DNA of 64,000 nucleotides from Erysipelotrichaceae bacterium NK3D112 (GTDB taxonomy: Bacteria; Bacillota_I; Bacilli_A; Erysipelotrichales; Erysipelotrichaceae), in contig JNJQ01000001.1 of assembly GCA_000701725.1 (NCBI GenBank), positions 186,001 through 250,000 on the forward strand. The letters are read 5' to 3'. The first letter of the stretch is position 1. Each line of letters starts with the position of its first letter. The notes beneath the pieces are model-generated. The model was given only the letters and a program-made list of their open reading frames with translations, was not told the origin of the DNA and made no database searches. This document shows, piece after piece, positions 1-64,000 of this stretch. The position numbers were made by a program, and so were the translations under genes.

Positions 1-467
1 GTGTGCTGACTTCTTATATGATTGACCGTCTCAACGGCAGAAGAATGCATATGGATTCCACCTCCTCAGGAAGAAGGGAATCCTACCAGTATGAGCCGAC
101 TTCCAGAATGTCCAACACATTCATCACGGAAGGCAATGCATCATTCGAAGAACTCTTTGAAGGCATTGAAAAAGGCCTTTATGCCAAGAGAATGGGCGGC
201 GGCAGCGTCAATCCCCAGACCGGTGAATTCAACTTCTCGGTTCAGGAGGGATATCTGATCGAAAAGGGAAAGATCACAGTTCCGGTCAAAGGTGCGGCCC
301 TGATCGGCAGCGGTGCTGAAATTCTTCTGAACATTGAAAAGGTCTGTTCCAATCTGTCCCGTTCGCAGGGCATGTGCGGATCCAGAAGCGGCTCCATTCC
401 GACCGATGTCGGTCAGCCGGCAATCCGGATCAGTTCCATCACCGTCGGAGGTACATCCAATGAATAA
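1..467 (+). CDS. tldD: TldD metalloprotease subunit (3' end only)
   Basis: This is the C-terminal part, about 154 residues, of TldD; the rest lies before the window. TldD and TldE (PmbA) form a metalloprotease heterodimer that degrades unfolded or modified peptides in the cytoplasm. The visible part carries family signatures: DRLNGRRMHMDSTSSGRR near the cut, the RMGGGSVNPQTGEFNF core strand region, and the closing GMCG....IPTDVGQPAIRI motif. The zinc-binding HExxxH lies upstream and cannot be seen. The stop codon overlaps the start of tldE by 8 bases, so the two are translationally coupled. Confidence 0.9.
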   Translation, partial: VLTSYMIDRLNGRRMHMDSTSSGRRESYQYEPTSRMSNTFITEGNASFEELFEGIEKGLYAKRMGGGSVNPQTGEFNFSVQEGYLIEKGKITVPVKGAALIGSGAEILLNIEKVCSNLSRSQGMCGSRSGSIPTDVGQPAIRISSITVGGTSNE

Positions 468-1782
468 GGAAAAATGGTTTGCGGCTGCGAAGGAAGCCGG
501 ATTTGAAAACTTCGAGATTTTCCAGGAACTCAACGAGGAAAGAACCTTCACCTGGTTTGAAGGGGAACTCGATACCTATGTCACTTCGCATGTTCTCGGC
601 ACTGCCTTCAGAGGCATGTATGAGGGCAAAATGGTGAACGCCTCCAGTGAGGACACATCCGATGATCAGATGGATGATGTACTCTCTTCCATGAAGACAC
701 AGGCTGCCATGATCACTTCCGAAGATCCTGAAATGCTCAGAGGAAAAGAAGAGATCAATGCCCTTGAGAAAAAAGAATTTGTTCACTTTGATGCCAATGA
801 CATCAAGGCATTATTAAAGAAGACAGAAGAGAAGATCTTCGCCTTTGACAAAAGAATCTTCCAGGTCAATCATCTGACCTTCCAGGAAAGCACTTCAAAG
901 CGCACAATCGCCAATACCCTCGGCGTTGATCTTGAAGAGGAGAGCGGAGTGCATGTGCTGGTGGCAGGAGCTGCCGCAAAGGAAGGAGATGAAATCAGAA
1001 CCGGCTTTGAAATGGAAAAGGCCGATGATCTTTCCGCACTCGATCTGGATGATTTCATCAAGCGCCTTGGCGAGGATGTGCTCAGTCAGCTCAACGCTTC
1101 CATTCCTTCTTCCGGCACCTATCCGGTGATCATTGAAAAGGGAGCGCTGACCCAGCTGTTTGCGGCTTTTGCGGATATGTTCTCAGGTGAGCAGATTCAT
1201 AAGGGAATTTCCCCGCTGCGCGATTCACTGAACAAGCAGGTATTCAGCGAAAAGATCACGATCGTTGATGATCCCGCCTGTGAAGATGCCGCACTCAGAT
1301 GCGCATTTGATGATGAGGGCTGTCCCACAAGACGTAAGACACTCGTTGAAAACGGCGTGTTTAAGGAAATGCTGCACAGCACAAAGAGCGCTCTTGCGAT
1401 GAATACAGAGAGCAGCGGCAACGGCTTCCGCGCATCCTATGATTCCCCGATCGGCGTTCGCCCGAGAAACTGCATGATCGTGCCGGGTGAGAAAGATCTC
1501 GATGGTCTGATGGCGGAAATGAAGGAGGGCATTCTGATCACGGACTTCGCCGGTCTTCACGCAGGCCTCAATCATGTCACCGGTGACTTCTCTCTGCAAA
1601 GCAGCGGCTATCTGATCAAGGACGGAAAGAAAGCGGGAGGTCTTACCCTGATGACTGCCGCCGGAAACTTCCTTGATCTGCTTTCCAATGTGCGCGAAGT
1701 CGGCAGTGATCTGAAATGGGAAATCCGCTCCATCGTCACTCCGAGCATTCTCTTTGATTCCGTATCCATCTCAGGAAAATAA
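460..1782 (+). CDS. tldE: TldE/PmbA-family metalloprotease partner
   Basis: This 440-residue protein belongs to the TldE/PmbA family, the partner of TldD without a complete metal site. The start chosen is the ATG at 460 (MNKEKWFAAAKEAGF); the reading frame continues upstream but that part overlaps tldD and is not PmbA-like. The preceding GGAGG is a good ribosome site. Family features include the N-terminal ERTFTWFEGELD region and the C-terminal GLHAGLNHVTGDFSLQSSGYLIKDGK segment, which matches the usual PmbA C-terminal motif. Length is normal. It ends the tldDE operon and is followed by a strong terminator. Confidence 0.92.
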   Translation: MNKEKWFAAAKEAGFENFEIFQELNEERTFTWFEGELDTYVTSHVLGTAFRGMYEGKMVNASSEDTSDDQMDDVLSSMKTQAAMITSEDPEMLRGKEEINALEKKEFVHFDANDIKALLKKTEEKIFAFDKRIFQVNHLTFQESTSKRTIANTLGVDLEEESGVHVLVAGAAAKEGDEIRTGFEMEKADDLSALDLDDFIKRLGEDVLSQLNASIPSSGTYPVIIEKGALTQLFAAFADMFSGEQIHKGISPLRDSLNKQVFSEKITIVDDPACEDAALRCAFDDEGCPTRRKTLVENGVFKEMLHSTKSALAMNTESSGNGFRASYDSPIGVRPRNCMIVPGEKDLDGLMAEMKEGILITDFAGLHAGLNHVTGDFSLQSSGYLIKDGKKAGGLTLMTAAGNFLDLLSNVREVGSDLKWEIRSIVTPSILFDSVSISGK

Positions 1783-1794
1783 TCTTTGCATTCC

Positions 1795-1826
1795 ATGCAT
1801 TCCCGCTTTCGGGAATGCATTTTTTT
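1795..1826 (+). terminator. Terminator after tldE
   Basis: Perfect 11-bp stem ATGCATTCCCG / CGGGAATGCAT with a CTTT loop, followed by six or more T. It ends the tldDE transcript. Confidence 0.92.
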
Positions 1827-1882
1827 ATCTTCTAATCAAACATAAAGAAAACAGCTTAAAGTCAAAGAAATGAAAATAATTG

Positions 1883-1920
1883 TATGATTTTTGTAAGATC
1901 AGGACTTCTTCAGCCGTCTA
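1883..1920 (+). promoter_or_regulatory. Candidate ECF-type promoter of the sigma/anti-sigma operon
   Basis: The stretch holds TATGATTTTTGTAAGATCAGG and, 17 bases after TGTAAG (1892-1897), CGTCTA (1915-1920). This resembles the TGTAAC-N16/17-CGTC promoters of Bacillus ECF sigma factors and would fit autoregulation of the sigma gene starting at 1942. Nearly the same 5' block recurs before the lipoprotein gene at 59429. TATGAT at 1883-1888 could instead be a sigma-A -10 box. The assignment is inference from sequence resemblance. Confidence 0.45.
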
Positions 1921-1941
1921 ACAGACGAAAGGAACATCAAG

Positions 1942-2433
1942 ATGGAAGAGTTTGAGGAAATATACAGACTGTATTTTACCGATGTATGGCGCTATCTTCT
2001 GAAGCTGACTCATGATGAGAATCAGGCGGAGGAGATTACGGCGGAAACATTTTTCCGCGCCATGAATGCCATAGACCGCTTTTCCGGCAGAAGTTCCCTG
2101 AAAACCTGGCTGTGCGCGATTGCCCGCAATATCTGGCTGGATCAGATCCGTGAGAAGAAGAAATTCACGGACATGAGCGATACCGCCATGATGCGCATTC
2201 CGGATCCGTCTGATCATGAACAGGAAACGGCAGTGAAGATGCAGGCTTCCGCAGTGCTGGAAACAGCGGCGAAACTCAAGGAGCCTTACAGAACCGTGTT
2301 CCATCTGCGCTTCATTGACAACAGGAGTTTCAAAGAGATCGGCGCGTATTTCGGCAAGAGCGAAAACTGGGCATGTGTCACATGTCACAGAGCCAGGCAA
2401 ACAGTAAGAAGGGAGATCAATGGACATGAGTAA
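1942..2433 (+). CDS. ECF-family RNA polymerase sigma factor
   Basis: A 163-residue extracytoplasmic-function sigma factor. Region 2 spans about residues 5-70 (YRLYFTDVWRYLLKLTHDENQAEEITAETFFRAM, then KTWLCAIARNIWLDQIR), the typical -10 recognition and core-binding part. Region 4 spans about residues 105-155 (LKEPYRTVFHLRFIDNRSFKEIGAYFGKS), a helix-turn-helix for -35 recognition. Size is normal and there is no extra domain. Its end overlaps the anti-sigma gene by 14 bases. A good ribosome site (AAAGGAA) precedes the ATG. The signal it answers to cannot be read from the sequence. Confidence 0.93.
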   Translation: MEEFEEIYRLYFTDVWRYLLKLTHDENQAEEITAETFFRAMNAIDRFSGRSSLKTWLCAIARNIWLDQIREKKKFTDMSDTAMMRIPDPSDHEQETAVKMQASAVLETAAKLKEPYRTVFHLRFIDNRSFKEIGAYFGKSENWACVTCHRARQTVRREINGHE

Positions 2434-3316
2434 GGAATGTGAAATCGTCAGAGATCTGCTGCCGCTTTATGCGGAAGGACTGACATCTGAAGCAAGCAAT
2501 GAATTTGTCGAGAAACATCTGAAAGACTGTGCTGAATGCACACAACTGTTAAAGGATATGCGAGAGGAACCACAGCCGCAGCCGCTCAAAGAAGAAAGCG
2601 AACTGCCCTTAAAGGCGCTTTCGAAAACCTGGCACAGGAAAAACCGCAGCCTGGCAGTGCTGATCGCAGGCATTGCCGCCTCCGTATTGATTTCTCTATA
2701 CGCATGGCTTTCCGCTCCGCGCTATCTGACATATGAGCAGGCCGTCGCAAAAACGGAAGAAACACAAAACGGTGTACGGGTCTTCTTTACCAATGCCGTG
2801 CATCATATTCATACCGAAAGCTATGCGGAGCCCGAAGGGGAAAGTGTGAATACGGATCTGGAATGCTGGACCAGCACGCTGGATCAGCTGTGGCATGCCG
2901 ATCCCGTGAGGGATGCTCTGCTGGAAGGGGATGTGATTTATTTCCGTGACAATCAGGCCAAATCAGATTCAGATGTGATTCTTCACGGCACACCGGAAAG
3001 CGCATCAATTCCGCTTCGCAGACTGTCACTGAATTATTATCTGTTTATCGCGGCCGCTATGACTTTGATATTCGGTGTATGCGCTGCTTTGATCAGAAAC
3101 CGCAGAACCTCTGATCTGCTTGCACAGATTGCTATGGTGCCGCTTGCCTGGTGCATTGCCAGCGTGATCGTTGAGCGGGGCATCGGGGCTGCGACCTGGA
3201 GTCTGACCCGTGATTTCTCGCTGATCATTCTCTTATGCGCATCGCTTGCGGCAGTGTTGATCAGTCTGTATCGCAGAAGGCGTGAAAAGAAAAGCATCAA
3301 TTCCGCGCTGATGTGA
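2420..3316 (+). CDS. Membrane anti-sigma factor with N-terminal zinc-finger domain
   Basis: A 298-residue protein with a putative zinc-finger anti-sigma domain at residues 5-45: C at about 6, then an H-x3-C-x2-C arrangement (KHLKDCAEC), the ZAS pattern that holds ECF sigma factors. One membrane helix lies at about residues 75-97 and three more near the C-terminus (NYYLFIAAAMTLIFGVCAALI and two following). A soluble outer region of roughly 100 residues lies between. The gene overlaps the sigma gene, which supports a sigma/anti-sigma pair. The outer region is presumably the sensing part; I do not recognise its fold. Confidence 0.82.
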   Translation: MDMSKECEIVRDLLPLYAEGLTSEASNEFVEKHLKDCAECTQLLKDMREEPQPQPLKEESELPLKALSKTWHRKNRSLAVLIAGIAASVLISLYAWLSAPRYLTYEQAVAKTEETQNGVRVFFTNAVHHIHTESYAEPEGESVNTDLECWTSTLDQLWHADPVRDALLEGDVIYFRDNQAKSDSDVILHGTPESASIPLRRLSLNYYLFIAAAMTLIFGVCAALIRNRRTSDLLAQIAMVPLAWCIASVIVERGIGAATWSLTRDFSLIILLCASLAAVLISLYRRRREKKSINSALM

Positions 3317-3399
3317 AGGCGCAAAGCGGATTCCGTGACGGAAAGTTAAGCCTGATTGTCAAAGGCAAACGGAAACAGTCACAGTTTCGCCCAATGTGG

Positions 3400-3408
3400 T
3401 GCTATAAT
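3400..3408 (+). promoter_or_regulatory. Extended -10 promoter element of the lepB operon
   Basis: TGCTATAAT, a perfect extended -10 box. Transcription should start near 3415, exactly at the ATG at 3416, so the message may be leaderless. I see no convincing -35 hexamer at the proper distance. Confidence 0.7.
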
Positions 3409-3415
3409 GTGCGGT

Positions 3416-4213
3416 ATGGAACATGACAGAGATATAGACATTTTAGATATTAAGGCAGAAGAGAATACCGAAGATCTCGGCTTTCTTGCCGAAACCAGTG
3501 TGCTGGAAAGACTGTCAGAAGGGGAAACTCCCGAAGAGACACCCGATCTTTCCGAAACACAGGTATTCGAGAATCTGACCAGTGATAAACGTGAAAAGCA
3601 GCCCGGTGAAACCGCTGCGGTGAAAAAGATCAAAGACGCCGGCAACAACGAGGACGAAGAGGAAAAGACAAGCTTCCGCTCCTCCGCTCTCAAAGAAGTC
3701 CTGCTGTTCTTCCGCGATCTTGGCGTATGTCTGGCGGTGGTGCTGGTGGTGGTCAATTTCATCCTGCGTCCGATCCAGGTCAAGGGCTCATCCATGTATC
3801 CGACATTGACCAACGGTGCGCTGGGCGTTTCGAATCTGCTTGGCTACCGGATGGATGGAATTGAACGCTTTGACATCGTGATCATCTATGTGGAGGACAA
3901 GAACGAATATCTTGTGAAGCGCTGTGTCGGCCTTCCGGGAGAAACCGTTGCCTACCGCGATCAGACTCTTTACATCAACAATGAACCGGTTGAGGAACCG
4001 TTCTTTGATGAATCCTATACATCAACCTATGATGTGTTCATGGAGGACCTGGATGAAATCACCCTTGGCGAAGATGAATACTTCTGCCTGGGCGACAACC
4101 GTCCCCGTTCCACCGACTCCCGTGTATACGGTCCGTTCCATAAGGATGAGATCGTATCCAAGGGCGTGTTCATCTTCTTCCCGTTCTCCGGTTTCGGGGT
4201 GCAGACATGGTAA
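3416..4213 (+). CDS. lepB: Signal peptidase I with long acidic N-terminal extension
   Basis: Membrane serine protease that removes signal peptides from exported proteins. The catalytic serine lies in GSSMYPTL (about residue 126), the general-base lysine in NEYLVKRCVGLPGE (about 167), and GDNRPRSTDSRVYGPF closes the fold. One membrane helix spans about residues 94-117. The first 90 residues are a cytoplasmic, Glu/Asp-rich, probably disordered extension not found in the usual 170-190-residue Gram-positive enzymes. Start: ATG 3416 follows the extended -10 by 7 nt with no ribosome site; an in-frame ATG at 3407 lies inside the -10 box, and a TTG at 3356 lies before the promoter. The stop overlaps rbgA. 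Confidence 0.92.
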   Translation: MEHDRDIDILDIKAEENTEDLGFLAETSVLERLSEGETPEETPDLSETQVFENLTSDKREKQPGETAAVKKIKDAGNNEDEEEKTSFRSSALKEVLLFFRDLGVCLAVVLVVVNFILRPIQVKGSSMYPTLTNGALGVSNLLGYRMDGIERFDIVIIYVEDKNEYLVKRCVGLPGETVAYRDQTLYINNEPVEEPFFDESYTSTYDVFMEDLDEITLGEDEYFCLGDNRPRSTDSRVYGPFHKDEIVSKGVFIFFPFSGFGVQTW

Positions 4214-5079
4214 AGGTTCAGTGGTATCCGGGCCATATGGAAAAGGCCCGCCGCGAAATGACCGAAAGACTCAAAGCCGTGGATATGATCATTGAACTGC
4301 GTGACTGCCGCATTCCCGAAGCAAGCACCAATCCATTGCTCAACATGATGGCGCAGGGCAAGCCGCGTCTGATCGTGCTGGCGAAAACCGATATGGCCGA
4401 TCCGGTGCAGAGCGAGAAATGGGTGAAGCATCTGAAAAAGGAAAATCAGTCCTGCCTTGCGGTGGATCTGATGAGGGATAATGGCGCCGGCAAGAAAATC
4501 ATCCGCGAGGCGCTTTTATTGATGAAACCCAAGCGTGACAAACAAAAGGCAAAGGGGATCAATCCAAGGGCGGTCAGAGCCATGGCATGCGGCATTCCCA
4601 ATGTCGGCAAGTCCACCATGATCAACCGCATCGTCGGAAAGAATACGGTCAAGGCGGCAGACAAGCCGGGTGTGACACGCTCCCTGACATGGATTCACGC
4701 CGATCCGCAGCTGGATCTGTTGGATACGCCGGGTGTGCTTTGGCCGAAGTTTGACGATGAGATGACTGGCTCGCTTCTGGCGGCGCTCGGTTCAATCAAT
4801 GATGATATTCTTGACCGCAAGATGATTGCCATGGATGCGATCCATGTGATCCAGGACCTTTATCCCGGACAGCTGGAAGCAATTTATGAATCCGGCGAGG
4901 TCAATCCCAACGGCATGCTCAAGGCGATCGCCGCCAAACGCAATCTGGTCCGCGAAAACAATGAACCCGACACCAAGCGTGCAGCGGAGATGTTTCTCAA
5001 CGAATTAAGAAAAGGAAGACTTGGCAGATTAAGTCTGGAACACGTCCATGAAGAAGATACAGAAGAGCACCCCGAATGA
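4207..5079 (+). CDS. rbgA: Ribosome biogenesis GTPase RbgA (YlqF)
   Basis: A 290-residue circularly permuted GTPase that acts in late 50S subunit assembly. It starts with the family signature WYPGHMEKARREM. The permuted motif order is visible: G4-like AKTD (about residue 62), then the G1 P-loop GIPNVGKST (about 130) and G3 DTPG (about 177). The G4 motif reads AKTD where NKxD is usual, a conspicuous loss of the Asn that contacts guanine. Start ATG 4207 overlaps the lepB stop. Its place between lepB and rnhB matches the Bacillus arrangement. Confidence 0.95.
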   Translation: MVKVQWYPGHMEKARREMTERLKAVDMIIELRDCRIPEASTNPLLNMMAQGKPRLIVLAKTDMADPVQSEKWVKHLKKENQSCLAVDLMRDNGAGKKIIREALLLMKPKRDKQKAKGINPRAVRAMACGIPNVGKSTMINRIVGKNTVKAADKPGVTRSLTWIHADPQLDLLDTPGVLWPKFDDEMTGSLLAALGSINDDILDRKMIAMDAIHVIQDLYPGQLEAIYESGEVNPNGMLKAIAAKRNLVRENNEPDTKRAAEMFLNELRKGRLGRLSLEHVHEEDTEEHPE

Positions 5080-5677
5080 TTTTGAACATGAGGCGTGGCA
5101 GGAAGGAAAACTTCTGCTTGGCATTGATGAGGCAGGCAGGGGACCTCTGGCCGGACCTTTGACCGTGGCCGGAGTCATCTTTGAGCCCGGTTATGAGAAT
5201 CCGGAAATCTATGATTCCAAAGGATTAAGCGAAAAGAAACGTGCGCAGCTTTACGAGACTATCAAGGAAGACGCGATCTGGTTTCAGATCATCCAGGTTC
5301 CGGAAGCGGATATCGACCGCTATGATATTTACCATGCCGATCAGATGGCCATGGCAAAGCTGGCCATGGAAGCGCCTGAGGCGGTGGTTGTGACCGATGC
5401 GATGCCGCTGGATCTGCCGGAAAGAACCGTCTTTCATCCCGTCAAGGGAGATCAGAAATCCGTATCCGTGGCAGCCGCGAGCATTCTTGCCAAGGTGACC
5501 CGTGACAGGACGATGGAAATGTATGATGAAATCTATCCGGAATACGGCTTTGCCAAAAACAAGGGCTATCCGACCAAGGCGCATCTGGAAGCCATTGAAA
5601 AGCACGGCATCACCCCGATTCACCGCCGTTCATTCGGTCCGGTCAGGGCAGTGCAGATGAAACTGGATCTTTTCTGA
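5048..5677 (+). CDS. rnhB: Ribonuclease HII
   Basis: A 209-residue enzyme that cleaves the RNA strand of RNA-DNA hybrids and removes single ribonucleotides from DNA. The catalytic block GIDEAGRGPLAGPL (Asp and Glu at about residues 26-27) is intact, followed by DSKGLSEKKR, the central VVTDAMPLDLP aspartate, and YPTKAHLEAIEKHG with HRRSFGPV near the end. Length is normal. It overlaps the end of rbgA by 32 bases, so the two are likely co-translated. Confidence 0.96.
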   Translation: MKKIQKSTPNDFEHEAWQEGKLLLGIDEAGRGPLAGPLTVAGVIFEPGYENPEIYDSKGLSEKKRAQLYETIKEDAIWFQIIQVPEADIDRYDIYHADQMAMAKLAMEAPEAVVVTDAMPLDLPERTVFHPVKGDQKSVSVAAASILAKVTRDRTMEMYDEIYPEYGFAKNKGYPTKAHLEAIEKHGITPIHRRSFGPVRAVQMKLDLF

Positions 5678-5722
5678 AGAAAACACATATTTATATTGAA
5701 TATAAGAGGCAGGAGGAACGTT

Positions 5723-6481
5723 ATGACCGACAGAGAAATCCTTGCCTCTTTTGCTTACCGCTATGAAGGCAGCTGGAGCGCCATTGCCAAAGCCGTGGCC
5801 GAACATGAGGCGCCTTATGAATGTGAGATCAATGAACGCTATATCACCATACTGGATGAGCAATATCCGGAAGTGCTGAAAGCTTTGCGCCATCCGCCCT
5901 GGGTATTGTTTTATCAGGGCAACATCCATCTGCTCAATGAACCGATGATCACCATTGTCGGCTCAAGGGATCTTTCAGAATACGGGGCAGAGCTGACCGT
6001 GAAGACCTGTGAAGTGCTGAAGAAACACTTTGTGCTGGTATCCGGGCTTGCCAAAGGAGCGGATTCCTTCGTGCATAAATGCGCTTTGGAAAACGGCCAT
6101 TCGATCGCTGTGATCGGCAGCGGTCTCGGCACCCGCTATCCCCGTGAAAACAGCAATCTTTATGCGGCTTTGATGCGCCGCGATCTGATCTTAAGTGAAT
6201 ATCCGTTTCATACGGGCGTGCGCAAGGAGCACTTTCCCTGGCGCAACCGTATTCTTGCCGCATTGGGAGAGGCTCTGATTGTGACCGAGGCGAAATACCG
6301 CTCCGGAACAATGCTCACCGTCAATGAGGCGCTCACGCTTTCCAAAGAGATCTACACGTTTCCGCACCCGTTCGAAAGTACGCATGGCTCCGGCTGCAAC
6401 CGTCTGATTGCGGATGGCGCCAATATCATTTACACGACTGCCCAGCTGCGTGAGATCCGTCCGAAATTGGTAATCGGTTGA
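5723..6481 (+). CDS. dprA: DNA-processing protein DprA
   Basis: DprA (Smf) loads RecA on single-stranded DNA taken up during natural transformation. This copy has 252 residues and contains the Rossmann-like core: IVGSRDLSEYG, VSGLAKGADSFVHKCALENG and IAVIGSGLGTRYPREN (about residues 75-150). It is shorter than many DprA proteins, with no clear C-terminal winged helix. Start ATG 5723 was chosen because AGGAGG lies 6 bases upstream; a TTG 27 bases earlier lacks a site. No other competence gene is in the window, so whether the cell is transformable is unknown. Confidence 0.92.
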   Translation: MTDREILASFAYRYEGSWSAIAKAVAEHEAPYECEINERYITILDEQYPEVLKALRHPPWVLFYQGNIHLLNEPMITIVGSRDLSEYGAELTVKTCEVLKKHFVLVSGLAKGADSFVHKCALENGHSIAVIGSGLGTRYPRENSNLYAALMRRDLILSEYPFHTGVRKEHFPWRNRILAALGEALIVTEAKYRSGTMLTVNEALTLSKEIYTFPHPFESTHGSGCNRLIADGANIIYTTAQLREIRPKLVIG

Positions 6482-6539
6482 AACTTTGATTTTTTTAATG
6501 TATCCTTCTGTTGATTATCTGCATATGGAGAATACATCT

Positions 6540-8699
6540 ATGAAGAATCTTGTAATTGTCGAGTCCCCGTCCAAATCCAAGACGATTGCCAAATATCTTG
6601 GCGAGGGATATACCGTTGTTTCCAGCAAGGGACATATCCGTGATCTTGCGATCAAAGGCAAGGACGGACTCGGAGTTGATATTGAAAATGATTTTGAGCC
6701 GACCTATGTCGTTTCAAAGGATAAGACGGATACCGTGAAGGAACTTCGCTCGGAAGCTGCCAAGGCTGAAAAAGTATTCCTCGCAACCGACCCGGACCGC
6801 GAAGGAGAGGCGATCAGCTGGCATCTGGCGCAGGAACTGGGCCTGGATGAGAATGCGAATGACCGTGTGACATTCCATGAAATCACCAAGAATGCCGTCA
6901 AGGAGGCATTTGCCAATCCGCGCGCCATTGATATGGATCTCGTCCATTCACAGGAAACCCGCCGCATTCTGGACAGAATGATCGGCTTCAAGCTTTCCAA
7001 GCTGCTCAATTCCAAGATCCGCTCCAAATCCGCCGGCCGTGTGCAGTCGGTGGCTTTAAAGCTGATCGTCGAAAGAGAAAAGGAAATCCGCGCCTTTGTG
7101 CCTGAAGAATACTGGAGCGTTGAGGCGGAATTCACCAAGGACAGAAAGAAGTTCACCGCTTCGCTTGCAAAGATCAACGGAGCCAAGGCGGAACTGCATA
7201 ATGGCGAAGAAGCGCAGAAGGTCATTGACGCATGCCAGGATCTGTTTACGGTTTCTGAAATCAAATCCAGCCAGCGCAGACGCGAGGCGCGTCCGCCGTT
7301 TATCACCAGCACCCTTCAGCAGGAGGCTTCCACCAAGCTTTCCTTCGCCGCCAAGCGCACCATGTCCATTGCCCAGCGTCTTTACGAAGGCATTGATATC
7401 GGCAGCGGCCAGGAAGGTCTGATCACATACATGCGTACGGACTCCACAAGACTTTCCGATGTGTTTGTCAATCAGGCCCGCGATCTCATCTCCAATGATT
7501 ACGGAAAGCAGTATCTCGGCAGATATACCGTGCGCAATGACGCAAGCTCCCAGGATGCCCATGAGGCGATCCGCCCGACCAGTCTTGCCAACACGCCGGA
7601 AAAGATCAAGCCGTACCTCACCAATGAACAGTACCGTCTTTACAAGATGATCTATGCGCGTGCGCTTGCCTCTTTGATGGCAGCCGCGAAATATGATTCC
7701 ATTTCCGTCACACTCAGCCAGTCAGGCTATGATTTCAGCGCCCAGGGCAGCACCCTTGCCTTTGACGGCTATCTGAAAGTCTATGGCGATTATGAATCCG
7801 GCAAGGATGTTATTTTGCCGGCACTTGAGGAAAACGAACAGCTCAAGGCTGATGAGGTCAAAGGCACGCAGCACTTCACGGAACCGCCTGCACGCTATAC
7901 CGAAGCCAGACTGATCAAGGCTCTGGAAGAGGACGGCATCGGCAGACCGAGCACCTACGCGATGATCATTGACACCATCCAGGCAAGAGGCTATGTCTCC
8001 CTGGAGAAGACAAGCGAAAAGAGCCGCACAAAAGTATTCGTGCCAAGCGCCCAGGGTGAGCTGACCGTCGAAAAACTGGATCAGTTCTTCTCCTCCATCA
8101 TCAATGTCAGATATACCGCGGAAATGGAGAACAAGCTTGACTCCATCGCCGAGGGCGACGCGGATGAGATCGAGATTCTCAGAAACTTCTGGGAACGCTT
8201 CACACCGCTTGTGGACAAGGCATATGCGGATATGGAAAAGCTCGCCCCGGAAAAAGTAGGCGAGACATGTCCGGAATGTGGCAATGAACTGGTTTACCGC
8301 AACGGCAGATTCGGCAGATTCATCTCATGCTCGAATTTCCCGTCATGCCGCTATACAAGAAAGATTGAAATCAAGGAAAAGGAAAAACCGGAGCCGACCG
8401 GCAAGATGTGTCCGGATTGCGGACATGAACTGCTCAAGAGAAAGTCCCGCTTCGGCACATACTTCCTTGGCTGCTCGAATTTCCCGGCATGCCATTATAT
8501 GGAAAATCTGAACGGCGAAAGGATTGTTTCGAAGAAGGACCGCGCCAAAGCGGAAAAGACCGCTGAGAAAAAGACCGCCGCAAAGAAAACAACTGCAAAG
8601 AAAACAACAGAAAAGAAGACAACAGCAAAGAAGACCGCGACAAAAAAGACAACCGCAAAACGGGCCGTGAAAAAGAAAGCGGCAGAGGATGAGGCATGA
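6540..8699 (+). CDS. topA: DNA topoisomerase I with two zinc ribbons and a Lys-rich tail
   Basis: Type IA topoisomerase of 719 residues that relaxes negative supercoils. The N-terminal TOPRIM domain begins [13 protein letters not shown] and has the acidic [13 protein letters not shown] motif. The active-site tyrosine lies in [14 protein letters not shown] (about residue 300). Two C-terminal zinc ribbons follow: CPECGNELV...CSNFPSC (about 580-610) and CPDCGHELL...CSNFPAC (about 630-660). The last 50 residues are a repetitive Lys/Thr/Ala tail (AKKTT units) like a histone H1 tail. Start ATG 6540 has GGAG 9 bases upstream. The stop overlaps trmFO as ATGA. Confidence 0.97.
8561..8690 (+). repeat. 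Low-complexity Lys/Thr/Ala codon repeat in topA
   Basis: Imperfect short repeats of AAG-AAA-ACA-AC type code for about ten AKKTT-like units at the end of topoisomerase I. Such tandem units can change in number by slippage. In mycobacterial topoisomerase I, basic tails aid DNA binding; the same role here is inference. Confidence 0.75.
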
Positions 8700-9994
8700 G
8701 TGAAGCTCTTGTAATCGGAGCCGGACTTGCCGGATGCGAAGCAGCCTGGCAGCTGGCAAAGCGGGGCGTTCATGTGAAACTTGTGGAAATGAAGCCGCAG
8801 AAAAAATCCCCGGCCCATCACAGCGACACCTTCGCCGAACTGGTCTGTTCCAACTCGCTTCGCTCGGATGCTTTGACCAATGCGGTCGGCGTGCTGAAAG
8901 CGGAGATGCGTGAAATCGGCTCTTTGATCATGAAATGCGCGGATGAGAACAAGGTTCCCGCCGGCAGCGCGCTTGCGGTTGACCGTGAGAAGTTCTCACA
9001 GGCAGTCACCGATGCCATCCGCAGCAACCCCCTGATTGAAATCGTGGAACAGGAATGCACGGAAATTCCGGACGTTCCATGTGTGATTGCAAGCGGTCCA
9101 TTGACTTCTGATCCGCTGGCCGCAGCGATGATGCGCTTAATGGATCAGGATTCCTGTTACTTCTATGATGCGGCGGCGCCGATCGTGACTGCTGAATCGA
9201 TCGATATGAGCAAAGCCTACCGCAAATCCCGCTATGACAAGGGAAGTGCGGATTATATCAACTGCCCGATGAGCCTGGAGGAATTTGAAGCATTCTATCA
9301 GGCATTGATCACTGCCGAAACCGCAGAGATGCATTCCTTTGAAAAAGAGGTCTTCTTCGAAGGCTGCATGCCTTTTGAAGTCATGGCAAAGCGGGGCAGG
9401 GACACCCTGCTGTTTGGACCGATGAAACCGGTCGGCCTGGAACAGGAAGGAAAGAAGCGTCCTTACGCGGTGGTGCAGCTGAGACAGGACAATGCGGAAG
9501 GAACCCTTTACAACATTGTCGGCTTTCAGACCCATCTGAAATGGGGTGAGCAGAAACGCATCCTACAGATGATTCCGGGTCTGGAAAACTGTGAAATCGT
9601 GCGCTATGGCGTCATGCACAGAAACACCTATATCAATTCCCCGAAATGGCTCAGGGAAACCTATCAGTTCAAAGACCGCAATGATCTGTTCTTCGCCGGA
9701 CAGATGACCGGGGTGGAAGGCTATATTGAATCTGCCGCTTCGGGCATGCTGGCGGGAATCAATCTTGCCCATGTTCTCAAAGGCGAGGCGCCTGTGATGC
9801 CTGGTGCCAAAACGATGATCGGAGCCATGTCCCATTACATCACAACCGCAGATCCCAATCACTTCCAGCCGATGAACGCCAATTTCGGCATCATGTATCT
9901 GGAAGGAAAGCATAAAAAGAAAGACCGCAAGGCAGCTTACGCGCCGCAGTCTCTTGCCATAATCCGGGAGATGATTCAGGATGGAAGACTTTGA
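8696..9994 (+). CDS. trmFO: tRNA m5U54 methyltransferase TrmFO
   Basis: A 432-residue FAD-dependent enzyme that makes 5-methyluridine at position 54 of tRNA using methylenetetrahydrofolate. The FAD-binding motif [16 protein letters not shown] is at the N-terminus. The family blocks [16 protein letters not shown] and [22 protein letters not shown] (the second FAD-binding part) are clear. Length is typical. It lies between topA and xerC exactly as gid does in Bacillus. Start ATG overlaps the topA stop. Confidence 0.97.
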
Positions 9995-10919
9995 GCATTG
10001 TCTGGACAGATTTCTTGACACGCTCGCTCTGGAAAAGACCGGATCAAAGGATACCGACGATGCCTACCGGCGCGATATTGACCGCTTTCTGGTTTATCTT
10101 GAGGATAACGGAATCAATTCCTTTGAGAAAGTCGGCCGTGACACGATCAGTGAATATATCACCGATCTGCGCAGCGGCGATATCTCCGGAACACCCTTAA
10201 GCAACGCGAGCTTCAGCCGCAGTCTTTCCGCGCTCAAATCGTTCTGGCGCTATCTGAATATTCATGAAGGCGTCAAGAACAATCCGGTGCAGATCTTCAA
10301 AGGCGCCAAGGTCAAACGCCATCTGCCCGATTATCTGACATTCGAACAGATGGAGACCATGCTGGAAAGCTTCGATCTTTCCAAACCTGCCGATTTACGC
10401 GACCGCTGCATCATTGAAACGATGTATGCATGCGGACTGCGTGTGTCTGAATGCGCGGGTATCAGAATCGCTGACATCCGTCTCAAAGAAGGCTATCTCA
10501 GCGTGCTTGGCAAAGAGTCCAAGGAACGCCTGATTCCGTTTTACAGACGCTGCGCGCAGCTGATTGATCTTTACATGCGCAAGGCAAGACCGCTGTTCAT
10601 GGCAAAGGCTGAAGATGAGCACGGTATTCTCTTCGTCAATCAGAAGGGTAAACCGATCACTCCGCGCGCCATTCAGATGATCGTTGACAAGGCGGCTGAA
10701 AAAGCGGGATTGAGCATGCATGTGCATCCGCATATGATCCGCCACTCCTTCGCCACTCATCTGCTTGACAACGGAGCGGATCTCAGAATTGTCCAGGAAC
10801 TGCTCGGACATGAGAACCTTTCCACCACCCAGATTTACACCCATGTCACCCAGGACCGTCTTTCCCGAGTCGTGGAAGCGGCCCATCCCCATGGCAAAGG
10901 CGTCAAAGGGCAGGAGTAA
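9981..10919 (+). CDS. xerC: Tyrosine recombinase XerC
   Basis: A 312-residue site-specific recombinase of the XerC/XerD type that resolves chromosome dimers at dif. The N-terminal SAM-like core-binding domain covers about residues 1-100. The catalytic residues are present: Arg in ACGLRVSE, Lys in [11 protein letters not shown], the HxxR box HMIRHSF, the second His in [11 protein letters not shown] and the nucleophile Tyr in TQIYTHV. Position directly after trmFO is that of codV/xerC in Bacillus, so this is the chromosomal recombinase and not a phage integrase. It overlaps trmFO by 14 bases. The hslVU-codY genes that follow in Bacillus are absent here. Confidence 0.92.
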
Positions 10920-10925
10920 AAAGGG

Positions 10926-10954
10926 TTGCATTACGGTACGTGTATTGCTAGAAT
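10926..10954 (+). promoter_or_regulatory. Candidate promoter of the pyr operon leader
   Basis: TTGCAT (10926-10931), a 17-base spacer, then TGC-TAGAAT (10946-10954), an extended -10 close to the form seen elsewhere in this window. Predicted transcript start is near 10961, giving a leader of about 220 bases before pyrC. Confidence 0.6.
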
Positions 10955-10966
10955 TCATCTGAAAAT

Positions 10967-11005
10967 AAAAGGAACATCCGCATTTATGCCCATGATCCTT
11001 TTTTT
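10967..11005 (+). terminator. First hairpin with T tract (xerC terminator or leader pause hairpin)
   Basis: AAAAGGA-A-CAT pairs with ATG-A-TCCTTTT with one A/A mismatch, and an inner GCA/TGC pairing sits in the loop; seven T follow at 10999-11005. It could end the xerC transcript. If the promoter at 10926-10954 is used, it is inside the pyr leader and could act as a pause or first attenuator hairpin. Confidence 0.65.
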
Positions 11006-11026
11006 GGAAAAAAGAAAGGGCACGTT

Positions 11027-11128
11027 ATGAAGAGAAGCTGCGTATTACAGAAGCTGAATCAGATCGCGCGTACGATGCATGTCAATGCGTTCATTCTTTC
11101 TTTTTCTCATCACGATCAATATCTTTGA
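11027..11128 (+). CDS. Candidate 33-residue leader peptide of the pyr operon
   Basis: A small ORF with an AAAGGG ribosome site 6 bases before its ATG, coding 33 residues (begins MKRSCVLQKL, ends SHHDQYL). Its codons at about 11090-11108 form a T-rich stretch (TTCATTCTTTCTTTTTC), and the TGA stop at 11126-11128 overlaps the first bases of the terminator stem. This layout is that of pyrL ahead of enterobacterial pyrBI: when UTP is low, polymerase pauses in the U-rich stretch, the ribosome catches up, and a ribosome at the stop blocks the terminator. The peptide sequence itself probably does not matter. No homology to E. coli PyrL is claimed; function is inference from layout. Confidence 0.6.
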   Translation: MKRSCVLQKLNQIARTMHVNAFILSFSHHDQYL

Positions 11129-11161
11129 CAGCTTTCAGATTCATCGAAGCTGTCTTTTTTT
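11127..11161 (+). terminator. Attenuator-type terminator directly before pyrC
   Basis: Perfect 8-bp stem GACAGCTT (11127-11134) / AAGCTGTC (11147-11154) with a 12-base loop and seven T. It lies between the leader ORF stop codon and the pyrC ribosome site, so it would stop transcription before any pyr gene unless prevented. The left arm begins inside the leader stop codon. I see no sequence like the PyrR-binding loop in the leader. Confidence 0.85.
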
Positions 11162-11178
11162 GAAAAACGGAGGTTGTC

Positions 11179-12453
11179 ATGAAGCGCAGAATCACCAACG
11201 CGGAAGTGCTGTACAACGGCACTCTTCAGAAGCTTGAAATCCTCTTTGATGAAACCGGAATCCTTCGCGTCGCTGAAACAATCGACTGTGAGGAATGCGA
11301 AGTCATCGATGCGCACGGCTATGCGGTACTGCCCGGATTGATCGATGTGCATGTTCATCTGAGAGAACCCGGCTTTGAAGCCAAGGAAACAATCGCCACC
11401 GGCAGCGCGGCTGCCGCTCATGGCGGTTTCACAACCATCTTCGCCATGCCCAATCTGAATCCGTTCCCCGATTGCGCGGAAACGATGAAGCCTTATCTGG
11501 AAAAAATCAGAACAGACGCGGTTGTCAATGTGCTGCCTTACGGAACCATCACCAAAGGCGAAAAGGGTGCGGAAGTTTCCGATATGGCTGCCATGAATGA
11601 ACTCGGCATCCGCTGGTTCTCCGATGACGGCGTCGGCGTTGAAAACGACGCAATCATGGAAAAAGCACAGAAGGAAGTGAAACGGCTGGACGCTCTGATG
11701 GCATGCCATACAGAAGATATGAACTACCGCAGACCCGGTGCCTCTGTGCACGAATCTGGATATGCAGCTCAGAAGGGCTGGCTCGGCATTCCTTCCGAAT
11801 GCGAGAGCGAACAGCTCAAGCGCGATCTGAAACTGGCGGAGCAGACCGGTCTCAGATACCATGGCTGCCATATTTCCGCAAAGCAGAGCGTTGAGGCATT
11901 GCGTGAGGCCAAAGCAAACGGTGCGGATGTCAGTGCGGAAGTGACCGCTCATCATCTGCTTCTGGAAGAAGATGATGTCAAAGGCCCCAACTGGAAGATG
12001 AATCCGCCGCTAAGAAGCCATGAGGACAGAATGTCTCTGATTGAGGCGCTTGAGGACGGCACCCTGGATTTCATCGCCAGCGACCATGCCCCGCATACAT
12101 ATGCGGACAAAGATAAACCGATGGCACAGGCTGCCTTCGGCATCATTTCACTGGAAACCAGCTTCCCGCTGCTTTATACGGAGTTTGTAAAACGTCAGAA
12201 GAGATGGACACTGCCTCAGCTTGTAGAATGGATGAGCACAAAACCGGCAAAGCGCTTCGGCCTGGAAAACAAAGGCGTGATTCGGGAAGGCGCCGCCAGT
12301 GATCTCATCATTGTCAATCTTGATACCGAAACAGTGATCCACGCGGATCAATTCGCCTCCAAAGGCAGAAACACACCGTTTGACGGCTGGACAGTCAATT
12401 GCGAAATCACTGAAACCATCTGCGGCGGAAAAACCGTATATCAAAAGAACTGA
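11179..12453 (+). CDS. pyrC: Dihydroorotase
   Basis: A 424-residue zinc amidohydrolase that closes carbamoyl-aspartate to dihydroorotate, third step of UMP synthesis. The metal-binding HVHLREPGFEAKE motif (about residues 58-70) and the SDHAPH motif (about 305) of class I dihydroorotases are intact, along with GLIDVHVHL. The ribosome site GGAGG lies 7 bases before ATG. It is the first gene of pyrC-K-D-F-E. The genes for carbamoyl-phosphate synthase and aspartate transcarbamoylase are not in this operon. Confidence 0.96.
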   Translation: MKRRITNAEVLYNGTLQKLEILFDETGILRVAETIDCEECEVIDAHGYAVLPGLIDVHVHLREPGFEAKETIATGSAAAAHGGFTTIFAMPNLNPFPDCAETMKPYLEKIRTDAVVNVLPYGTITKGEKGAEVSDMAAMNELGIRWFSDDGVGVENDAIMEKAQKEVKRLDALMACHTEDMNYRRPGASVHESGYAAQKGWLGIPSECESEQLKRDLKLAEQTGLRYHGCHISAKQSVEALREAKANGADVSAEVTAHHLLLEEDDVKGPNWKMNPPLRSHEDRMSLIEALEDGTLDFIASDHAPHTYADKDKPMAQAAFGIISLETSFPLLYTEFVKRQKRWTLPQLVEWMSTKPAKRFGLENKGVIREGAASDLIIVNLDTETVIHADQFASKGRNTPFDGWTVNCEITETICGGKTVYQKN

Positions 12454-12473
12454 TCAGAAAGGAACGTGAACAG

Positions 12474-14806
<2,333 letters not shown>

Positions 14807-14820
<14 letters not shown>

Positions 14821-15469
14821 GAAGCAGTTTACCGAATTCATGCTCAGCTGCAACGCCCTGAAATTCGGTGATTTCACTCTGAAATCAGGCAGAAGAAGCC
14901 CGTTCTTCATGAATGCCGGCGCCTATGTGGAAGGCGGACAGCTCCATGACATCGCATGCTATTACGCAAAGGCGATCAATGACAACTTCGGTCTGGACTT
15001 CGATGTCCTCTTCGGTCCGGCTTACAAGGGCATTCCGCTGGCAGTCGCAACCGCGATGGCAATCCATGAGCTCTATGGCAAGGAAGTGCGCTATTGTTCC
15101 AACCGCAAAGAGGTCAAGGACCATGGCGACACAGGTATCCTGCTTGGCTCCAAGCTCAAGGATGGCGACAGAGTGATCATGATCGAGGATGTCACCACCT
15201 CCGGAAAGTCCATGGAAGAGACCGTACCGATCGTCAAGGCGCAGGCCAATGTTGAAATCAAGGGCCTGATCGTTTCACTCAACCGCAACGAAAAGGGCAA
15301 GGGAAACAAGACCGCCCTGGCTGAGATTTCCGACCTTTACGGCTTCAAGACAGCGGCGATTGTCTCCATGCCCGAAGTGGTGGAGATTCTCAAAGAGAAG
15401 AATGCTCTGAGCGAAGAGCTGCTTGAAAGAATTGATGCATATTACGCTGAATACGGCGCAACTGAATAA
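14807..15469 (+). CDS. pyrE: Orotate phosphoribosyltransferase
   Basis: A 220-residue enzyme that joins orotate and PRPP to form OMP. The PRPP-binding loop VIMIEDVTTSGKSMEE is intact (about residues 121-136), and FKSGRRSPFF-like substrate residues are near the N-terminus (FTLKSGRRSPFFMNAG). The start is ATG 14807 with AAGGAG upstream; an upstream in-frame ATG at 14771 lies deep in pyrF. It is the last gene of the operon. Confidence 0.96.
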
Positions 15470-15485
15470 TCGAATGAAATAAAAT

Positions 15486-15529
15486 ATCCGGAAGGGATCA
15501 CTGAACAGATCGCTTCCGGATTCTTTATT
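15486..15529 (+). terminator. Terminator of the pyr operon
   Basis: Stem ATCCGGAAG / CTTCCGGAT, with a 18-base loop, then TTCTTTATTT. It sits between pyrE and the converging blaR-like gene and may serve both strands weakly. Confidence 0.8.
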
Positions 15530-15535
15530 TGCGGT

Positions 15536-17698
15536 TCATGAATTGTATGCGGGGAAGGTCATTCCGATATCGGAAAGTGTTCCATTCTGCCCGATGGAAT
15601 AGAAGGTGATTCCGACTTTTGAAATATGCAGTCCATACCGCCCGGCAGTCAAAGGCACTGCGACTTCATTGCCTTCATAGGATTGGGATTGCTGACTCAG
15701 GGTAATCCTGAACGGTTTGCTGAGACTTTCCAGAGCGCCGCTTTCATCAGGAGTGATGTAGATCGGACTTCCTGCAAACTCAGTTCCGTCTTTGACGTAA
15801 GCGGCATCCATGATGAGTGTGCCGTTTTCAATATGAGGAATCAATCTCACGTAACGTGTCCGGTCTGAATTGTCCGGATAAATACGATATTCCCCGGCCA
15901 GCTTAGATTCCGGCGTCGGAACATGATCGACGGGATAGTCCGGATCACTCATCATATTCACACCGGGATTGACTGCCATACGGATCTTCTCCTGCGTGTC
16001 TGTATCAAGGAAGGTAAGCGACAGCGTGCAGGTGGTAAGCCGGTTGAAGAGTTCTTCCTTCTGCGTTTCATCAATTTCAATGAAACGGCAGGCATTGAGG
16101 CGGTATTTCTCATTTTCGGCCGGTGTGCCGATTGTGTCTGCAGAAGAATAAGTGTCGGAAATATAGACAGCCGGAATCTTCAGATCAGCAAGGATAGTAT
16201 CAATCGTATGCGTATCATCTTCCGTCAGCTTATAATGATCATTCGAATAGATCATCTCATCTTTCAGAACATAAATGCCGGGTTTCGGAATTTCAATCAG
16301 ACTGATCATGTATCTGAGCGCCAGAGAGTTTTTTGAGTTTCTGTAAAACGGCATGGTATTCATCCGGCTGACGATGGAGTCCAGCATCAGTCCGTATGAA
16401 TGATCCGCCGGAATGATCAGCTGCTTTTTGATCTTATTGTCCTCATAAAACTCCGCATACCAGGCATCAGACATATTTTCGTTCTGCGTTTCCTTTGAGA
16501 AATCCTGCCGCAAAAGTGTCATGACTTTTGTTCCGCATGTGAGGAACACATCGGGGATGGACTCAAAGCCATCTTTCTGTACAATGATCTCATGATCATT
16601 CTGACTGTATTTAGACAGTTCAGCAAATAGGGCGGTGAATTCTTCGATCAGAGCTGGATTCTCACAATAATGCACAGCCGGCAGTTCATCCGGTGAATGC
16701 ACTGCCACCTCCATTGTCAGAGTTTCCGTTTCCGGCTTATCCGCTTCTTGCTGTCCGGATTTTTCAGGATCGCTCAGAAACCCGCAGCCGGTGATCAGAC
16801 ATATACATAACGCACCAAGCACAGTCCATAATGTCGGTTTCTTCCAGCGGACCAGATTGCGGATCCGCTTTTTTGTTTCAGCTTCCTCAAATGAGGCATA
16901 TACAGGCATGTAAGAATGTCTGTGATATGCAAAATCGAGAATCGTCTTTGCGTAATGTTTCTGCGCTTCCGGCTTCATGCGGCTGATCACCGCCTCATCG
17001 CATGCCAGTTCGGTGTCCGTTGTGAACAGATGCCTTGCCAGCCATACAAGCGGATTGAACCAATGAACCGAAAGAATCAGATATGCGATCATGCGGATCA
17101 ATGTGTCATGACGGGCGATATGCATTTTTTCGTGCAGAAGGATATCGCCGCGTGAGTGCTCATCCAGGTTTTCCGGCAGATAAATCCGCGGACGGATGGC
17201 GCCGCAGACAAACGGTGCGCTGATCATCTTTCCTTCGTAAATGCCCGGTTCTGTCTGTCTTGCGCCGACAGTCATCTTTCTCACCTGCAACCATGACCAT
17301 AACAGATATCCCGTCATCAGAATCAGACCTGCAATCCAGATCAATGTGGCAATGAATGTCACGATCTGAAGCGGATTCACACTGTGACCCGGTGCCGGTG
17401 AGAATGTTTCTGATATCACCGGATTGACAGCCTGATCCACAGTCTCAAACCCGGAATGGATGACAGGTTCCTGCATCATCATGATATTCTGCGGTACGGG
17501 TTCGGCATGCGGAATCAATGAGAAGAATCCCTTTATGGAGAAGGGCAGAATCAGCCGGATTCCGGCGATTGCCCATAACACGATCATATATTTCTTCGGC
17601 ATCCGCTGCAGAATCATTCTGAGCACAATCACCGCAAGAATAACCCATGATCCCTTGATGCTGAGATTCAATATTTTGATGAACATTTGTTCCATCAT
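15536..17698 (-). CDS. BlaR1-like M56 membrane metalloprotease with unusual sensor domain
   Basis: A 720-residue membrane protein. The N-terminal 310 residues are the M56 peptidase module of BlaR1/MecR1: several membrane helices and the zinc motif HEKMH (about residue 188), followed by DTELACDEAVI. In BlaR1 the protease is activated by an outer sensor and leads to loss of the repressor BlaI. Here the outer part (about residues 320-720) is longer than the penicillin-binding sensor and I find no SxxK active-site serine where BlaR1 has STYK. It also has a lipobox-like LITGCG at the end of the last helix. The ligand is therefore unknown. It follows the blaI-like gene, overlapping it by 4 bases. 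Confidence 0.85.
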   Translation of the reverse strand: MMEQMFIKILNLSIKGSWVILAVIVLRMILQRMPKKYMIVLWAIAGIRLILPFSIKGFFSLIPHAEPVPQNIMMMQEPVIHSGFETVDQAVNPVISETFSPAPGHSVNPLQIVTFIATLIWIAGLILMTGYLLWSWLQVRKMTVGARQTEPGIYEGKMISAPFVCGAIRPRIYLPENLDEHSRGDILLHEKMHIARHDTLIRMIAYLILSVHWFNPLVWLARHLFTTDTELACDEAVISRMKPEAQKHYAKTILDFAYHRHSYMPVYASFEEAETKKRIRNLVRWKKPTLWTVLGALCICLITGCGFLSDPEKSGQQEADKPETETLTMEVAVHSPDELPAVHYCENPALIEEFTALFAELSKYSQNDHEIIVQKDGFESIPDVFLTCGTKVMTLLRQDFSKETQNENMSDAWYAEFYEDNKIKKQLIIPADHSYGLMLDSIVSRMNTMPFYRNSKNSLALRYMISLIEIPKPGIYVLKDEMIYSNDHYKLTEDDTHTIDTILADLKIPAVYISDTYSSADTIGTPAENEKYRLNACRFIEIDETQKEELFNRLTTCTLSLTFLDTDTQEKIRMAVNPGVNMMSDPDYPVDHVPTPESKLAGEYRIYPDNSDRTRYVRLIPHIENGTLIMDAAYVKDGTEFAGSPIYITPDESGALESLSKPFRITLSQQSQSYEGNEVAVPLTAGRYGLHISKVGITFYSIGQNGTLSDIGMTFPAYNS

Positions 17699-18060
17699 GA
17701 TGATTTCCCCCAGTTCTCAATCATTTTTGAGAGCTCCTCATATTCTTTTTCATCCGGCTTTTCACTTCTGACAAAGGCTGCCATAAAAGCGGGAAGTGAT
17801 CCGCTGAATTTGTTTTCAAGCAATTCACGGATTTCAGCTGTCTGTGCTTCTTCTCTTGAAACAAGAGAAGTGACAATGGAATTCACATTCTGAATGATGC
17901 CGCGCTCACTTAAACGGCGGATCACCGTATAGGTGGTGGCTTTGGACCATCCGAGTTTTTCTCTGCACAGTTTCATCAGTTCAGTGCTGTTAATGGGCTC
18001 ATTGTCCCAGAGAATTTCACAGAGACGGTATTCACTGTCATTTATTTTGCAATGATTCAT
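17695..18060 (-). CDS. BlaI/MecI/CopY-family transcriptional repressor
   Basis: A 121-residue repressor of the BlaI/MecI family. The winged-helix DNA-binding domain covers residues 1-75: ISDSEYRLCEILW-like start (INDSEYRLCEILWDNEPINSTEL), then LGWSKATTYTVIRRLSERGII. The C-terminal half is the dimerisation region and holds the kind of segment that is cut when the partner protease is activated. It is the first gene of a two-gene operon with the M56 protease. Two perfect operator palindromes precede it, so it almost surely represses itself. No beta-lactamase or penicillin-binding protein gene lies next to it. Confidence 0.92.
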   Translation of the reverse strand: MNHCKINDSEYRLCEILWDNEPINSTELMKLCREKLGWSKATTYTVIRRLSERGIIQNVNSIVTSLVSREEAQTAEIRELLENKFSGSLPAFMAAFVRSEKPDEKEYEELSKMIENWGKSS

Positions 18061-18072
18061 AATTCACTTTTG

Positions 18073-18088
18073 GTTTACAACTGTAAAC
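18073..18088 (-). promoter_or_regulatory. BlaI-type operator 1
   Basis: Perfect palindrome GTTTACA-N2-TGTAAAC, 13 bases before the blaI-like start. It contains the TACA/TGTA core known for BlaI and MecI operators. Confidence 0.88.
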
Positions 18089-18102
18089 CTTCCTCAATTT
18101 CA

Positions 18103-18118
18103 GTTTACACTTGTAAAC
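18103..18118 (-). promoter_or_regulatory. BlaI-type operator 2
   Basis: Second perfect copy of GTTTACA-N2-TGTAAAC, exactly 30 bp from the first, so both sites lie on about the same face of the helix. A minus-strand promoter TTGTAT-N17-TAAACT runs through it, so repressor binding would block polymerase. Confidence 0.88.
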
Positions 18119-18173
18119 CTCCTGATACAAGATCTTCTGACAAAAAATGTGATCTTAATAATTTTGATGATAT

Positions 18174-18233
18174 TTCGGTACCGAATGTATTGACCTGCAT
18201 TCAATTATGATTTACATTATGTTCGGTACCAAA
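18174..18233 (+). promoter_or_regulatory. Promoter and duplicated operator of the MarR gene
   Basis: TTGACC (18190-18195), 17 bases, TACATT (18213-18218) form a sigma-A promoter. It is flanked by TTCGGTACCGAA (18174-18185, perfect palindrome) and TTCGGTACCAAA (18222-18233), which cover the -35 upstream side and the transcript start. This fits repression by a dimeric regulator, most simply the MarR protein itself. Confidence 0.7.
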
Positions 18234-18250
18234 CTAATAAAGGAGGAATT

Positions 18251-18781
18251 ATGGAAAAGAATATTGATATCGAACTGTTTGAAAAATTCAGAAGAGTCAG
18301 CCGCGCAATGAAGTGGATGCGTCATGAACATAAAGGACCGATGGCAGGCAGAGGTCCGTGTCATCCGCACATGCATCACATGCCGCCGGAAGGTGAGATG
18401 CCAGAGGCGCATATGCGGCCTGAAAGCCCCCATCATCCGCGCCGTCTGCCGCGTGAGAGGATCCTGACCATCCTCAATGAGCGCCCGGAAGGCGTCCGTC
18501 AGAGAGAACTCGCCGAAGCGATGATGATCAATCCGTCAAGCATTTCGGAAGCCATCGACAAGCTGGAAGCGGACCGCTACATTGAAAGAAACGTTGATCC
18601 GAGCGACCGCAGAGCAACCCTGATCACCCTGACGGAAAAGGGTAAGGCAAGAGCCTATGAGGTTGAGGATGAGCGTGCCGAGGCATTCGGACGTTTCTTC
18701 CGCAATCTTAATGAGGAAGAAAAGGCGGTTCTTTCCTCACTGCTCGACAAGATCCTCTCTGACGAAACATTTCCCGGCTAG
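18251..18781 (+). CDS. MarR-family regulator with His-rich N-terminal region
   Basis: A 176-residue MarR-type regulator. The winged helix runs over about residues 72-140: RILTILNERPEGVRQRELAEAMMINPSSISEAIDKLEADRYIERNVDPSDRRATLITLTEKGK, with the DPSDRRA wing typical of the family. Unusual is the segment at residues 25-62, rich in His, Met and Pro (CHPHMHHMPPEGEMPEAHM), which resembles metal-binding stretches. AGGAGG lies 4 bases before ATG. It stands alone between two terminator or promoter regions; the target genes are not evident. Metal sensing is inference. Confidence 0.85.
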   Translation: MEKNIDIELFEKFRRVSRAMKWMRHEHKGPMAGRGPCHPHMHHMPPEGEMPEAHMRPESPHHPRRLPRERILTILNERPEGVRQRELAEAMMINPSSISEAIDKLEADRYIERNVDPSDRRATLITLTEKGKARAYEVEDERAEAFGRFFRNLNEEEKAVLSSLLDKILSDETFPG

Positions 18782-18794
18782 GGAAACAAACCGT

Positions 18795-18820
18795 GCAGCC
18801 TCATAAGGGCTGCTCTTTTT
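18795..18820 (+). terminator. Terminator after the MarR gene
   Basis: Stem GCAGCC / GGCTGC with a short loop, then TCTTTTTTCT. Confidence 0.85.
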
Positions 18821-18845
18821 TCTGTTCTCATGAATGCATGATGAA

Positions 18846-18854
18846 TGCTAGAAT
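18846..18854 (+). promoter_or_regulatory. Extended -10 element before the cysteine desulfidase gene
   Basis: TGCTAGAAT, the same extended -10 form as before the pyr leader. Transcript start would be near 18861, about 54 bases before the ATG at 18915. Confidence 0.55.
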
Positions 18855-18914
18855 GAGTTAACAGCAGTTTCCCACATATTTACAATTATTCATTTGAATG
18901 AGAAGAGGTGTTTT

Positions 18915-20201
18915 ATGGATCGCGATTCGCTCGTTTACCGGACTTATTGTCAGATTCTTCAGCGTGAGCTCATCAGCGCGATGGGCTGTACGGAACCGAT
19001 CGCCCTGGCTTATTGCGCCGCCACCGCCCGCCGCGTTCTCGGAAAACTGCCTGAAAGAATTACCGTTGAAGCCAGCGGCAACATCATCAAGAATGTCAAA
19101 AGCGTCGTCGTGCCCAACACCGGGGGCAGACGGGGAATCGCCGCGGCCGCATGCGCCGGTGTGCTCTATGGAGATGAGAAGGCTGAGCTGGAAGTGATTT
19201 CCAAAGCCGATCCGCAGCGTAAGGAAAAGCTTGGTGAGTATATGGAAAACACACCGGTTGAGGTCAGGCCGCTTGTTTCCGATTACATCCTCGACATGTG
19301 CGTCACAGTTTTTGCCGGTGAGGAAAGCGCGAAAGTCAGGATTGCCAATGAACATACCAATATCATCCTGATTGAGCATAACGGCGAAATCATCATGCAC
19401 AAGGATCCGCAGACCGAAGAAAATACGGAAGCGGAAGATCTGCCGGATTACAATCTTCTGACCGTCAGGGATATTTATGACTTCGCATTGACATGCGATC
19501 TGGAAGATGTGCGCGACATTCTGGAAAACCAGATTGAAAAGAATACCGCGATTGCGGATGAGGGTCTGCGCAATGATTACGGTGCCAATATCGGCAAGGT
19601 GCTTCTGAAAACAGACAGCAGCGTCAGAACCCGCGCAAGGGCTTATGCGGCCGCCGGCTCGGATGCCCGCATGAACGGATGTGAGCTTCCAGTCGTGATC
19701 AACTCCGGCTCCGGCAACCAGGGACTCACCGCGTCACTGCCGGTGATTGTCTATGCCCGTGAACTTGGTGTTTCCGAAGAAAAACTGTACAGGGCACTCC
19801 TGATATCGAATCTGATCACCCTTCATCTGAAAACCGGCATCGGAAGACTCTCCGCCTATTGCGGCGCGGTCAGCGCCGGGGCAGGGGCTGGCAGCGCCAT
19901 TGCCTGGCTTCATGGCGGGGATGAGAAAGATATTTCCCATACCATCGTCAATGCACTGGCCGTCACATCCGGAATTGTGTGCGATGGCGCAAAGTCAAGC
20001 TGCGCGGCGAAGATCTCCGCAGCGGTTGACACCGGCATCTTCGGCTATGAGATGTACAGGAACGGACAGCAGTTCTACGGCGGCGACGGTCTGGTTGTCA
20101 AAGGCGTCGAGAAATCAATAGACCGCTTTGCCAGATTGGCCCGTGTCGGCATGAAGGAAACCGACCGTGAGATCATTCTCATGATGACGGAAGAAGAATG
20201 A
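18915..20201 (+). CDS. L-cysteine desulfidase family protein (CyuA/YhaM, UPF0597)
   Basis: A 428-residue cytoplasmic enzyme of the UPF0597/CyuA family, which breaks down cysteine to pyruvate, ammonia and sulfide using a [4Fe-4S] cluster; the family is related to iron-sulfur serine dehydratases. The N-terminal ISAMGCTEPIALAYCAA motif (first cluster cysteine) and the C-terminal cysteines in GIVCDGAKSSCAAK are present, as is the glycine-rich SGSGNQGL segment. Start ATG 18915 has AGAGGTG 5 bases upstream. In E. coli the gene pairs with an amino-acid transporter; here a transporter remnant follows directly. Serine as substrate is the main alternative. Confidence 0.82.
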   Translation: MDRDSLVYRTYCQILQRELISAMGCTEPIALAYCAATARRVLGKLPERITVEASGNIIKNVKSVVVPNTGGRRGIAAAACAGVLYGDEKAELEVISKADPQRKEKLGEYMENTPVEVRPLVSDYILDMCVTVFAGEESAKVRIANEHTNIILIEHNGEIIMHKDPQTEENTEAEDLPDYNLLTVRDIYDFALTCDLEDVRDILENQIEKNTAIADEGLRNDYGANIGKVLLKTDSSVRTRARAYAAAGSDARMNGCELPVVINSGSGNQGLTASLPVIVYARELGVSEEKLYRALLISNLITLHLKTGIGRLSAYCGAVSAGAGAGSAIAWLHGGDEKDISHTIVNALAVTSGIVCDGAKSSCAAKISAAVDTGIFGYEMYRNGQQFYGGDGLVVKGVEKSIDRFARLARVGMKETDREIILMMTEEE

Positions 20202-20223
20202 TCAAAAGCGGCTGAGGTGAAAT

Positions 20224-20727
20224 ATAGAATTTCTGAAAAGTCTGCCGGCCAGGCTCTTGCTTGGCATTGTCATCGGTATCATTGCAGGTCTGATTGTTCC
20301 CGAATTCATCATGGTGATCATCGTCACCGTCAAATACATCCTCGGCCAGCTGATCGCATTCAGTGTCCCGCTCATCATCATCGGCTTCATCGCACCATCC
20401 ATTACAAAGCTCGGCACCAATGCCACAAGGTTGCTTTCCGTTGCCTTGGCAAGCGCATATGTTTCCAGTCTCGGCGCGGCCGTGCTTTCCATGATCGCAG
20501 GCTATCTGATCATCCCGCATCTGAATCATGAATCACAGTTCTCCGCTCCTCTGTATCCGTGCAGTGGAAGGGGAACTGTTTTACTCTCCGCCCGTATCGT
20601 TCACTTAAATCAGAAAAAACCGCAAAAACAGCGGAAAACGCTGACTTTTTCATTGTGCGCCATGCGCGGTTATGTTAGTATGTTCATCGGCATCACTTAT
20701 GCGCTTTTTATGTGCGTGAATGCCTAA
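20224..20727 (+). pseudogene. Truncated dicarboxylate/amino-acid:cation symporter remnant
   Basis: The frame from 20224 reads IEFLKSLPARLLLGIVIGIIAGLIVPE and continues to about residue 100 (YLIIPHLN) as the N-terminal three helices of a DAACS (SstT/GltP-type) transporter. After about 20526 similarity stops and the frame runs on without family features to a stop at 20727; the remaining roughly 300 residues of a normal transporter are missing. At the expected start, six bases after a good GAGGTG ribosome site, the codon is ATA where ATG would be expected. It was probably the amino-acid importer for the upstream enzyme. A start at TTG 20257 is possible but would lose the first helix turn. Confidence 0.75.
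20653..20681 (+). promoter_or_regulatory. Candidate promoter of rpsB-tsf
   Basis: TTGTGC (20653-20658), a 17-base spacer, then TGT-TAGTAT (20673-20681) as an extended -10. Transcript start would be near 20688, leaving a 160-base leader before rpsB. Confidence 0.5.
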
Positions 20728-20848
20728 TACTCACACAGTGGATTCACTGCCCCGTGCACGTGGTTCTAATCGGTGCCTCAGGCGCTGATGCGCGTGTTGG
20801 CGTGTTCGAAGCTGTGGCGGAAAACAACGGAAAGAGAGGTTAATAAAA
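20688..20848 (+). promoter_or_regulatory. Structured 5' leader of rpsB
   Basis: About 160 bases without an ORF, rich in short inverted repeats, for example CAGTG-GAT-TCACTG (near 20738) and GCGC-TGAT-GCGC (near 20791). Ribosomal protein operons are often controlled by such leaders, and S2 is known to regulate its own message in several bacteria. I could not match it to a named leader family. Confidence 0.35.
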
Positions 20849-21799
20849 ATGGCTGTTGTTTCAATGAGAAAAATGCTCGAAAACGGTGTACACTTCGGTC
20901 ATCAGACAAGAAAGTGGAATCCGCAGATGAGACCCTACATCTACACTGCTAAGAACGGTGTCTACATCATCAATCTGGAAAAGACAAGAGAACAGCTCGA
21001 GGCCGCTTATGCTGAACTGAAGAAGATCACAGAAAACGGCGGAAAGGTTCTGTTTGTCGGCACAAAGAAGCAGGCTCAGGCCACAATCCTTGAAGAAGCA
21101 CTCCGTTCCGGAAGCTTCTATGTAAACCAGAGATGGCTGGGCGGAACAATGACAAACTTCCGCACAATCCAGAAGTCCATCAAGAAGCTGCTTGAAATCG
21201 AAGAGATGGAAACAAGCGGAACAATCAATGTTTACACAAAGAAGGAACAGGCTCAGATGCTCAAGGAGAAGGAAAGACTCGAAAACTTCCTCGGCGGCAT
21301 CAAGGAAATGAAGAAGCTCCCTGACGCTGTATTCGTTGTTGACCCCCTCGAGGAGCACAACGCAGTTGCAGAAGCCAAGAAGCTCGGCATCCCTGTCTTC
21401 GCTCTGATTGACACAAACGCAGACCCGAACACTGTAGATTTCCCGATCCCTTCCAACGACGACGCAGTCCGTTCCGTCAAGCTGATGGTCAGCCTGATCG
21501 CAGACGCTATCGTTGAAGCAAAGGGCGGTGTTCTTGAGAACGCATACCAGGAAGACGAGACAGAAGGCGACATCACAATGGAAGATGTCATCATCAATGT
21601 CGAACAGCAGGCTGCTGAATACGAGCGCAAGAGAAGACAGAAGTATGAAGAGCGCCGTCAGCAGATGCAGCAGAGACGCTACAACGGCGAGCGCCGTGTC
21701 TTCCGCAGAGACAACAACAACGCACGTCCGGCAAAGACAGAAGAAGCTCCCAAGGCTGAAGCTGCTGCCGAAACAAAGACAGAGGAGGAAAAGGCATAA
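20849..21799 (+). CDS. rpsB: 30S ribosomal protein S2 with long charged C-terminal tail
   Basis: S2 binds at the back of the 30S subunit and is needed for S1 or initiation-site assembly. The N-terminal signature [24 protein letters not shown] and the [36 protein letters not shown] segment are canonical. The protein has 316 residues, about 60 more than usual; the extra part (from about residue 250) is an Arg/Gln-rich helix ([19 protein letters not shown]) followed by an Ala/Lys/Glu tail. Codon choice (ACA, GCT rich) differs from neighbours, as expected for a highly expressed gene. Confidence 0.98.
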
Positions 21800-22686
21800 T
21801 GGCTGTTACAGCAAAGCAGGTTAAAGAACTGCGTGAACTGACAGGCGCAGGCATGATGGACTGCAAGAAGGCTCTGACTGAGACTGACGGCGACATCGAG
21901 AAAGCAGTTGACTGGCTCCGTCAGAACGGACTTGCCAAGGCTGCCAAGAAGGAAGGCAGAATCGCTGCTGAAGGTCTTTCCAGAATTCTGATCAACGGCA
22001 ACAAGGCTGCGATTGTTGAAGTCAACTCCGAGACAGACTTCGTCGCTAAGAACGACCAGTTCATTGCACTGCTCGACGAGACACTCGAAACAATCATCGC
22101 TTCCGATGCGAAGACTGTTGAAGAGGCTCTCGCTCTGACATGCAAAGAGGGAACTCTGGCTGACGCATTCACAAATGCTGTTGCGACAATCGGCGAAAAG
22201 ATCACTCTGAGAAGATTCGAAGTGATCGAAAAGGCTGATGATGAAACATTCGGCTCCTATACACACCAGGGCGGCAGAATCACTGCTGTTACAGTTGTAA
22301 AGGGCGGCGATGCGCAGGTTGCCAAGAACATGGCTATGCAGGTCGCTTCCATGAACCCGACATATGTCAGCCGCAATGACATGCCGCAGGATGTCGTCGC
22401 TCACGAGCGCGAGATCCAGGAAGGCATCGTTGCCAATGATGAGAGCCTGGCTAACAAGCCCGAAAAGGTCAAGGCCGGCATCATCGAGGGCCGTGTTTCC
22501 AAGTCCCTCCAGGATATGTGCCTTGTTGATCAGGAATTCTTCCTTGACACAAATCTCAAGTGCAAGCAGTACCTCAAGGACAATGGTGCTGAGGTTCTGA
22601 AGTTCGTCAAGTACACAGTCGGCGAAGGCATTGAGAAGAAGCAGGACGATTTCGCTGCAGAAGTCGCTGCAATGGCTCAGAAATAA
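21799..22686 (+). CDS. tsf: Translation elongation factor Ts
   Basis: A 295-residue nucleotide exchange factor for EF-Tu. The N-terminal UBA-like part VKELRELTGAGMMDCKKALTE and the core VEVNSETDFVAKND (contacts EF-Tu) are canonical. Its ATG shares a base with the rpsB stop, so S2 and Ts are made together as in other bacteria. A strong terminator follows. Confidence 0.98.
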   Translation: MAVTAKQVKELRELTGAGMMDCKKALTETDGDIEKAVDWLRQNGLAKAAKKEGRIAAEGLSRILINGNKAAIVEVNSETDFVAKNDQFIALLDETLETIIASDAKTVEEALALTCKEGTLADAFTNAVATIGEKITLRRFEVIEKADDETFGSYTHQGGRITAVTVVKGGDAQVAKNMAMQVASMNPTYVSRNDMPQDVVAHEREIQEGIVANDESLANKPEKVKAGIIEGRVSKSLQDMCLVDQEFFLDTNLKCKQYLKDNGAEVLKFVKYTVGEGIEKKQDDFAAEVAAMAQK

Positions 22687-22704
22687 GAAACAGTTACTGA
22701 CCTG

Positions 22705-22737
22705 AAAAGACATCCGTGACATGCGGGTGTCTTTTTT
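22705..22737 (+). terminator. Terminator of rpsB-tsf
   Basis: Stem AAAAGACATCCG / CGGGTGTCTTTT (one G/T pair), then more T. Confidence 0.92.
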
Positions 22738-22756
22738 ATACTGTCCGCAACATGAC

Positions 22757-22790
22757 AAGAGCCGCAGTCGGTTAAGACAGCGGCTCTTTT
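22757..22790. terminator. Second hairpin between tsf and the converging gene
   Basis: Stem AAGAGCCGC / GCGGCTCTT with a 14-base loop and TT after it on the plus strand. It may be a backup terminator for tsf or the end of the minus-strand gene at 22823. Confidence 0.65.
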
Positions 22791-22822
22791 AAAGACTTAT
22801 TTGTTTTTTGGAAAGGGTATGG

Positions 22823-23047
22823 TTAATTGTTACGGTTGACATCCACGTGAAAATTGTAGGCGCTAAGCAGAATTCCGAAGGCAAGCGGATAAAGAAAAAG
22901 CTCTTTGAAATCATAGACAAACGGTGTTCCGTTCATCAATGAGATCAGTAAGCCGAACAAAGGCCATAATACCATCGATGCGCCGCTTAATGAGAGCGCA
23001 TAGCCGACATAGTATTTCCATGTTTTTGTCTGTTTGTCTTTACTCAT
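22823..23047 (-). CDS. Small membrane protein of unknown function
   Basis: A 74-residue protein with two predicted membrane helices (about residues 13-37 and 48-64) and charged ends (MSKDKQTKTWK at the start, DVNRNN at the end). AAGGAGA lies 10 bases before the ATG. It follows the DUF402-type gene by 15 bases, so the two probably form an operon. I do not recognise the family. Confidence 0.65.
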   Translation of the reverse strand: MSKDKQTKTWKYYVGYALSLSGASMVLWPLFGLLISLMNGTPFVYDFKELFLYPLAFGILLSAYNFHVDVNRNN

Positions 23048-23062
23048 AGCTTTCTGTTCTCC

Positions 23063-23605
23063 TTATAACTCTTCCAGCAGGAAGCGCATCTCTTCAAAGC
23101 GCTGTCTGAAAAATGCGATCAGTTGATCATGACGGTTCTGCAGCTGAAACCGGATCAAATCCGCATGGCTCAGGGATGAATTGTATTGGTCTTCAGTGAT
23201 CAGATGATCCGCATAAGCCTGTTGGAGCTCATTCTGATCCAGTTCTCTGAAACCGTGCACATCAGCAGTGAAATCAATATACAGATCTTCAAACCAGGGA
23301 ATCTCACAATCCGTATGATTGCCGTCCGTCACATCAATATAGATTTCAAGCAGCTTCCCCTCAGGATCAAACATCACGGTAAACCATGCGAAGTCCTGTT
23401 CCATGGCCAATTGCAGCCAGTAGTAACCATAATCCGCAAGCGTGACACTTCCGGAAGCGTGCTTCTTGATGAAAGGCTTATCGATCTCATCAATCCGGAA
23501 GAGGGAGATCTTACCTGTGTTTTCCGCATACATGAAGTCAGTGATGATCTGCTTTTTGGAACGGATCTGTGTCCACTCGCTTCTGCCCATGTCTTTTTTC
23601 TGCAT
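23063..23605 (-). CDS. DUF402-family protein
   Basis: A 180-residue soluble protein with the DUF402 pattern: a Tyr/Trp-rich part (DYGYYWLQLAMEQDFAWFTVMFDPEGKLLEIYIDVTDG) followed by LYIDFTADVHGFRELDQNELQQAY. Some members of this fold act on nucleoside di- or triphosphates; the function here is not known. The start is uncertain: ATG at 23605 or ATG at 23590 (MGRSEW), neither with a strong ribosome site. It is upstream of a small membrane protein gene in the same direction. Confidence 0.7.
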   Translation of the reverse strand: MQKKDMGRSEWTQIRSKKQIITDFMYAENTGKISLFRIDEIDKPFIKKHASGSVTLADYGYYWLQLAMEQDFAWFTVMFDPEGKLLEIYIDVTDGNHTDCEIPWFEDLYIDFTADVHGFRELDQNELQQAYADHLITEDQYNSSLSHADLIRFQLQNRHDQLIAFFRQRFEEMRFLLEEL

Positions 23606-23648
23606 GCAAAAATAATAAACCCGTCTGCTTGTTTTGAAAACAGACGGG
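23606..23648 (-). terminator. Terminator after the GlsB-type gene (minus strand)
   Basis: Stem CCCGTCTG (23620-23627) / CAGACGGG (23641-23648). Read on the minus strand it is followed by TTTATTATTTTT. Confidence 0.8.
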
Positions 23649-23670
23649 CATGTTTTCGGTCAGATGCCTG

Positions 23671-23925
23671 TTATTTGGTGATGAATTTCCTGTATGCCCA
23701 TACGGCAAGGCAGCCGCCGCACACCGCGAAGATGATATGTCCGATCACGCCGTTGGCACCGATTCCCAGCAGTCCTCCCAGGAAACCTGCGACGATGCCG
23801 CCGACAAGTCCGAGCATGCAGTTGAAGATCATATTGGTGCTGTCCATATTCATTAATCTTGTGACCAGCCAGCCGCTGAACGCACCGATGAGAAGATCGA
23901 TGGCGAGATTGATAAGATTGATCAT
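23671..23925 (-). CDS. GlsB/YeaQ/YmgE-family stress membrane protein
   Basis: An 84-residue membrane protein with three Gly-rich helices, the pattern of the transglycosylase-associated YeaQ/YmgE/GlsB family (LIGAFSGWLVTRLM, then GLVGGIVAGFLGGLLGIGANGVIGHIIFAVCGG). These proteins are linked to general or envelope stress; their activity is not settled. Start ATG 23925 was chosen because GGAGGT lies 6 bases upstream; the open frame extends 29 codons further without a site. A minus-strand promoter TTTACA-N16-TATGAT, with TG before the -10, precedes it. Confidence 0.85.
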   Translation of the reverse strand: MINLINLAIDLLIGAFSGWLVTRLMNMDSTNMIFNCMLGLVGGIVAGFLGGLLGIGANGVIGHIIFAVCGGCLAVWAYRKFITK

Positions 23926-23996
23926 ATTTACCTCCATGAACATTTTGCATGTTCCAGAATCATCATAACACGATGTGCATGAATGTAAATATCTGT

Positions 23997-24013
23997 TTTG
24001 ACCGCCGGTCAAA
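23997..24013. promoter_or_regulatory. Palindrome upstream of the GlsB-type gene
   Basis: TTTGACC-N3-GGTCAAA, perfect 7-bp arms, between ppx and the GlsB-type gene and just upstream of the latter's promoter. It has no T tract on either side, so it looks more like an operator than a terminator. Confidence 0.4.
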
Positions 24014-24015
24014 TC

Positions 24016-24882
24016 TTAAAGATGAGCGATGCATGCCATGAGGAAGCCTTCACGGATGCCGGTATCGGAAATCATGATCTCCTCAGTATTGAACACATCG
24101 CAGATTTCAAGAATCATATGCATGCCCGGCAGCAATACCGGAATGCGGGAGGGTTCAACCGTCTGCGAAACGATCTGTGTCATGATCGGCTCTTTGTCAC
24201 GGATACGGACAAAGGCGTCTTTGAGATCATCCACGCGGATATGATGTCTGTTTCCGTATGCTTTTTCACACACCAGTCCAAGCGCTCTTGCGGTGCCGCC
24301 GATGCCGATGATTGTTTTTGCGTCGGTGTCAAGGGAAGGGTATCCGCTTCTGGCTTTCAGAATTTCCTTGCGGCATTCTTGTGTATCCAGGGGAAGATGG
24401 GCAAGACGCACACAGCCAAGATGGAAGCTCATCGCTTCAACGGCTTTGTCATCTTTGAAGGAAATCAGTTCCGTGCTGCCTCCTCCAACGTCAAAGGCAA
24501 TGCCCTCATGCACATCCGGATAGGAGAACTTGGCACCTTCAAAGTCATACAGCGCCTCCTGCTCTCCGGTTAAGGGATGGATTTCAAAGCCGCTTTGTTC
24601 AAGGGCTTCGATCAGTTCTTCCGCATTATGGATGCGGCAAGGCTCGGTGATATCCGCAAAGCGGTATGAGATGTTCATTTCATCCAGAATGGCGGCGTAC
24701 TGTTTCAGAACCGCAAGGGCTTTCTCGATGCCTTCATGCGACATCTGTCCGTCTTTGACGTAATTGATCAGATGTACAGGTGTGGAGATGTATTTCAGCT
24801 GTTTGAGCTGATCCGCATTGACTTCATAAACAATCAATACGACCGTATTGGAGCCGACATCGGCAATTCCGTATCTGTTCAT
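24016..24882 (-). CDS. Ppx/GppA-family phosphatase
   Basis: A 288-residue member of the exopolyphosphatase/guanosine pentaphosphatase family in the actin-like ATPase fold. The phosphate-binding motifs are ADVGSNTVVLIVYEV at the N-terminus and FDVGGGSTELISF at about residue 125, with GIGGTARAL at about 205. It has only the two core domains and lacks the C-terminal HD part of E. coli Ppx, like the short Gram-positive enzymes. Start ATG 24882 has GGAGGT 7 bases upstream. Whether polyphosphate or pppGpp is the substrate cannot be told. Confidence 0.88.
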   Translation of the reverse strand: MNRYGIADVGSNTVVLIVYEVNADQLKQLKYISTPVHLINYVKDGQMSHEGIEKALAVLKQYAAILDEMNISYRFADITEPCRIHNAEELIEALEQSGFEIHPLTGEQEALYDFEGAKFSYPDVHEGIAFDVGGGSTELISFKDDKAVEAMSFHLGCVRLAHLPLDTQECRKEILKARSGYPSLDTDAKTIIGIGGTARALGLVCEKAYGNRHHIRVDDLKDAFVRIRDKEPIMTQIVSQTVEPSRIPVLLPGMHMILEICDVFNTEEIMISDTGIREGFLMACIAHL

Positions 24883-24911
24883 AAGTGACCTCCGCAGATA
24901 TGTTAGCATGA

Positions 24912-25730
<819 letters not shown>

Positions 25731-25734
25731 CCGT

Positions 25735-26283
25735 ATGGCATACCCTATCATTGACACAATCAAAGGCAGAATGGACAAGGCAATCGAGTATCTGCAGTCT
25801 GAACTGGCAACCGTGCGCACAGGCATGGCTAATCCTACAATGCTTAACAAGGTCATGGTCAACTACTATGGTTCCCCGACACCGCTGAACCAGATTGCCG
25901 GTATCACAGTTCAGGAAGGACGCATTCTCGTCATCAAGCCTTATGACCCTAGCAGTCTTAAGGAAATTGAAAAAGCATGCAACGCGGCAGATCTCGGCAT
26001 CAACCCGCAGAACGACGGTTCCGTGATCCGTCTTGCCGTACCGCAGCTGACCGGTGATACAAGAAAGGAAATGACCAAGAAGGTTTCCAAGCTTGGTGAA
26101 GAAGCCAAGGTTCAGGTCAGAAACATCCGCCGCGACGCGATGAGCGCAGTCAAGAAGGATGAAACCCTGGATGAGGACAATCAGAAGGATTGTGAAAAGG
26201 AAATCCAGAAGGTGACGGATTCCTATACCAAGAAGATCGACCAGATCACCGATGCGAAGAGCAAGGAAATCCTGAAAGTATAA
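25735..26283 (+). CDS. frr: Ribosome recycling factor
   Basis: A 182-residue factor that, with EF-G, splits post-termination ribosomes. The two-domain signature is clear: ELATVRTGMANPTMLNKVMVNYYGSPTPLNQIAGI near the N-terminus and the helical C-terminal part ITDSYTKKID-like (VTDSYTKKIDQITDAKSKEIL). GGAGG lies 10 bases before ATG. Last gene of pyrH-frr. Confidence 0.98.
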   Translation: MAYPIIDTIKGRMDKAIEYLQSELATVRTGMANPTMLNKVMVNYYGSPTPLNQIAGITVQEGRILVIKPYDPSSLKEIEKACNAADLGINPQNDGSVIRLAVPQLTGDTRKEMTKKVSKLGEEAKVQVRNIRRDAMSAVKKDETLDEDNQKDCEKEIQKVTDSYTKKIDQITDAKSKEILKV

Positions 26284-26311
26284 AAAAAGGGTGCGCATCG
26301 CACCTTTTTTC
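26283..26311 (+). terminator. Terminator after frr
   Basis: GGTGCG-CAT-CGCACC stem extended by A tract and T tract on either side, ending in six T. Confidence 0.9.
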
Positions 26312-26324
26312 AAGGGGAGGAAAG

Positions 26325-27347
26325 ATGCCTGAAATCCGGGTTGAAAAGCTGAGCACATCTTATGGAAAACAGCACATTCTGAAGAATGTGGATTTCATCG
26401 CGGAAACAGGGAAGATCAGTGTTCTTCTCGGTCCTTCCGGCGCCGGTAAGACAACCCTGCTCAGATGCATCGCGGGACTTTCAAAACAGGAGGAAGGCAA
26501 GATCTTCTTTGATGAGAAGGATGTGAGTGATTTGACTCCGCCCGAAAGGAAGATCTCGATGATCTTCCAGAATGCGGCGCTGTTTGAACACACCCGGATC
26601 AAAGACAATATCGCCTATGGCCTCCATAAGTTAGGCTATGGGGACAGTGAGATCGAACAGATGGTGCACAGCAGTGCGGCCGCGTTGCACATTGAGCATC
26701 TGCTTGAAAGATATCCCGGCCAGCTTTCCGGCGGTGAAAGGCAAAGGGCATCGATCGCCCGGGCAATCGTGCGCAGACCGTCAACTCTATTGCTCGATGA
26801 GCCTTTCTCTTCACTGGACGCACGGCTTTCGGAAGAGCTATGCGATGAGATGATCCGCCTGCAGAAAAACAGCGGCATGACCATGATCATGGTGACCCAT
26901 GATCAGAAGGAGGCCATGCGCATGGGCGATGTGATCGCTTTGATGAATGAGGGCCGCATTGTTTCCTGCGGCACACCGTCAGAACTCTATGACAGTCCGC
27001 CCGATCTCTTCACGGCGCAGTTTATCGGCATCCCGAAAATCAATGTCATCCGGCGGGAGAGCGCTCTGTTTGCAAGACTGAAGGATTATTATCATCTCTC
27101 TGATAACGTCGCATCCTTCGGCTTACGTCCGGACAGTTTCATGATCAAAGAGGATGCCGACGGCATCTGTGAAGTGACGCGCTGTTCCTTTGGCGGCGGC
27201 GCCTATGAAATCCATGCGCTGTGTCTTGATACACCGCTTGTGATTATCAGCAGTGAACCTTTCAGCAGGGGAACACGGTTTCAGATCTGCGCACCGCAGG
27301 AAAAGGTGCTGCGCTTTGATGAAAAAGGTCTTTGTGTGACCGGCTGA
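26325..27347 (+). CDS. ABC transporter ATP-binding protein with C-terminal TOBE-like part (orphan)
   Basis: A 340-residue ATPase of the importer class that includes PotA, FbpC and MalK. Walker A is GPSGAGKTT (about residue 36), the Q loop MIFQNAALFEHTRI, the signature LSGGERQRASIARAI, Walker B LLLDEPFSSLD, and the switch His VTHDQKEAM. The last 100 residues are a regulatory TOBE-type extension (ASFGLRPDSFMI). No permease or binding protein gene is adjacent; it sits alone between frr and uppS. It may serve transporters encoded elsewhere, as MsmX does in Bacillus, or its partners are distant. Substrate unknown. Confidence 0.85.
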   Translation: MPEIRVEKLSTSYGKQHILKNVDFIAETGKISVLLGPSGAGKTTLLRCIAGLSKQEEGKIFFDEKDVSDLTPPERKISMIFQNAALFEHTRIKDNIAYGLHKLGYGDSEIEQMVHSSAAALHIEHLLERYPGQLSGGERQRASIARAIVRRPSTLLLDEPFSSLDARLSEELCDEMIRLQKNSGMTMIMVTHDQKEAMRMGDVIALMNEGRIVSCGTPSELYDSPPDLFTAQFIGIPKINVIRRESALFARLKDYYHLSDNVASFGLRPDSFMIKEDADGICEVTRCSFGGGAYEIHALCLDTPLVIISSEPFSRGTRFQICAPQEKVLRFDEKGLCVTG

Positions 27348-27359
27348 AACGGAAATATG

Positions 27360-27365
27360 TATAAT
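27360..27365 (+). promoter_or_regulatory. -10 box before uppS
   Basis: TATAAT in the gap between the ABC ATPase gene and uppS; start of transcription near 27372, about 19 bases before the ATG. No clear -35 box. Confidence 0.55.
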
Positions 27366-27390
27366 AGTGTTTGTTCATGAGGAGGTTATC

Positions 27391-28098
27391 ATGAAAGAAT
27401 GCAGACATGTGGCGATTATTATGGACGGCAACGGCAGATGGGCCAAAGCCAAAGGCATGCCCAGAACCGCCGGTCATAAGGTCGGAGCTGACAATGTCAG
27501 AACCATTGCCATCGCCGCCAACGAGCTTGGCGTGAAATATCTTACGCTCTACGCATTTTCAACCGAGAACTGGAAGCGCTCCAATGATGAGGTGAATTAC
27601 CTCATGAAGCTGCCGGCTTATCTGTTCAAGATGTATATGAAGGAATTTTTGGAAAGGGGATTCCGGATCCGTCTGATCGGTGATCTTTCCGCACTGCCCG
27701 AGGCAACCAGAAAGGTGCTGCTTGATGCGGCGGATGAATCGAAGGACAACACCGGACTCTCCCTGATCATCGCCATCAACTACGGTTCACGCGATGAGAT
27801 CAGAAGAGCGGTGAAATCCATTGCCGAAAAGGTCAAAGCAGGTGAGCTTGAACCGGAAGAGATTGAGGAGGAAACTATCTCCGATGCGCTTGACACCCGT
27901 GATTTCCCGGATGTCGATCTGCTGATCCGCACCAGCGGCGAGCAGCGTATCTCCAATTATCTCTTATGGCAGATCGCCTATGCGGAACTGGAATTCGTGC
28001 CGGAATCCTGGCCGGAATTCACACCGGAAGTGCTTGCGCGCTGCATTGAGGAATACACACACCGTGACAGACGGTTCGGAGGGGTAACCAATGAATAA
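27391..28098 (+). CDS. uppS: Isoprenyl (undecaprenyl) diphosphate synthase
   Basis: A 235-residue cis-prenyltransferase making the C55 carrier lipid for cell-wall synthesis. Catalytic IIMDGNGRWAKAKGMPRTAGHKVGADNVR at residues 9-37 and RTSGEQRISNYLLWQIAYAELEF near the C-terminus are both intact. Start ATG 27391 has GAGGAGG 8 bases upstream. First gene of uppS-cdsA-dxr-rseP, the Bacillus order, linking carrier lipid, phospholipid and isoprenoid precursor synthesis. Confidence 0.97.
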   Translation: MKECRHVAIIMDGNGRWAKAKGMPRTAGHKVGADNVRTIAIAANELGVKYLTLYAFSTENWKRSNDEVNYLMKLPAYLFKMYMKEFLERGFRIRLIGDLSALPEATRKVLLDAADESKDNTGLSLIIAINYGSRDEIRRAVKSIAEKVKAGELEPEEIEEETISDALDTRDFPDVDLLIRTSGEQRISNYLLWQIAYAELEFVPESWPEFTPEVLARCIEEYTHRDRRFGGVTNE

Positions 28099-28879
28099 GA
28101 AAATGCTGATTAAAACACTGGTCGCCCTGGCGATGATCGCGGTTGTCGTGCCGATTGCCTGGATCGGCGGCATCCCCATGCAGATACTGCTTGCGGTGAT
28201 CGGCGCTTTAGGCGCGTATGAGTGCGCGGCGCTGTTTGATACCAACAAATACATTATGGCGGCTCTTGGCTTTGCGGCGGTTGTCGGTCTTTATATGGCC
28301 CCGGCCAGCCATCTTGGCGCGGTTATCGCCTTATGGCTTGTCGTGCTGTTTGCCATTGAACTGATGGATGAAAGAATCACCACCGATCTTGTCGCCTATA
28401 TGTTTACGATGACAATGCTGATCGGTCTGGCAATCCGTTGCGTTCAGGTGCTTTATGCCGATCCGAAGACTGCTTTCTTCGTATTGATTTATATCGCCTG
28501 CGCATGTTTCGGATGCGATACCGGCGCATATTTCTTCGGCGTCTTCTTCGGCAAGCACAAGATGATTCCGCGTGTTTCCCCCAACAAGACATGGGAGGGC
28601 TCCGTCGGCGGCTATGCCACGGGTGCCATTCTTTCCTTTATCTTCGGCATGTTCTTCTGTGCGCATCTGCCGCTTGGCCTCAGAATTGCGGCAAGTCTGA
28701 TCCTGCCCGCGGTTGCCCAGCTTGGCGATCTTGCCTTCTCTTCGATCAAACGCAGATTCCAGATCAAGGATCTCGGCAATATTTTCCCGGGACACGGCGG
28801 TATGCTTGACCGCGTTGATTCGATTATTTTCTGCATGATGGTATTCAACGGATTAATGATCCTCTGGGGGCTCGCATGA
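28091..28879 (+). CDS. cdsA: Phosphatidate cytidylyltransferase
   Basis: A 262-residue integral membrane enzyme that makes CDP-diacylglycerol from phosphatidic acid and CTP. Six to eight hydrophobic segments are visible. The family signature is GDLAFSSIKRRFQIKDLGNIFPGHGGMLDRVDS near the C-terminus, and SPNKTWEGSVGG lies before it. It overlaps the end of uppS by 8 bases and dxr by 4. Confidence 0.95.
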   Translation: MNKKMLIKTLVALAMIAVVVPIAWIGGIPMQILLAVIGALGAYECAALFDTNKYIMAALGFAAVVGLYMAPASHLGAVIALWLVVLFAIELMDERITTDLVAYMFTMTMLIGLAIRCVQVLYADPKTAFFVLIYIACACFGCDTGAYFFGVFFGKHKMIPRVSPNKTWEGSVGGYATGAILSFIFGMFFCAHLPLGLRIAASLILPAVAQLGDLAFSSIKRRFQIKDLGNIFPGHGGMLDRVDSIIFCMMVFNGLMILWGLA

Positions 28880-30030
28880 AAAGATTAGTATTGCTTGGCG
28901 CCACCGGTTCCATCGGTGTGCAGACGGTTGATGTTGTTCTTCAGCATCCCGATCAGTTTGAAATCATCGCTTTAAGCGCAGGCAGAAACATCGCAAAGCT
29001 GCAGGAAATCCTGGCGGACATTCATCCGAAGCAGGTATGCGTGATGAAGGAAAGCGACGCGGCGGCACTGCATGAAACATATCCGGAAATCGATTTTGTG
29101 TGCGGGGATGAAGGACTCAATATCCTTGCAAAGCGCGATGATTATGATGTGCTGGTCAATGCCCTGGTCGGCTTTACCGGCTTCATGCCTACACTCTGCG
29201 CAATCCAAACAAATCACGATGTCGCTTTAGCCAACAAGGAAACCCTGGTTGTCGGGGGCGAACTGATCTATAAGGCCCTGCATGAGCACGGCCGTAAGCT
29301 TTATCCGATTGATTCCGAACATTCGGCGATCTTCCAGTGTCTGCAGGGAAACAGACGCTCCGATCTCAAACGTCTGATCATCACCGCCAGCGGCGGCAGC
29401 TTCCGCACAAAGACACGCGAGGAGCTCAAGGATGTCACGGTTGAGCAGGCACTTGCCCATCCCAACTGGTCGATGGGTGCGAAGATCACGATCGACAGCG
29501 CCGATATGATGAACAAGGGCTTTGAGGTCATGGAGGCCCACTGGCTCTTTGATGTGGATTATGATGATATCGATGTGCTGATGCACCGGGAGTCCGTGAT
29601 CCATTCGATGGTCGAATTCCGCGATCACAGCGTCATTGCCCAGCTTGGCGCGCCAGATATGAGACTGCCCATTCAGTATGCATTGACATGTCCCGACCGT
29701 TTCGAGTTGCATCAGGATGCGCCGCTCGATCTGGCGGAAATCGGCACACTTCATTTTGAAAAGCCGGATCTCAGAAGATTCCCGCTGCTTGGTCTTGCCT
29801 ATCAGGCAGGCCGCACAGGCGGCAGTATGCCGGCGGTCATGAATGCCGCAAACGAAGCGGCCAACCTCGCTTTCAGACAGGGAAAGATTCCTTTCCTGAA
29901 AATCGAGGACATTGTGATTTCGGCGGTCTACCGCTGCCCGTTCAAAGAGGTGAAGGATGTGAACGATCTCATCGAAGCCAACGGATGGGGTACAAAGTAC
30001 GCCGAGAAAGTGATTAACGGAGAGATCTGA
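28876..30030 (+). CDS. dxr: 1-deoxy-D-xylulose 5-phosphate reductoisomerase
   Basis: A 384-residue NADPH enzyme for the first committed step of the MEP isoprenoid pathway, giving MEP. NADPH-binding GATGSIGVQT at residues 7-16; substrate and metal residues in IDSEHSAIFQCL and ASGGSFRTKTREEL; the flexible loop region NWSMGAKITIDSADMMNKGFEVMEAHWLF. Presence shows use of the MEP and not the mevalonate route for at least this step. Overlaps cdsA (ATGA) and rseP. Confidence 0.97.
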   Translation: MKRLVLLGATGSIGVQTVDVVLQHPDQFEIIALSAGRNIAKLQEILADIHPKQVCVMKESDAAALHETYPEIDFVCGDEGLNILAKRDDYDVLVNALVGFTGFMPTLCAIQTNHDVALANKETLVVGGELIYKALHEHGRKLYPIDSEHSAIFQCLQGNRRSDLKRLIITASGGSFRTKTREELKDVTVEQALAHPNWSMGAKITIDSADMMNKGFEVMEAHWLFDVDYDDIDVLMHRESVIHSMVEFRDHSVIAQLGAPDMRLPIQYALTCPDRFELHQDAPLDLAEIGTLHFEKPDLRRFPLLGLAYQAGRTGGSMPAVMNAANEAANLAFRQGKIPFLKIEDIVISAVYRCPFKEVKDVNDLIEANGWGTKYAEKVINGEI

Positions 30031-31091
30031 TGACAATTATTTATTTTCTGATTCTCCTTTCCCTGATTATCGTGATCCATGAAGCGGGCCATCTGATGGC
30101 CGCAAAGAAATTCGGCGTGTATTGCTATGAATTCGCCTTCGGCATGGGTCCGCTGCTGTTTCAGAAACAGGGCAAGGAAACAAAATATTCCATCCGCGCC
30201 ATTCCCATCGGCGGCTATGTTTCCATGGCCGGGGAAGCGGACGGGGATGAGATGTATCCCGATATTGAGGTTGAGGACAGCCGCAGGCTGATCAACAAGC
30301 CATGGTGGCAGAAAATCATTATCATGCTGGCAGGGGTGTTCATGAACTTCCTGCTTGCGTGGGTGATCTTCTCATTAAGCATTCTGTCCGCAGGTGCTTT
30401 CCAGACACCTGCCAAGGCCGTTGTTGACCGGGTGGTCGCGGGTTCTCCCGCCGAAGAAGCAGGTTTCCAAAGCGGTGACATCATCAAAAAGGTCACCAAG
30501 GCAGACGGCAGTTCCGTCTCCCCGAAGACCTACATTGACATGCAGACATTCTCTGCCGGGTATGATGGCGAAGAGGTCTATACGGTTGAAAGAAACGGCG
30601 AGCTGATCGACATCGCCGTCACACCACGCTATGACGAGGAAGCCGATGCATATCTGATCGGTATCGTCGGTCCGGCCGGTGATCTCAATAAAGTGAACCT
30701 GCTCAACTGCTGGTATTACGGTGTGGTTGAGATGGGCATTATCGCAAGACTTCTGCTGACGACTTTGATCGGTCTCTTCCGCGGCTTCGGACTTTCCAAT
30801 GTGTCCGGTCCCATCGGCATTTATCAGGCGACCGAAACCTACGCCTCGCTTGGCTTTGCCAGCTTCATGTTACTGGTGGCGCAGCTTTCGCTCAATGTCG
30901 GCATCTTCAATCTGCTGCCGCTGCCGGTGCTCGATGGCGGCCAGGTGGTGATCACTTTGGCTGAAGCGATCACAGGCAAACCTGTTAATCAGAAGGTGAA
31001 AATCGGTCTGATGGCAGCCTGCTGGGTATTGCTGATCGGCTTCATGCTGTTTGTCACATGGAATGATATTTCCAGACTGTTCGCTAACTAA
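30030..31091 (+). CDS. rseP: RIP metalloprotease RseP/RasP (site-2 protease)
   Basis: A 353-residue intramembrane zinc protease. The active-site HEAGH lies in the first helix (about residue 18) and the third ligand region is LPLPVLDGGQVV (about 300). A PDZ domain covers about residues 125-200 (VVAGSPAEEAGFQSGDIIKKV). In Bacillus, RasP cleaves anti-sigma factors and signal-peptide remnants; the anti-sigma factor at 2420 would be a natural client here, but that is inference. Last gene of its operon. Confidence 0.96.
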   Translation: MTIIYFLILLSLIIVIHEAGHLMAAKKFGVYCYEFAFGMGPLLFQKQGKETKYSIRAIPIGGYVSMAGEADGDEMYPDIEVEDSRRLINKPWWQKIIIMLAGVFMNFLLAWVIFSLSILSAGAFQTPAKAVVDRVVAGSPAEEAGFQSGDIIKKVTKADGSSVSPKTYIDMQTFSAGYDGEEVYTVERNGELIDIAVTPRYDEEADAYLIGIVGPAGDLNKVNLLNCWYYGVVEMGIIARLLLTTLIGLFRGFGLSNVSGPIGIYQATETYASLGFASFMLLVAQLSLNVGIFNLLPLPVLDGGQVVITLAEAITGKPVNQKVKIGLMAACWVLLIGFMLFVTWNDISRLFAN

Positions 31092-31101
31092 TATCAACTA
31101 A

Positions 31102-31142
31102 AAAAGGGCATCCGCCGCATGATTCACGGTGAATGTCCTTTT
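31102..31142. terminator. Bidirectional terminator between rseP and nagA
   Basis: AAAAGGGCAT / ATGTCCTTTT stem (one G/T pair) with A and T tracts on both sides, so it can stop both converging transcripts. Confidence 0.85.
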
Positions 31143-31152
31143 GTTTTGAAAT

Positions 31153-32289
31153 TCAGAACTGTGCTTTGCCTTTGCAGTAAACTTCCGCAAGCGAATAATC
31201 ATCATTGAGAATGGCAAGATCCGCATCGTATCCGGTTTCGATTTTTCCGATGGTATCATCCATGCCGAGCAGTCTTGCCGGATTGATTGTGCAGGCATTG
31301 ACCGCCTTGTCAAAGGGAACCAGCGCCCGTTCAACCAGATTGCGAAGTCCTTCGTTCATTTTCATCGTGGAGCCGGCAAGGTTCTTTTCCTTTACCAGAT
31401 GTGCGCTGCCGTCCGGATAAATCTCAATCTCGTGTCCGCCGAAGAGGAACTTTGTGCCGGTCTCAAATCCCTTGCACATCAGCGAATCGGAAATCATGAT
31501 GGCCTTGTCGGCATTTTTTGCCTCAAAGAACATATGCAGCGCCTGCGGGGTGGAATGATTGCAGTCGCAGATGATCTCACTGTAAAGATCGCTCAATCGG
31601 AAGGCCGCTCCGACAAGACCGTTTTCACGGTGCTTCAAAGGGGTCATCGCGTTGAATGTGTGGGTGATGGATTTCGCGCCGTTGGCCGCCGCGATCACTG
31701 CCTGCTCATAAGTTGCCGCAGAATGTCCCATGGAAACAACCACGCCGTTTGACGCCGCGTGCCGGGTGAGGGCAAGGTCCTCATCATGTTCGGGGGCCAG
31801 GGTGATCACTTTGATCAGCCCGTCAGCCGCTTTCTGATATTCCTCAAATTCTTCGATGGAAGGGGGAACGATCGCTTCGGGGGGCTGGGCTCCCTTGTAG
31901 TTCATATCCAGATAGGGGCCTTCAAAATGAATGCCGAGAATGCGCGCGCCTTCATAGCCGCCTTTGACCACATCCGCGACATTGCGCACCGCCTTGAGAA
32001 GCACTTCCTTTTTCTCGGTGACGGTTGTGGCAAGAAAACCTGTAACGCCTTCATGGACAATTCCCTTTGTCCAGTTTCTCAGTCCTTCCGGTTCGCCATA
32101 GTTTGTGTCAAAGCCATAGGCGCCATGGCAGTGGATGTCAATGAAGCCCGGCAGGATGCGCTTTGATTCATAGTCGATGTCAGCTTCATTGTCGTAGTTC
32201 AGTATCCGGGTGATCTTTCCGTCTTCAATTTCAATGCATGCCGGAAAGAGATCGCCGTACAGATAAACTCTTTCACTTCTGATCCGCAT
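31153..32289 (-). CDS. nagA: N-acetylglucosamine-6-phosphate deacetylase
   Basis: A 378-residue amidohydrolase that removes acetate from GlcNAc-6-phosphate in amino-sugar use and cell-wall recycling. Metal and substrate residues: DIHCHGAYGFDTN (about residue 53), HFEGPYLDM (about 123), GHSAATYEQ (about 190), THTFNAMTPLKHRENG (about 212) and the catalytic Asp in MISDSLMCKG (about 270). GAGGT lies 8 bases before ATG. It is divergent from a mannose-family PTS, which suggests that the PTS imports an amino sugar. No nagB is adjacent. Confidence 0.95.
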   Translation of the reverse strand: MRIRSERVYLYGDLFPACIEIEDGKITRILNYDNEADIDYESKRILPGFIDIHCHGAYGFDTNYGEPEGLRNWTKGIVHEGVTGFLATTVTEKKEVLLKAVRNVADVVKGGYEGARILGIHFEGPYLDMNYKGAQPPEAIVPPSIEEFEEYQKAADGLIKVITLAPEHDEDLALTRHAASNGVVVSMGHSAATYEQAVIAAANGAKSITHTFNAMTPLKHRENGLVGAAFRLSDLYSEIICDCNHSTPQALHMFFEAKNADKAIMISDSLMCKGFETGTKFLFGGHEIEIYPDGSAHLVKEKNLAGSTMKMNEGLRNLVERALVPFDKAVNACTINPARLLGMDDTIGKIETGYDADLAILNDDYSLAEVYCKGKAQF

Positions 32290-32308
32290 AAGTACTTACC
32301 TCAATATC

Positions 32309-32314
32309 ATTATA
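32309..32314 (-). promoter_or_regulatory. -10 box of nagA
   Basis: TATAAT on the minus strand, 20 bases before the nagA start codon. Its upstream side is covered by the inverted repeat at 32315-32339. Confidence 0.6.
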
Positions 32315-32339
32315 CGCAAACATCAGCGCGCCGTTTGCG
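32315..32339. promoter_or_regulatory. Inverted repeat in the nagA/PTS divergent region
   Basis: CGCAAAC-N11-GTTTGCG, perfect 7-bp arms, adjoining the nagA -10 box. Its position suits an operator for a regulator of nagA, and perhaps of the divergent PTS operon. The regulator gene is not in the window. Confidence 0.5.
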
Positions 32340-32377
32340 AAAGAAACATGATTGAGAGTGAATAATGGCACTGCAAT

Positions 32378-32387
32378 TGATATAATA
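32378..32387 (+). promoter_or_regulatory. -10 region of the PTS operon
   Basis: TTGATATAAT, an extended -10 of TGN-TATAAT form, 22 bases before the IIA start codon. No clear -35 box. Confidence 0.65.
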
Positions 32388-32409
32388 ACGTGCGAAGGGG
32401 GACAGATTT

Positions 32410-32835
32410 ATGATTGGTGTGATTGTGACCGGACACGGGAAATTCGCCTCGGGCATGGAGAGCGCATTGAAGCTTCTGGCCGGACGTCCCGAAAAGTTCA
32501 CGTCAGTTGATTTCAGGCAGGAGGATACGATCGATGATCTGGAATTCCGTCTGCGCGATGCGATCCGCGATATGAGTGAATGCACCGGCATTCTGATCCT
32601 GGCGGACATCTATGAAGGCGCTCCGTACCGGGAGTCCATCGAAATGAAAGAGAAAATGGCACCGCAGAAAATCGAAGTTGTGACAGGTGTCAATCTGGGC
32701 ATGCTGATGCAGGTGAATCTTTCCAGAGGCTATGTATCCGATGTTTCGGATCTGGCTGATCTTGCCATCCTGGAAGGCAAAAAGCAGGTGCTCAAATTTG
32801 AATACAGTGAATCGGAAGACGTCTATGACGACTGA
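32410..32835 (+). CDS. PTS mannose-family IIA component
   Basis: A 141-residue cytoplasmic phosphocarrier of the mannose/fructose/N-acetylgalactosamine PTS family. The phosphorylated histidine is in VTGHGKFASGM (His 9), and ILADIYEGAPYRESIEM is the family segment at about residue 65. It would take phosphate from HPr and hand it to a IIB protein. A GGGGG-type ribosome site precedes ATG. No IIB gene is found in this operon, which is IIA-IIC-IID. Confidence 0.92.
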   Translation: MIGVIVTGHGKFASGMESALKLLAGRPEKFTSVDFRQEDTIDDLEFRLRDAIRDMSECTGILILADIYEGAPYRESIEMKEKMAPQKIEVVTGVNLGMLMQVNLSRGYVSDVSDLADLAILEGKKQVLKFEYSESEDVYDD

Positions 32836-32856
32836 TTCACGGGAGGTAGTTATTGC

Positions 32857-33639
32857 ATGAATTTTCTGATCTTCATCCTCGCCTTTGTCATGGCAGCCGA
32901 TGAAAACACATGCACGCGCGTGCTGCACAGGCCGCTGGTTGCGTGCACGCTGTTTGCGGCGGTGCTTGGCAATGCGCCGGTGGGACTGGCGGCGGGAGCG
33001 GTGCTTGAAATGAGCGCCATCGCTTTCGATATCGGCAGACCGTCAAACTATATACTCGCATCTCTGGCAGCTGCTTTGCTTGCGGTCAACGGAACTGATG
33101 GGGCAAGTGCAGCCATGATGGCTTCCGCATTCTTCTTGGCGGGTCTTCTGATCAAGAGCGCAGTCTCACTGATCACAACAGCATTGCTGCCAAGTGCCCG
33201 CAAAGCTGCTGAAAAGCGCGATGAGAAGGGCCTCTTCGCCGGTGTGCTTGTTTCCGTACTGCTTTATGGCATCGTCTTTGGGGCAGCGGCCATGTGGATG
33301 GCATCCTTTGGCGAAACAGCGGCAGACAGTGTAAACGAAATCATTGAAACCAACGGCTGGATTCTCAGCGTTCTTCATACCGCGGCAGTTCTTGTCAGCG
33401 CCATCGGTATCGCGGTGCTGTTCAGAAATCTTTCCGGAAACAGAATTCCGGGCGCTTTCATGGGCGGCTTTGCGATGGCTGCGGTATTATGCGCCATCGG
33501 CCTTGACAGCGCGGCGGCGATTCTCTGCGGCATGGCTGCTTTCGGCATCGGCGCGTTTGATTATCATCTGCGCGCGGTGAACAATGACAAGCCCGCCGAA
33601 ACAAAGGAAATCAAAAAAGGAGGTGCGCAATGGTGGTAG
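32857..33639 (+). CDS. PTS mannose-family IIC component
   Basis: A 260-residue membrane permease subunit with about seven hydrophobic segments and the family start FLIFILAFVMAADENTCTRVLHRPLVACTLFAAVLGN. With IID it forms the sugar channel. Its C-terminal end (NDKPAETKEIKKG) is a charged cytoplasmic tail. GGAGGT precedes the ATG and the 3' end overlaps IID by 10 bases. Confidence 0.9.
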   Translation: MNFLIFILAFVMAADENTCTRVLHRPLVACTLFAAVLGNAPVGLAAGAVLEMSAIAFDIGRPSNYILASLAAALLAVNGTDGASAAMMASAFFLAGLLIKSAVSLITTALLPSARKAAEKRDEKGLFAGVLVSVLLYGIVFGAAAMWMASFGETAADSVNEIIETNGWILSVLHTAAVLVSAIGIAVLFRNLSGNRIPGAFMGGFAMAAVLCAIGLDSAAAILCGMAAFGIGAFDYHLRAVNNDKPAETKEIKKGGAQWW

Positions 33640-34499
33640 GAACCGGTGTTTATAAAAACACAGACGAAGCGTATCCGCTCGATAAGAAAACCCTCGGCAA
33701 AGTCGCACTCAGAAGTCTGCTTGGCGCCGGGGCGAAGAATGCCGAAACATCCGAGTCAATCGGCTGGGCATGGTCTTTGATGCCGGCATTGAAAAAGATC
33801 CATACCGATGAGGAGGATCTCAGCCTTGCCATGGGCCATCATCTGGAATATGTCAATGCGGCAGGGCCGTTTGCGACATTTGCGATGGGCGTCGTGCTCG
33901 CGCTGGAACAGCAGAAGGCTGAACCTGAAACCATCCGCAGTGTGCGCACCGCTTTGGCTTCCGCATGCGACGGTCTTGGACTGTCAATGTTCCGCTATCT
34001 GCTTGTGCCTTTTATCGCCGCGATCTGTTGCGCACTTGCGGCAAACGGCAGTATGGCCGGTGTGTTTGTGATGATTCTAGCATGTGCTCTTGTAAGCATC
34101 GCATGCCGTATGATCCTGATCAATATCGGTTATGCAAAAGGTGTTCGGGCTGCTGAATCCTTTATGAAACATGCCGAAGAGCTCAAACATGCATCCCGTC
34201 TTGCCGGTGTGTTCATGCTTGGCGCGATTACGGTGATCGTGGCATCACAGCTCAACCTCTCCGCTTCCTTCACAACCGATGCCAGTGTAATCGAACTGAA
34301 TCATCTGCTTGCTTATACGCTGCCGGGCTTCGCCGGTCTTGCGGCAGTATGCGCAGCGTATCAGCTTCTGGCAAAGAAGAACCGCTCCCTTGCCTTCACA
34401 CTGATTGTGTTTGTGCTTGCGGCGCTGATTCTTGTCATGCTTGGCTTTGCGGGCGATTATGCATCACCGCTTGCGCTGCCCTGGATATACAGAGGTTAA
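33630..34499 (+). CDS. PTS mannose-family IID component
   Basis: A 289-residue subunit of the mannose-family PTS permease. The cytoplasmic N-terminal two thirds include GWAWSLMPALKKIHTDEEDLSLAMGHHLEYVNAAGPFATFAMGVVLALEQQ, the IID signature region with the conserved paired His. The C-terminal part contains several membrane helices. AAAGGAGGTG lies before ATG. The operon ends here with a terminator. Confidence 0.92.
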   Translation: MVVGTGVYKNTDEAYPLDKKTLGKVALRSLLGAGAKNAETSESIGWAWSLMPALKKIHTDEEDLSLAMGHHLEYVNAAGPFATFAMGVVLALEQQKAEPETIRSVRTALASACDGLGLSMFRYLLVPFIAAICCALAANGSMAGVFVMILACALVSIACRMILINIGYAKGVRAAESFMKHAEELKHASRLAGVFMLGAITVIVASQLNLSASFTTDASVIELNHLLAYTLPGFAGLAAVCAAYQLLAKKNRSLAFTLIVFVLAALILVMLGFAGDYASPLALPWIYRG

Positions 34500-34524
34500 A
34501 GATCCTTTCCGAAGGATCTTTTTT
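34498..34524 (+). terminator. Terminator of the PTS operon
   Basis: AAAGATCCTT-TCCG-AAGGATCTTT perfect stem with T tract. Confidence 0.92.
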
Positions 34525-34541
34525 CAAAAAAGGAGAAGACA

Positions 34542-35054
34542 ATGATTGAACTGAAACCATGGCCGCTCTCCTATGAGGCGATGAATTCACTTTACGCGGA
34601 CGCTGATCAAAGCAAGTGCCTGGTGCAGCTGCCGGTGCCGCTGGAAAGGGCCGCCACATTCCGCTATCTGCAGGCGGTCAACACCGGCGTATCCAACGGA
34701 CGTCCGTTTATCGCCTGTGCGATCATGCTGGATGAGACACTGATCGGAAAGATCGAGCTCTCCCGCTATGAGTCATATGACAGTGAGCTGGATATCATTC
34801 TGAAAAAGCAATACTGCCGCAAAGGCTATGGCTCAAAGGCGCTTGCATTGCTGGAAGAAACGGTTCGTGAGCAGAACTGGTGCCGCTCGATTTACGCCTA
34901 TGTGGATACGGAGAATATCCCGGCGGGAAAGATGCTGGCAAAAAACGGATATGAAATGGGCCGCTTCTTCAGCGCCGATGTGATGATTCCTTCCGAAGGA
35001 AATTACATCATGCGTACCAGACGCGGATGTGAAATGAGAAAAATATTTGAGTAA
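34542..35054 (+). CDS. GNAT-family N-acetyltransferase
   Basis: A 170-residue acetyltransferase. The acetyl-CoA loop is seen in KKQYCRKGYGSKALALLEETV (R-K-G-Y-G, about residue 100), after the beta-strand segment SELDIIL; the C-terminal part VDTENIPAGKMLAKNGYEMGRFF matches the RimJ/RimL-like branch, which acetylates protein N-termini or small molecules. The substrate cannot be told. Good ribosome site AGGAG. It stands alone between two terminators. Confidence 0.88.
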   Translation: MIELKPWPLSYEAMNSLYADADQSKCLVQLPVPLERAATFRYLQAVNTGVSNGRPFIACAIMLDETLIGKIELSRYESYDSELDIILKKQYCRKGYGSKALALLEETVREQNWCRSIYAYVDTENIPAGKMLAKNGYEMGRFFSADVMIPSEGNYIMRTRRGCEMRKIFE

Positions 35055-35075
35055 GACGCGGAAATGCGTCTTTTT
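35053..35075 (+). terminator. Terminator after the acetyltransferase gene
   Basis: AAGACGC / GCGTCTT stem with a 6-base loop and a T5 tract. Confidence 0.85.
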
Positions 35076-35104
35076 CAGACAATACTCTTTACGGAGGATT
35101 CCGT

Positions 35105-35809
35105 ATGAGTATGATCAAAGAAGTTCCGCCCCATAACAAACCGCGTGAAAAGGCAATGCGCTATGGTGTGCGCTCACTTTCCGGCAGCGAGCTGATCGCC
35201 CTGATACTGCGCAGCGGTCCGAAAGGATCGAGCGTTCTGGAAACAGCCGATGAGCTTTTGAATCTTTCGAAAGGCTTTGGCGGTCTTTCGAAGATGAGTC
35301 TTGGGGAAATGTGCAAAGTGAAGGGGATCTCAAAGGTGAAGGCGCTAGAATTGCTGGCATGTTTTGAAATCAGCCGGCGGGCATTTGCGGAAAGCACCGC
35401 TGAAATGGATGTGATCCGCAATGCAGAACAGGTGGTGCGCTGGCTTCAGAGAGAAATCGGTTCTGATCTGCAGGAGAAGTTCATGGTGATCTATCTGGAT
35501 CACAGAAACAGGATCATTTCCTCAAAGGTTCTCTTTGTCGGCACGATCAATGAATCAAGGGTTTATCCCCGTGAGATTTTCCGTGAGGCGCTCTTAAGCG
35601 GGGCGAGCGGAATGATTCTTGTCCACAATCATCCCGGTGAGGATCCGACCCCGAGCTTTCAAGATATCGCCCTTACCGAGCGGATGGTCAGTGCCGGCAG
35701 GCTGATGGGAATCCGTGTGCTGGATCATCTGATCATCACCCGCACCGGCTGGCTGTCCATGGCGGACGAAAGCTTTCTGCAGGGCATGGAAGATATGAGC
35801 GAAAATTGA
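35105..35809 (+). CDS. radC: RadC/YeeS-type JAB domain protein
   Basis: A 234-residue RadC-family protein. The N-terminal helix-hairpin-helix part (EMCKVKGISKVKALELLA, about residues 62-79) is followed by a JAB/MPN domain with the JAMM metal motif LVHNHPGEDPTPSFQD at about residue 178. In spite of the name, a role in DNA repair is doubtful; a function in competence or stress has been proposed in other species. GGAGG lies 7 bases before ATG. Confidence 0.93.
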   Translation: MSMIKEVPPHNKPREKAMRYGVRSLSGSELIALILRSGPKGSSVLETADELLNLSKGFGGLSKMSLGEMCKVKGISKVKALELLACFEISRRAFAESTAEMDVIRNAEQVVRWLQREIGSDLQEKFMVIYLDHRNRIISSKVLFVGTINESRVYPREIFREALLSGASGMILVHNHPGEDPTPSFQDIALTERMVSAGRLMGIRVLDHLIITRTGWLSMADESFLQGMEDMSEN

Positions 35810-35815
35810 TATAAT
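35806..35815 (+). promoter_or_regulatory. -10 region before the AI-2E gene
   Basis: TTGATATAAT overlapping the radC stop codon. Start of transcription near 35822, about 12 bases before the ATG at 35834. Confidence 0.6.
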
Positions 35816-35833
35816 TAATTGAGGTTTTTCGGT

Positions 35834-36949
35834 ATGGATTTATTAAGCAGGATGATGCAGAAACTCAGGGATGATTTCTCAATCCGCAGTCTGGTCAGGA
35901 TTGTGCTTTTTCTTGCGGCTGTGTTTCTACTGCAGAACACCTGGTCGTTCCTGACGGGAATTGTCAGGCTCTTATGGCATGCGGTGCGTCCGTTCTTCTG
36001 GGGCTTTGTGATTGCCTATATCCTGCACAGACCGATCAATTATCTGGAGAATCATAAGATTTCAAGAAAAGTTGCCATTCCGTTGATTTATCTTGTGCTC
36101 TTCGGCATCTTTGTCTGGCTGATTTACTCCATGGTACCGATGCTTGTGTCAAGATTCTCAGATTTCATCAATACAATGATCAACAGTGTCAGATGGCTGC
36201 GTGACACGATCGTGACAAGCTATACCGGTCCGGGCGGCAGCTGGATTTCCAATATGATCGATTCATCTCTGGAAGCTTTGACCGATGTCAAAGCATTGTT
36301 CCCGTCTGTCTCCACGATCATTCCGAATTTTGTCTCCGGCATGTTAAACGCATTGATTCTCGGACTCATCTCCACGATCATCTCGATCTTCATGAGCTTT
36401 GAGTGGGACCAGATCCGCTATCATACGATCGTGTTCTCATTGCGCATCTCACGCAGATTCCACCGCTGTCTGTTTGCGGTCAATGAGGATCTGACGGATT
36501 ATCTTGGCAGTATGATCATCCTGATGGGTATCCGCTTTGTTGAATACTCGCTGGTCTATCTGCTGATCGGACACCCCGACTGGCTGATTCTCGGCCTTGC
36601 CACGGCGATTTCCCTGATCATTCCGTATGTCGGTCCGACGTCCGTCAATACCGTCGGTATTCTCAGCGCACTGCAGCTGCCCACATTCAATGTGGTGCTG
36701 TTAATCGCATTGATCGTGATTCTGGCGCAGATCGATGAATACGTGATCACGCCGATGGTTCATTCACACAATCTCAAACTGTCCCCGATGTGGATTCTCT
36801 TCTCCATCTTCGCATCCAGCACATTATTCGGGGTAGGAGGATTTATCATCGCGATCCCGATGTATCTGATCATCCGGACCGTGATCCGCATGTATCTGGA
36901 AATGGATGCGGAGGAAATGCTGAAACCGCAGAAGGAGGAAACCGCATGA
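35834..36949 (+). CDS. AI-2E-family transporter-like membrane protein
   Basis: A 371-residue integral membrane protein of the AI-2E (formerly UPF0118/PerM) family, seven to eight helices. The C-terminal family block is ATAISLIIPYVGPTSVNTVGILSALQ followed by DEYVITPMVHSHNLKLSPMWILFSI. Members export varied compounds or act as Na+/H+ antiporters; the substrate is unknown. Start ATG 35834 has GAGG 9 bases upstream. It overlaps the lipoprotein gene as ATGA. Confidence 0.9.
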   Translation: MDLLSRMMQKLRDDFSIRSLVRIVLFLAAVFLLQNTWSFLTGIVRLLWHAVRPFFWGFVIAYILHRPINYLENHKISRKVAIPLIYLVLFGIFVWLIYSMVPMLVSRFSDFINTMINSVRWLRDTIVTSYTGPGGSWISNMIDSSLEALTDVKALFPSVSTIIPNFVSGMLNALILGLISTIISIFMSFEWDQIRYHTIVFSLRISRRFHRCLFAVNEDLTDYLGSMIILMGIRFVEYSLVYLLIGHPDWLILGLATAISLIIPYVGPTSVNTVGILSALQLPTFNVVLLIALIVILAQIDEYVITPMVHSHNLKLSPMWILFSIFASSTLFGVGGFIIAIPMYLIIRTVIRMYLEMDAEEMLKPQKEETA

Positions 36950-38010
36950 GAAAGAAGCTTCAAATCATACTGATGAGCCTGGTGATGATGCTGATGTGCG
37001 GCTGCGCCAATGTCAGAAGCGGAATCGTCTATACGGTTTATCCGGTCGGCTATCTGATCCAGCGTCTTGCCGGCAATACGGTCGATGCGGTTTCCCTGCA
37101 GGATCAGACCACGATTGTACAGAGAGCACAGATCCGTTCCGATTATCAGAACATTCTTGCAAAATATGCGATTCTGTTCCATATCGGCGATCTGGAACCC
37201 TATATCAGCGTTTACAGTGATGAGATCGCTTCCAGCGGGATCGTGCGCAATGATCTTTCCGTGCTCAATGCCGTTTATGAATTCAAGCGCTATACGCAGG
37301 TGATCACCGACGGGGAAATCTCCTATATCGAGTCCCCGTATTACAAAGGCACCGAATTTGATTCGGTGGATATGAACAAACTGGATCTGTATCTCTGGAA
37401 TGATCCGATTGCCATGCTTTCAATGGCGAAGGATATCTATTCCTATCTGGTCAGAACCTATCCGGAAAATGAGAATACCTACAAAGAAAATCTGGACAGA
37501 CTGGAAGCGGATCTGATCAATCTGGATGCCCAGTATCAGATGCTGGCGACATCACTGATCAACAATTCGCAGACCATCCGCTTTGTGTCGATGACGGCAA
37601 GCTTCGGCAACTGGCAGAAGACATACGGCTTCCAGGTTTACCCGGTGATTCTTTCCAGATTCGGCGTGCTGCCCGATGAAAAACAGCTGGAAATCATCAA
37701 GAACCGCATCATCCAGGATGATGTGCGCTATATCGTTTATGAACCCAACATGTCCGAGGATATGATCGAACTGTTCGACCGTCTGGAAAATGAGCTTCTT
37801 CTGACCAGAGTTGAGCTGAGCAATCTTTCCTCGCTTACCGAAGCGGAAATCGCGGACGGGCGGGATTATCTTTCTCTGATGTATGAGAATCTCAGTGTGC
37901 TGGAAACGATGAGGACTTCCAATACATCCACAGAGGCAAACCGCAGCACTGAGACAGAGGAAGAGACAGAAGAGCAGCCGATTGAAGAGCTGACAGGTGA
38001 CGGAGAATGA
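36946..38010 (+). CDS. ZnuA-like substrate-binding lipoprotein lacking metal ligands
   Basis: A 354-residue lipoprotein with a signal peptide and lipobox LMCGC (Cys about 19). The rest aligns in outline with ZnuA/TroA-type metal-binding proteins of ABC importers: VYTVYPVGYLIQRLAGN at the start and LSSLTEAEIADGRDYLSLMYENL near the end. The three His metal ligands are absent: the PHDWEP-type loop reads TTIVQRAQ, DPHVW reads LDLYLWNDP and SHAAFGY reads MTASFGNW. A Ser/Thr/Glu-rich tail ends the protein. No ABC permease is next to it. It is co-transcribed with the AI-2E gene and polA. Its ligand, if any, is unlikely to be zinc or manganese bound in the usual way. Confidence 0.75.
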   Translation: MRKKLQIILMSLVMMLMCGCANVRSGIVYTVYPVGYLIQRLAGNTVDAVSLQDQTTIVQRAQIRSDYQNILAKYAILFHIGDLEPYISVYSDEIASSGIVRNDLSVLNAVYEFKRYTQVITDGEISYIESPYYKGTEFDSVDMNKLDLYLWNDPIAMLSMAKDIYSYLVRTYPENENTYKENLDRLEADLINLDAQYQMLATSLINNSQTIRFVSMTASFGNWQKTYGFQVYPVILSRFGVLPDEKQLEIIKNRIIQDDVRYIVYEPNMSEDMIELFDRLENELLLTRVELSNLSSLTEAEIADGRDYLSLMYENLSVLETMRTSNTSTEANRSTETEEETEEQPIEELTGDGE

Positions 38011-40625
38011 AGAAATTACTGCTTGCGGACGGCAATTCGATGCTGTTCCGTGCATATTATGCGACCGCATACGGCAGACCGATGACAACCGCGCAGGGCT
38101 TGCCGACCAATGCCGTGTTCGGTTTTGTACAGATGATCCAGAAAGCCATTGAGACGGTTGAGCCGGATTCCGTGCTGATCGCTTTTGACGCGGGCAAACA
38201 TACATTCCGCCATGATCTTTATCCGGAATACAAGGGCGGCCGCAAACCGGCGCCGGATGATCTGGTTCCGCAGTTCCAGATGGTCCGCGACTGTCTGGAC
38301 GCTTTCGGCATCCGCTGGGTTGAAATGGCCGATATCGAGGCGGATGATCTGATCGGCACCGTTTCCAAAAAGAATCCTGATTTCAGCACGTATATTCTCA
38401 GCAGCGATCATGACCTGCTTCAATTGATTGATGACACAACATCCGTTCTTCTGATGAAGAAGGGAATCAGTGAAATGGATGTCATGACACCTGCTGTTCT
38501 AAAGGAACAGATGGGCATCGAGCCGCTTCAGATCATTGACATGAAAGGTCTGATGGGCGATAAGAGCGACAACATTCCCGGCATTCCGGGCATCGGTGAA
38601 AAGACCGCGCTGAAACTGCTTGGTGAATACGGCACCGTCGAAGAGGTCATTGCTCATGAGGATGAACTCAAAGGCGCATTATATAAAAAAGTCTCCTCAT
38701 CCCATGAGTCCGCGCTGCTTTCCAAAAAGCTTGCGACGATCAGAAGGGACGTGGATGTGACCATTGATGCGGATGATCTTGTTTTCCGCCCGGATTATAA
38801 ATCCCTTGTCCAGTTTCTCTTAAGCCTGGACATGAGACAGCTCGCTGCCCGTTTTGAGGAAATCGGCAATGCATATGAAACCGGTGAGCCTGAAACAAAG
38901 GAAGAAGTCAAAGAGGAAAGAATGCGGGTTTCCCGTGTTCCCGAAGAAATGCTTCAAAAGGATTTCGCGTTGTTTATCGATGATGACAGACGGTCTTTCC
39001 TGGAAAGTGAAATCCACGGCTTTGCGCTTTGCGACGGATCATCATCCGTTTATATCACTCTTGATGATGCCCTCAAAGACGATGCTTTCCTCAAAGCGCT
39101 GAAGAGCGACACCCCGCAAAAGTGCGGCTTTGACATCAAGCGTGCGATGCATCTGTGTGCTCATGCGGGCATTGAGATCAGCTGGCATGATGATGCGATG
39201 ATTCTTGCGGCGCTGTCTGATTCCACATTGACAAGCACCGAGAAGATCCGTGAAAAATTCGGACTCAGCACGGATGCGGGCTATGAGGAAGTATACGGAA
39301 AGCCGAACAAACCGGTCATGCTGGTGGATGAGGAAAAGCAGATGCTTTACGGCACTGCCGAGGCGCGCAATATCCTCACCCTGAAACAGCAGGCATACGA
39401 AACAATCAAAGAATACGAAATGGAAGAGCTCTACCGTGATATGGAGATGCCGCTGACGGAAATTCTTTTCCGCATGGAGGAAGTGGGCATTCATTGCGAA
39501 ATGGAAACCCTCAACACAATCGCGGATGAGACAATGGCGGAAATCACCAAGGAACAGACAGAGATCTATCGTCTTTGCGGACATGAATTCAATCTGAATT
39601 CGCCCAAGCAGCTTGGTGAGGTGCTCTTTGATGAGCTTGGTCTGCCCGGGGGAAAGAAGAAATCCACCTCCGCGGACAAGCTGGAAAAACTGGTCGGAAT
39701 CCATCCGGTGATTGAGCATATCCTGACTTACCGCAAGCTTTCCAAGATTTACAGCACCTATGCGGAAGGTCTTAAGAAATATATTTACAAGGATGGCAGA
39801 ATCCATACCATCTACAACCAGTGCGCCACCCAGACCGGCAGACTTTCCAGCAGTGAGCCGAATCTGCAGAATATCAGCGTGCGCGATGAGCAGGGCAGAC
39901 AGATCAGAAAGGCATTCCTGCCGGATCCCGGATGTGTGCTGATTTCAAGCGACTACCATCAGATCGAGCTGCGCATGCTGGCGGATATGGCGGATGAGAA
40001 GAGCCTGATCGAGGCATTCAATTCCGGTATTGATATCCATACCAAGACGGCGATGGATGTTTTTGACAAAACCGAAGATGAAGTCACACCGGAAGACAGA
40101 CGCAAAGCCAAGACTGTCAACTTCGGCATCGTCTACGGCATCAGCGATTTCGGTCTTGCCGAACAGCTGGGTGTTTCCAGATGGGAAGCGGCAGACTTTA
40201 TCGACAAATACTATGAAAAGTATCCCGGTATCAGGACTTATATGAACTCGCTGGTCAAGGACTGTGAGAAAAACGGCTATGTGACCACACTCTGCGGACG
40301 CAGAAGAGAAATTCCCGAAATCCGCAATGCCAACCGGATGGTCCGTGAATTCGGCAAGCGGGCGGCGATGAATGCGCCGATTCAGGGAAGCGCTGCAGAT
40401 CTGATCAAACTGGCGATGATTGATATCGACCGCATGATGAAAAATGCCGGCGTGAAGAGTCAGATGATTCTTCAGGTGCACGACGAACTGATTTTCAATG
40501 TGCCCGAGGATGAGATTGAAGAGATGAAGGATCTGATCAATGAAGGCATGGTCAATGCGATGAAGCTCAAGGTTCCGCTCAGTGCGGAATGCGCCATCGG
40601 CAAGACATGGTATGAGGCCAAATAA
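38007..40625 (+). CDS. polA: DNA polymerase I
   Basis: An 872-residue repair and Okazaki-fragment polymerase. The 5' nuclease domain covers residues 1-290 (LLLADGNSMLFRAYYA, DIEADDLIGT, GIPGIGEKTALKLLGEYG). The middle 3'-5' exonuclease-like domain lacks the acidic DxE residues, as in other Gram-positive enzymes, so it is probably without proofreading. The polymerase domain has DYHQIELRMLADM (motif A), KTVNFGIVYGISDFGL (motif B) and VHDELIF (motif C). The start overlaps the lipoprotein stop (ATGA). Confidence 0.97.
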   Translation: MKKLLLADGNSMLFRAYYATAYGRPMTTAQGLPTNAVFGFVQMIQKAIETVEPDSVLIAFDAGKHTFRHDLYPEYKGGRKPAPDDLVPQFQMVRDCLDAFGIRWVEMADIEADDLIGTVSKKNPDFSTYILSSDHDLLQLIDDTTSVLLMKKGISEMDVMTPAVLKEQMGIEPLQIIDMKGLMGDKSDNIPGIPGIGEKTALKLLGEYGTVEEVIAHEDELKGALYKKVSSSHESALLSKKLATIRRDVDVTIDADDLVFRPDYKSLVQFLLSLDMRQLAARFEEIGNAYETGEPETKEEVKEERMRVSRVPEEMLQKDFALFIDDDRRSFLESEIHGFALCDGSSSVYITLDDALKDDAFLKALKSDTPQKCGFDIKRAMHLCAHAGIEISWHDDAMILAALSDSTLTSTEKIREKFGLSTDAGYEEVYGKPNKPVMLVDEEKQMLYGTAEARNILTLKQQAYETIKEYEMEELYRDMEMPLTEILFRMEEVGIHCEMETLNTIADETMAEITKEQTEIYRLCGHEFNLNSPKQLGEVLFDELGLPGGKKKSTSADKLEKLVGIHPVIEHILTYRKLSKIYSTYAEGLKKYIYKDGRIHTIYNQCATQTGRLSSSEPNLQNISVRDEQGRQIRKAFLPDPGCVLISSDYHQIELRMLADMADEKSLIEAFNSGIDIHTKTAMDVFDKTEDEVTPEDRRKAKTVNFGIVYGISDFGLAEQLGVSRWEAADFIDKYYEKYPGIRTYMNSLVKDCEKNGYVTTLCGRRREIPEIRNANRMVREFGKRAAMNAPIQGSAADLIKLAMIDIDRMMKNAGVKSQMILQVHDELIFNVPEDEIEEMKDLINEGMVNAMKLKVPLSAECAIGKTWYEAK

Positions 40626-41431
40626 TGCCTGAACTGCCGGAAGTGGAAACGGTTCTGAGAACCCTCGAACATATGATCAAAGGCAGGCGCATCGAACATG
40701 TGGATGTGCGTTATGCAAAAACGGTGGAGGATGATCCGGCTGTCTTTGCAAAAAGGCTTGCCGGTGAGCATTTCAACGGCTTTGAAAGACGGGGGAAGTA
40801 TCTGATCTTCCGGATGGATACGCTGACTCTGGTTTCGCATCTGCGTATGGAAGGCAGATACTATGTGCAGAAACCGTCTGATCCGATCAACCGCCACATG
40901 CATGTGATCTTCGATCTGGATGACGGCTCTCAGCTGAGATATCATGACACCCGCAAATTCGGGCGGATGTTTCTGTGCGATAAGGATTATGATTTCTCAC
41001 ATTTCAACAATCTCGGACCCGAACCGTTTGATGAGGCGTTCTCGCAGGAATACATCCATGCATACCGGAAGGGACGCAGCGGACCGCTCAAGTCATTGCT
41101 GCTGGATCAGCACTTTGTGGCAGGCATCGGCAATATCTATGCCGATGAGATCCTCTCTGCCTGCGGATTAAGACCGGGCAGATCCTGCCGCAGAATCACA
41201 AAGAAGGATGAGGAAAACATCGTCCTTGAAACAAGAAGGATACTCACTGAGGCAATCGCGGCAGGCGGAACAACCATCCGCACCTATACGTCCTCACTGG
41301 GTGTTACCGGACTGTTCCAGAATGAATGCTGTGTGCATTCACAGAAGGTCTGCAGAAGATGCGGATCGGATATTCATATGAAATTCATCGGCGGCCGCAG
41401 CAGCTACTACTGCCCGCACTGCCAGAAATAA
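40625..41431 (+). CDS. mutM: Formamidopyrimidine-DNA glycosylase
   Basis: A 268-residue base-excision enzyme removing 8-oxoguanine and opened purines. The catalytic N-terminus is PELPEVETV (Pro 2, Glu 3), with the helix-two-turn-helix VAGIGNIYADEILSACGLRPG at about residue 165 and the zinc finger CRRCGSDIHMKFIGGRSSYYCPHCQ at the end. It follows polA directly, sharing one base, as in Bacillus. Confidence 0.97.
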   Translation: MPELPEVETVLRTLEHMIKGRRIEHVDVRYAKTVEDDPAVFAKRLAGEHFNGFERRGKYLIFRMDTLTLVSHLRMEGRYYVQKPSDPINRHMHVIFDLDDGSQLRYHDTRKFGRMFLCDKDYDFSHFNNLGPEPFDEAFSQEYIHAYRKGRSGPLKSLLLDQHFVAGIGNIYADEILSACGLRPGRSCRRITKKDEENIVLETRRILTEAIAAGGTTIRTYTSSLGVTGLFQNECCVHSQKVCRRCGSDIHMKFIGGRSSYYCPHCQK

Positions 41432-41447
41432 GAAAGAAGGAGGCCAT

Positions 41448-42062
41448 ATGCTGAAAATCGGCGTGACCGGCACCATCGCGGCCGGAAAGACATCTGTATC
41501 CATATTGCTGAAACGGCGCGGTTTCGCGGTTTTCAACAGCGATCAGTACGCAAAGATGGCCACCCATCACACCAACCCGTGTTTTGAAAAGATTATCGCT
41601 GCTTTCGGAGATGACCTGATTGATGCGGACGGGAATATTGAACGTCAGAAGCTTGCGGATGTGATCTTCCATGATGAAAATGCAAGACTCACGCTCAACG
41701 GCATCGTCCATCCATACGTGAAGCAGGGACTGCTGAAATTCTTTGAGCGCAACAGTGATCAGCCGGCCGTGTTCGCCGAGGTTCCGCTGCTGTTTGAAGC
41801 GGGATGGCAGGAGCTCTTTGATCATACTCTGGTGATCACCTGTGAGAGAAAAACGGCGATTGAGCGGATGATGAGAGACCGCGATTATACGGAAGAGGAA
41901 GCCAACGCGCGCTATGACAGCCAGATTGACATGCAGAAACAGATTGAACTGGCTGACCGTGTGATTTACAACGACGGCTCCTTAAGCGATCTGGATCATT
42001 CCGTCAATCTCTATATCAGAGATCTGAGAAAGGAGATCCGTCATGGAAATCAAAGCCTCTGA
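41448..42062 (+). CDS. coaE: Dephospho-CoA kinase
   Basis: A 204-residue P-loop kinase for the last step of CoA synthesis. The P loop is GVTGTIAAGKTSV (about residues 4-16), the substrate part DQYAKMA, and the lid ERMMRDRDYTEEEANARYDSQ. Length and motifs are typical. coaD, for the preceding step, is at 50255. The end overlaps dnaB by 20 bases. Confidence 0.96.
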   Translation: MLKIGVTGTIAAGKTSVSILLKRRGFAVFNSDQYAKMATHHTNPCFEKIIAAFGDDLIDADGNIERQKLADVIFHDENARLTLNGIVHPYVKQGLLKFFERNSDQPAVFAEVPLLFEAGWQELFDHTLVITCERKTAIERMMRDRDYTEEEANARYDSQIDMQKQIELADRVIYNDGSLSDLDHSVNLYIRDLRKEIRHGNQSL

Positions 42063-43236
42063 CACATACAGATGCGAACTGACCGGCGGACTTTCCTTTG
42101 AAAGCATGGTTTCCCTGATGGAACTGTATCAGCCTTTGATCAGCGCCCAGGCGGCAGTTGTCTATATGACCCTTGCGGCAGAGGCAAGCAGTTTGCGCAC
42201 CCAGCAGTCGCACAGCCGTCTCTTCGCGCTATGCGGCATTGATCCTCTGACTTTCGACCGTGCGATGGCAAAGCTTGAGGAATATATGCTGGTCAGGATC
42301 TACCGCAAGGAAAGCGAGAACAGGTCCAATTATATTTATGTGCTCAATCCGCCGATGAGCGCGAAAAGCTTCACCAACAGCGCCATCTTCATGAACCGCT
42401 ATATGAATGCCATGGGCAGCAAACAGATGGAGACAACCCTGTCCAAACTCAACAGCGACACACTCTCCACCCAGGGCTATCAGGATATCACCCGCACCGT
42501 GGTCCATACCTCACGCAAAGAGGAAGAGGATCTCAGCTATACAAAGGTCAAACCCCGCTACCGTTTCAGCGTGGATGATACGACGATCAACTTTGATTAT
42601 GAAAAATTCATCGCTTCCACCAGTCCGCTGGTCTATCCGGTGGAATTACGAACAACCGAGAATCTTTCATTGATCGGCAAGCTTGCCACCGTGTACGGAT
42701 TAAGTCCGGATCAGATGCGCATTCTTGTCAGCAGGTGCGTATCGCTCAGCACAATGGAATTCAACGCGGACAGACTGAAGATCCTGGCTGCCCGCACGGA
42801 AGGGGAAGTCACCAAGGCTTCCGATATCTACAGCCTCTCGCCGGTATCATTCCTGCAGGCAAAGCAGAACGGCGCCCAGGTCACACCCACCGACAAGAAA
42901 CTGATTGAACACCTTGCCATGGACATGCATTTTTCCAATGAGGTGATCAATGTCATGCTGGAATATATCCTCTCTGTCAGCTCCAACCGTCTTAATCCCA
43001 AATTCGTCGACATGGTCGCAGCCGAGTGGGCAAGGGATGGCATTGAGACAAAGGAACAGGCGCTGCTGGAAGCGAAGAAACAGATCCGCAAGACCAGTTC
43101 GCAGAAAACCAACATCCGCATTGACATGCCGGAATATATCCGCCAGCAGCAGGAAGGAAATCTTCCCAAATCCAAAAAAGCCACCGAGGAAACACTCAAC
43201 GCGGTCAGAGAGCTGCAGAATAAGATGAAGGACTGA
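42043..43236 (+). CDS. dnaB: Replication initiation and membrane attachment protein DnaB (Bacillus type)
   Basis: A 397-residue member of the DnaB/DnaD primosome family of low-GC Gram-positives, which helps DnaI load the replicative helicase at the origin; it is not the helicase of E. coli called DnaB. The N-terminal winged-helix region (LSFESMVSLMELYQPLISAQAAVVYMTL) and the C-terminal DDBH2 helical part (LAMDMHFSNEVINVMLEYILSVSSNRLNPKFVDMVAAEWARDGIETKEQALL) are visible. It is followed after 4 bases by dnaI. Confidence 0.93.
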   Translation: MEIKASDTYRCELTGGLSFESMVSLMELYQPLISAQAAVVYMTLAAEASSLRTQQSHSRLFALCGIDPLTFDRAMAKLEEYMLVRIYRKESENRSNYIYVLNPPMSAKSFTNSAIFMNRYMNAMGSKQMETTLSKLNSDTLSTQGYQDITRTVVHTSRKEEEDLSYTKVKPRYRFSVDDTTINFDYEKFIASTSPLVYPVELRTTENLSLIGKLATVYGLSPDQMRILVSRCVSLSTMEFNADRLKILAARTEGEVTKASDIYSLSPVSFLQAKQNGAQVTPTDKKLIEHLAMDMHFSNEVINVMLEYILSVSSNRLNPKFVDMVAAEWARDGIETKEQALLEAKKQIRKTSSQKTNIRIDMPEYIRQQQEGNLPKSKKATEETLNAVRELQNKMKD

Positions 43237-43240
43237 ATTT

Positions 43241-44152
43241 ATGGAAAAGCCATCATTTGATGAGATCAGGACAACGGACAAGCAGAAACAGGATACCGAA
43301 CGGCTGATCGCGCAGCTGCGCGACAACCCCGCCATCCAGTATCTTTTCAGGCGCAATGAGATTCCCGAGAAGTATCTGGAGATCGCTCCCTGGCGCTTAA
43401 GGCAGTGGCTGATTGATTTCAATCCCTGCCAGGGCTGCAAAGGACTGGAAAGATGCACCCAGAAGCAGAAAGGGTATTTCAATAACCTGACTTATGACGG
43501 TATACTGAAAAATGAGATAACACCCTGCCGGTATATGAAATCGGAACTCAAGGCACTCAGCCACAGAGATATGTACATCGTGAGCGATCTGCCTGAACGG
43601 TTATTGAAAGCAAGCTTCCGCACCATCGAGACATCGATGGAGGAAGAGGATTATCTTCTCATTCTGCATCAGGCGATGCAGCTGTCAAACGAATATAAAA
43701 GCTTCTATCTCCACGGCACCATGGGCAGCGGTAAAACCTACCTCGCCGCCTGCGCGTGCAACGAACATGCCCGCAACGGGGAGAAGGTCGCCTTTGTGCA
43801 TTATCCGACTTTCTGCACCCGCATGGCATCAATGTATTCCAGCGGCGAATACCGGGATGAGCTCAAGCGCATGCAGTATGCGGAATTCGCGGTCATCGAT
43901 GATATCGGGGCTGAGAATGTCACCGAATGGAACAGGGATTCGGTGTTGCTGCCGATCCTGAATGCGCGCTATGAGGCAAATCTGCCGACCTGGTTCACAT
44001 CCAACTGCGATATCGCAAGTCTTCGTGTTCATTATTCATTCAGCCGCGGCAAGCAGGAAGAGCTCAAGGCGGCAAGAATCATCGAGCGGATCACCAGCAT
44101 GTGCACGGTTGCCGTGTTAACCGGTGAAGACCGCAGAATCAAAGGGAAATAA
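43241..44152 (+). CDS. dnaI: Primosomal helicase loader DnaI
   Basis: A 303-residue AAA+ ATPase that loads the replicative helicase. The N-terminal zinc-binding part has CQGCKGLERC (about residues 64-73); the ATPase domain has Walker A LHGTMGSGKTYLA (about 160) and Walker B FAVIDDIGAE (about 212), with an arginine-finger region near FSRGKQEELKAARIIERI. The pair dnaB-dnaI matches Bacillus. Confidence 0.95.
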   Translation: MEKPSFDEIRTTDKQKQDTERLIAQLRDNPAIQYLFRRNEIPEKYLEIAPWRLRQWLIDFNPCQGCKGLERCTQKQKGYFNNLTYDGILKNEITPCRYMKSELKALSHRDMYIVSDLPERLLKASFRTIETSMEEEDYLLILHQAMQLSNEYKSFYLHGTMGSGKTYLAACACNEHARNGEKVAFVHYPTFCTRMASMYSSGEYRDELKRMQYAEFAVIDDIGAENVTEWNRDSVLLPILNARYEANLPTWFTSNCDIASLRVHYSFSRGKQEELKAARIIERITSMCTVAVLTGEDRRIKGK

Positions 44153-44195
44153 CAGCACTTCAGCTGAATCTTAATCAACAATCATGGAGGACAGT

Positions 44196-45158
44196 ATGGT
44201 TAGAAAGATTGGGGTATTAACATCAGGCGGCGATGCGCCGGGCATGAACGCGGCAATCCGCGCCGTAACAAGAATCGCTTTGAACAATGGTGTTGAGGTG
44301 GTCGGTGTCAAAAACGGCTACCGCGGACTTCTGGAAGAGACATTCATTCCGATGGAAAGAAGCTCCGTTTCGGACATTCTTGACCGCGGCGGAACATTCC
44401 TCGGTTCGGCAAGACTTCCTGAATTCAGAGAGAATGAAATCCAGGATCAGTGTGTCAAGCACATGCACAGAGCAGGCATTGACGCCCTGGTTGTCATCGG
44501 CGGCGACGGTTCCTATCGCGGCGCACTCGCTCTGACAAAGAAGGGCATCAACTGCATCGGTCTGCCGGGCACCATTGACAATGACATTCCGGGAACCGAT
44601 CTGACCATCGGCTTTGACACTGCGCTGCGCACATGCGTGGAGAACGTCGACAAACTGCGTGACACATCCAGCTCCCATCACCGCTGCTCCATCGTTGAGG
44701 TTATGGGCAACCATTGCGGCGACCTGGCTCTTTATACAGCGATTTCATGCGGTGCTGAAATGGTCATCACACCGGAGACCGGATATGATGAGATTGAAGT
44801 GCTTGAGCGTCTGAGATATCTTGGCAACGCGGTCAGAAAGAACCATGCGATCGTGATCATTTCCGAAAAGATCACTGACGTCGAGGCACTGGCCAAGAAG
44901 GTATCCCAGCATACCGAATTCAGCGGCAGAGCGACAGTTCTCGGCCATATCCAGCGAGGCGGAAGCCCGACTCCGAGCGATCGTATGCTGGCCAGCCGCA
45001 TGGGTGAAAAAGCGGTTGACCTGCTGATGGAAGGCATCGGCGGACAGTGTGTGGGCATCATTGACAACAGCCTGACCAGCATGCCGATTCAGGAAGCGCT
45101 GGAAAGACCGAAGGCAAGCCGCAAGCATCTGTACAGACTGTTTGACCGTCTTGTATGA
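44196..45158 (+). CDS. pfkA: ATP-dependent 6-phosphofructokinase
   Basis: A 320-residue glycolytic enzyme phosphorylating fructose-6-phosphate. ATP-binding GVLTSGGDAPGMNAAIR at the N-terminus and GGDGSYRGAL (about 102, with the Gly typical of ATP-using enzymes), catalytic GLPGTIDNDIPGTD (about 123-136), and LGHIQRGGSPTPSDR (about 242). Start ATG 44196 was chosen over 44184 because GGAGG lies 5 bases upstream. It follows dnaI by 43 bases with no terminator between them. Confidence 0.97.
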   Translation: MVRKIGVLTSGGDAPGMNAAIRAVTRIALNNGVEVVGVKNGYRGLLEETFIPMERSSVSDILDRGGTFLGSARLPEFRENEIQDQCVKHMHRAGIDALVVIGGDGSYRGALALTKKGINCIGLPGTIDNDIPGTDLTIGFDTALRTCVENVDKLRDTSSSHHRCSIVEVMGNHCGDLALYTAISCGAEMVITPETGYDEIEVLERLRYLGNAVRKNHAIVIISEKITDVEALAKKVSQHTEFSGRATVLGHIQRGGSPTPSDRMLASRMGEKAVDLLMEGIGGQCVGIIDNSLTSMPIQEALERPKASRKHLYRLFDRLV

Positions 45159-45178
45159 TTTCATAAAGGAAGAAAACC

Positions 45179-45808
45179 ATGGCAGAAGTCAGAATTGAAT
45201 CCTTTGGCCATTCCTGTTTCCGCATCACTTACAATGGGAAAAGCGCGGTTCTCGACCCGTATGAAAATGACAGTGTTCCCGGGCTGAAACTTCCTGAAAA
45301 CATTGAGGCGGACTGCGTATACTGTTCCCATGGACATGGCGACCATAATGCAGCCCATCTGATCCGGACTGCAGTACCTGAAACTGACGGTTTCGCAATG
45401 ACGTTTATCACGGTGCCCCATGATGATGCGGGCGGCGCCTTAAGGGGAATGAACCGCATCACATTCATGCATGCAGGAAACTGCCGGATTGTTCATATGG
45501 GCGATATCGGCAGACTGCCGACGGATGAAGAATATCAGAAGCTTTGCGGAGTGGATGTTATGCTGATACCGGTTGGCGGCCATTACACCATTGACGCTGC
45601 GCAGGCTGCTGAAATCATTTCAAAGGCAAAACCGAAGCTGAGTATCCTCATGCATTTCCGCAAGGGAAACAGGGGATATGGCGTGATCGCGGATATCAAT
45701 GATGTGAAAAAGGCATTCCCGTCTCTGAAGGAATTCGATGAGACTTCCGTCTGCTTTGATGAGAATGAGGTTCCCGAAGAAATCATCACCCTTGAACCGG
45801 TTCAATAA
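45179..45808 (+). CDS. Metal-dependent hydrolase, metallo-beta-lactamase fold (UPF0173-like)
   Basis: A 209-residue protein with the beta-lactamase-fold metal motif YCSHGHGDHNAAH (about residue 42-54) and the N-terminal IESFGHSCFRITYNGKSAVLDPY that marks the UPF0173/YtkL group. Later His/Asp ligands lie in VHMGDIG and PVGGHYTID. The substrate is unknown. It follows pfkA by 20 bases and is likely co-transcribed. A bidirectional terminator follows. Confidence 0.88.
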   Translation: MAEVRIESFGHSCFRITYNGKSAVLDPYENDSVPGLKLPENIEADCVYCSHGHGDHNAAHLIRTAVPETDGFAMTFITVPHDDAGGALRGMNRITFMHAGNCRIVHMGDIGRLPTDEEYQKLCGVDVMLIPVGGHYTIDAAQAAEIISKAKPKLSILMHFRKGNRGYGVIADINDVKKAFPSLKEFDETSVCFDENEVPEEIITLEPVQ

Positions 45809-45829
45809 TCATTTACAACTCATAAAGAA

Positions 45830-45852
45830 AAGACCTGCCGGCGGCAGGTCTT
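45830..45852. terminator. Bidirectional terminator between the hydrolase gene and rnj
   Basis: AAGACCTGCC-N3-GGCAGGTCTT perfect stem, with A-rich and T-rich sides. Confidence 0.88.
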
Positions 45853-45859
45853 GCTTTGT

Positions 45860-47683
45860 TTACTGGGATGTTCTTCTGCGTCCCGGTGTTCTTCCGCGTT
45901 CCGCTGATTTTGCCATGATTTCGGCAATGGCGGCTTTCTGGTTGAGAATGACCGGAATGACGATCGGGTTGCGGTTGGTGCGCTGGAAGAGGAACGGCTC
46001 AAGTGAGGAGCGGATGCAGTTTTTGAGTTCACCGAAGGTTGTTCTCTGCTGCATCTTTTTCTTCAGCGAATCATAGACGATCAGTTCCGCCTCTTTGAGC
46101 AGGGTCTGGGAATCCTTGATGAAGACGAAGCCGCGCGAGACAATCGAAGGTCTGCAGAGAATCTTGTTGTATCTCGAATCGATCGTGACAATGACCGCGA
46201 CCAGACCGTTTTCAGCCAGGATCTTTCTGTCCTTGATGACACTGGTGGAAAGACCGGAAGCGTCGTTGCCGTCGACATAGATGGCATCGGTCTGCACTCT
46301 TTCGTTGGCGATGAAGCATTCCTCATTTCTCAATACGACGATATCGCCGTTGGAACAGATCAGGCAGTGATCCGGCTCAATACCGGTCAGCTGGGCGGTC
46401 TGGGAATGCTGGATAAGCATCTTGTATTCGCCATGGTTGGGCATGAAGTATTTCGGCTTGATCAGATTGAGCATGAGCTTCTGCTCTTCCTGCGGCGCGT
46501 GTCCGGTTGTATGGAACGAGGTCAGCGGGGAGTTGGTGACAACGTTGGCGCCGACTCTTGTCAGCTGGTTGATGACACCGCCGACCGAAACGCCGTTGCC
46601 CGGAATCGGGCTGGATGAGAAGAGAACCGTGTCGCCGGGAATAATCTTGATGAAGCGGTGAGTGCCGTTGGCGATTCTGCTTAAGGCTGCCATCGGTTCG
46701 CCCTGGCTGCCCGTGCATACGATGCAGATACGGTTGGGCGGAAGGGTATTGAGCTCATTGCCGCTGATGAAGGAACTGTCAGGAATATTGATGACGCCGT
46801 TCTTTCTGGCAATGTCGCATACATTCTCCATGGAGCGGCCGAATACCGCCACCTTTCTGCCGCATGATACGGCAGCTTCGAGAATCTGGTTGAGACGAAG
46901 GACGTTGGATGCGAAGGTGGAAACGAGCAGCCTGCCCGGTGTCTTGCGCATCTGTTCGTTGATCGCTAATGCGACCTGGCGCTCGGAGATCGAGAAGCCC
47001 GGAACGGATGAGTTGGTTGAGTCACTCATCAGCAGAGTGACGCCTGCCTGACCCATGAAGGCCATTTTCTGATAATCGGAATTGCGTCCGACCGGAGTCA
47101 GGTCAAACTTGAAGTCGCCGGTTTCCACGATGCGTCCGTTGGGGGTGTTGATCAATACACCGAGTGAATCCGGAATCGAGTGCACGGTATCGAAGAAGCC
47201 GATGTTGAAATGTTCTGTTCTCACACGGCTGTCCGAGTTGATCTCAATGACCTTGCACTGTCTGGAAAGACGGTGTTCTTCCAGTTTCTTTTCAATTAAT
47301 GACTTGGCAAAGCGGGGCGCATAGATTTCCTTCAGACGCACGGAGCGTAAGAAGAAAGGAATACCGCCGATGTGGTCCTCATGACCGTGGGTGATGATCA
47401 GCGCTTTGACTTTTTCATGATTTTTGACGAGGTAGGAGTAATCAGGTATGACATAGTCCACGCCAAGCAGGTCTCCTTCGGGGAACATGACACCGCAGTC
47501 GACGATGACAATCTCATCGTCATGTTCGAAGCAGTACATGTTTTTACCGATTTCACCAAGACCGCCCAGGGCATATACAAGCGTGTCGGTTTTATGATCA
47601 ATCATGCCGGCATTAAACGAGTCGGCAACTTCAGAATAACGGACAGTCTGCCCGGCTCTTCTTGCATTATTAAATTCAGACAT
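45860..47683 (-). CDS. rnj: Ribonuclease J
   Basis: A 607-residue RNase of the metallo-beta-lactamase/beta-CASP family, which degrades and matures mRNA and rRNA from the 5' end and internally in Bacillota. The zinc motif is LIITHGHEDHIGGIPFFL (about residue 80), further ligands in ETGDFKFDLTP; the beta-CASP motifs and TNSPLTSFHTTGHAPQEE (about 395) follow. The C-terminal domain is complete. Only one paralogue is in the window, so whether it is J1 or J2 is left open. It has its own extended -10 promoter. Confidence 0.95.
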   Translation of the reverse strand: MSEFNNARRAGQTVRYSEVADSFNAGMIDHKTDTLVYALGGLGEIGKNMYCFEHDDEIVIVDCGVMFPEGDLLGVDYVIPDYSYLVKNHEKVKALIITHGHEDHIGGIPFFLRSVRLKEIYAPRFAKSLIEKKLEEHRLSRQCKVIEINSDSRVRTEHFNIGFFDTVHSIPDSLGVLINTPNGRIVETGDFKFDLTPVGRNSDYQKMAFMGQAGVTLLMSDSTNSSVPGFSISERQVALAINEQMRKTPGRLLVSTFASNVLRLNQILEAAVSCGRKVAVFGRSMENVCDIARKNGVINIPDSSFISGNELNTLPPNRICIVCTGSQGEPMAALSRIANGTHRFIKIIPGDTVLFSSSPIPGNGVSVGGVINQLTRVGANVVTNSPLTSFHTTGHAPQEEQKLMLNLIKPKYFMPNHGEYKMLIQHSQTAQLTGIEPDHCLICSNGDIVVLRNEECFIANERVQTDAIYVDGNDASGLSTSVIKDRKILAENGLVAVIVTIDSRYNKILCRPSIVSRGFVFIKDSQTLLKEAELIVYDSLKKKMQQRTTFGELKNCIRSSLEPFLFQRTNRNPIVIPVILNQKAAIAEIMAKSAERGRTPGRRRTSQ

Positions 47684-47728
47684 TATGGTGTTTACCTCAT
47701 TTCTGTGAGCGTTTGGATTCTTTTACGT

Positions 47729-47737
47729 ATTATAGCA
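47729..47737 (-). promoter_or_regulatory. Extended -10 promoter element of rnj
   Basis: TGCTATAAT on the minus strand, about 45 bases before the rnj start codon and directly downstream of the def terminator. Confidence 0.7.
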
Positions 47738-47741
47738 TAAG

Positions 47742-47767
47742 AAATGCCCGATTTCACGGGATCGGGC
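47742..47767 (-). terminator. Terminator after def
   Basis: GCCCGAT / ATCGGGC stem; on the minus strand it is followed by ATTTCTT. It separates def from the rnj promoter. Confidence 0.75.
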
Positions 47768-47769
47768 AA

Positions 47770-48336
47770 TTAAATCTCAATAGCGCCTGGCACTTCTTTG
47801 AACGGGTCTTTCGGATCGATATGATCGTAGAAGAGTGTTCCTTTGAAGTGGTCCAGTTCGTGCTGCAGAACAATCGCGAGATAGCCGGCAGCCTTGATTT
47901 CAATATTCTGGTCTCTGAGCAGATCGTACGCCCTGACTTTGACGCGGGCGCTTCTGACGACATGGCCTTCATGGTCTTCAGCAACCGAGAGACATCCTTC
48001 CCCGGCGGAAAGATATGCTTTCTGGATGGAGGAGGAGACAATTTTCGGATTGACCAGCATGAATTCATAACGTACGGGATCACCGTTTTTATCCTGGTCA
48101 TCAACCACGATCGCAGTCATCTTCTTGGGGACGCCGACCTGGATCGCGCTGATGCCCACCGCCGGACGCAGGTTGAGTCTTTCCGCTTTCTCCTCATCGG
48201 TTGAATCGATGACATACTGAAACATATCCCTTAACAGGGCTTCGTCTTCAGCGGAGAGGGGAAGCGGAACATCTTCCGATACAAGGCGGATTCTTTCATC
48301 GGTATCCTTGATGATTGTGTCATTGTTGATTAACAT
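47770..48336 (-). CDS. def: Peptide deformylase
   Basis: A 188-residue metal enzyme that removes formyl groups from new proteins. The three motifs are GISAIQVGVPKKM (variant of GxGxAAxQ), EGCLSVAEDHEGHV (metal Cys) and LQHELDHFKGTLF (HExxH). The first motif reads IQVG where APQ-G is usual, as in type II Gram-positive enzymes with longer N-termini. Start ATG 48336 was chosen since GAGG lies 8 bases away; the ATG at 48342 would be only 2 bases from it. Confidence 0.93.
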   Translation of the reverse strand: MLINNDTIIKDTDERIRLVSEDVPLPLSAEDEALLRDMFQYVIDSTDEEKAERLNLRPAVGISAIQVGVPKKMTAIVVDDQDKNGDPVRYEFMLVNPKIVSSSIQKAYLSAGEGCLSVAEDHEGHVVRSARVKVRAYDLLRDQNIEIKAAGYLAIVLQHELDHFKGTLFYDHIDPKDPFKEVPGAIEI

Positions 48337-48410
48337 TGTCATTACCTCGCGGATATTGTAAGCAGAATATAACTCTTTGTCAAAGCCTTCCTTATATAAT
48401 GCTTAATTCT

Positions 48411-48443
48411 GTATCACTGTGAAGTGAAATCAGTATCACTGTG
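48411..48443 (+). repeat. Direct repeat in the ftsW promoter region
   Basis: GTATCACTGTG occurs at 48411-48421 and 48433-48443, 22 bp apart, i.e. two helical turns, directly upstream of the ftsW extended -10 element. It could be a binding site for an activator or repressor. Confidence 0.5.
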
Positions 48444-48452
48444 TGCTAAAAT
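48444..48452 (+). promoter_or_regulatory. Extended -10 promoter element of ftsW
   Basis: TGCTAAAAT, with expected transcript start near 48459, three bases before the ATG at 48462. No Shine-Dalgarno sequence is present, so the mRNA may be leaderless. Confidence 0.6.
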
Positions 48453-48461
48453 GCTTGTGTT

Positions 48462-49703
48462 ATGACAAATGCGAAAACCGTTAAAACCTCAAACAGAGTT
48501 CTGAAGCTCAGACAGTTTATCCGCAACTGGCTCATCATGCCGCACGGCTTTGATGTCTGGCTGCACCTCGGCATGATCGGCCTGGTTGTCTTCGGCACGG
48601 TCATGATCGGCAGCGCCTCGATGGGAATCGCCACCGGCAACAACCGTTACCTTGCCATCACCATCGTCAAGCAGATTATCTTCGTCACCGCGGGATATCT
48701 GTTAATGACCCGCCTGGCCAACGGCTTCAGCCTGAAAATACTCAAATCAAAGGGATACCCGTCCCTGGTCTTTGTGACATGCATTCTGCTCGGACTCTGC
48801 CTTGCGTTTGCGCCGACCGGCAATGCCCACGCATGGTTAAGACTTCCGCTTGGTATCACGGATGTCACCATCCAGCCTTCCGAATTTGCCAAGATCGTGG
48901 CGATTCTGACTGTCGCGGCTTATTGCGGCGATGTGAAGAAACAGTATAAGAACTGGTGGCAGATGTGCATGGTGCCGATCGGACTGACCTTTGCGATGTT
49001 CTTTATCACGCTTGTTCTGCAGTCGGACTTCGGCAGCGCGCTGGTTATTTTCCTGGTAACCTGCGTTTGCTTCTTAATTCCCGAGCATCCCAATATGAGA
49101 CGCTTCCAGATTGTTCTCAAGGTTCTGTTCTGGATGTCGGTGGCATTCGCTGTTTATCTGCTTTCCCCGGCAGGCGAGCATCTGATTGAGGGAATGAACT
49201 TCCTGCAGGATTATCAGAAGAACCGCTTCCTGACCGCGATCAATCCGTTCGCGGATCAATACGGCACCGGCTATCAGCTGATCAACGGTCTTGTATCCTT
49301 TGCGACCGGCGGCTGGTTCGGCGTCGGCTTTGGCGGATCGGTGCGCAAATACACACGTTTCCCGGCAGCCAATACCGACTATATCCTCGCGATCGTTGTC
49401 GAGGAGCTTGGCTACTTCGGGTTCTTGATGCTGATGGTGCTCTACTGTCTGGTTCTCTTAAGACTGTTCCGCCATGCAAGAAAGATCAAAAGCGAAAGGG
49501 CAAAGATCATCCTGATCGGTACGGCAACCTATCTGCTGGTCCATATGTTCTTCAATATCGGCGGTGTCACGGGACTTGTTCCTCTGACCGGTATTCCGCT
49601 GCTGATGATTTCGGCAGGCGGCTCCTCAACCCTGTCATTCATGATGGCAGTCGGCATCTCCCAGGCGGTGATCGCCGCCCATGAAAGAGGGGAGATCAAA
49701 TGA
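48462..49703 (+). CDS. ftsW: Peptidoglycan polymerase FtsW (SEDS family)
   Basis: A 413-residue SEDS-family glycosyltransferase with ten hydrophobic segments. The family blocks are LRLPLGITDVTIQPSEFAKI (about residues 125-144), the large loop with YQKNRFLTAINPFADQYGTGYQL (about 252) and PLTGIPLLMISAGGSSTLS near the end. FtsW and not RodA is suggested by position before rsmD-coaD, as in Bacillus. The first 45 residues are a basic cytoplasmic part. The end overlaps rsmD (ATGA). Confidence 0.9.
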   Translation: MTNAKTVKTSNRVLKLRQFIRNWLIMPHGFDVWLHLGMIGLVVFGTVMIGSASMGIATGNNRYLAITIVKQIIFVTAGYLLMTRLANGFSLKILKSKGYPSLVFVTCILLGLCLAFAPTGNAHAWLRLPLGITDVTIQPSEFAKIVAILTVAAYCGDVKKQYKNWWQMCMVPIGLTFAMFFITLVLQSDFGSALVIFLVTCVCFLIPEHPNMRRFQIVLKVLFWMSVAFAVYLLSPAGEHLIEGMNFLQDYQKNRFLTAINPFADQYGTGYQLINGLVSFATGGWFGVGFGGSVRKYTRFPAANTDYILAIVVEELGYFGFLMLMVLYCLVLLRLFRHARKIKSERAKIILIGTATYLLVHMFFNIGGVTGLVPLTGIPLLMISAGGSSTLSFMMAVGISQAVIAAHERGEIK

Positions 49704-50251
49704 GAATCATTGCCGGAGAATTCCGCAGCCGCCGCATTGAGGCACCTGCCGGCATGTCCACAAGACCCACTCTGGACAAAGTCCGTGAAGCGGTGTTTTC
49801 CTCCATTGGCGGTTCCTTTGACGGCGGCAATATGCTCGATCTTTATGCGGGCAGCGGGGCTAACGGTCTGGAAGCTCTGTCAAGAGGAATGGATCAGGCG
49901 GTGTTTGTCGACAATGACCGCAGGGCAGTCAGTGCGATCCGTAAGAATATTGATTCTCTTGGTGTGAAGCAGCAGACAAGAGTATTGTCATGCACAGACA
50001 TGAAGGCTCTTGTCATTCTCAAAGAAGAGGGCATGACATTTGATCTCATTTATATGGATCCGCCCTATGCGAAACAGAAGAACCGCGAAATCCTGAATCT
50101 CATCAGTGATTATGAACTGGTTGAGAAAGATGGAATGGTATTGATTGAATCATTAAAGGAAGATGAGTTCCATGAGGAATATGAACATCTTCAGTTTGAA
50201 AAGGACAGGGTATATGGCATCAGCCGCATCACCTGGTACAGGGGGAAATAG
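49700..50251 (+). CDS. rsmD: 16S rRNA (guanine-966 N2)-methyltransferase
   Basis: A 183-residue SAM-dependent methyltransferase acting on 16S rRNA G966. N-terminal MRIIAGEFRSRRIEAPAG and RPTLDKVREAVFSSI are canonical; the SAM-binding part is LDLYAGSGANGLEALSRG (about 47-64) and the catalytic motif is YMDPPY (about 118). It is coupled to ftsW and precedes coaD, the usual pair. Confidence 0.96.
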   Translation: MRIIAGEFRSRRIEAPAGMSTRPTLDKVREAVFSSIGGSFDGGNMLDLYAGSGANGLEALSRGMDQAVFVDNDRRAVSAIRKNIDSLGVKQQTRVLSCTDMKALVILKEEGMTFDLIYMDPPYAKQKNREILNLISDYELVEKDGMVLIESLKEDEFHEEYEHLQFEKDRVYGISRITWYRGK

Positions 50252-50254
50252 AAT

Positions 50255-50761
50255 ATGAAAGCATGTTATCCGGGCACATTTGATCCGATCACCCTCGGTC
50301 ATCTTGACATCATTGAAAGAGCAGCTCTCATCTTTGACGAGCTTGACGTTCTGCTGATGGTCAATCCGCGCAAAAAGTGCGTGTTTGATGCTGCCCAGCG
50401 CAAGGCGATGATCGAGGCAAGTCTTGCATCACGTGAAAACTGCCGCAATGTGAAAGTCATCATCGGTGAAGGCCTCACGGTTGACTTTGCCAGAAAGACC
50501 GGCTCCAAGGCGATTGTCAGAGGCATCCGCGCGGTCACCGACTATGAATATGAACTTCAGCAGGCAACCGCCAATCTGATGCTGGATCCGGATGTGGAAA
50601 CGATGTTCCTGATTGCCAAGCCGGAATATTCCTTCCTTTCCTCAAGCGTGGTCAAGGAAATCGCCCTGAATGACGGGGATATCTCCAAGATGGTTCCGGC
50701 GGAGGTTGTGGATCTTGTCAAGGAGGCAATGGCCGACAAAAAGGACGTCCTCAAAGGCTGA
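50255..50761 (+). CDS. coaD: Phosphopantetheine adenylyltransferase
   Basis: A 168-residue nucleotidyltransferase for the fourth step of CoA synthesis. N-terminal YPGTFDPITLGHLDII holds the TxGH motif; IVRGIRAVTDYEYELQQA (about 88) and EYSFLSSSVVKEIA (about 127) are canonical. It follows rsmD by 3 bases. A terminator comes next. Confidence 0.97.
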   Translation: MKACYPGTFDPITLGHLDIIERAALIFDELDVLLMVNPRKKCVFDAAQRKAMIEASLASRENCRNVKVIIGEGLTVDFARKTGSKAIVRGIRAVTDYEYELQQATANLMLDPDVETMFLIAKPEYSFLSSSVVKEIALNDGDISKMVPAEVVDLVKEAMADKKDVLKG

Positions 50762-50780
50762 ATCCTTAATGAAAAGAAAC

Positions 50781-50811
50781 GGAGTGAACAGTGACTGTCC
50801 GCTCCTTTTTT
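50781..50811 (+). terminator. Terminator of ftsW-rsmD-coaD
   Basis: GGAGTG / CGCTCC stem (one T/G pair), then six T. Confidence 0.85.
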
Positions 50812-50837
50812 AATGCTTTGAAAACCTTTTTCATGAA

Positions 50838-50864
50838 TTAGCACACAATGCTTGACAGTGCTAA
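50838..50864 (+). promoter_or_regulatory. CIRCE element 1 (HrcA operator)
   Basis: TTAGCACAC-N9-CAGTGCTAA, 7 of 9 arm bases paired as in the consensus TTAGCACTC-N9-GAGTGCTAA. It covers the -35 box of the promoter. Confidence 0.93.
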
Positions 50865-50880
50865 AACCACGCTGTATAGT
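50852..50880 (+). promoter_or_regulatory. Promoter of the hrcA-grpE-dnaK-dnaJ-clpB operon
   Basis: TTGACA (50852-50857), 17 bases, TATAGT (50875-50880): a near-consensus sigma-A promoter placed between and overlapping the two CIRCE elements. Confidence 0.92.
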
Positions 50881-50881
50881 A

Positions 50882-50908
50882 TTAGCAGGCATTGAGATAG
50901 AGTGCTAA
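50882..50908 (+). promoter_or_regulatory. CIRCE element 2 (HrcA operator)
   Basis: TTAGCAGGC-N9-GAGTGCTAA, covering the transcript start and ending at the ribosome site of hrcA. Confidence 0.92.
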
Positions 50909-50920
50909 AGGAGGTTGAAA

Positions 50921-51970
50921 ATGCTGACGCCAAGACGAATAGAAATATTCAAAGCGATCGTGGATGAGTTCATCAAGACAGCTGAACCCGTCGGATCGAA
51001 AACCCTTCAGCAGAAATACAAACTTCAGTATTCCAGTGCCACGATCCGTAATGATATGCAGGCTCTTGAGGAGATGGGGTATCTTGAAAAAACGCATACC
51101 TCAAGCGGCCGCGTGCCGAGCACCCTCGGATACAAGTTCTATTGCGAACATCTTCTGAGCAATTCGTCCATCGACCGCAGAATGGAGATGGCGATCCGGG
51201 ATGCGTTTGACGCAAGCAACCTGAATATCGAGGAAGCGATTCATCTCAGCTGCAATATTCTGTCGGAAATGACGAATATGACCAGCGGCGCGATCGGACC
51301 TGATTCGCGGAGCCAGAAGCTTGAACATATCAAACTGTTCCAGCTCGATGAGAGAAACGCGGTCTGCGTATTCATTACAAACACAGGCCACACCGAGACC
51401 AAGACATTCCATTTCGATGAGGATATTCCTTATGCGGACATTGAAGCCTGCACGGACATCCTCAATGGAAAACTGAGAGGTATTCCGATCAATGAACTGC
51501 CGGCAAGAATGCAGTACATCAAACCGGAACTCTCCGCGGTTGTCAAACAGCACGAGCTGCTGTTCACCGCATTCGTCAGAGCGTTCGTGAAATTCGCAGG
51601 CGAGAATGTATACTTCTCCGGCAAGGACAGAATGCTCTATCAGCCTGAGTTCGAAGATATCGACAAACTGAAACGGCTGATGACTATGCTTGATGACGCA
51701 AGCGTCTGGAAGCGCATTGATGAAGGTGACAACACACTGGCAGTCACAACAGACAGGGCACAGCTCACATGGGTCAATGACCTTGCGGTTGTGCGCAGCC
51801 GCTTCCGTGTCAGAGGAAATGAGTCCGGTGAATTGATGGTGGTCGGTCCGAGCCGTATGAATTATGAGAAAATCATCGGCATGATTGATTACGCGGCCAG
51901 AATGATCGAAAAGATGTACTACAGCGGAGGTGATGAGACGGATGAGCGAAGAAGTAAAGGAAAAGGCTGA
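50921..51970 (+). CDS. hrcA: Heat-shock repressor HrcA
   Basis: A 349-residue repressor that binds CIRCE and depends on GroEL for folding in known cases. N-terminal winged helix: TPRRIEIFKAIVDEFIKTAEPVGSKTL and YSSATIRNDMQALEEMGYLEKTHTSSGRVPS. C-terminal IGPSRMNYEKIIGMIDY-like motif (VVGPSRMNYEKIIGMIDYAARMIE) is present. Start ATG 50921 has AAAGGAGG 6 bases upstream; a TTG at 50915 is too near. It autoregulates through the two CIRCE sites. Confidence 0.97.
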   Translation: MLTPRRIEIFKAIVDEFIKTAEPVGSKTLQQKYKLQYSSATIRNDMQALEEMGYLEKTHTSSGRVPSTLGYKFYCEHLLSNSSIDRRMEMAIRDAFDASNLNIEEAIHLSCNILSEMTNMTSGAIGPDSRSQKLEHIKLFQLDERNAVCVFITNTGHTETKTFHFDEDIPYADIEACTDILNGKLRGIPINELPARMQYIKPELSAVVKQHELLFTAFVRAFVKFAGENVYFSGKDRMLYQPEFEDIDKLKRLMTMLDDASVWKRIDEGDNTLAVTTDRAQLTWVNDLAVVRSRFRVRGNESGELMVVGPSRMNYEKIIGMIDYAARMIEKMYYSGGDETDERRSKGKG

Positions 51971-52511
51971 ACAGGAAGAAACAGCGGTTGAAACAGAGGA
52001 AACCGTGGAGTCGCCTGAAACTGAGAAGACAGAACCAGCAGATCCTGCAGCGGAAAAGCTTAAGGAACTCACAAAGGAAAACGAAAAACTGAAAGCGGAT
52101 GTCGCGAAGCTCAAAAACGAGTATGCACGCGCATATGCCGATACGGAAAACACCAGAAAGAGACTTCAGAATGAGTTTGAACAGTTAAGCAAGTATCACA
52201 TTCAGAAGTTCGCTCTGGAAGTGCTGCCGGTATTGGACAACTGCGAGCGGGCGCTTGAACATGAGACAAGCGATGAGGCATACCGCAAGGGCGTTGAAAT
52301 GATCTACGCACAGCTCAAAGGCGCGCTTGAACGCGAAGGCGTGACGGAGATCGAAGCGCTCGACAAACCGTTTGACGGCAACTGGCATCAGGCCCTGATG
52401 AGTGAAAAGGTCGAGGGTGTTGAGCCGGGAATGGTCATTCAGGTTCTTCAGAAAGGTTATAAATTAAAGGACCGCATTCTTCGTGCGGCAATGGTCAAAG
52501 TAAGCGAATAA
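51942..52511 (+). CDS. grpE: Nucleotide exchange factor GrpE
   Basis: A 189-residue cochaperone that releases ADP from DnaK. A Glu-rich disordered N-terminus (residues 1-35) is followed by the long coiled coil (LKELTKENEKLKADVAKLKNEYARAYADTENTRKRLQNE) and the C-terminal beta domain ending GYKLKDRILRAAMVKVS. Start ATG 51942 was chosen for its 11-base distance to GGAGG; GTG 51930 and ATG 51933 fall on or next to the site. It overlaps hrcA by 29 bases. Confidence 0.95.
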   Translation: MSEEVKEKAEQEETAVETEETVESPETEKTEPADPAAEKLKELTKENEKLKADVAKLKNEYARAYADTENTRKRLQNEFEQLSKYHIQKFALEVLPVLDNCERALEHETSDEAYRKGVEMIYAQLKGALEREGVTEIEALDKPFDGNWHQALMSEKVEGVEPGMVIQVLQKGYKLKDRILRAAMVKVSE

Positions 52512-54371
<1,860 letters not shown>

Positions 54372-54380
54372 CTGAGAAAG

Positions 54381-54419
54381 AGAGGATGCGGAATTGATGG
54401 ATGTGATTCCGCATTCTCT
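54381..54419 (+). other. Stable hairpin between dnaK and dnaJ
   Basis: AGAG-G-ATGCGGAAT pairs with ATTCCGCAT-T-CTCT (13 of 14 pairs) with an 11-base loop, and no T tract follows (GATTTAAAAAG). This looks like an mRNA stability or processing element, or a weak attenuator that lowers dnaJ relative to dnaK. Confidence 0.7.
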
Positions 54420-54447
54420 GATTTAAAAAGAAAGGACAAGCAGTGAT

Positions 54448-55596
54448 ATGGCTGAAAAGAGAGATTATTATGAGGTACTCGGTATCTCAAAAGGCGCGAG
54501 TGATGACGAAATAAAGAAGGCATATCGTTCGCTTGCAAAGAAATATCATCCCGATGTGAACAAGTCACCCGATGCCGAGGAAAAATTCAAGGAAATCAAC
54601 GAGGCTTATGAAGTGCTCTCCGACCCGCAGAAGAAAGCAACCTATGACCAGTTCGGCTTTGCCGGCATGGACGGCAGCCAGGCGGGCGGCGGATTCAGCG
54701 GATTCTCCGGAGGATTCGGCGGCATGGACGACCTCAATGATATCTTCTCCTCATTCTTCGGCGGCGGTATGGGCGGCATGGGCGGTTTCAGCTCATCCGG
54801 CCGCAGTCAGAGAGGTCCCAGACAAGGCGATGACCGCAAGATGAATGTGCGGATCTCATTCCTTGACGCATGCTTCGGCAAGAAGGAAAGTATCAATATC
54901 GAAGTCGATGAAACCTGTTCCGCCTGCGGCGGCAGCGGGGCAGCCACACCCGGCGATGTGGAGACATGTTCCAGATGCCGCGGCACCGGTACCGTGATCC
55001 AGCAGCAGCGCACCGCTTTCGGTGTGTTCCAGACCCAGGGTGTATGTCCTGACTGCCATGGCTCCGGCAAGAAGATCAAGAAGATCTGTCCGCACTGCAA
55101 AGGCCAGGGCTACAACAAGAGAAGAGTCGAAAGAGAAATCAACATTCCCGCCGGTATCCAGGACGGTCAGATGCTCAGAGTCCAGGGACTCGGTGAAAGA
55201 GGCGTCAACGGCGGTCCCAACGGCGACCTCTATATCGAGATTCATATTCAGCCGCACAAGCAGTTTGAACGTGACGGCAACAACATCTATCTGGAAATCC
55301 CGGTGTCCGCAGTCGATGCGACAATCGGCACAACGATCGATGTTCCGACCATCTATGGCGATGTGTCGATGAAGATTCCTGCCGGCACCCAGCACGGCAA
55401 ACAGTTCAGACTGCGCGGCAAGGGAATCAATGAGGCCCGCACCGGCAGAACCGGCGATCAGATCTGCGTTGTCAACATCACCGTGGATGACAATCTCTCC
55501 CATAAGGAAAAGGAGCTGTACAAGGAGCTGCAGAAGCTGCAGGGCACCAGAGCCGGTGAAAGCATCTGGAGCCGCTTCAAGAAGAGCTTCTCCTGA
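54448..55596 (+). CDS. dnaJ: Chaperone DnaJ (Hsp40)
   Basis: A 382-residue class A Hsp40 that delivers clients to DnaK. The J domain is at residues 4-70 with the HPD motif in KKYHPDVNK, followed by a Gly/Phe-rich linker, four CxxCxGxG-type repeats ([32 protein letters not shown]) at about 155-225, and the C-terminal client-binding domain. Length is normal. Confidence 0.98.
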
Positions 55597-55624
55597 TCCA
55601 TGCGTCCTTTGAAAGGAGGCAGTT

Positions 55625-58177
55625 ATGAACATTGAACAGATGACTGAAATTCTTCAGTCGGTAATCATGAATGCACTGACGAAAGCGCAGCAGAATTCCA
55701 ATGCCGAACTTTCGTGTGAACATATCCTGGCCGCCATGATCGAGGACGGCGGTCTGGAAGGGATCTTTGAAAGACTGTCAGTTGACAGGGATGAACTGCT
55801 TTCGTTTGTGAACGAATATCTCAAGCGTCTGCCATCTGTATCAGGCAGCAGCGAGCCGAGGCTTTCACGCCATGTGTCCGCCGCTTACACCAAAGCGCTG
55901 GATTACATGAAGAAACAGGGCGACTCCTATATGAGCACGGCTGCACTGCTGATCGGAATGCTGGAAACAGACGCGCCTGTGATCGCTGAAATGAAGAAGA
56001 GATTTTCTCTGAATGCGCAGAGTGTGCGCAAAGCGGAGGAAGAAAGGAGAGGCGGTATGACAATGGATGAAAAGAGCAATGAATCCCAGCTGGATGCACT
56101 CAGCAAATACGGCCATGATCTGGTCCAGGAAGTCCGTGACGGAAAGATTGACCCGGTCATCGGACGCGATGAGGAAATCCGCCGCGTCATTGAGATTCTC
56201 TCAAGAAAGACGAAGAACAATCCGGTATTGATCGGTGAGCCGGGCGTCGGTAAGACAGCCATCGTGGAAGGTCTTGCATGGCGCATCATGAACGGGGATG
56301 TGCCCCTTGGCTTAAAGGAAAAGAAACTGATCGAACTGGATATGGGTGCCCTGATTGCGGGTGCCAAATACAGAGGCGAGTTTGAGGAACGCTTAAAGGG
56401 CGTGCTCAAACAGGTCCAGAAGGCTGACGGCAATATCATCCTGTTCATCGATGAGATCCACAATCTTGTCGGTGCGGGCAAGACCGAAGGCTCCATGGAT
56501 GCCGCAAACCTGCTTAAGCCGATGCTGGCAAGAGGCGAACTCAAGTGCATCGGTGCGACAACCTTTGACGAATACAGAAAATATATTGAGAAAGACCGTG
56601 CCCTGGAAAGAAGATTCCAGAAGATCATGGTTTCCGAACCGAGTGTGGAGGATACCATCTCCATTCTCAGAGGCCTCAAGGACAGATTTGAATCCCACCA
56701 TGGCGTTCAGATCAAGGATGAGGCGATCATCGCAGCCGCGGTTCTTTCCAATCGTTACATCACCGACCGTTTCCTGCCTGACAAAGCAATCGACCTGATC
56801 GATGAGGCCTGCGCGGGCATCCGTGTGGAAATGGATTCCATGCCGGCCGAACTCGATGAGCTCTCCCGTAAGATCATGACCCTTCAGATTGAGGAGACAT
56901 CCCTGAAAGAGGAGAATGATCCAAAGGCGCTGGAAAGACTGGAAGAGATCAGAAAGGAACTCGCTTCCCTCAATGAGAAGAAAGAGATCCGCTTCTCCAA
57001 ATGGCAGGCCGAAAAGAAAGAGCTTGACGCTGTCAAGGATACCAAAGAACAGCTCGAAAGGGCGAAACTGGAACTGACCCAGGCGCAGAATGATGCGGAC
57101 TACGAACGTGCCGCAAAACTCAAATATGACACCATCCCGAGCCTTGAAAAGCGCATTGAAGCCGCTGACAAGGCAGAGGCGGACAGAATGATCCGCCAGG
57201 TTGTGGATGAGGATATGATCGCCAAGATCGTATCCAGATGGACACACATCGAAGTCGCAAAACTGATGAGCACCGAACGTCAGAAGATTCTCCATCTGCC
57301 CGAAGTGCTTGAACAGCGAGTCATGGGCCAGCCCCAGGCACTGCGTCTGGTATCCGATGCGATCATGCGTTCCAAGGCAGCGATCCAGGATGAAAACAGA
57401 CCGCTTGGCTCCTTCCTCTTCTTAGGTCCGACCGGTGTCGGTAAAACCGAAGTGGCCAAGGCGCTTGCGGCACAGCTGTTTGATGATGAATCCAAGATCG
57501 TGCGTATCGATATGTCCGAATACATGGAGAAGTTCTCCGTATCCAGACTGATCGGTGCTCCTCCGGGATATGTCGGCTATGATGAGGGCGGCCAGCTCAC
57601 TGAAGCAGTGCGCAGAAGCCCTTACAGCATCGTGCTTCTCGATGAAATTGAGAAGGCGCATCCGGATGTATTCAACATCCTTCTGCAGATTCTCGATGAC
57701 GGCAGAATCACCGATTCCAAAGGTGTGACAGTCGACTTCAAGAACACGATCATCATCATGACCAGCAACCTCGGTTCCCAGTATGCCTTTGAAACAGACG
57801 CAAAGGCCAGAGAGGACCATTATCTTGAAGAGGTGCACAAGTTCTTCAAGCCGGAACTGATCAACCGTATCGATGAGATCATCGTCTTCAACGCCCTGGA
57901 TGAAAGCGTGCTTGTGAAGATTGCCGAGAAGTTCTTAAGGCAGCTGGAAGAGCGCCTGAGGGCAAAGGACGTGACACTTGAAGTCAGTGAAAACGCGAAG
58001 AAGAGAATGATTGAATGCGGCGTCGATCCGCTCTATGGAGCGCGTCCGATGAAGCGTCACATCCAGCGTGAAGTGGAAACCCAGGTGGCAAGGGTGATTC
58101 TGGAGAATCCGGATATCGCCGGCAAGACAATCCTGGTTGACGCGGATGAGGATCATTATCTCGTCAGCGTGAAATGA
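55625..58177 (+). CDS. clpB: Disaggregase ClpB (Hsp104)
   Basis: An 850-residue AAA+ disaggregase that works with DnaK. An N domain covers residues 1-140; AAA1 has Walker [11 protein letters not shown] (about 205) and [16 protein letters not shown]; a long coiled-coil M domain lies at about 405-520 ([20 protein letters not shown] onwards), which separates ClpB from ClpC/ClpA; AAA2 has [12 protein letters not shown] (about 600) and [40 protein letters not shown] precedes ATG. It closes the HrcA operon, which places the disaggregase under CIRCE control. Confidence 0.96.
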
Positions 58178-58183
58178 TTCGCG

Positions 58184-58219
58184 AGGAGTGCGCATCCCAA
58201 ATGGATGTGCCTCCTTTTT
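58184..58219 (+). terminator. Terminator of the heat-shock operon
   Basis: AGGAG-T-GCGCATCC pairs with GGATGTGC-C-TCCT, then a T5 tract. Confidence 0.88.
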
Positions 58220-58228
58220 GTTTGCGTG

Positions 58229-58234
58229 TATAAT
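58229..58234 (+). promoter_or_regulatory. -10 box before the nucleoid-associated protein gene
   Basis: TATAAT directly after the clpB terminator; transcript start near 58241, about 24 bases before the ATG at 58265. Confidence 0.6.
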
Positions 58235-58264
58235 GGACGCGTGTGAAATTAAAGGAGAACAGCC

Positions 58265-59299
58265 ATGAGTGAAATGGAAGATATCATGGAAATCAAAAGT
58301 CATGGCCTTGAGATACAGTCGGCGATTCTTCATGTGATCGATGGCAGACGCCATCAGATCTGTCTGTCTGAAAGAACGCTCGATCTCGAGGATCCGATGA
58401 TTGAAAAATATGTCAGCCGCTATGTGACACGATGCGAAAACGACATGCGGGCACGCAAGGGTGAATTCCTTGAAGGCAGTGAATTTGAAAAACTGCTTGA
58501 GGAATACTTTGCGCACGAAAAGAATCTCGCGCAGTTTTCGGCTGAAGCCCTCTCGGAAATCATTTCTTATTTCGAGGACGAGGAGCCCCGTTCCTTTGAA
58601 ATCCTGGTCGTGGATTTCAGGGATGATGATGTGCCTTATATCGCGGTGGTATTCCTTGAGGAACAGGAAACGATGACTTATCTTTCCGATGTCAGGGAGG
58701 GAAGGGTGTTCAACACGATCAGTTTCAATCATTCCTCACTGCCTTCCTTTACCAAACCGTTAAGCGCATTTGCGTTAATCAATCTGCTCAATCATGAGAT
58801 TTCAATGGTGGATGAAGGAAAATGGAAGGATGACCGGCGCCTGATCAGCGATACGCTTCTCAGATCAAAAGAAGGCATTTCGCATAAGGAAGTGATCAAT
58901 ACCGTCAAAGAGATCGCCATTGAAGTGGCAGAGGAATTCGATGAGAATCCGGCCGTGATCTTAAGCAAAGTCAAAAACCACATCAGTGAAAGCGTGAATG
59001 AGGGAATGACCTTCAAACCGCAGACACTGGTTTCGGAAGTCTTTGAGGATGAGCCGGAAATGGCTGAAGTCTTTATCAGAAAAGCACAGCAGAAGGAGCT
59101 GCCCCAGGAAGTGGAGCTGCCCAAACGTTCCGTGACCGCATCCATGAAAAAGCAGAAGATCGTGACTGATACCGGTATTGAGATCTCATTCCCCGGCAGC
59201 CTTGCGGAAGACCGTGAAAAGATCGCATTCCTGTCTCATGATGACGGCACGATCACGATTGAAATCCGCGGTGTGCACAGCTTTGACACAAAGAACTGA
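58265..59299 (+). CDS. Nucleoid-associated protein, NA37/YejK-like
   Basis: A 344-residue soluble protein that fits the NA37 (YejK/NdpA-like) family of nucleoid-associated proteins: IQSAILHVIDGRRHQICLSERTLDLEDPMIEKYVSRYVTR at the N-terminus and FEILVVDFRDDDVPYIAVVFLEEQETMTY in the middle, with LPSFTKPLSAFALINL-like central region and an Asp/Glu-rich composition. The biochemical role is poorly defined even in E. coli. AAAGGAG precedes ATG. It is a single-gene unit with its own promoter. Confidence 0.72.
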   Translation: MSEMEDIMEIKSHGLEIQSAILHVIDGRRHQICLSERTLDLEDPMIEKYVSRYVTRCENDMRARKGEFLEGSEFEKLLEEYFAHEKNLAQFSAEALSEIISYFEDEEPRSFEILVVDFRDDDVPYIAVVFLEEQETMTYLSDVREGRVFNTISFNHSSLPSFTKPLSAFALINLLNHEISMVDEGKWKDDRRLISDTLLRSKEGISHKEVINTVKEIAIEVAEEFDENPAVILSKVKNHISESVNEGMTFKPQTLVSEVFEDEPEMAEVFIRKAQQKELPQEVELPKRSVTASMKKQKIVTDTGIEISFPGSLAEDREKIAFLSHDDGTITIEIRGVHSFDTKN

Positions 59300-59329
59300 G
59301 GAAGAACTATGCATGGTGGGACATCATTG

Positions 59330-59354
59330 TTTGATCGACAAATATGTGATCAAA
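59330..59354. promoter_or_regulatory. Inverted repeat upstream of the lipoprotein gene
   Basis: TTTGATC-N11-GATCAAA, perfect 7-bp arms, between the nucleoid-protein gene and the lipoprotein promoter element. No T tract follows, so an operator is as likely as a weak terminator. Confidence 0.4.
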
Positions 59355-59366
59355 ATCCGGGACTGA

Positions 59367-59386
59367 TATGATTTCTGTAAGAACAG
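59367..59386 (+). promoter_or_regulatory. Element shared with the ECF sigma operon
   Basis: TATGATTTCTGTAAGAACAGG-type block; it differs from the block at 1883-1903 at only two positions out of about 20. TGTAAG lies 53 bases before the ATG here and 50 bases before the ATG there. This suggests that both genes are read by the same sigma factor or bound by the same regulator. Confidence 0.5.
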
Positions 59387-59428
59387 GCACCTCATTGTAC
59401 ACATTGTGATTGAAATGAGGGAGCGTTT

Positions 59429-60085
59429 ATGAAAAGACAACTGACAGCCTGTATCTGTGCCGCATTCCTGTTATGCGGATGCGCATCCGCAAAGACCATT
59501 GAATCAGAAGGGGAAACCGGTAAGACAGTTCTGAAACTTGGCCATTGGCTGAATGAATCTGACGTGAGTGAACCGGTTCATGAAAGTGTTGATCTTGAGG
59601 CAGACGATCTCAAAGAAACAGAACGGCAGCCGTATGTGCAAGGGATTGTTCCCGAAGAAGTGACTGAAAAAATCCGGATGGATTTTCCGAACATTGACTT
59701 TAACAGCTGGAGTGTCATGATTCATTTCTATAATGACGAACAGACAGCCGGACAGATCAGTCTTCGCTATGAAATCGGCAATGAGATTTCCACTAACAAG
59801 GCGATCACCTGCGGCATTGAAAACGGAAAGATCACTGATCTATGGTATGCCAATATGGACGGCAGCGCTGATGAAGCGGATCTTCTTGCAAGACTCAGCA
59901 GATTCAAAGCCTCAACCAAGCAGGAAACCTATGAGCTCAAAGAAGGGGAGAAGCTGCTGGAAGAAACAACTTCATATACATACCGCTATGATACGTCTCA
60001 ACTGATCTATACGTACAATATCTTTGTCTTAGAGCCTGAAGGTGTCATCAACAACGACATCGGCTGTGAATATGAGATTGAGTAA
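59429..60085 (+). CDS. Lipoprotein of unknown function
   Basis: A 218-residue secreted lipoprotein: signal peptide at residues 1-17 and lipobox LLCGC with the Cys at about 18. The mature part is acidic and shows an alternation of short beta-type segments (SWSVMIHFYNDEQTAGQISLRYEI, YTYRYDTSQLIYTYNIFVLEPEG), with no known motif. GAGGGAG precedes ATG. Its upstream region shares an element with the ECF sigma operon, so it may belong to that regulon. A terminator follows the stop. Confidence 0.75.
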   Translation: MKRQLTACICAAFLLCGCASAKTIESEGETGKTVLKLGHWLNESDVSEPVHESVDLEADDLKETERQPYVQGIVPEEVTEKIRMDFPNIDFNSWSVMIHFYNDEQTAGQISLRYEIGNEISTNKAITCGIENGKITDLWYANMDGSADEADLLARLSRFKASTKQETYELKEGEKLLEETTSYTYRYDTSQLIYTYNIFVLEPEGVINNDIGCEYEIE

Positions 60086-60108
60086 GGAAGCTGAAAAAGC
60101 TTCCTTTT
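60086..60108 (+). terminator. Terminator after the lipoprotein gene
   Basis: GGAAGCT / AGCTTCC stem with a short A-rich loop and a T4 tract. Confidence 0.85.
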
Positions 60109-60114
60109 ACAATG

Positions 60115-60137
60115 AAAAAACCGCATCGTCTGCGGTT
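60115..60137 (-). terminator. Terminator after the minus-strand hypothetical gene
   Basis: AACCGCA / TGCGGTT stem followed, on the minus strand, by a T6 tract. Its arm overlaps the stop codon. Confidence 0.85.
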
Positions 60138-60508
60138 CATTTATTATCCAGAAGATCATTGAGGTCGGGGAATTCAAAGAGATTTCCCTCAACCAGTGCA
60201 TCGAGCTGATCCTCAATGCTGAGCTCTTCCGTGCGTTCATTGGAAGGACGGGTGGAGAAGGGCTCATCATCGAAGCCGACAATCGGAATTTTCGTTGTAT
60301 CCTCGCGCTGCACCTGCTGGATGGAGCGGATGCGGCTGATATCGATATCCGAATAAAGCAGTCCGTTGATCAGTCTGAGCTTCATGTGTTCGGAAGGGTA
60401 ATCCTTAAAATCAGACGGATTGGCAATATAGCCGGCATCGGTTGTGCCGTCATCCATTCTGACTGATATGAATTTTGTGAGATAAGGCAGAAAATCGTCC
60501 GGTTTCAT
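60137..60508 (-). CDS. Hypothetical acidic protein
   Basis: A 123-residue soluble protein with no motif I recognise. The first 70 residues look like a small beta-rich fold (FISVRMDDGTTDAGYIANPSDFKDYP), perhaps Sm- or WYL-like in feel but not assignable; the last 45 are acidic and probably disordered (ELSIEDQLDALVEGNLFEFPDLNDLLDNK). GGAGGG lies close before the ATG and the reading frame has its own terminator, so it is a real gene. Confidence 0.7.
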   Translation of the reverse strand: MKPDDFLPYLTKFISVRMDDGTTDAGYIANPSDFKDYPSEHMKLRLINGLLYSDIDISRIRSIQQVQREDTTKIPIVGFDDEPFSTRPSNERTEELSIEDQLDALVEGNLFEFPDLNDLLDNK

Positions 60509-60549
60509 ATACCCTCCAACATCTACTATTTTACCGCCAAAAGCGGTGT

Positions 60550-61395
60550 TTATCCATGATTTTGCAAAATGTGAGCATCAATCCATTTCGCACAGCCATC
60601 ATCAGCACAATGTTCCTCTGTGACATAGGCAGCGGCTTCTTTCAAAGAAGGCATCGCATTCTTCATGGCAACCGGACAGCCGGCCGCTTCCAGCATGGAC
60701 AGATCGTTTTCACCGTCTCCGAATGCCGCGCATTCTTCCTTCGCGATGTTTTCAATTTCCATGATTTTCAAAAGCGCAGCACCCTTGGAAACACCATGCG
60801 GCATGATCTCAAGCCAGTTGGATGAAACAAACAATACGGAATACTTTGCATGGTCAAGGCTCTGCGAAAGCTTTTGCAATGCGGCGTTTGTGCCGGAAAA
60901 GCAGATCTTGTCAATCTGATAGGAGGTCAGCTTTTCATAGTCCGAATGCATGTCATCAGACCAGAGCTTTCTGCCAAGCATCTTTCTCGCCAGGTTTTTC
61001 AGCTTTTGCACGGAAGAGACATACAGATGATGCTTTTTGGATGTGAAATGATGAAAATCATCATCGTATGAAACGGACATCATCACATTGAAGCGTTCGC
61101 AGCACCGGGTGATTTCCCTGATCTCTTCAGGCAGAAGCTTCCGCTTATCTTCGATGATCTCTCCGTTATTTTTCGCACTCTGCATGCCGTTGTTCAGCAC
61201 GGCATAATCATAAAGATCAGAGGACAGCGCCCTCTGTATGGAATAAAGCGGCCTGCCCGTGCAGATCACGACCAGAATCCCGCGTTCTTTCAGCTGTTTC
61301 AGCACACTTGCGCCATACTCGGAGATTCTTCCGTGCTTTGAGAAGAGTGTCCCGTCGCAATCCATGGCAACCATGCGTATGATGTTATTTGTCAT
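60550..61395 (-). CDS. HAD-superfamily (Cof-type) phosphatase
   Basis: A 281-residue HAD hydrolase of the Cof/YidA type. Motif I is VAMDCDGTLFS (Asp nucleophile; the second residue is C where L or V is common), motif II ICTGRPLYS, motif III Lys in GVSKGAALL and motif IV FGDGENDLSMLEAAG. The cap is of type C2. Substrates are usually sugar phosphates, nucleotides or vitamin-related phosphates. The start is taken as ATG 61395 (MTNNIIRMVAMD); no ribosome site is present, and a minus-strand TTGTTT-N17-TAAAAT ends 7 bases before this ATG, so a leaderless message is possible. ATG 61431 is the alternative. Confidence 0.88.
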   Translation of the reverse strand: MTNNIIRMVAMDCDGTLFSKHGRISEYGASVLKQLKERGILVVICTGRPLYSIQRALSSDLYDYAVLNNGMQSAKNNGEIIEDKRKLLPEEIREITRCCERFNVMMSVSYDDDFHHFTSKKHHLYVSSVQKLKNLARKMLGRKLWSDDMHSDYEKLTSYQIDKICFSGTNAALQKLSQSLDHAKYSVLFVSSNWLEIMPHGVSKGAALLKIMEIENIAKEECAAFGDGENDLSMLEAAGCPVAMKNAMPSLKEAAAYVTEEHCADDGCAKWIDAHILQNHG

Positions 61396-61439
61396 GCTTA
61401 ATATTTTATTGTCTTGCGGCAATAAAAACAATCATGCCG

Positions 61440-61448
61440 TGCTATAAT
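61440..61448 (+). promoter_or_regulatory. Extended -10 promoter element of the membrane protein gene
   Basis: TGCTATAAT; transcript start near 61455, about 33 bases before the ATG. A small CTGTC-TTTT-GACAG hairpin (61460-61473) lies directly before the GGAGG ribosome site and could reduce its access. Confidence 0.65.
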
Positions 61449-61487
61449 ATCTTTCGTTAACTGTCTTTTGACAGGAGGAATCAAATT

Positions 61488-61997
61488 ATGAATATTTATC
61501 TGAATATTATTATTTCCGTCACATTCACCGTCTTCGGCATTGTCATGCTGATCAGATGGGCAAGAATCCACAAGTACATCATGATCCAGGACCAGCAGTG
61601 GGGCTATCTGAGAATCATGGTTCTGATTCTCGGTCTGCTTTCCATGATCTCCCTGTTTGCGGGCGGAACCGTCAACACAACATGGGATTATGTCAGAATC
61701 GCTGCCACACTTCTTGCGGTCACCGCATTCATGGCTGTTCATGACGGCGTCGGTGAGGACGGCATGGTTTCCGCCGGAAAGTTCTATCCGTGGAATGAAG
61801 TCAGAGCTTATGACTACCGTGAAAACAAGAATCACGTGGCTGTTTACTTCATGGTTGAATCCCGGAATGAGAAGAAGCCGGATGATTATACAACCAAGGA
61901 ACTCGATTTCTCCAACCAGGACAAGGAAGTTCTGCTCAAATTCCTGAAGCTCAACCTCGGCCGCAAATATACAAGAATGAAGAGAAAGACATCATAA
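61488..61997 (+). CDS. Membrane protein of unknown function
   Basis: A 169-residue protein with three predicted membrane helices in the first 90 residues (about 5-24, 40-62, 68-88) and a soluble C-terminal part of 80 residues (FYPWNEVRAYDYRENKNHVAVYFMV... KRKTS), which has the look of a small PH-like bacterial domain. I do not recognise a named family. AGGAGG lies 8 bases before ATG. A terminator follows. Confidence 0.75.
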   Translation: MNIYLNIIISVTFTVFGIVMLIRWARIHKYIMIQDQQWGYLRIMVLILGLLSMISLFAGGTVNTTWDYVRIAATLLAVTAFMAVHDGVGEDGMVSAGKFYPWNEVRAYDYRENKNHVAVYFMVESRNEKKPDDYTTKELDFSNQDKEVLLKFLKLNLGRKYTRMKRKTS

Positions 61998-61998
61998 G

Positions 61999-62021
61999 GG
62001 ATGGAGGGTTCCATCCTTTTT
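61999..62021 (+). terminator. Terminator after the membrane protein gene
   Basis: GGATGGA-GGGT-TCCATCC stem with T5. Confidence 0.9.
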
Positions 62022-62040
62022 GCATTGAAAGGTAAAAAAT

Positions 62041-62373
62041 ATGATCAAAGAAGAGACAATTGAAAGAATCCGCCAGTTCACAATTGACAGGAACTGGCAA
62101 CAGTACCATACACCGGTCAATCTTGCCAAATCCATTTCCATCGAGGCATCCGAACTGCTGGAATGTTTCCAATGGAGCGATACGGATTATGACCTGAACC
62201 ATGTCTGTGAGGAGCTTGCGGATGTGATGAACTACTGCATTCAGATGGCGGATGTATTAGGTGTGGATCTGGATGAAATCATCAATGCCAAATGCATACA
62301 GAATGAAAAGAAGTATCCAGTTGAAAAGGCAAAAGGGAAAAGCGACAAATATACCGCCTACACAGAAGAGTGA
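62041..62373 (+). CDS. MazG-like nucleotide pyrophosphohydrolase
   Basis: A 110-residue all-alpha NTP-pyrophosphatase related to MazG and RS21-C6. The metal-binding acidic residues are visible: SIEASELLECFQW (ExxE, about residues 34-37) and CEELADVMNYCIQMADVLGVD (EExxD, about 60-64). Such enzymes clear non-canonical or excess dNTPs. It is one domain only, not the two-domain MazG. Confidence 0.88.
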   Translation: MIKEETIERIRQFTIDRNWQQYHTPVNLAKSISIEASELLECFQWSDTDYDLNHVCEELADVMNYCIQMADVLGVDLDEIINAKCIQNEKKYPVEKAKGKSDKYTAYTEE

Positions 62374-62410
62374 ATATCGATGAATTGACCGGGAAACCGG
62401 TTTTTTCATA

Positions 62411-62439
62411 TTGACGCAATCTGAATCCGGTCATATGAT
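62411..62439 (+). promoter_or_regulatory. Promoter of the nrtR-pncA-pncB operon
   Basis: TTGACG (62411-62416), 17 bases, TATGAT (62434-62439). Transcript start would be near 62446, inside the palindrome that follows. Confidence 0.8.
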
Positions 62440-62441
62440 TT

Positions 62442-62462
62442 ATATAGTCAATTTGACTATAT
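62442..62462 (+). promoter_or_regulatory. 21-bp NrtR operator
   Basis: Perfect palindrome with arms ATATAGTCAA and TTGACTATAT around a single T. Known NrtR operators are 21-bp palindromes next to NAD genes. Its place on the transcript start implies repression of the operon by its own first gene. Confidence 0.85.
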
Positions 62463-62473
62463 GGAGAGTGCCT

Positions 62474-63337
62474 ATGAATAATTTGAATGCCAGGGGACAG
62501 ACGCTGGAAGAGTTCCTGGCAGAATATGATGAAACAAAATACAGAAGACCGAGCAACACGGTCGATATGATTCTGATGACGGTTTCGCAGGCCAAGCTGA
62601 AACTGCTGCTGATCAGACGCAAGGATCATCCGTTCATCAATGACTGGGCATTGCCGGGAGGCTTCATCAATTTCGATGAGGATATGGAAAACGCGGTGAA
62701 GCGGGAACTGGCTGAAGAGACCAACATCACCAAGGACACCTATTTCCGCCAGCTTTACACCTTCGGCAGAACCAACCGCGATCCCAGAACCCGCATCATC
62801 ACAACCGCCTATCTCTCAATGACGCCGGAAGAGAATATCCGTCATACCAGAGCCGGCGATGATGCCGCGGATGCGGGATGGTTCACCATTTCCAAAAACA
62901 TCATTTCCACCGACGCAAAGGGCAGAGTGTCCCAGGTTGTGCTGGAGTGCGAGGAAAACGGTGTGCGGATTGTCTATGACGTGTATGACCGCGTCAATCA
63001 CAATTACATCCATACCGATTCAGCATTGAATGAGAAGGAATCCAATGCGAAGCTGGCAGCCGATCATATCAAGGCCGTCAACATGGCAATGGACCAGGTT
63101 CAGCACAGAGCCGCCTCCACCGGAATCCTCTTCAATCTTCTGCCTGATGAATTCACATTGCGTGAAGTGCAGAATGTCTATGAGGCGGTGATCGGCAGAA
63201 AGACAGACACCGGCAACTTCCGCCGCGATATCAGGAAAATGCTGAATGAGACCGGTGAGAAAAAGAAAGTCGGCGGCAAATATGCCGCATTGTACAGATT
63301 CAACCCGCTGTACAGCTATATGGAGGAAAACCTGTGA
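62474..63337 (+). CDS. nrtR: NrtR-type NAD metabolism regulator (Nudix plus winged helix)
   Basis: A 287-residue protein with a Nudix domain (about residues 30-165) fused to a winged helix (about 205-285, FTLREVQNVYEAVIGRKTDTGNFRRDIRKML). NrtR proteins bind ADP-ribose with the Nudix part and leave DNA when NAD is high or turnover products appear, according to species. The Nudix box region here is GGFINFDEDMENAVKRELAEETNI; it keeps REx2EE-type residues, so residual catalysis cannot be ruled out. Start ATG 62474 follows GGAG; the TTG at 62411 is the -35 box. It leads the operon with pncA and pncB. Confidence 0.9.
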   Translation: MNNLNARGQTLEEFLAEYDETKYRRPSNTVDMILMTVSQAKLKLLLIRRKDHPFINDWALPGGFINFDEDMENAVKRELAEETNITKDTYFRQLYTFGRTNRDPRTRIITTAYLSMTPEENIRHTRAGDDAADAGWFTISKNIISTDAKGRVSQVVLECEENGVRIVYDVYDRVNHNYIHTDSALNEKESNAKLAADHIKAVNMAMDQVQHRAASTGILFNLLPDEFTLREVQNVYEAVIGRKTDTGNFRRDIRKMLNETGEKKKVGGKYAALYRFNPLYSYMEENL

Positions 63338-63852
63338 AAAACGTATTGATTGTCGTCGATATGCAAAATGACTTTATCGACATGGCACTCGGCACAGCCG
63401 AAGCTGTGCAGACTGTGCAGCCGGTCATTGATCTGATCAATGATCCTTCCTTTGACACCGTGATCGCCACCATGGATACCCATGGAGAGGATTACATGGA
63501 CACCTATGAAGGAAAACATCTGCCGGTAATCCATTGTGTCAAAGACACAAAAGGATGGCAGATCAATGAAAAGATCCTTGATGTATTGAAAAACAGAAGT
63601 GCAACGATCATTGAAAAGCCGACCTTCGGCAGTGAGACACTGATCGAACTGCTGAAAGAGGAAAAGCCGGAATCACTGACATTCTGCGGCTTATGCACCG
63701 ATATCTGCGTTATTTCCAACGCATTGATGGCAAGAGCGGCCCTCAACGGCACATCGATGTGCGTCGTGAAAAATGCCTGTGCGGGAGTCACACCCGCCAA
63801 ACACGAAGCAGCCCTGGAAGTCATGGCTTCCTGTCAGATTGAGATCAAATAA
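63334..63852 (+). CDS. pncA: Nicotinamidase-type cysteine hydrolase
   Basis: A 172-residue isochorismatase-fold hydrolase. Catalytic triad: Asp 9 in VDMQNDF, Lys in IIEKPTFGS (about 94) and Cys in CGLCTDICVISNALMAR (about 123). A metal-site region TMDTHGEDY is present. Its place between nrtR and pncB makes nicotinamide deamidation to nicotinate the likely activity. The start is GTG 63334, with GGAGG 7 bases upstream, overlapping the nrtR stop. Confidence 0.88.
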   Translation: MKNVLIVVDMQNDFIDMALGTAEAVQTVQPVIDLINDPSFDTVIATMDTHGEDYMDTYEGKHLPVIHCVKDTKGWQINEKILDVLKNRSATIIEKPTFGSETLIELLKEEKPESLTFCGLCTDICVISNALMARAALNGTSMCVVKNACAGVTPAKHEAALEVMASCQIEIK

Positions 63853-63868
63853 GAGGAGAAAGAAGATC

Positions 63869-64000
63869 ATGAGTGAAATCAAAGTAGAACCCTATCTGCC
63901 CGATGAAGATTACGATAACCCGGCCATGGTTACCGATTTTTATGAATTCACAATGGCCAACGCACTGTTTGTAAAAGGACACAAGGATGTGGTCATGGTC
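63869..64000 (+). CDS. pncB: Nicotinate phosphoribosyltransferase (5' end only)
   Basis: The first 44 codons of a gene cut by the window end. The segment PAMVTDFYEFTMANALF matches the start of nicotinate phosphoribosyltransferases (LLTDLYQLTMANAYF type), which make nicotinate mononucleotide from nicotinate and PRPP. This is the step after PncA. AGAGGAGA lies before the ATG at 63869, 16 bases after the pncA stop. Confidence 0.85.
   Translation, partial: MSEIKVEPYLPDEDYDNPAMVTDFYEFTMANALFVKGHKDVVMV

Follow-up and report, generated by a model that had tools for sequence, protein, structure and literature searches.

A candidate ribosome-coupled pyrimidine attenuator ahead of pyrC and pyrBI in Erysipelotrichaceae without PyrR

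Genomic setting and anatomy of the pyrC leader

The window, a stretch of 64,000 nucleotides, belongs to an uncultured Erysipelotrichaceae bacterium (Bacillota) with an assembly of 3.15 Mb and a completeness of 96%. The closest named record to the window PyrC was that of the metagenome-assembled isolate RUG10685 (93% identity), and further relatives carried the label 'Solobacterium sp.' with ruminants as the source. The gene order around the leader (10926-11178) was xerD, leader, then pyrC, pyrK, pyrD, pyrF and pyrE. The features were as follows.

10926..10954, + strand: promoter TTGCAT-17-TAGAAT with extended -10 (TGC TAGAAT), by sequence and promoter scan; recurs in relatives
10967..11005, + strand: 5' hairpin P1 (AAAAGGA...TCCTTTT) ending in 7 T; fold z -3.4; also found ahead of pyrB in sister genomes
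11015..11020, + strand: AAAGGG, a weak ribosome site for the leader ORF, with a 4-nt core match to the consensus
11027..11128, + strand: leader ORF, ATG to TGA, 33 codons plus TGA, peptide MKRSCVLQKLNQIARTMHVNAFILSFSHHDQYL; matched by counterparts at two operons in each of 11 species
11094..11108, + strand: T-rich tract TTCTTTCTTTTTCTC, 11 of 15 T, containing TTNTTT motifs; proposed UTP-sensitive pause, possibly NusG-assisted
11127..11161, + strand: intrinsic terminator, stem GACAGCTTT/GAAGCTGTC (11127-11154) followed by T7; the left arm overlaps the ORF stop
11168..11172, + strand: ribosome site of pyrC, GGAGG region, by sequence
11179..12453, + strand: pyrC (dihydroorotase), first structural gene of the operon; TIGR00857 score above the cut-off
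12474..15469, + strand: remainder of the controlled operon, with pyrK at 12474, pyrD at 13208, pyrF at 14110 and pyrE at 14807-15469

The original prediction had described a promoter, a small ORF with its own ribosome site, a T-rich stretch and a terminator starting within the stop codon, and all of these were found at the places it had given. Transcription is predicted to start near 10961, and the TAGAAT box with its extended -10 was present in the pyrC leaders of nearly all relatives. The start region reads GAAAAU in the window and GAACAGG or GACAGG in relatives, a comparison made with pyrG-type reiterative transcription in mind and with starts that are predicted only. The TGA stop of the leader ORF (11126-11128) overlaps the first bases of the terminator stem, and 18 nt separate the T-rich tract from that stem.

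Taken singly, the terminator, the ORF and the T-rich tract were modestly improbable. The terminator stem with its T7 gave -11.6 kcal/mol, and 5 of 200 shuffles were equally stable. An ORF of at least 20 codons led by a Shine-Dalgarno sequence and ending at the terminator occurred in 1.5% of dinucleotide shuffles of the window leader, and an equally T-rich stretch at the same place occurred in 2.4%. The fold of the whole leader was no more stable than that of shuffles (z -0.64). When 86 terminator-like hairpins of the window were scanned, only the pyrC leader had a free-standing short frame that ends at its hairpin; three more matches each overlapped longer genes. A 14-codon frame (10986-11030) overlaps the start of the leader ORF and ends in its ATGA; the relatives inspected did not keep it as a short ORF of its own.

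The motif GAAGCTG is present in two copies within the leader ORF (11034-11057) and in one copy in the right arm of the terminator, and it makes an alternative pairing of the left arm possible. This possibility applies to the window species and is not conserved. An antiterminator formed by the left arm of the terminator and these repeats was rejected, as the duplex was like that of shuffles and was not conserved.

The leader design in related genomes

A total of 70 genomes of the window's GTDB genus were searched. In 11 of these, pyrC was the first gene after xerD, and a small ORF and a terminator lay between its promoter and the gene. At the separate pyrB locus of the same 11 species, the stretch directly 5' of the gene likewise contains a promoter and a small ORF, together with a T-rich tract and a terminator, and in the window genome pyrI follows this pyrB to form a pyrBI operon. 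As far as records show, the clade's genomes were assembled from metagenomes. The combination of small ORF, T-rich tract and terminator directly ahead of the gene was found in all 22 leaders (pyrC and pyrB of 11 species), with terminator energies from -10 to -19.5 kcal/mol. The pyrB and pyrC leaders had no evident common sequence, and the recurrence of the design in unlike sequences at two unlinked operons points to one shared architecture.

Of the 22 leaders, 21 had the ORF stop within -6 to +26 nt of the terminator stem; the exception was the pyrC leader of G011, whose ORF crosses the terminator to end at the start codon of pyrC, nearer to E. coli pyrL. For nine species, after two near-duplicates were dropped, the real ATG was kept fixed and the sequence from the ATG to the terminator was shuffled. 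A stop within -6 to +26 nt was observed in 8 of 9 pyrC leaders against 1.8 expected (P 9e-7) and in 9 of 9 pyrB leaders against 2.7 expected (P 4e-6). These P values are somewhat generous since the bounds were taken from the same data, and they overstate independence because the species are related, so that they are strong but inexact.

The T-rich stretch was matched by at most 5% of shuffles in 15 of 22 leaders, and its distance to the stem ranged from 0 to 21 nt. The leader peptides varied freely even among near relatives, with some N-terminal similarity kept among the pyrB leaders of the window's subclade. The T-rich stretches encode ILSFSH, VFSFFS, VFIYDS, SVLFP, ISLSVL and TYFFNL, a mixture of Phe, Leu, Ser, Ile and Val, which indicates that the recurring feature is the U content and not one amino acid. 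Overall, alignment of the leader in relatives, proposed earlier as a check, turned out favourably at pyrC and, unforeseen, at the separate pyrBI operon. The reading of the leader as a pyrL-like attenuator gained support from an ORF, a T-rich tract and a stop close to the terminator that are kept in 11 species while the peptide mostly is not.

Some leaders had details of their own. In four species (L082, L086, L087 and L090) the ATG of the pyrBI leader ORF lies 8-9 nt past the -10 box and has no ribosome site, as if on a leaderless transcript. In G014 an alternative 47-codon frame from ATGGATATG, also ending at TGACAGC, was considered possible, but the 31-codon frame has a strong ribosome site. 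In addition, a different conserved leader, CCTGGAAGGCGGCC...ATGCAGCCTTCGGGAATGTCCTGGGGGCT followed by a T-rich stretch, was seen ahead of pyrB at L125 and L126 (G009 and G074, with no pyrR match).

Absence of PyrR

PyrR is the usual pyrimidine attenuation regulator of Bacillota. A search with NF003549 gave no pyrR match over the cut-off in any of the 11 genomes with ORF leaders, against 25 positives among the 70 congeners. The PyrR RNA (RF00515) was not found in the window genome, nor in the leader at a permissive threshold, and nothing relevant came up when the window, 16 related loci and, at E values up to 10, the leader itself were run against Rfam. The original prediction had seen neither a PyrR-type loop nor a pyrR gene, and both absences held in the Rfam search of the leader and in every genome carrying such a leader. 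A midpoint-rooted PyrC tree of 43 genomes placed all sampled pyrR-positive genomes on one side; the other side held 28 genomes, all without pyrR, and all 11 genomes with ORF leaders were among them. The best reading of these sequence comparisons is that a ribosome-coupled attenuator replaced PyrR in the window's lineage.

The leaders L020-L024, L027 and L029-L031 have UCUUUAAAUCGAUACGAGAUAUCGGCAAGA or close variants followed by a terminator upstream of pyrC, and nearly all of these congeners have pyrR. The UCUUUAAAUCGAUACGAGAUAUCGGCAAGA leader of pyrR-positive congeners resembles the PyrR loop, and Rfam RF00515 gives it no score.

The 5' hairpin P1 and the origin of the leader ORF

P1 is terminator-like and lies approximately 45 nt after the predicted start site. 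Its fold z ranged from -1.5 to -4.8 across 16 genomes, and its 3' arm could instead pair with the ribosome site of the leader ORF and hide it. P1 was missing from clade B and from G032, which shows that it is not essential to the core design, and it has no place in a simple pyrBI-type model. A P1-type hairpin (AAAAGG...CCUUUUUUU with a U run), placed after the pyr promoter and before the first ribosome site, was also seen in most pyrR-less congeners, with or without a leader ORF; ahead of pyrB it was located at L008-L011, L013-L015, L052, L053, L056, L058, L060 and L062. By its sequence, this hairpin looks like an attenuator without an evident sensor.

Of 30 other family members examined, 29 had the end of pyrB directly ahead of pyrC, and no leader of this kind separated the two genes. 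Among the 17 pyrR-less sisters with pyrB-pyrC, 13 showed the promoter followed by P1, after which came a ribosome site and the start codon of pyrB itself, without a leader ORF. Promoter and P1 were retained in the window's subclade (G000, G084, G014, G085, G078 and G079), where the leader ORF begins at the position of the pyrB start in the sisters. The promoter-P1 block aligned better than all 300 shuffles in 9 of 10 comparisons. In addition, the first codons of the leader ORF resemble the PyrB N-terminus in the window's subclade (permutation p 0.002), with no signal in the other clade (p 0.25). The shared promoter, P1 and start position and the likeness of the first codons suggest that the leader ORF of the subclade is probably a remnant, the retained start of a lost pyrB. 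The sister genomes may thus offer a before-and-after view of a regulatory leader ORF born from a dying gene.

By inspection, the pyrBI operons of order-level relatives (L113-L117 and L119-L123) had no leader of this kind, so that the pyrBI leader probably arose within the window's lineage and was not brought in with pyrBI. The PyrC tree was compatible with one to three origins of the pyrC leader. The full scenario, in which a Bacillota lineage lost PyrR and independently evolved pyrBI-type coupled UTP attenuators at both operons, with the ORF of the subclade being the start of a deleted pyrB, is put forward tentatively, with slightly less belief for it than against it.

Proposed mechanism and alternative explanations

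The leader is fairly likely to be a UTP-sensing transcription attenuator of the E. coli pyrBI type, with the same design in unrelated sequence at pyrBI, which replaced PyrR and in the subclade took its ORF from a lost pyrB. The parts, their geometry, their conservation and the absence of pyrR are read from the sequences, and from these it is inferred that the ORF is translated, that polymerase pauses, responds to UTP and is coupled to the ribosome, and how the leader originated. Transcription would begin near 10961 and a ribosome would load onto the small ORF. With plentiful UTP, polymerase would pass the T-rich tract fast and leave the ribosome behind, so that the terminator would fold and the RNA would end before pyrC. 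With scarce UTP, polymerase would pause in the T-rich tract, possibly with the help of NusG, and the ribosome would close the gap. When polymerase resumed, the ribosome arriving at the stop codon would cover the left arm of the terminator and the operon would be transcribed.

In E. coli pyrL, limiting UTP pauses polymerase and the coupled ribosome prevents formation of the terminator hairpin (PMC10135430). When a ribosome sits at a stop codon lying a few nt ahead of a terminator, termination in E. coli falls from approximately 90% to less than 10%, an effect that is gone at distances of more than 27 nt (PMC4824070). All leader stops described here lie in the repressing range of that study, within the terminator or past it. 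In B. subtilis, NusG uses an asparagine-threonine pair for pausing at TTNTTT (PMC12288461). The NusG of the window genome carries the pro-pausing NT residues (VVRNTPGVTGF), and 14 of the 22 leaders have TTNTTT motifs within the 50 nt that precede the terminator. NusG could thus assist the pause, though not in every leader. Polymerase outruns ribosomes in B. subtilis, which is known as runaway transcription (PMC13323073), and coupling in Bacillota would thus need a special pause. Rho was not found in 21 congeneric genomes, where the best matches, at approximately 466 codons and 50 bits, resemble subunits of ATP synthase, and the coding-strand purine bias in the window ORFs was 52.6%; neither of these settles coupling.

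A terminator that merely lowers or insulates expression, for instance against read-through from xerD, with a small ORF that is incidental or keeps the leader translated and with no sensing at all, is one alternative; a single such ORF could arise in 1.5% of shuffles. This is considered unlikely in view of the recurrence of the ORF, the T-rich tract and the close stop and terminator in 22 leaders of differing sequence at two unlinked operons, and of the family members outside the clade, which have pyrB directly before pyrC with no such leader. The terminator also sits downstream of the pyr promoter, where an insulator against xerD is unneeded. Slightly less probable still is a ribosome-mediated attenuator with a signal other than UTP, such as a charged tRNA, the overall rate of translation or a pause that NusG sets independently of nucleotide sensing. 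The TTNTTT motifs in 14 of 22 leaders and a NusG of the pro-pausing type would fit such a device, and the B. subtilis tlrB and vmlR leaders employ NusG pauses (PMC12288461, PMC9226507). However, the leaders have no repeated codon for a single amino acid and lack a conserved antiterminator, pairing between the left arm and the leader was no better than in shuffles (p > 0.05) in 21 of 22, and the controlled genes are exclusively pyrimidine genes. An amino-acid attenuator of the trp or his type was judged unlikely for the lack of codon runs and of a conserved antiterminator.

The usual reliance of Bacillota on PyrR and the conserved P1, which could serve as a binding site, would suit a terminator set by an unfamiliar RNA-binding protein or by a ligand-binding RNA in the manner of PyrR. 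This is very improbable given that none of the 11 genomes has pyrR, that the leader has no relevant Rfam family even at the permissive threshold, and that no structure besides P1 and the terminator was seen to be common to the clades, with P1 itself lacking in clade B and G032. Sensing of UTP through a coupled ribosome is the reading preferred here. If it is correct, UTP sensing by a race between ribosome and polymerase was reached twice in evolution and is able to replace a dedicated regulatory protein, and close ribosome-polymerase coupling can serve regulation even in the phylum of B. subtilis, with its runaway transcription. The leaders would then be a natural test of close ribosome-polymerase coupling in Bacillota, in view of B. 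subtilis polymerase outrunning ribosomes, and this tension with the coupling model also makes the finding worth testing.

Comparison with known systems

A coupled leader-peptide attenuator has reportedly been proposed for a Thermus pyr operon, which qualifies the earlier description of the window's attenuator as one outside the proteobacteria. Thermus has pyrR too and belongs to a different phylum. The PyrR attenuator of Bacillota likewise has an intrinsic terminator in the pyr leader, and congeners that keep pyrR (leaders L020-L023 and others) apparently use it, whereas the window's lineage has neither the pyrR gene nor the binding loop.

Leader-peptide attenuators are known in Bacillota from the his leaders of bacilli (PMC2965389), tlrB (PMC6851288) and vmlR (PMC9226507). 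These share a leader ORF and a terminator with the leaders described here, and tlrB and vmlR have NusG-dependent pauses, but they sense histidine supply or antibiotics and none of them serves pyrimidines. No report of a pyrimidine leader-peptide attenuator in Bacillota was found in a literature search whose coverage took in a minority of subscription papers.

The closest likeness is to E. coli pyrBI (mechanism described in PMC10135430 and PMC5021804) and its leader pyrL, which has a short leader ORF, an internal U-rich tract and an intrinsic terminator that abuts the pyr gene and is overlapped by the ORF. The T tract lies approximately 20 nt from the stem in pyrL and 18 nt from it in the window, and of the two operons controlled here one is likewise pyrBI. 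Unlike in E. coli, the host is a member of Bacillota, pyrCKDFE is controlled as well, an extra 5' hairpin lies ahead of the ORF in the window's subclade and the UTP response is predicted from sequence. The pyrL ORF runs through its terminator, whereas 21 of the 22 ORFs here end at the terminator or within it. There is no evident sequence similarity between the two systems, and the window's attenuator is probably of independent origin and convergent with E. coli pyrBI.
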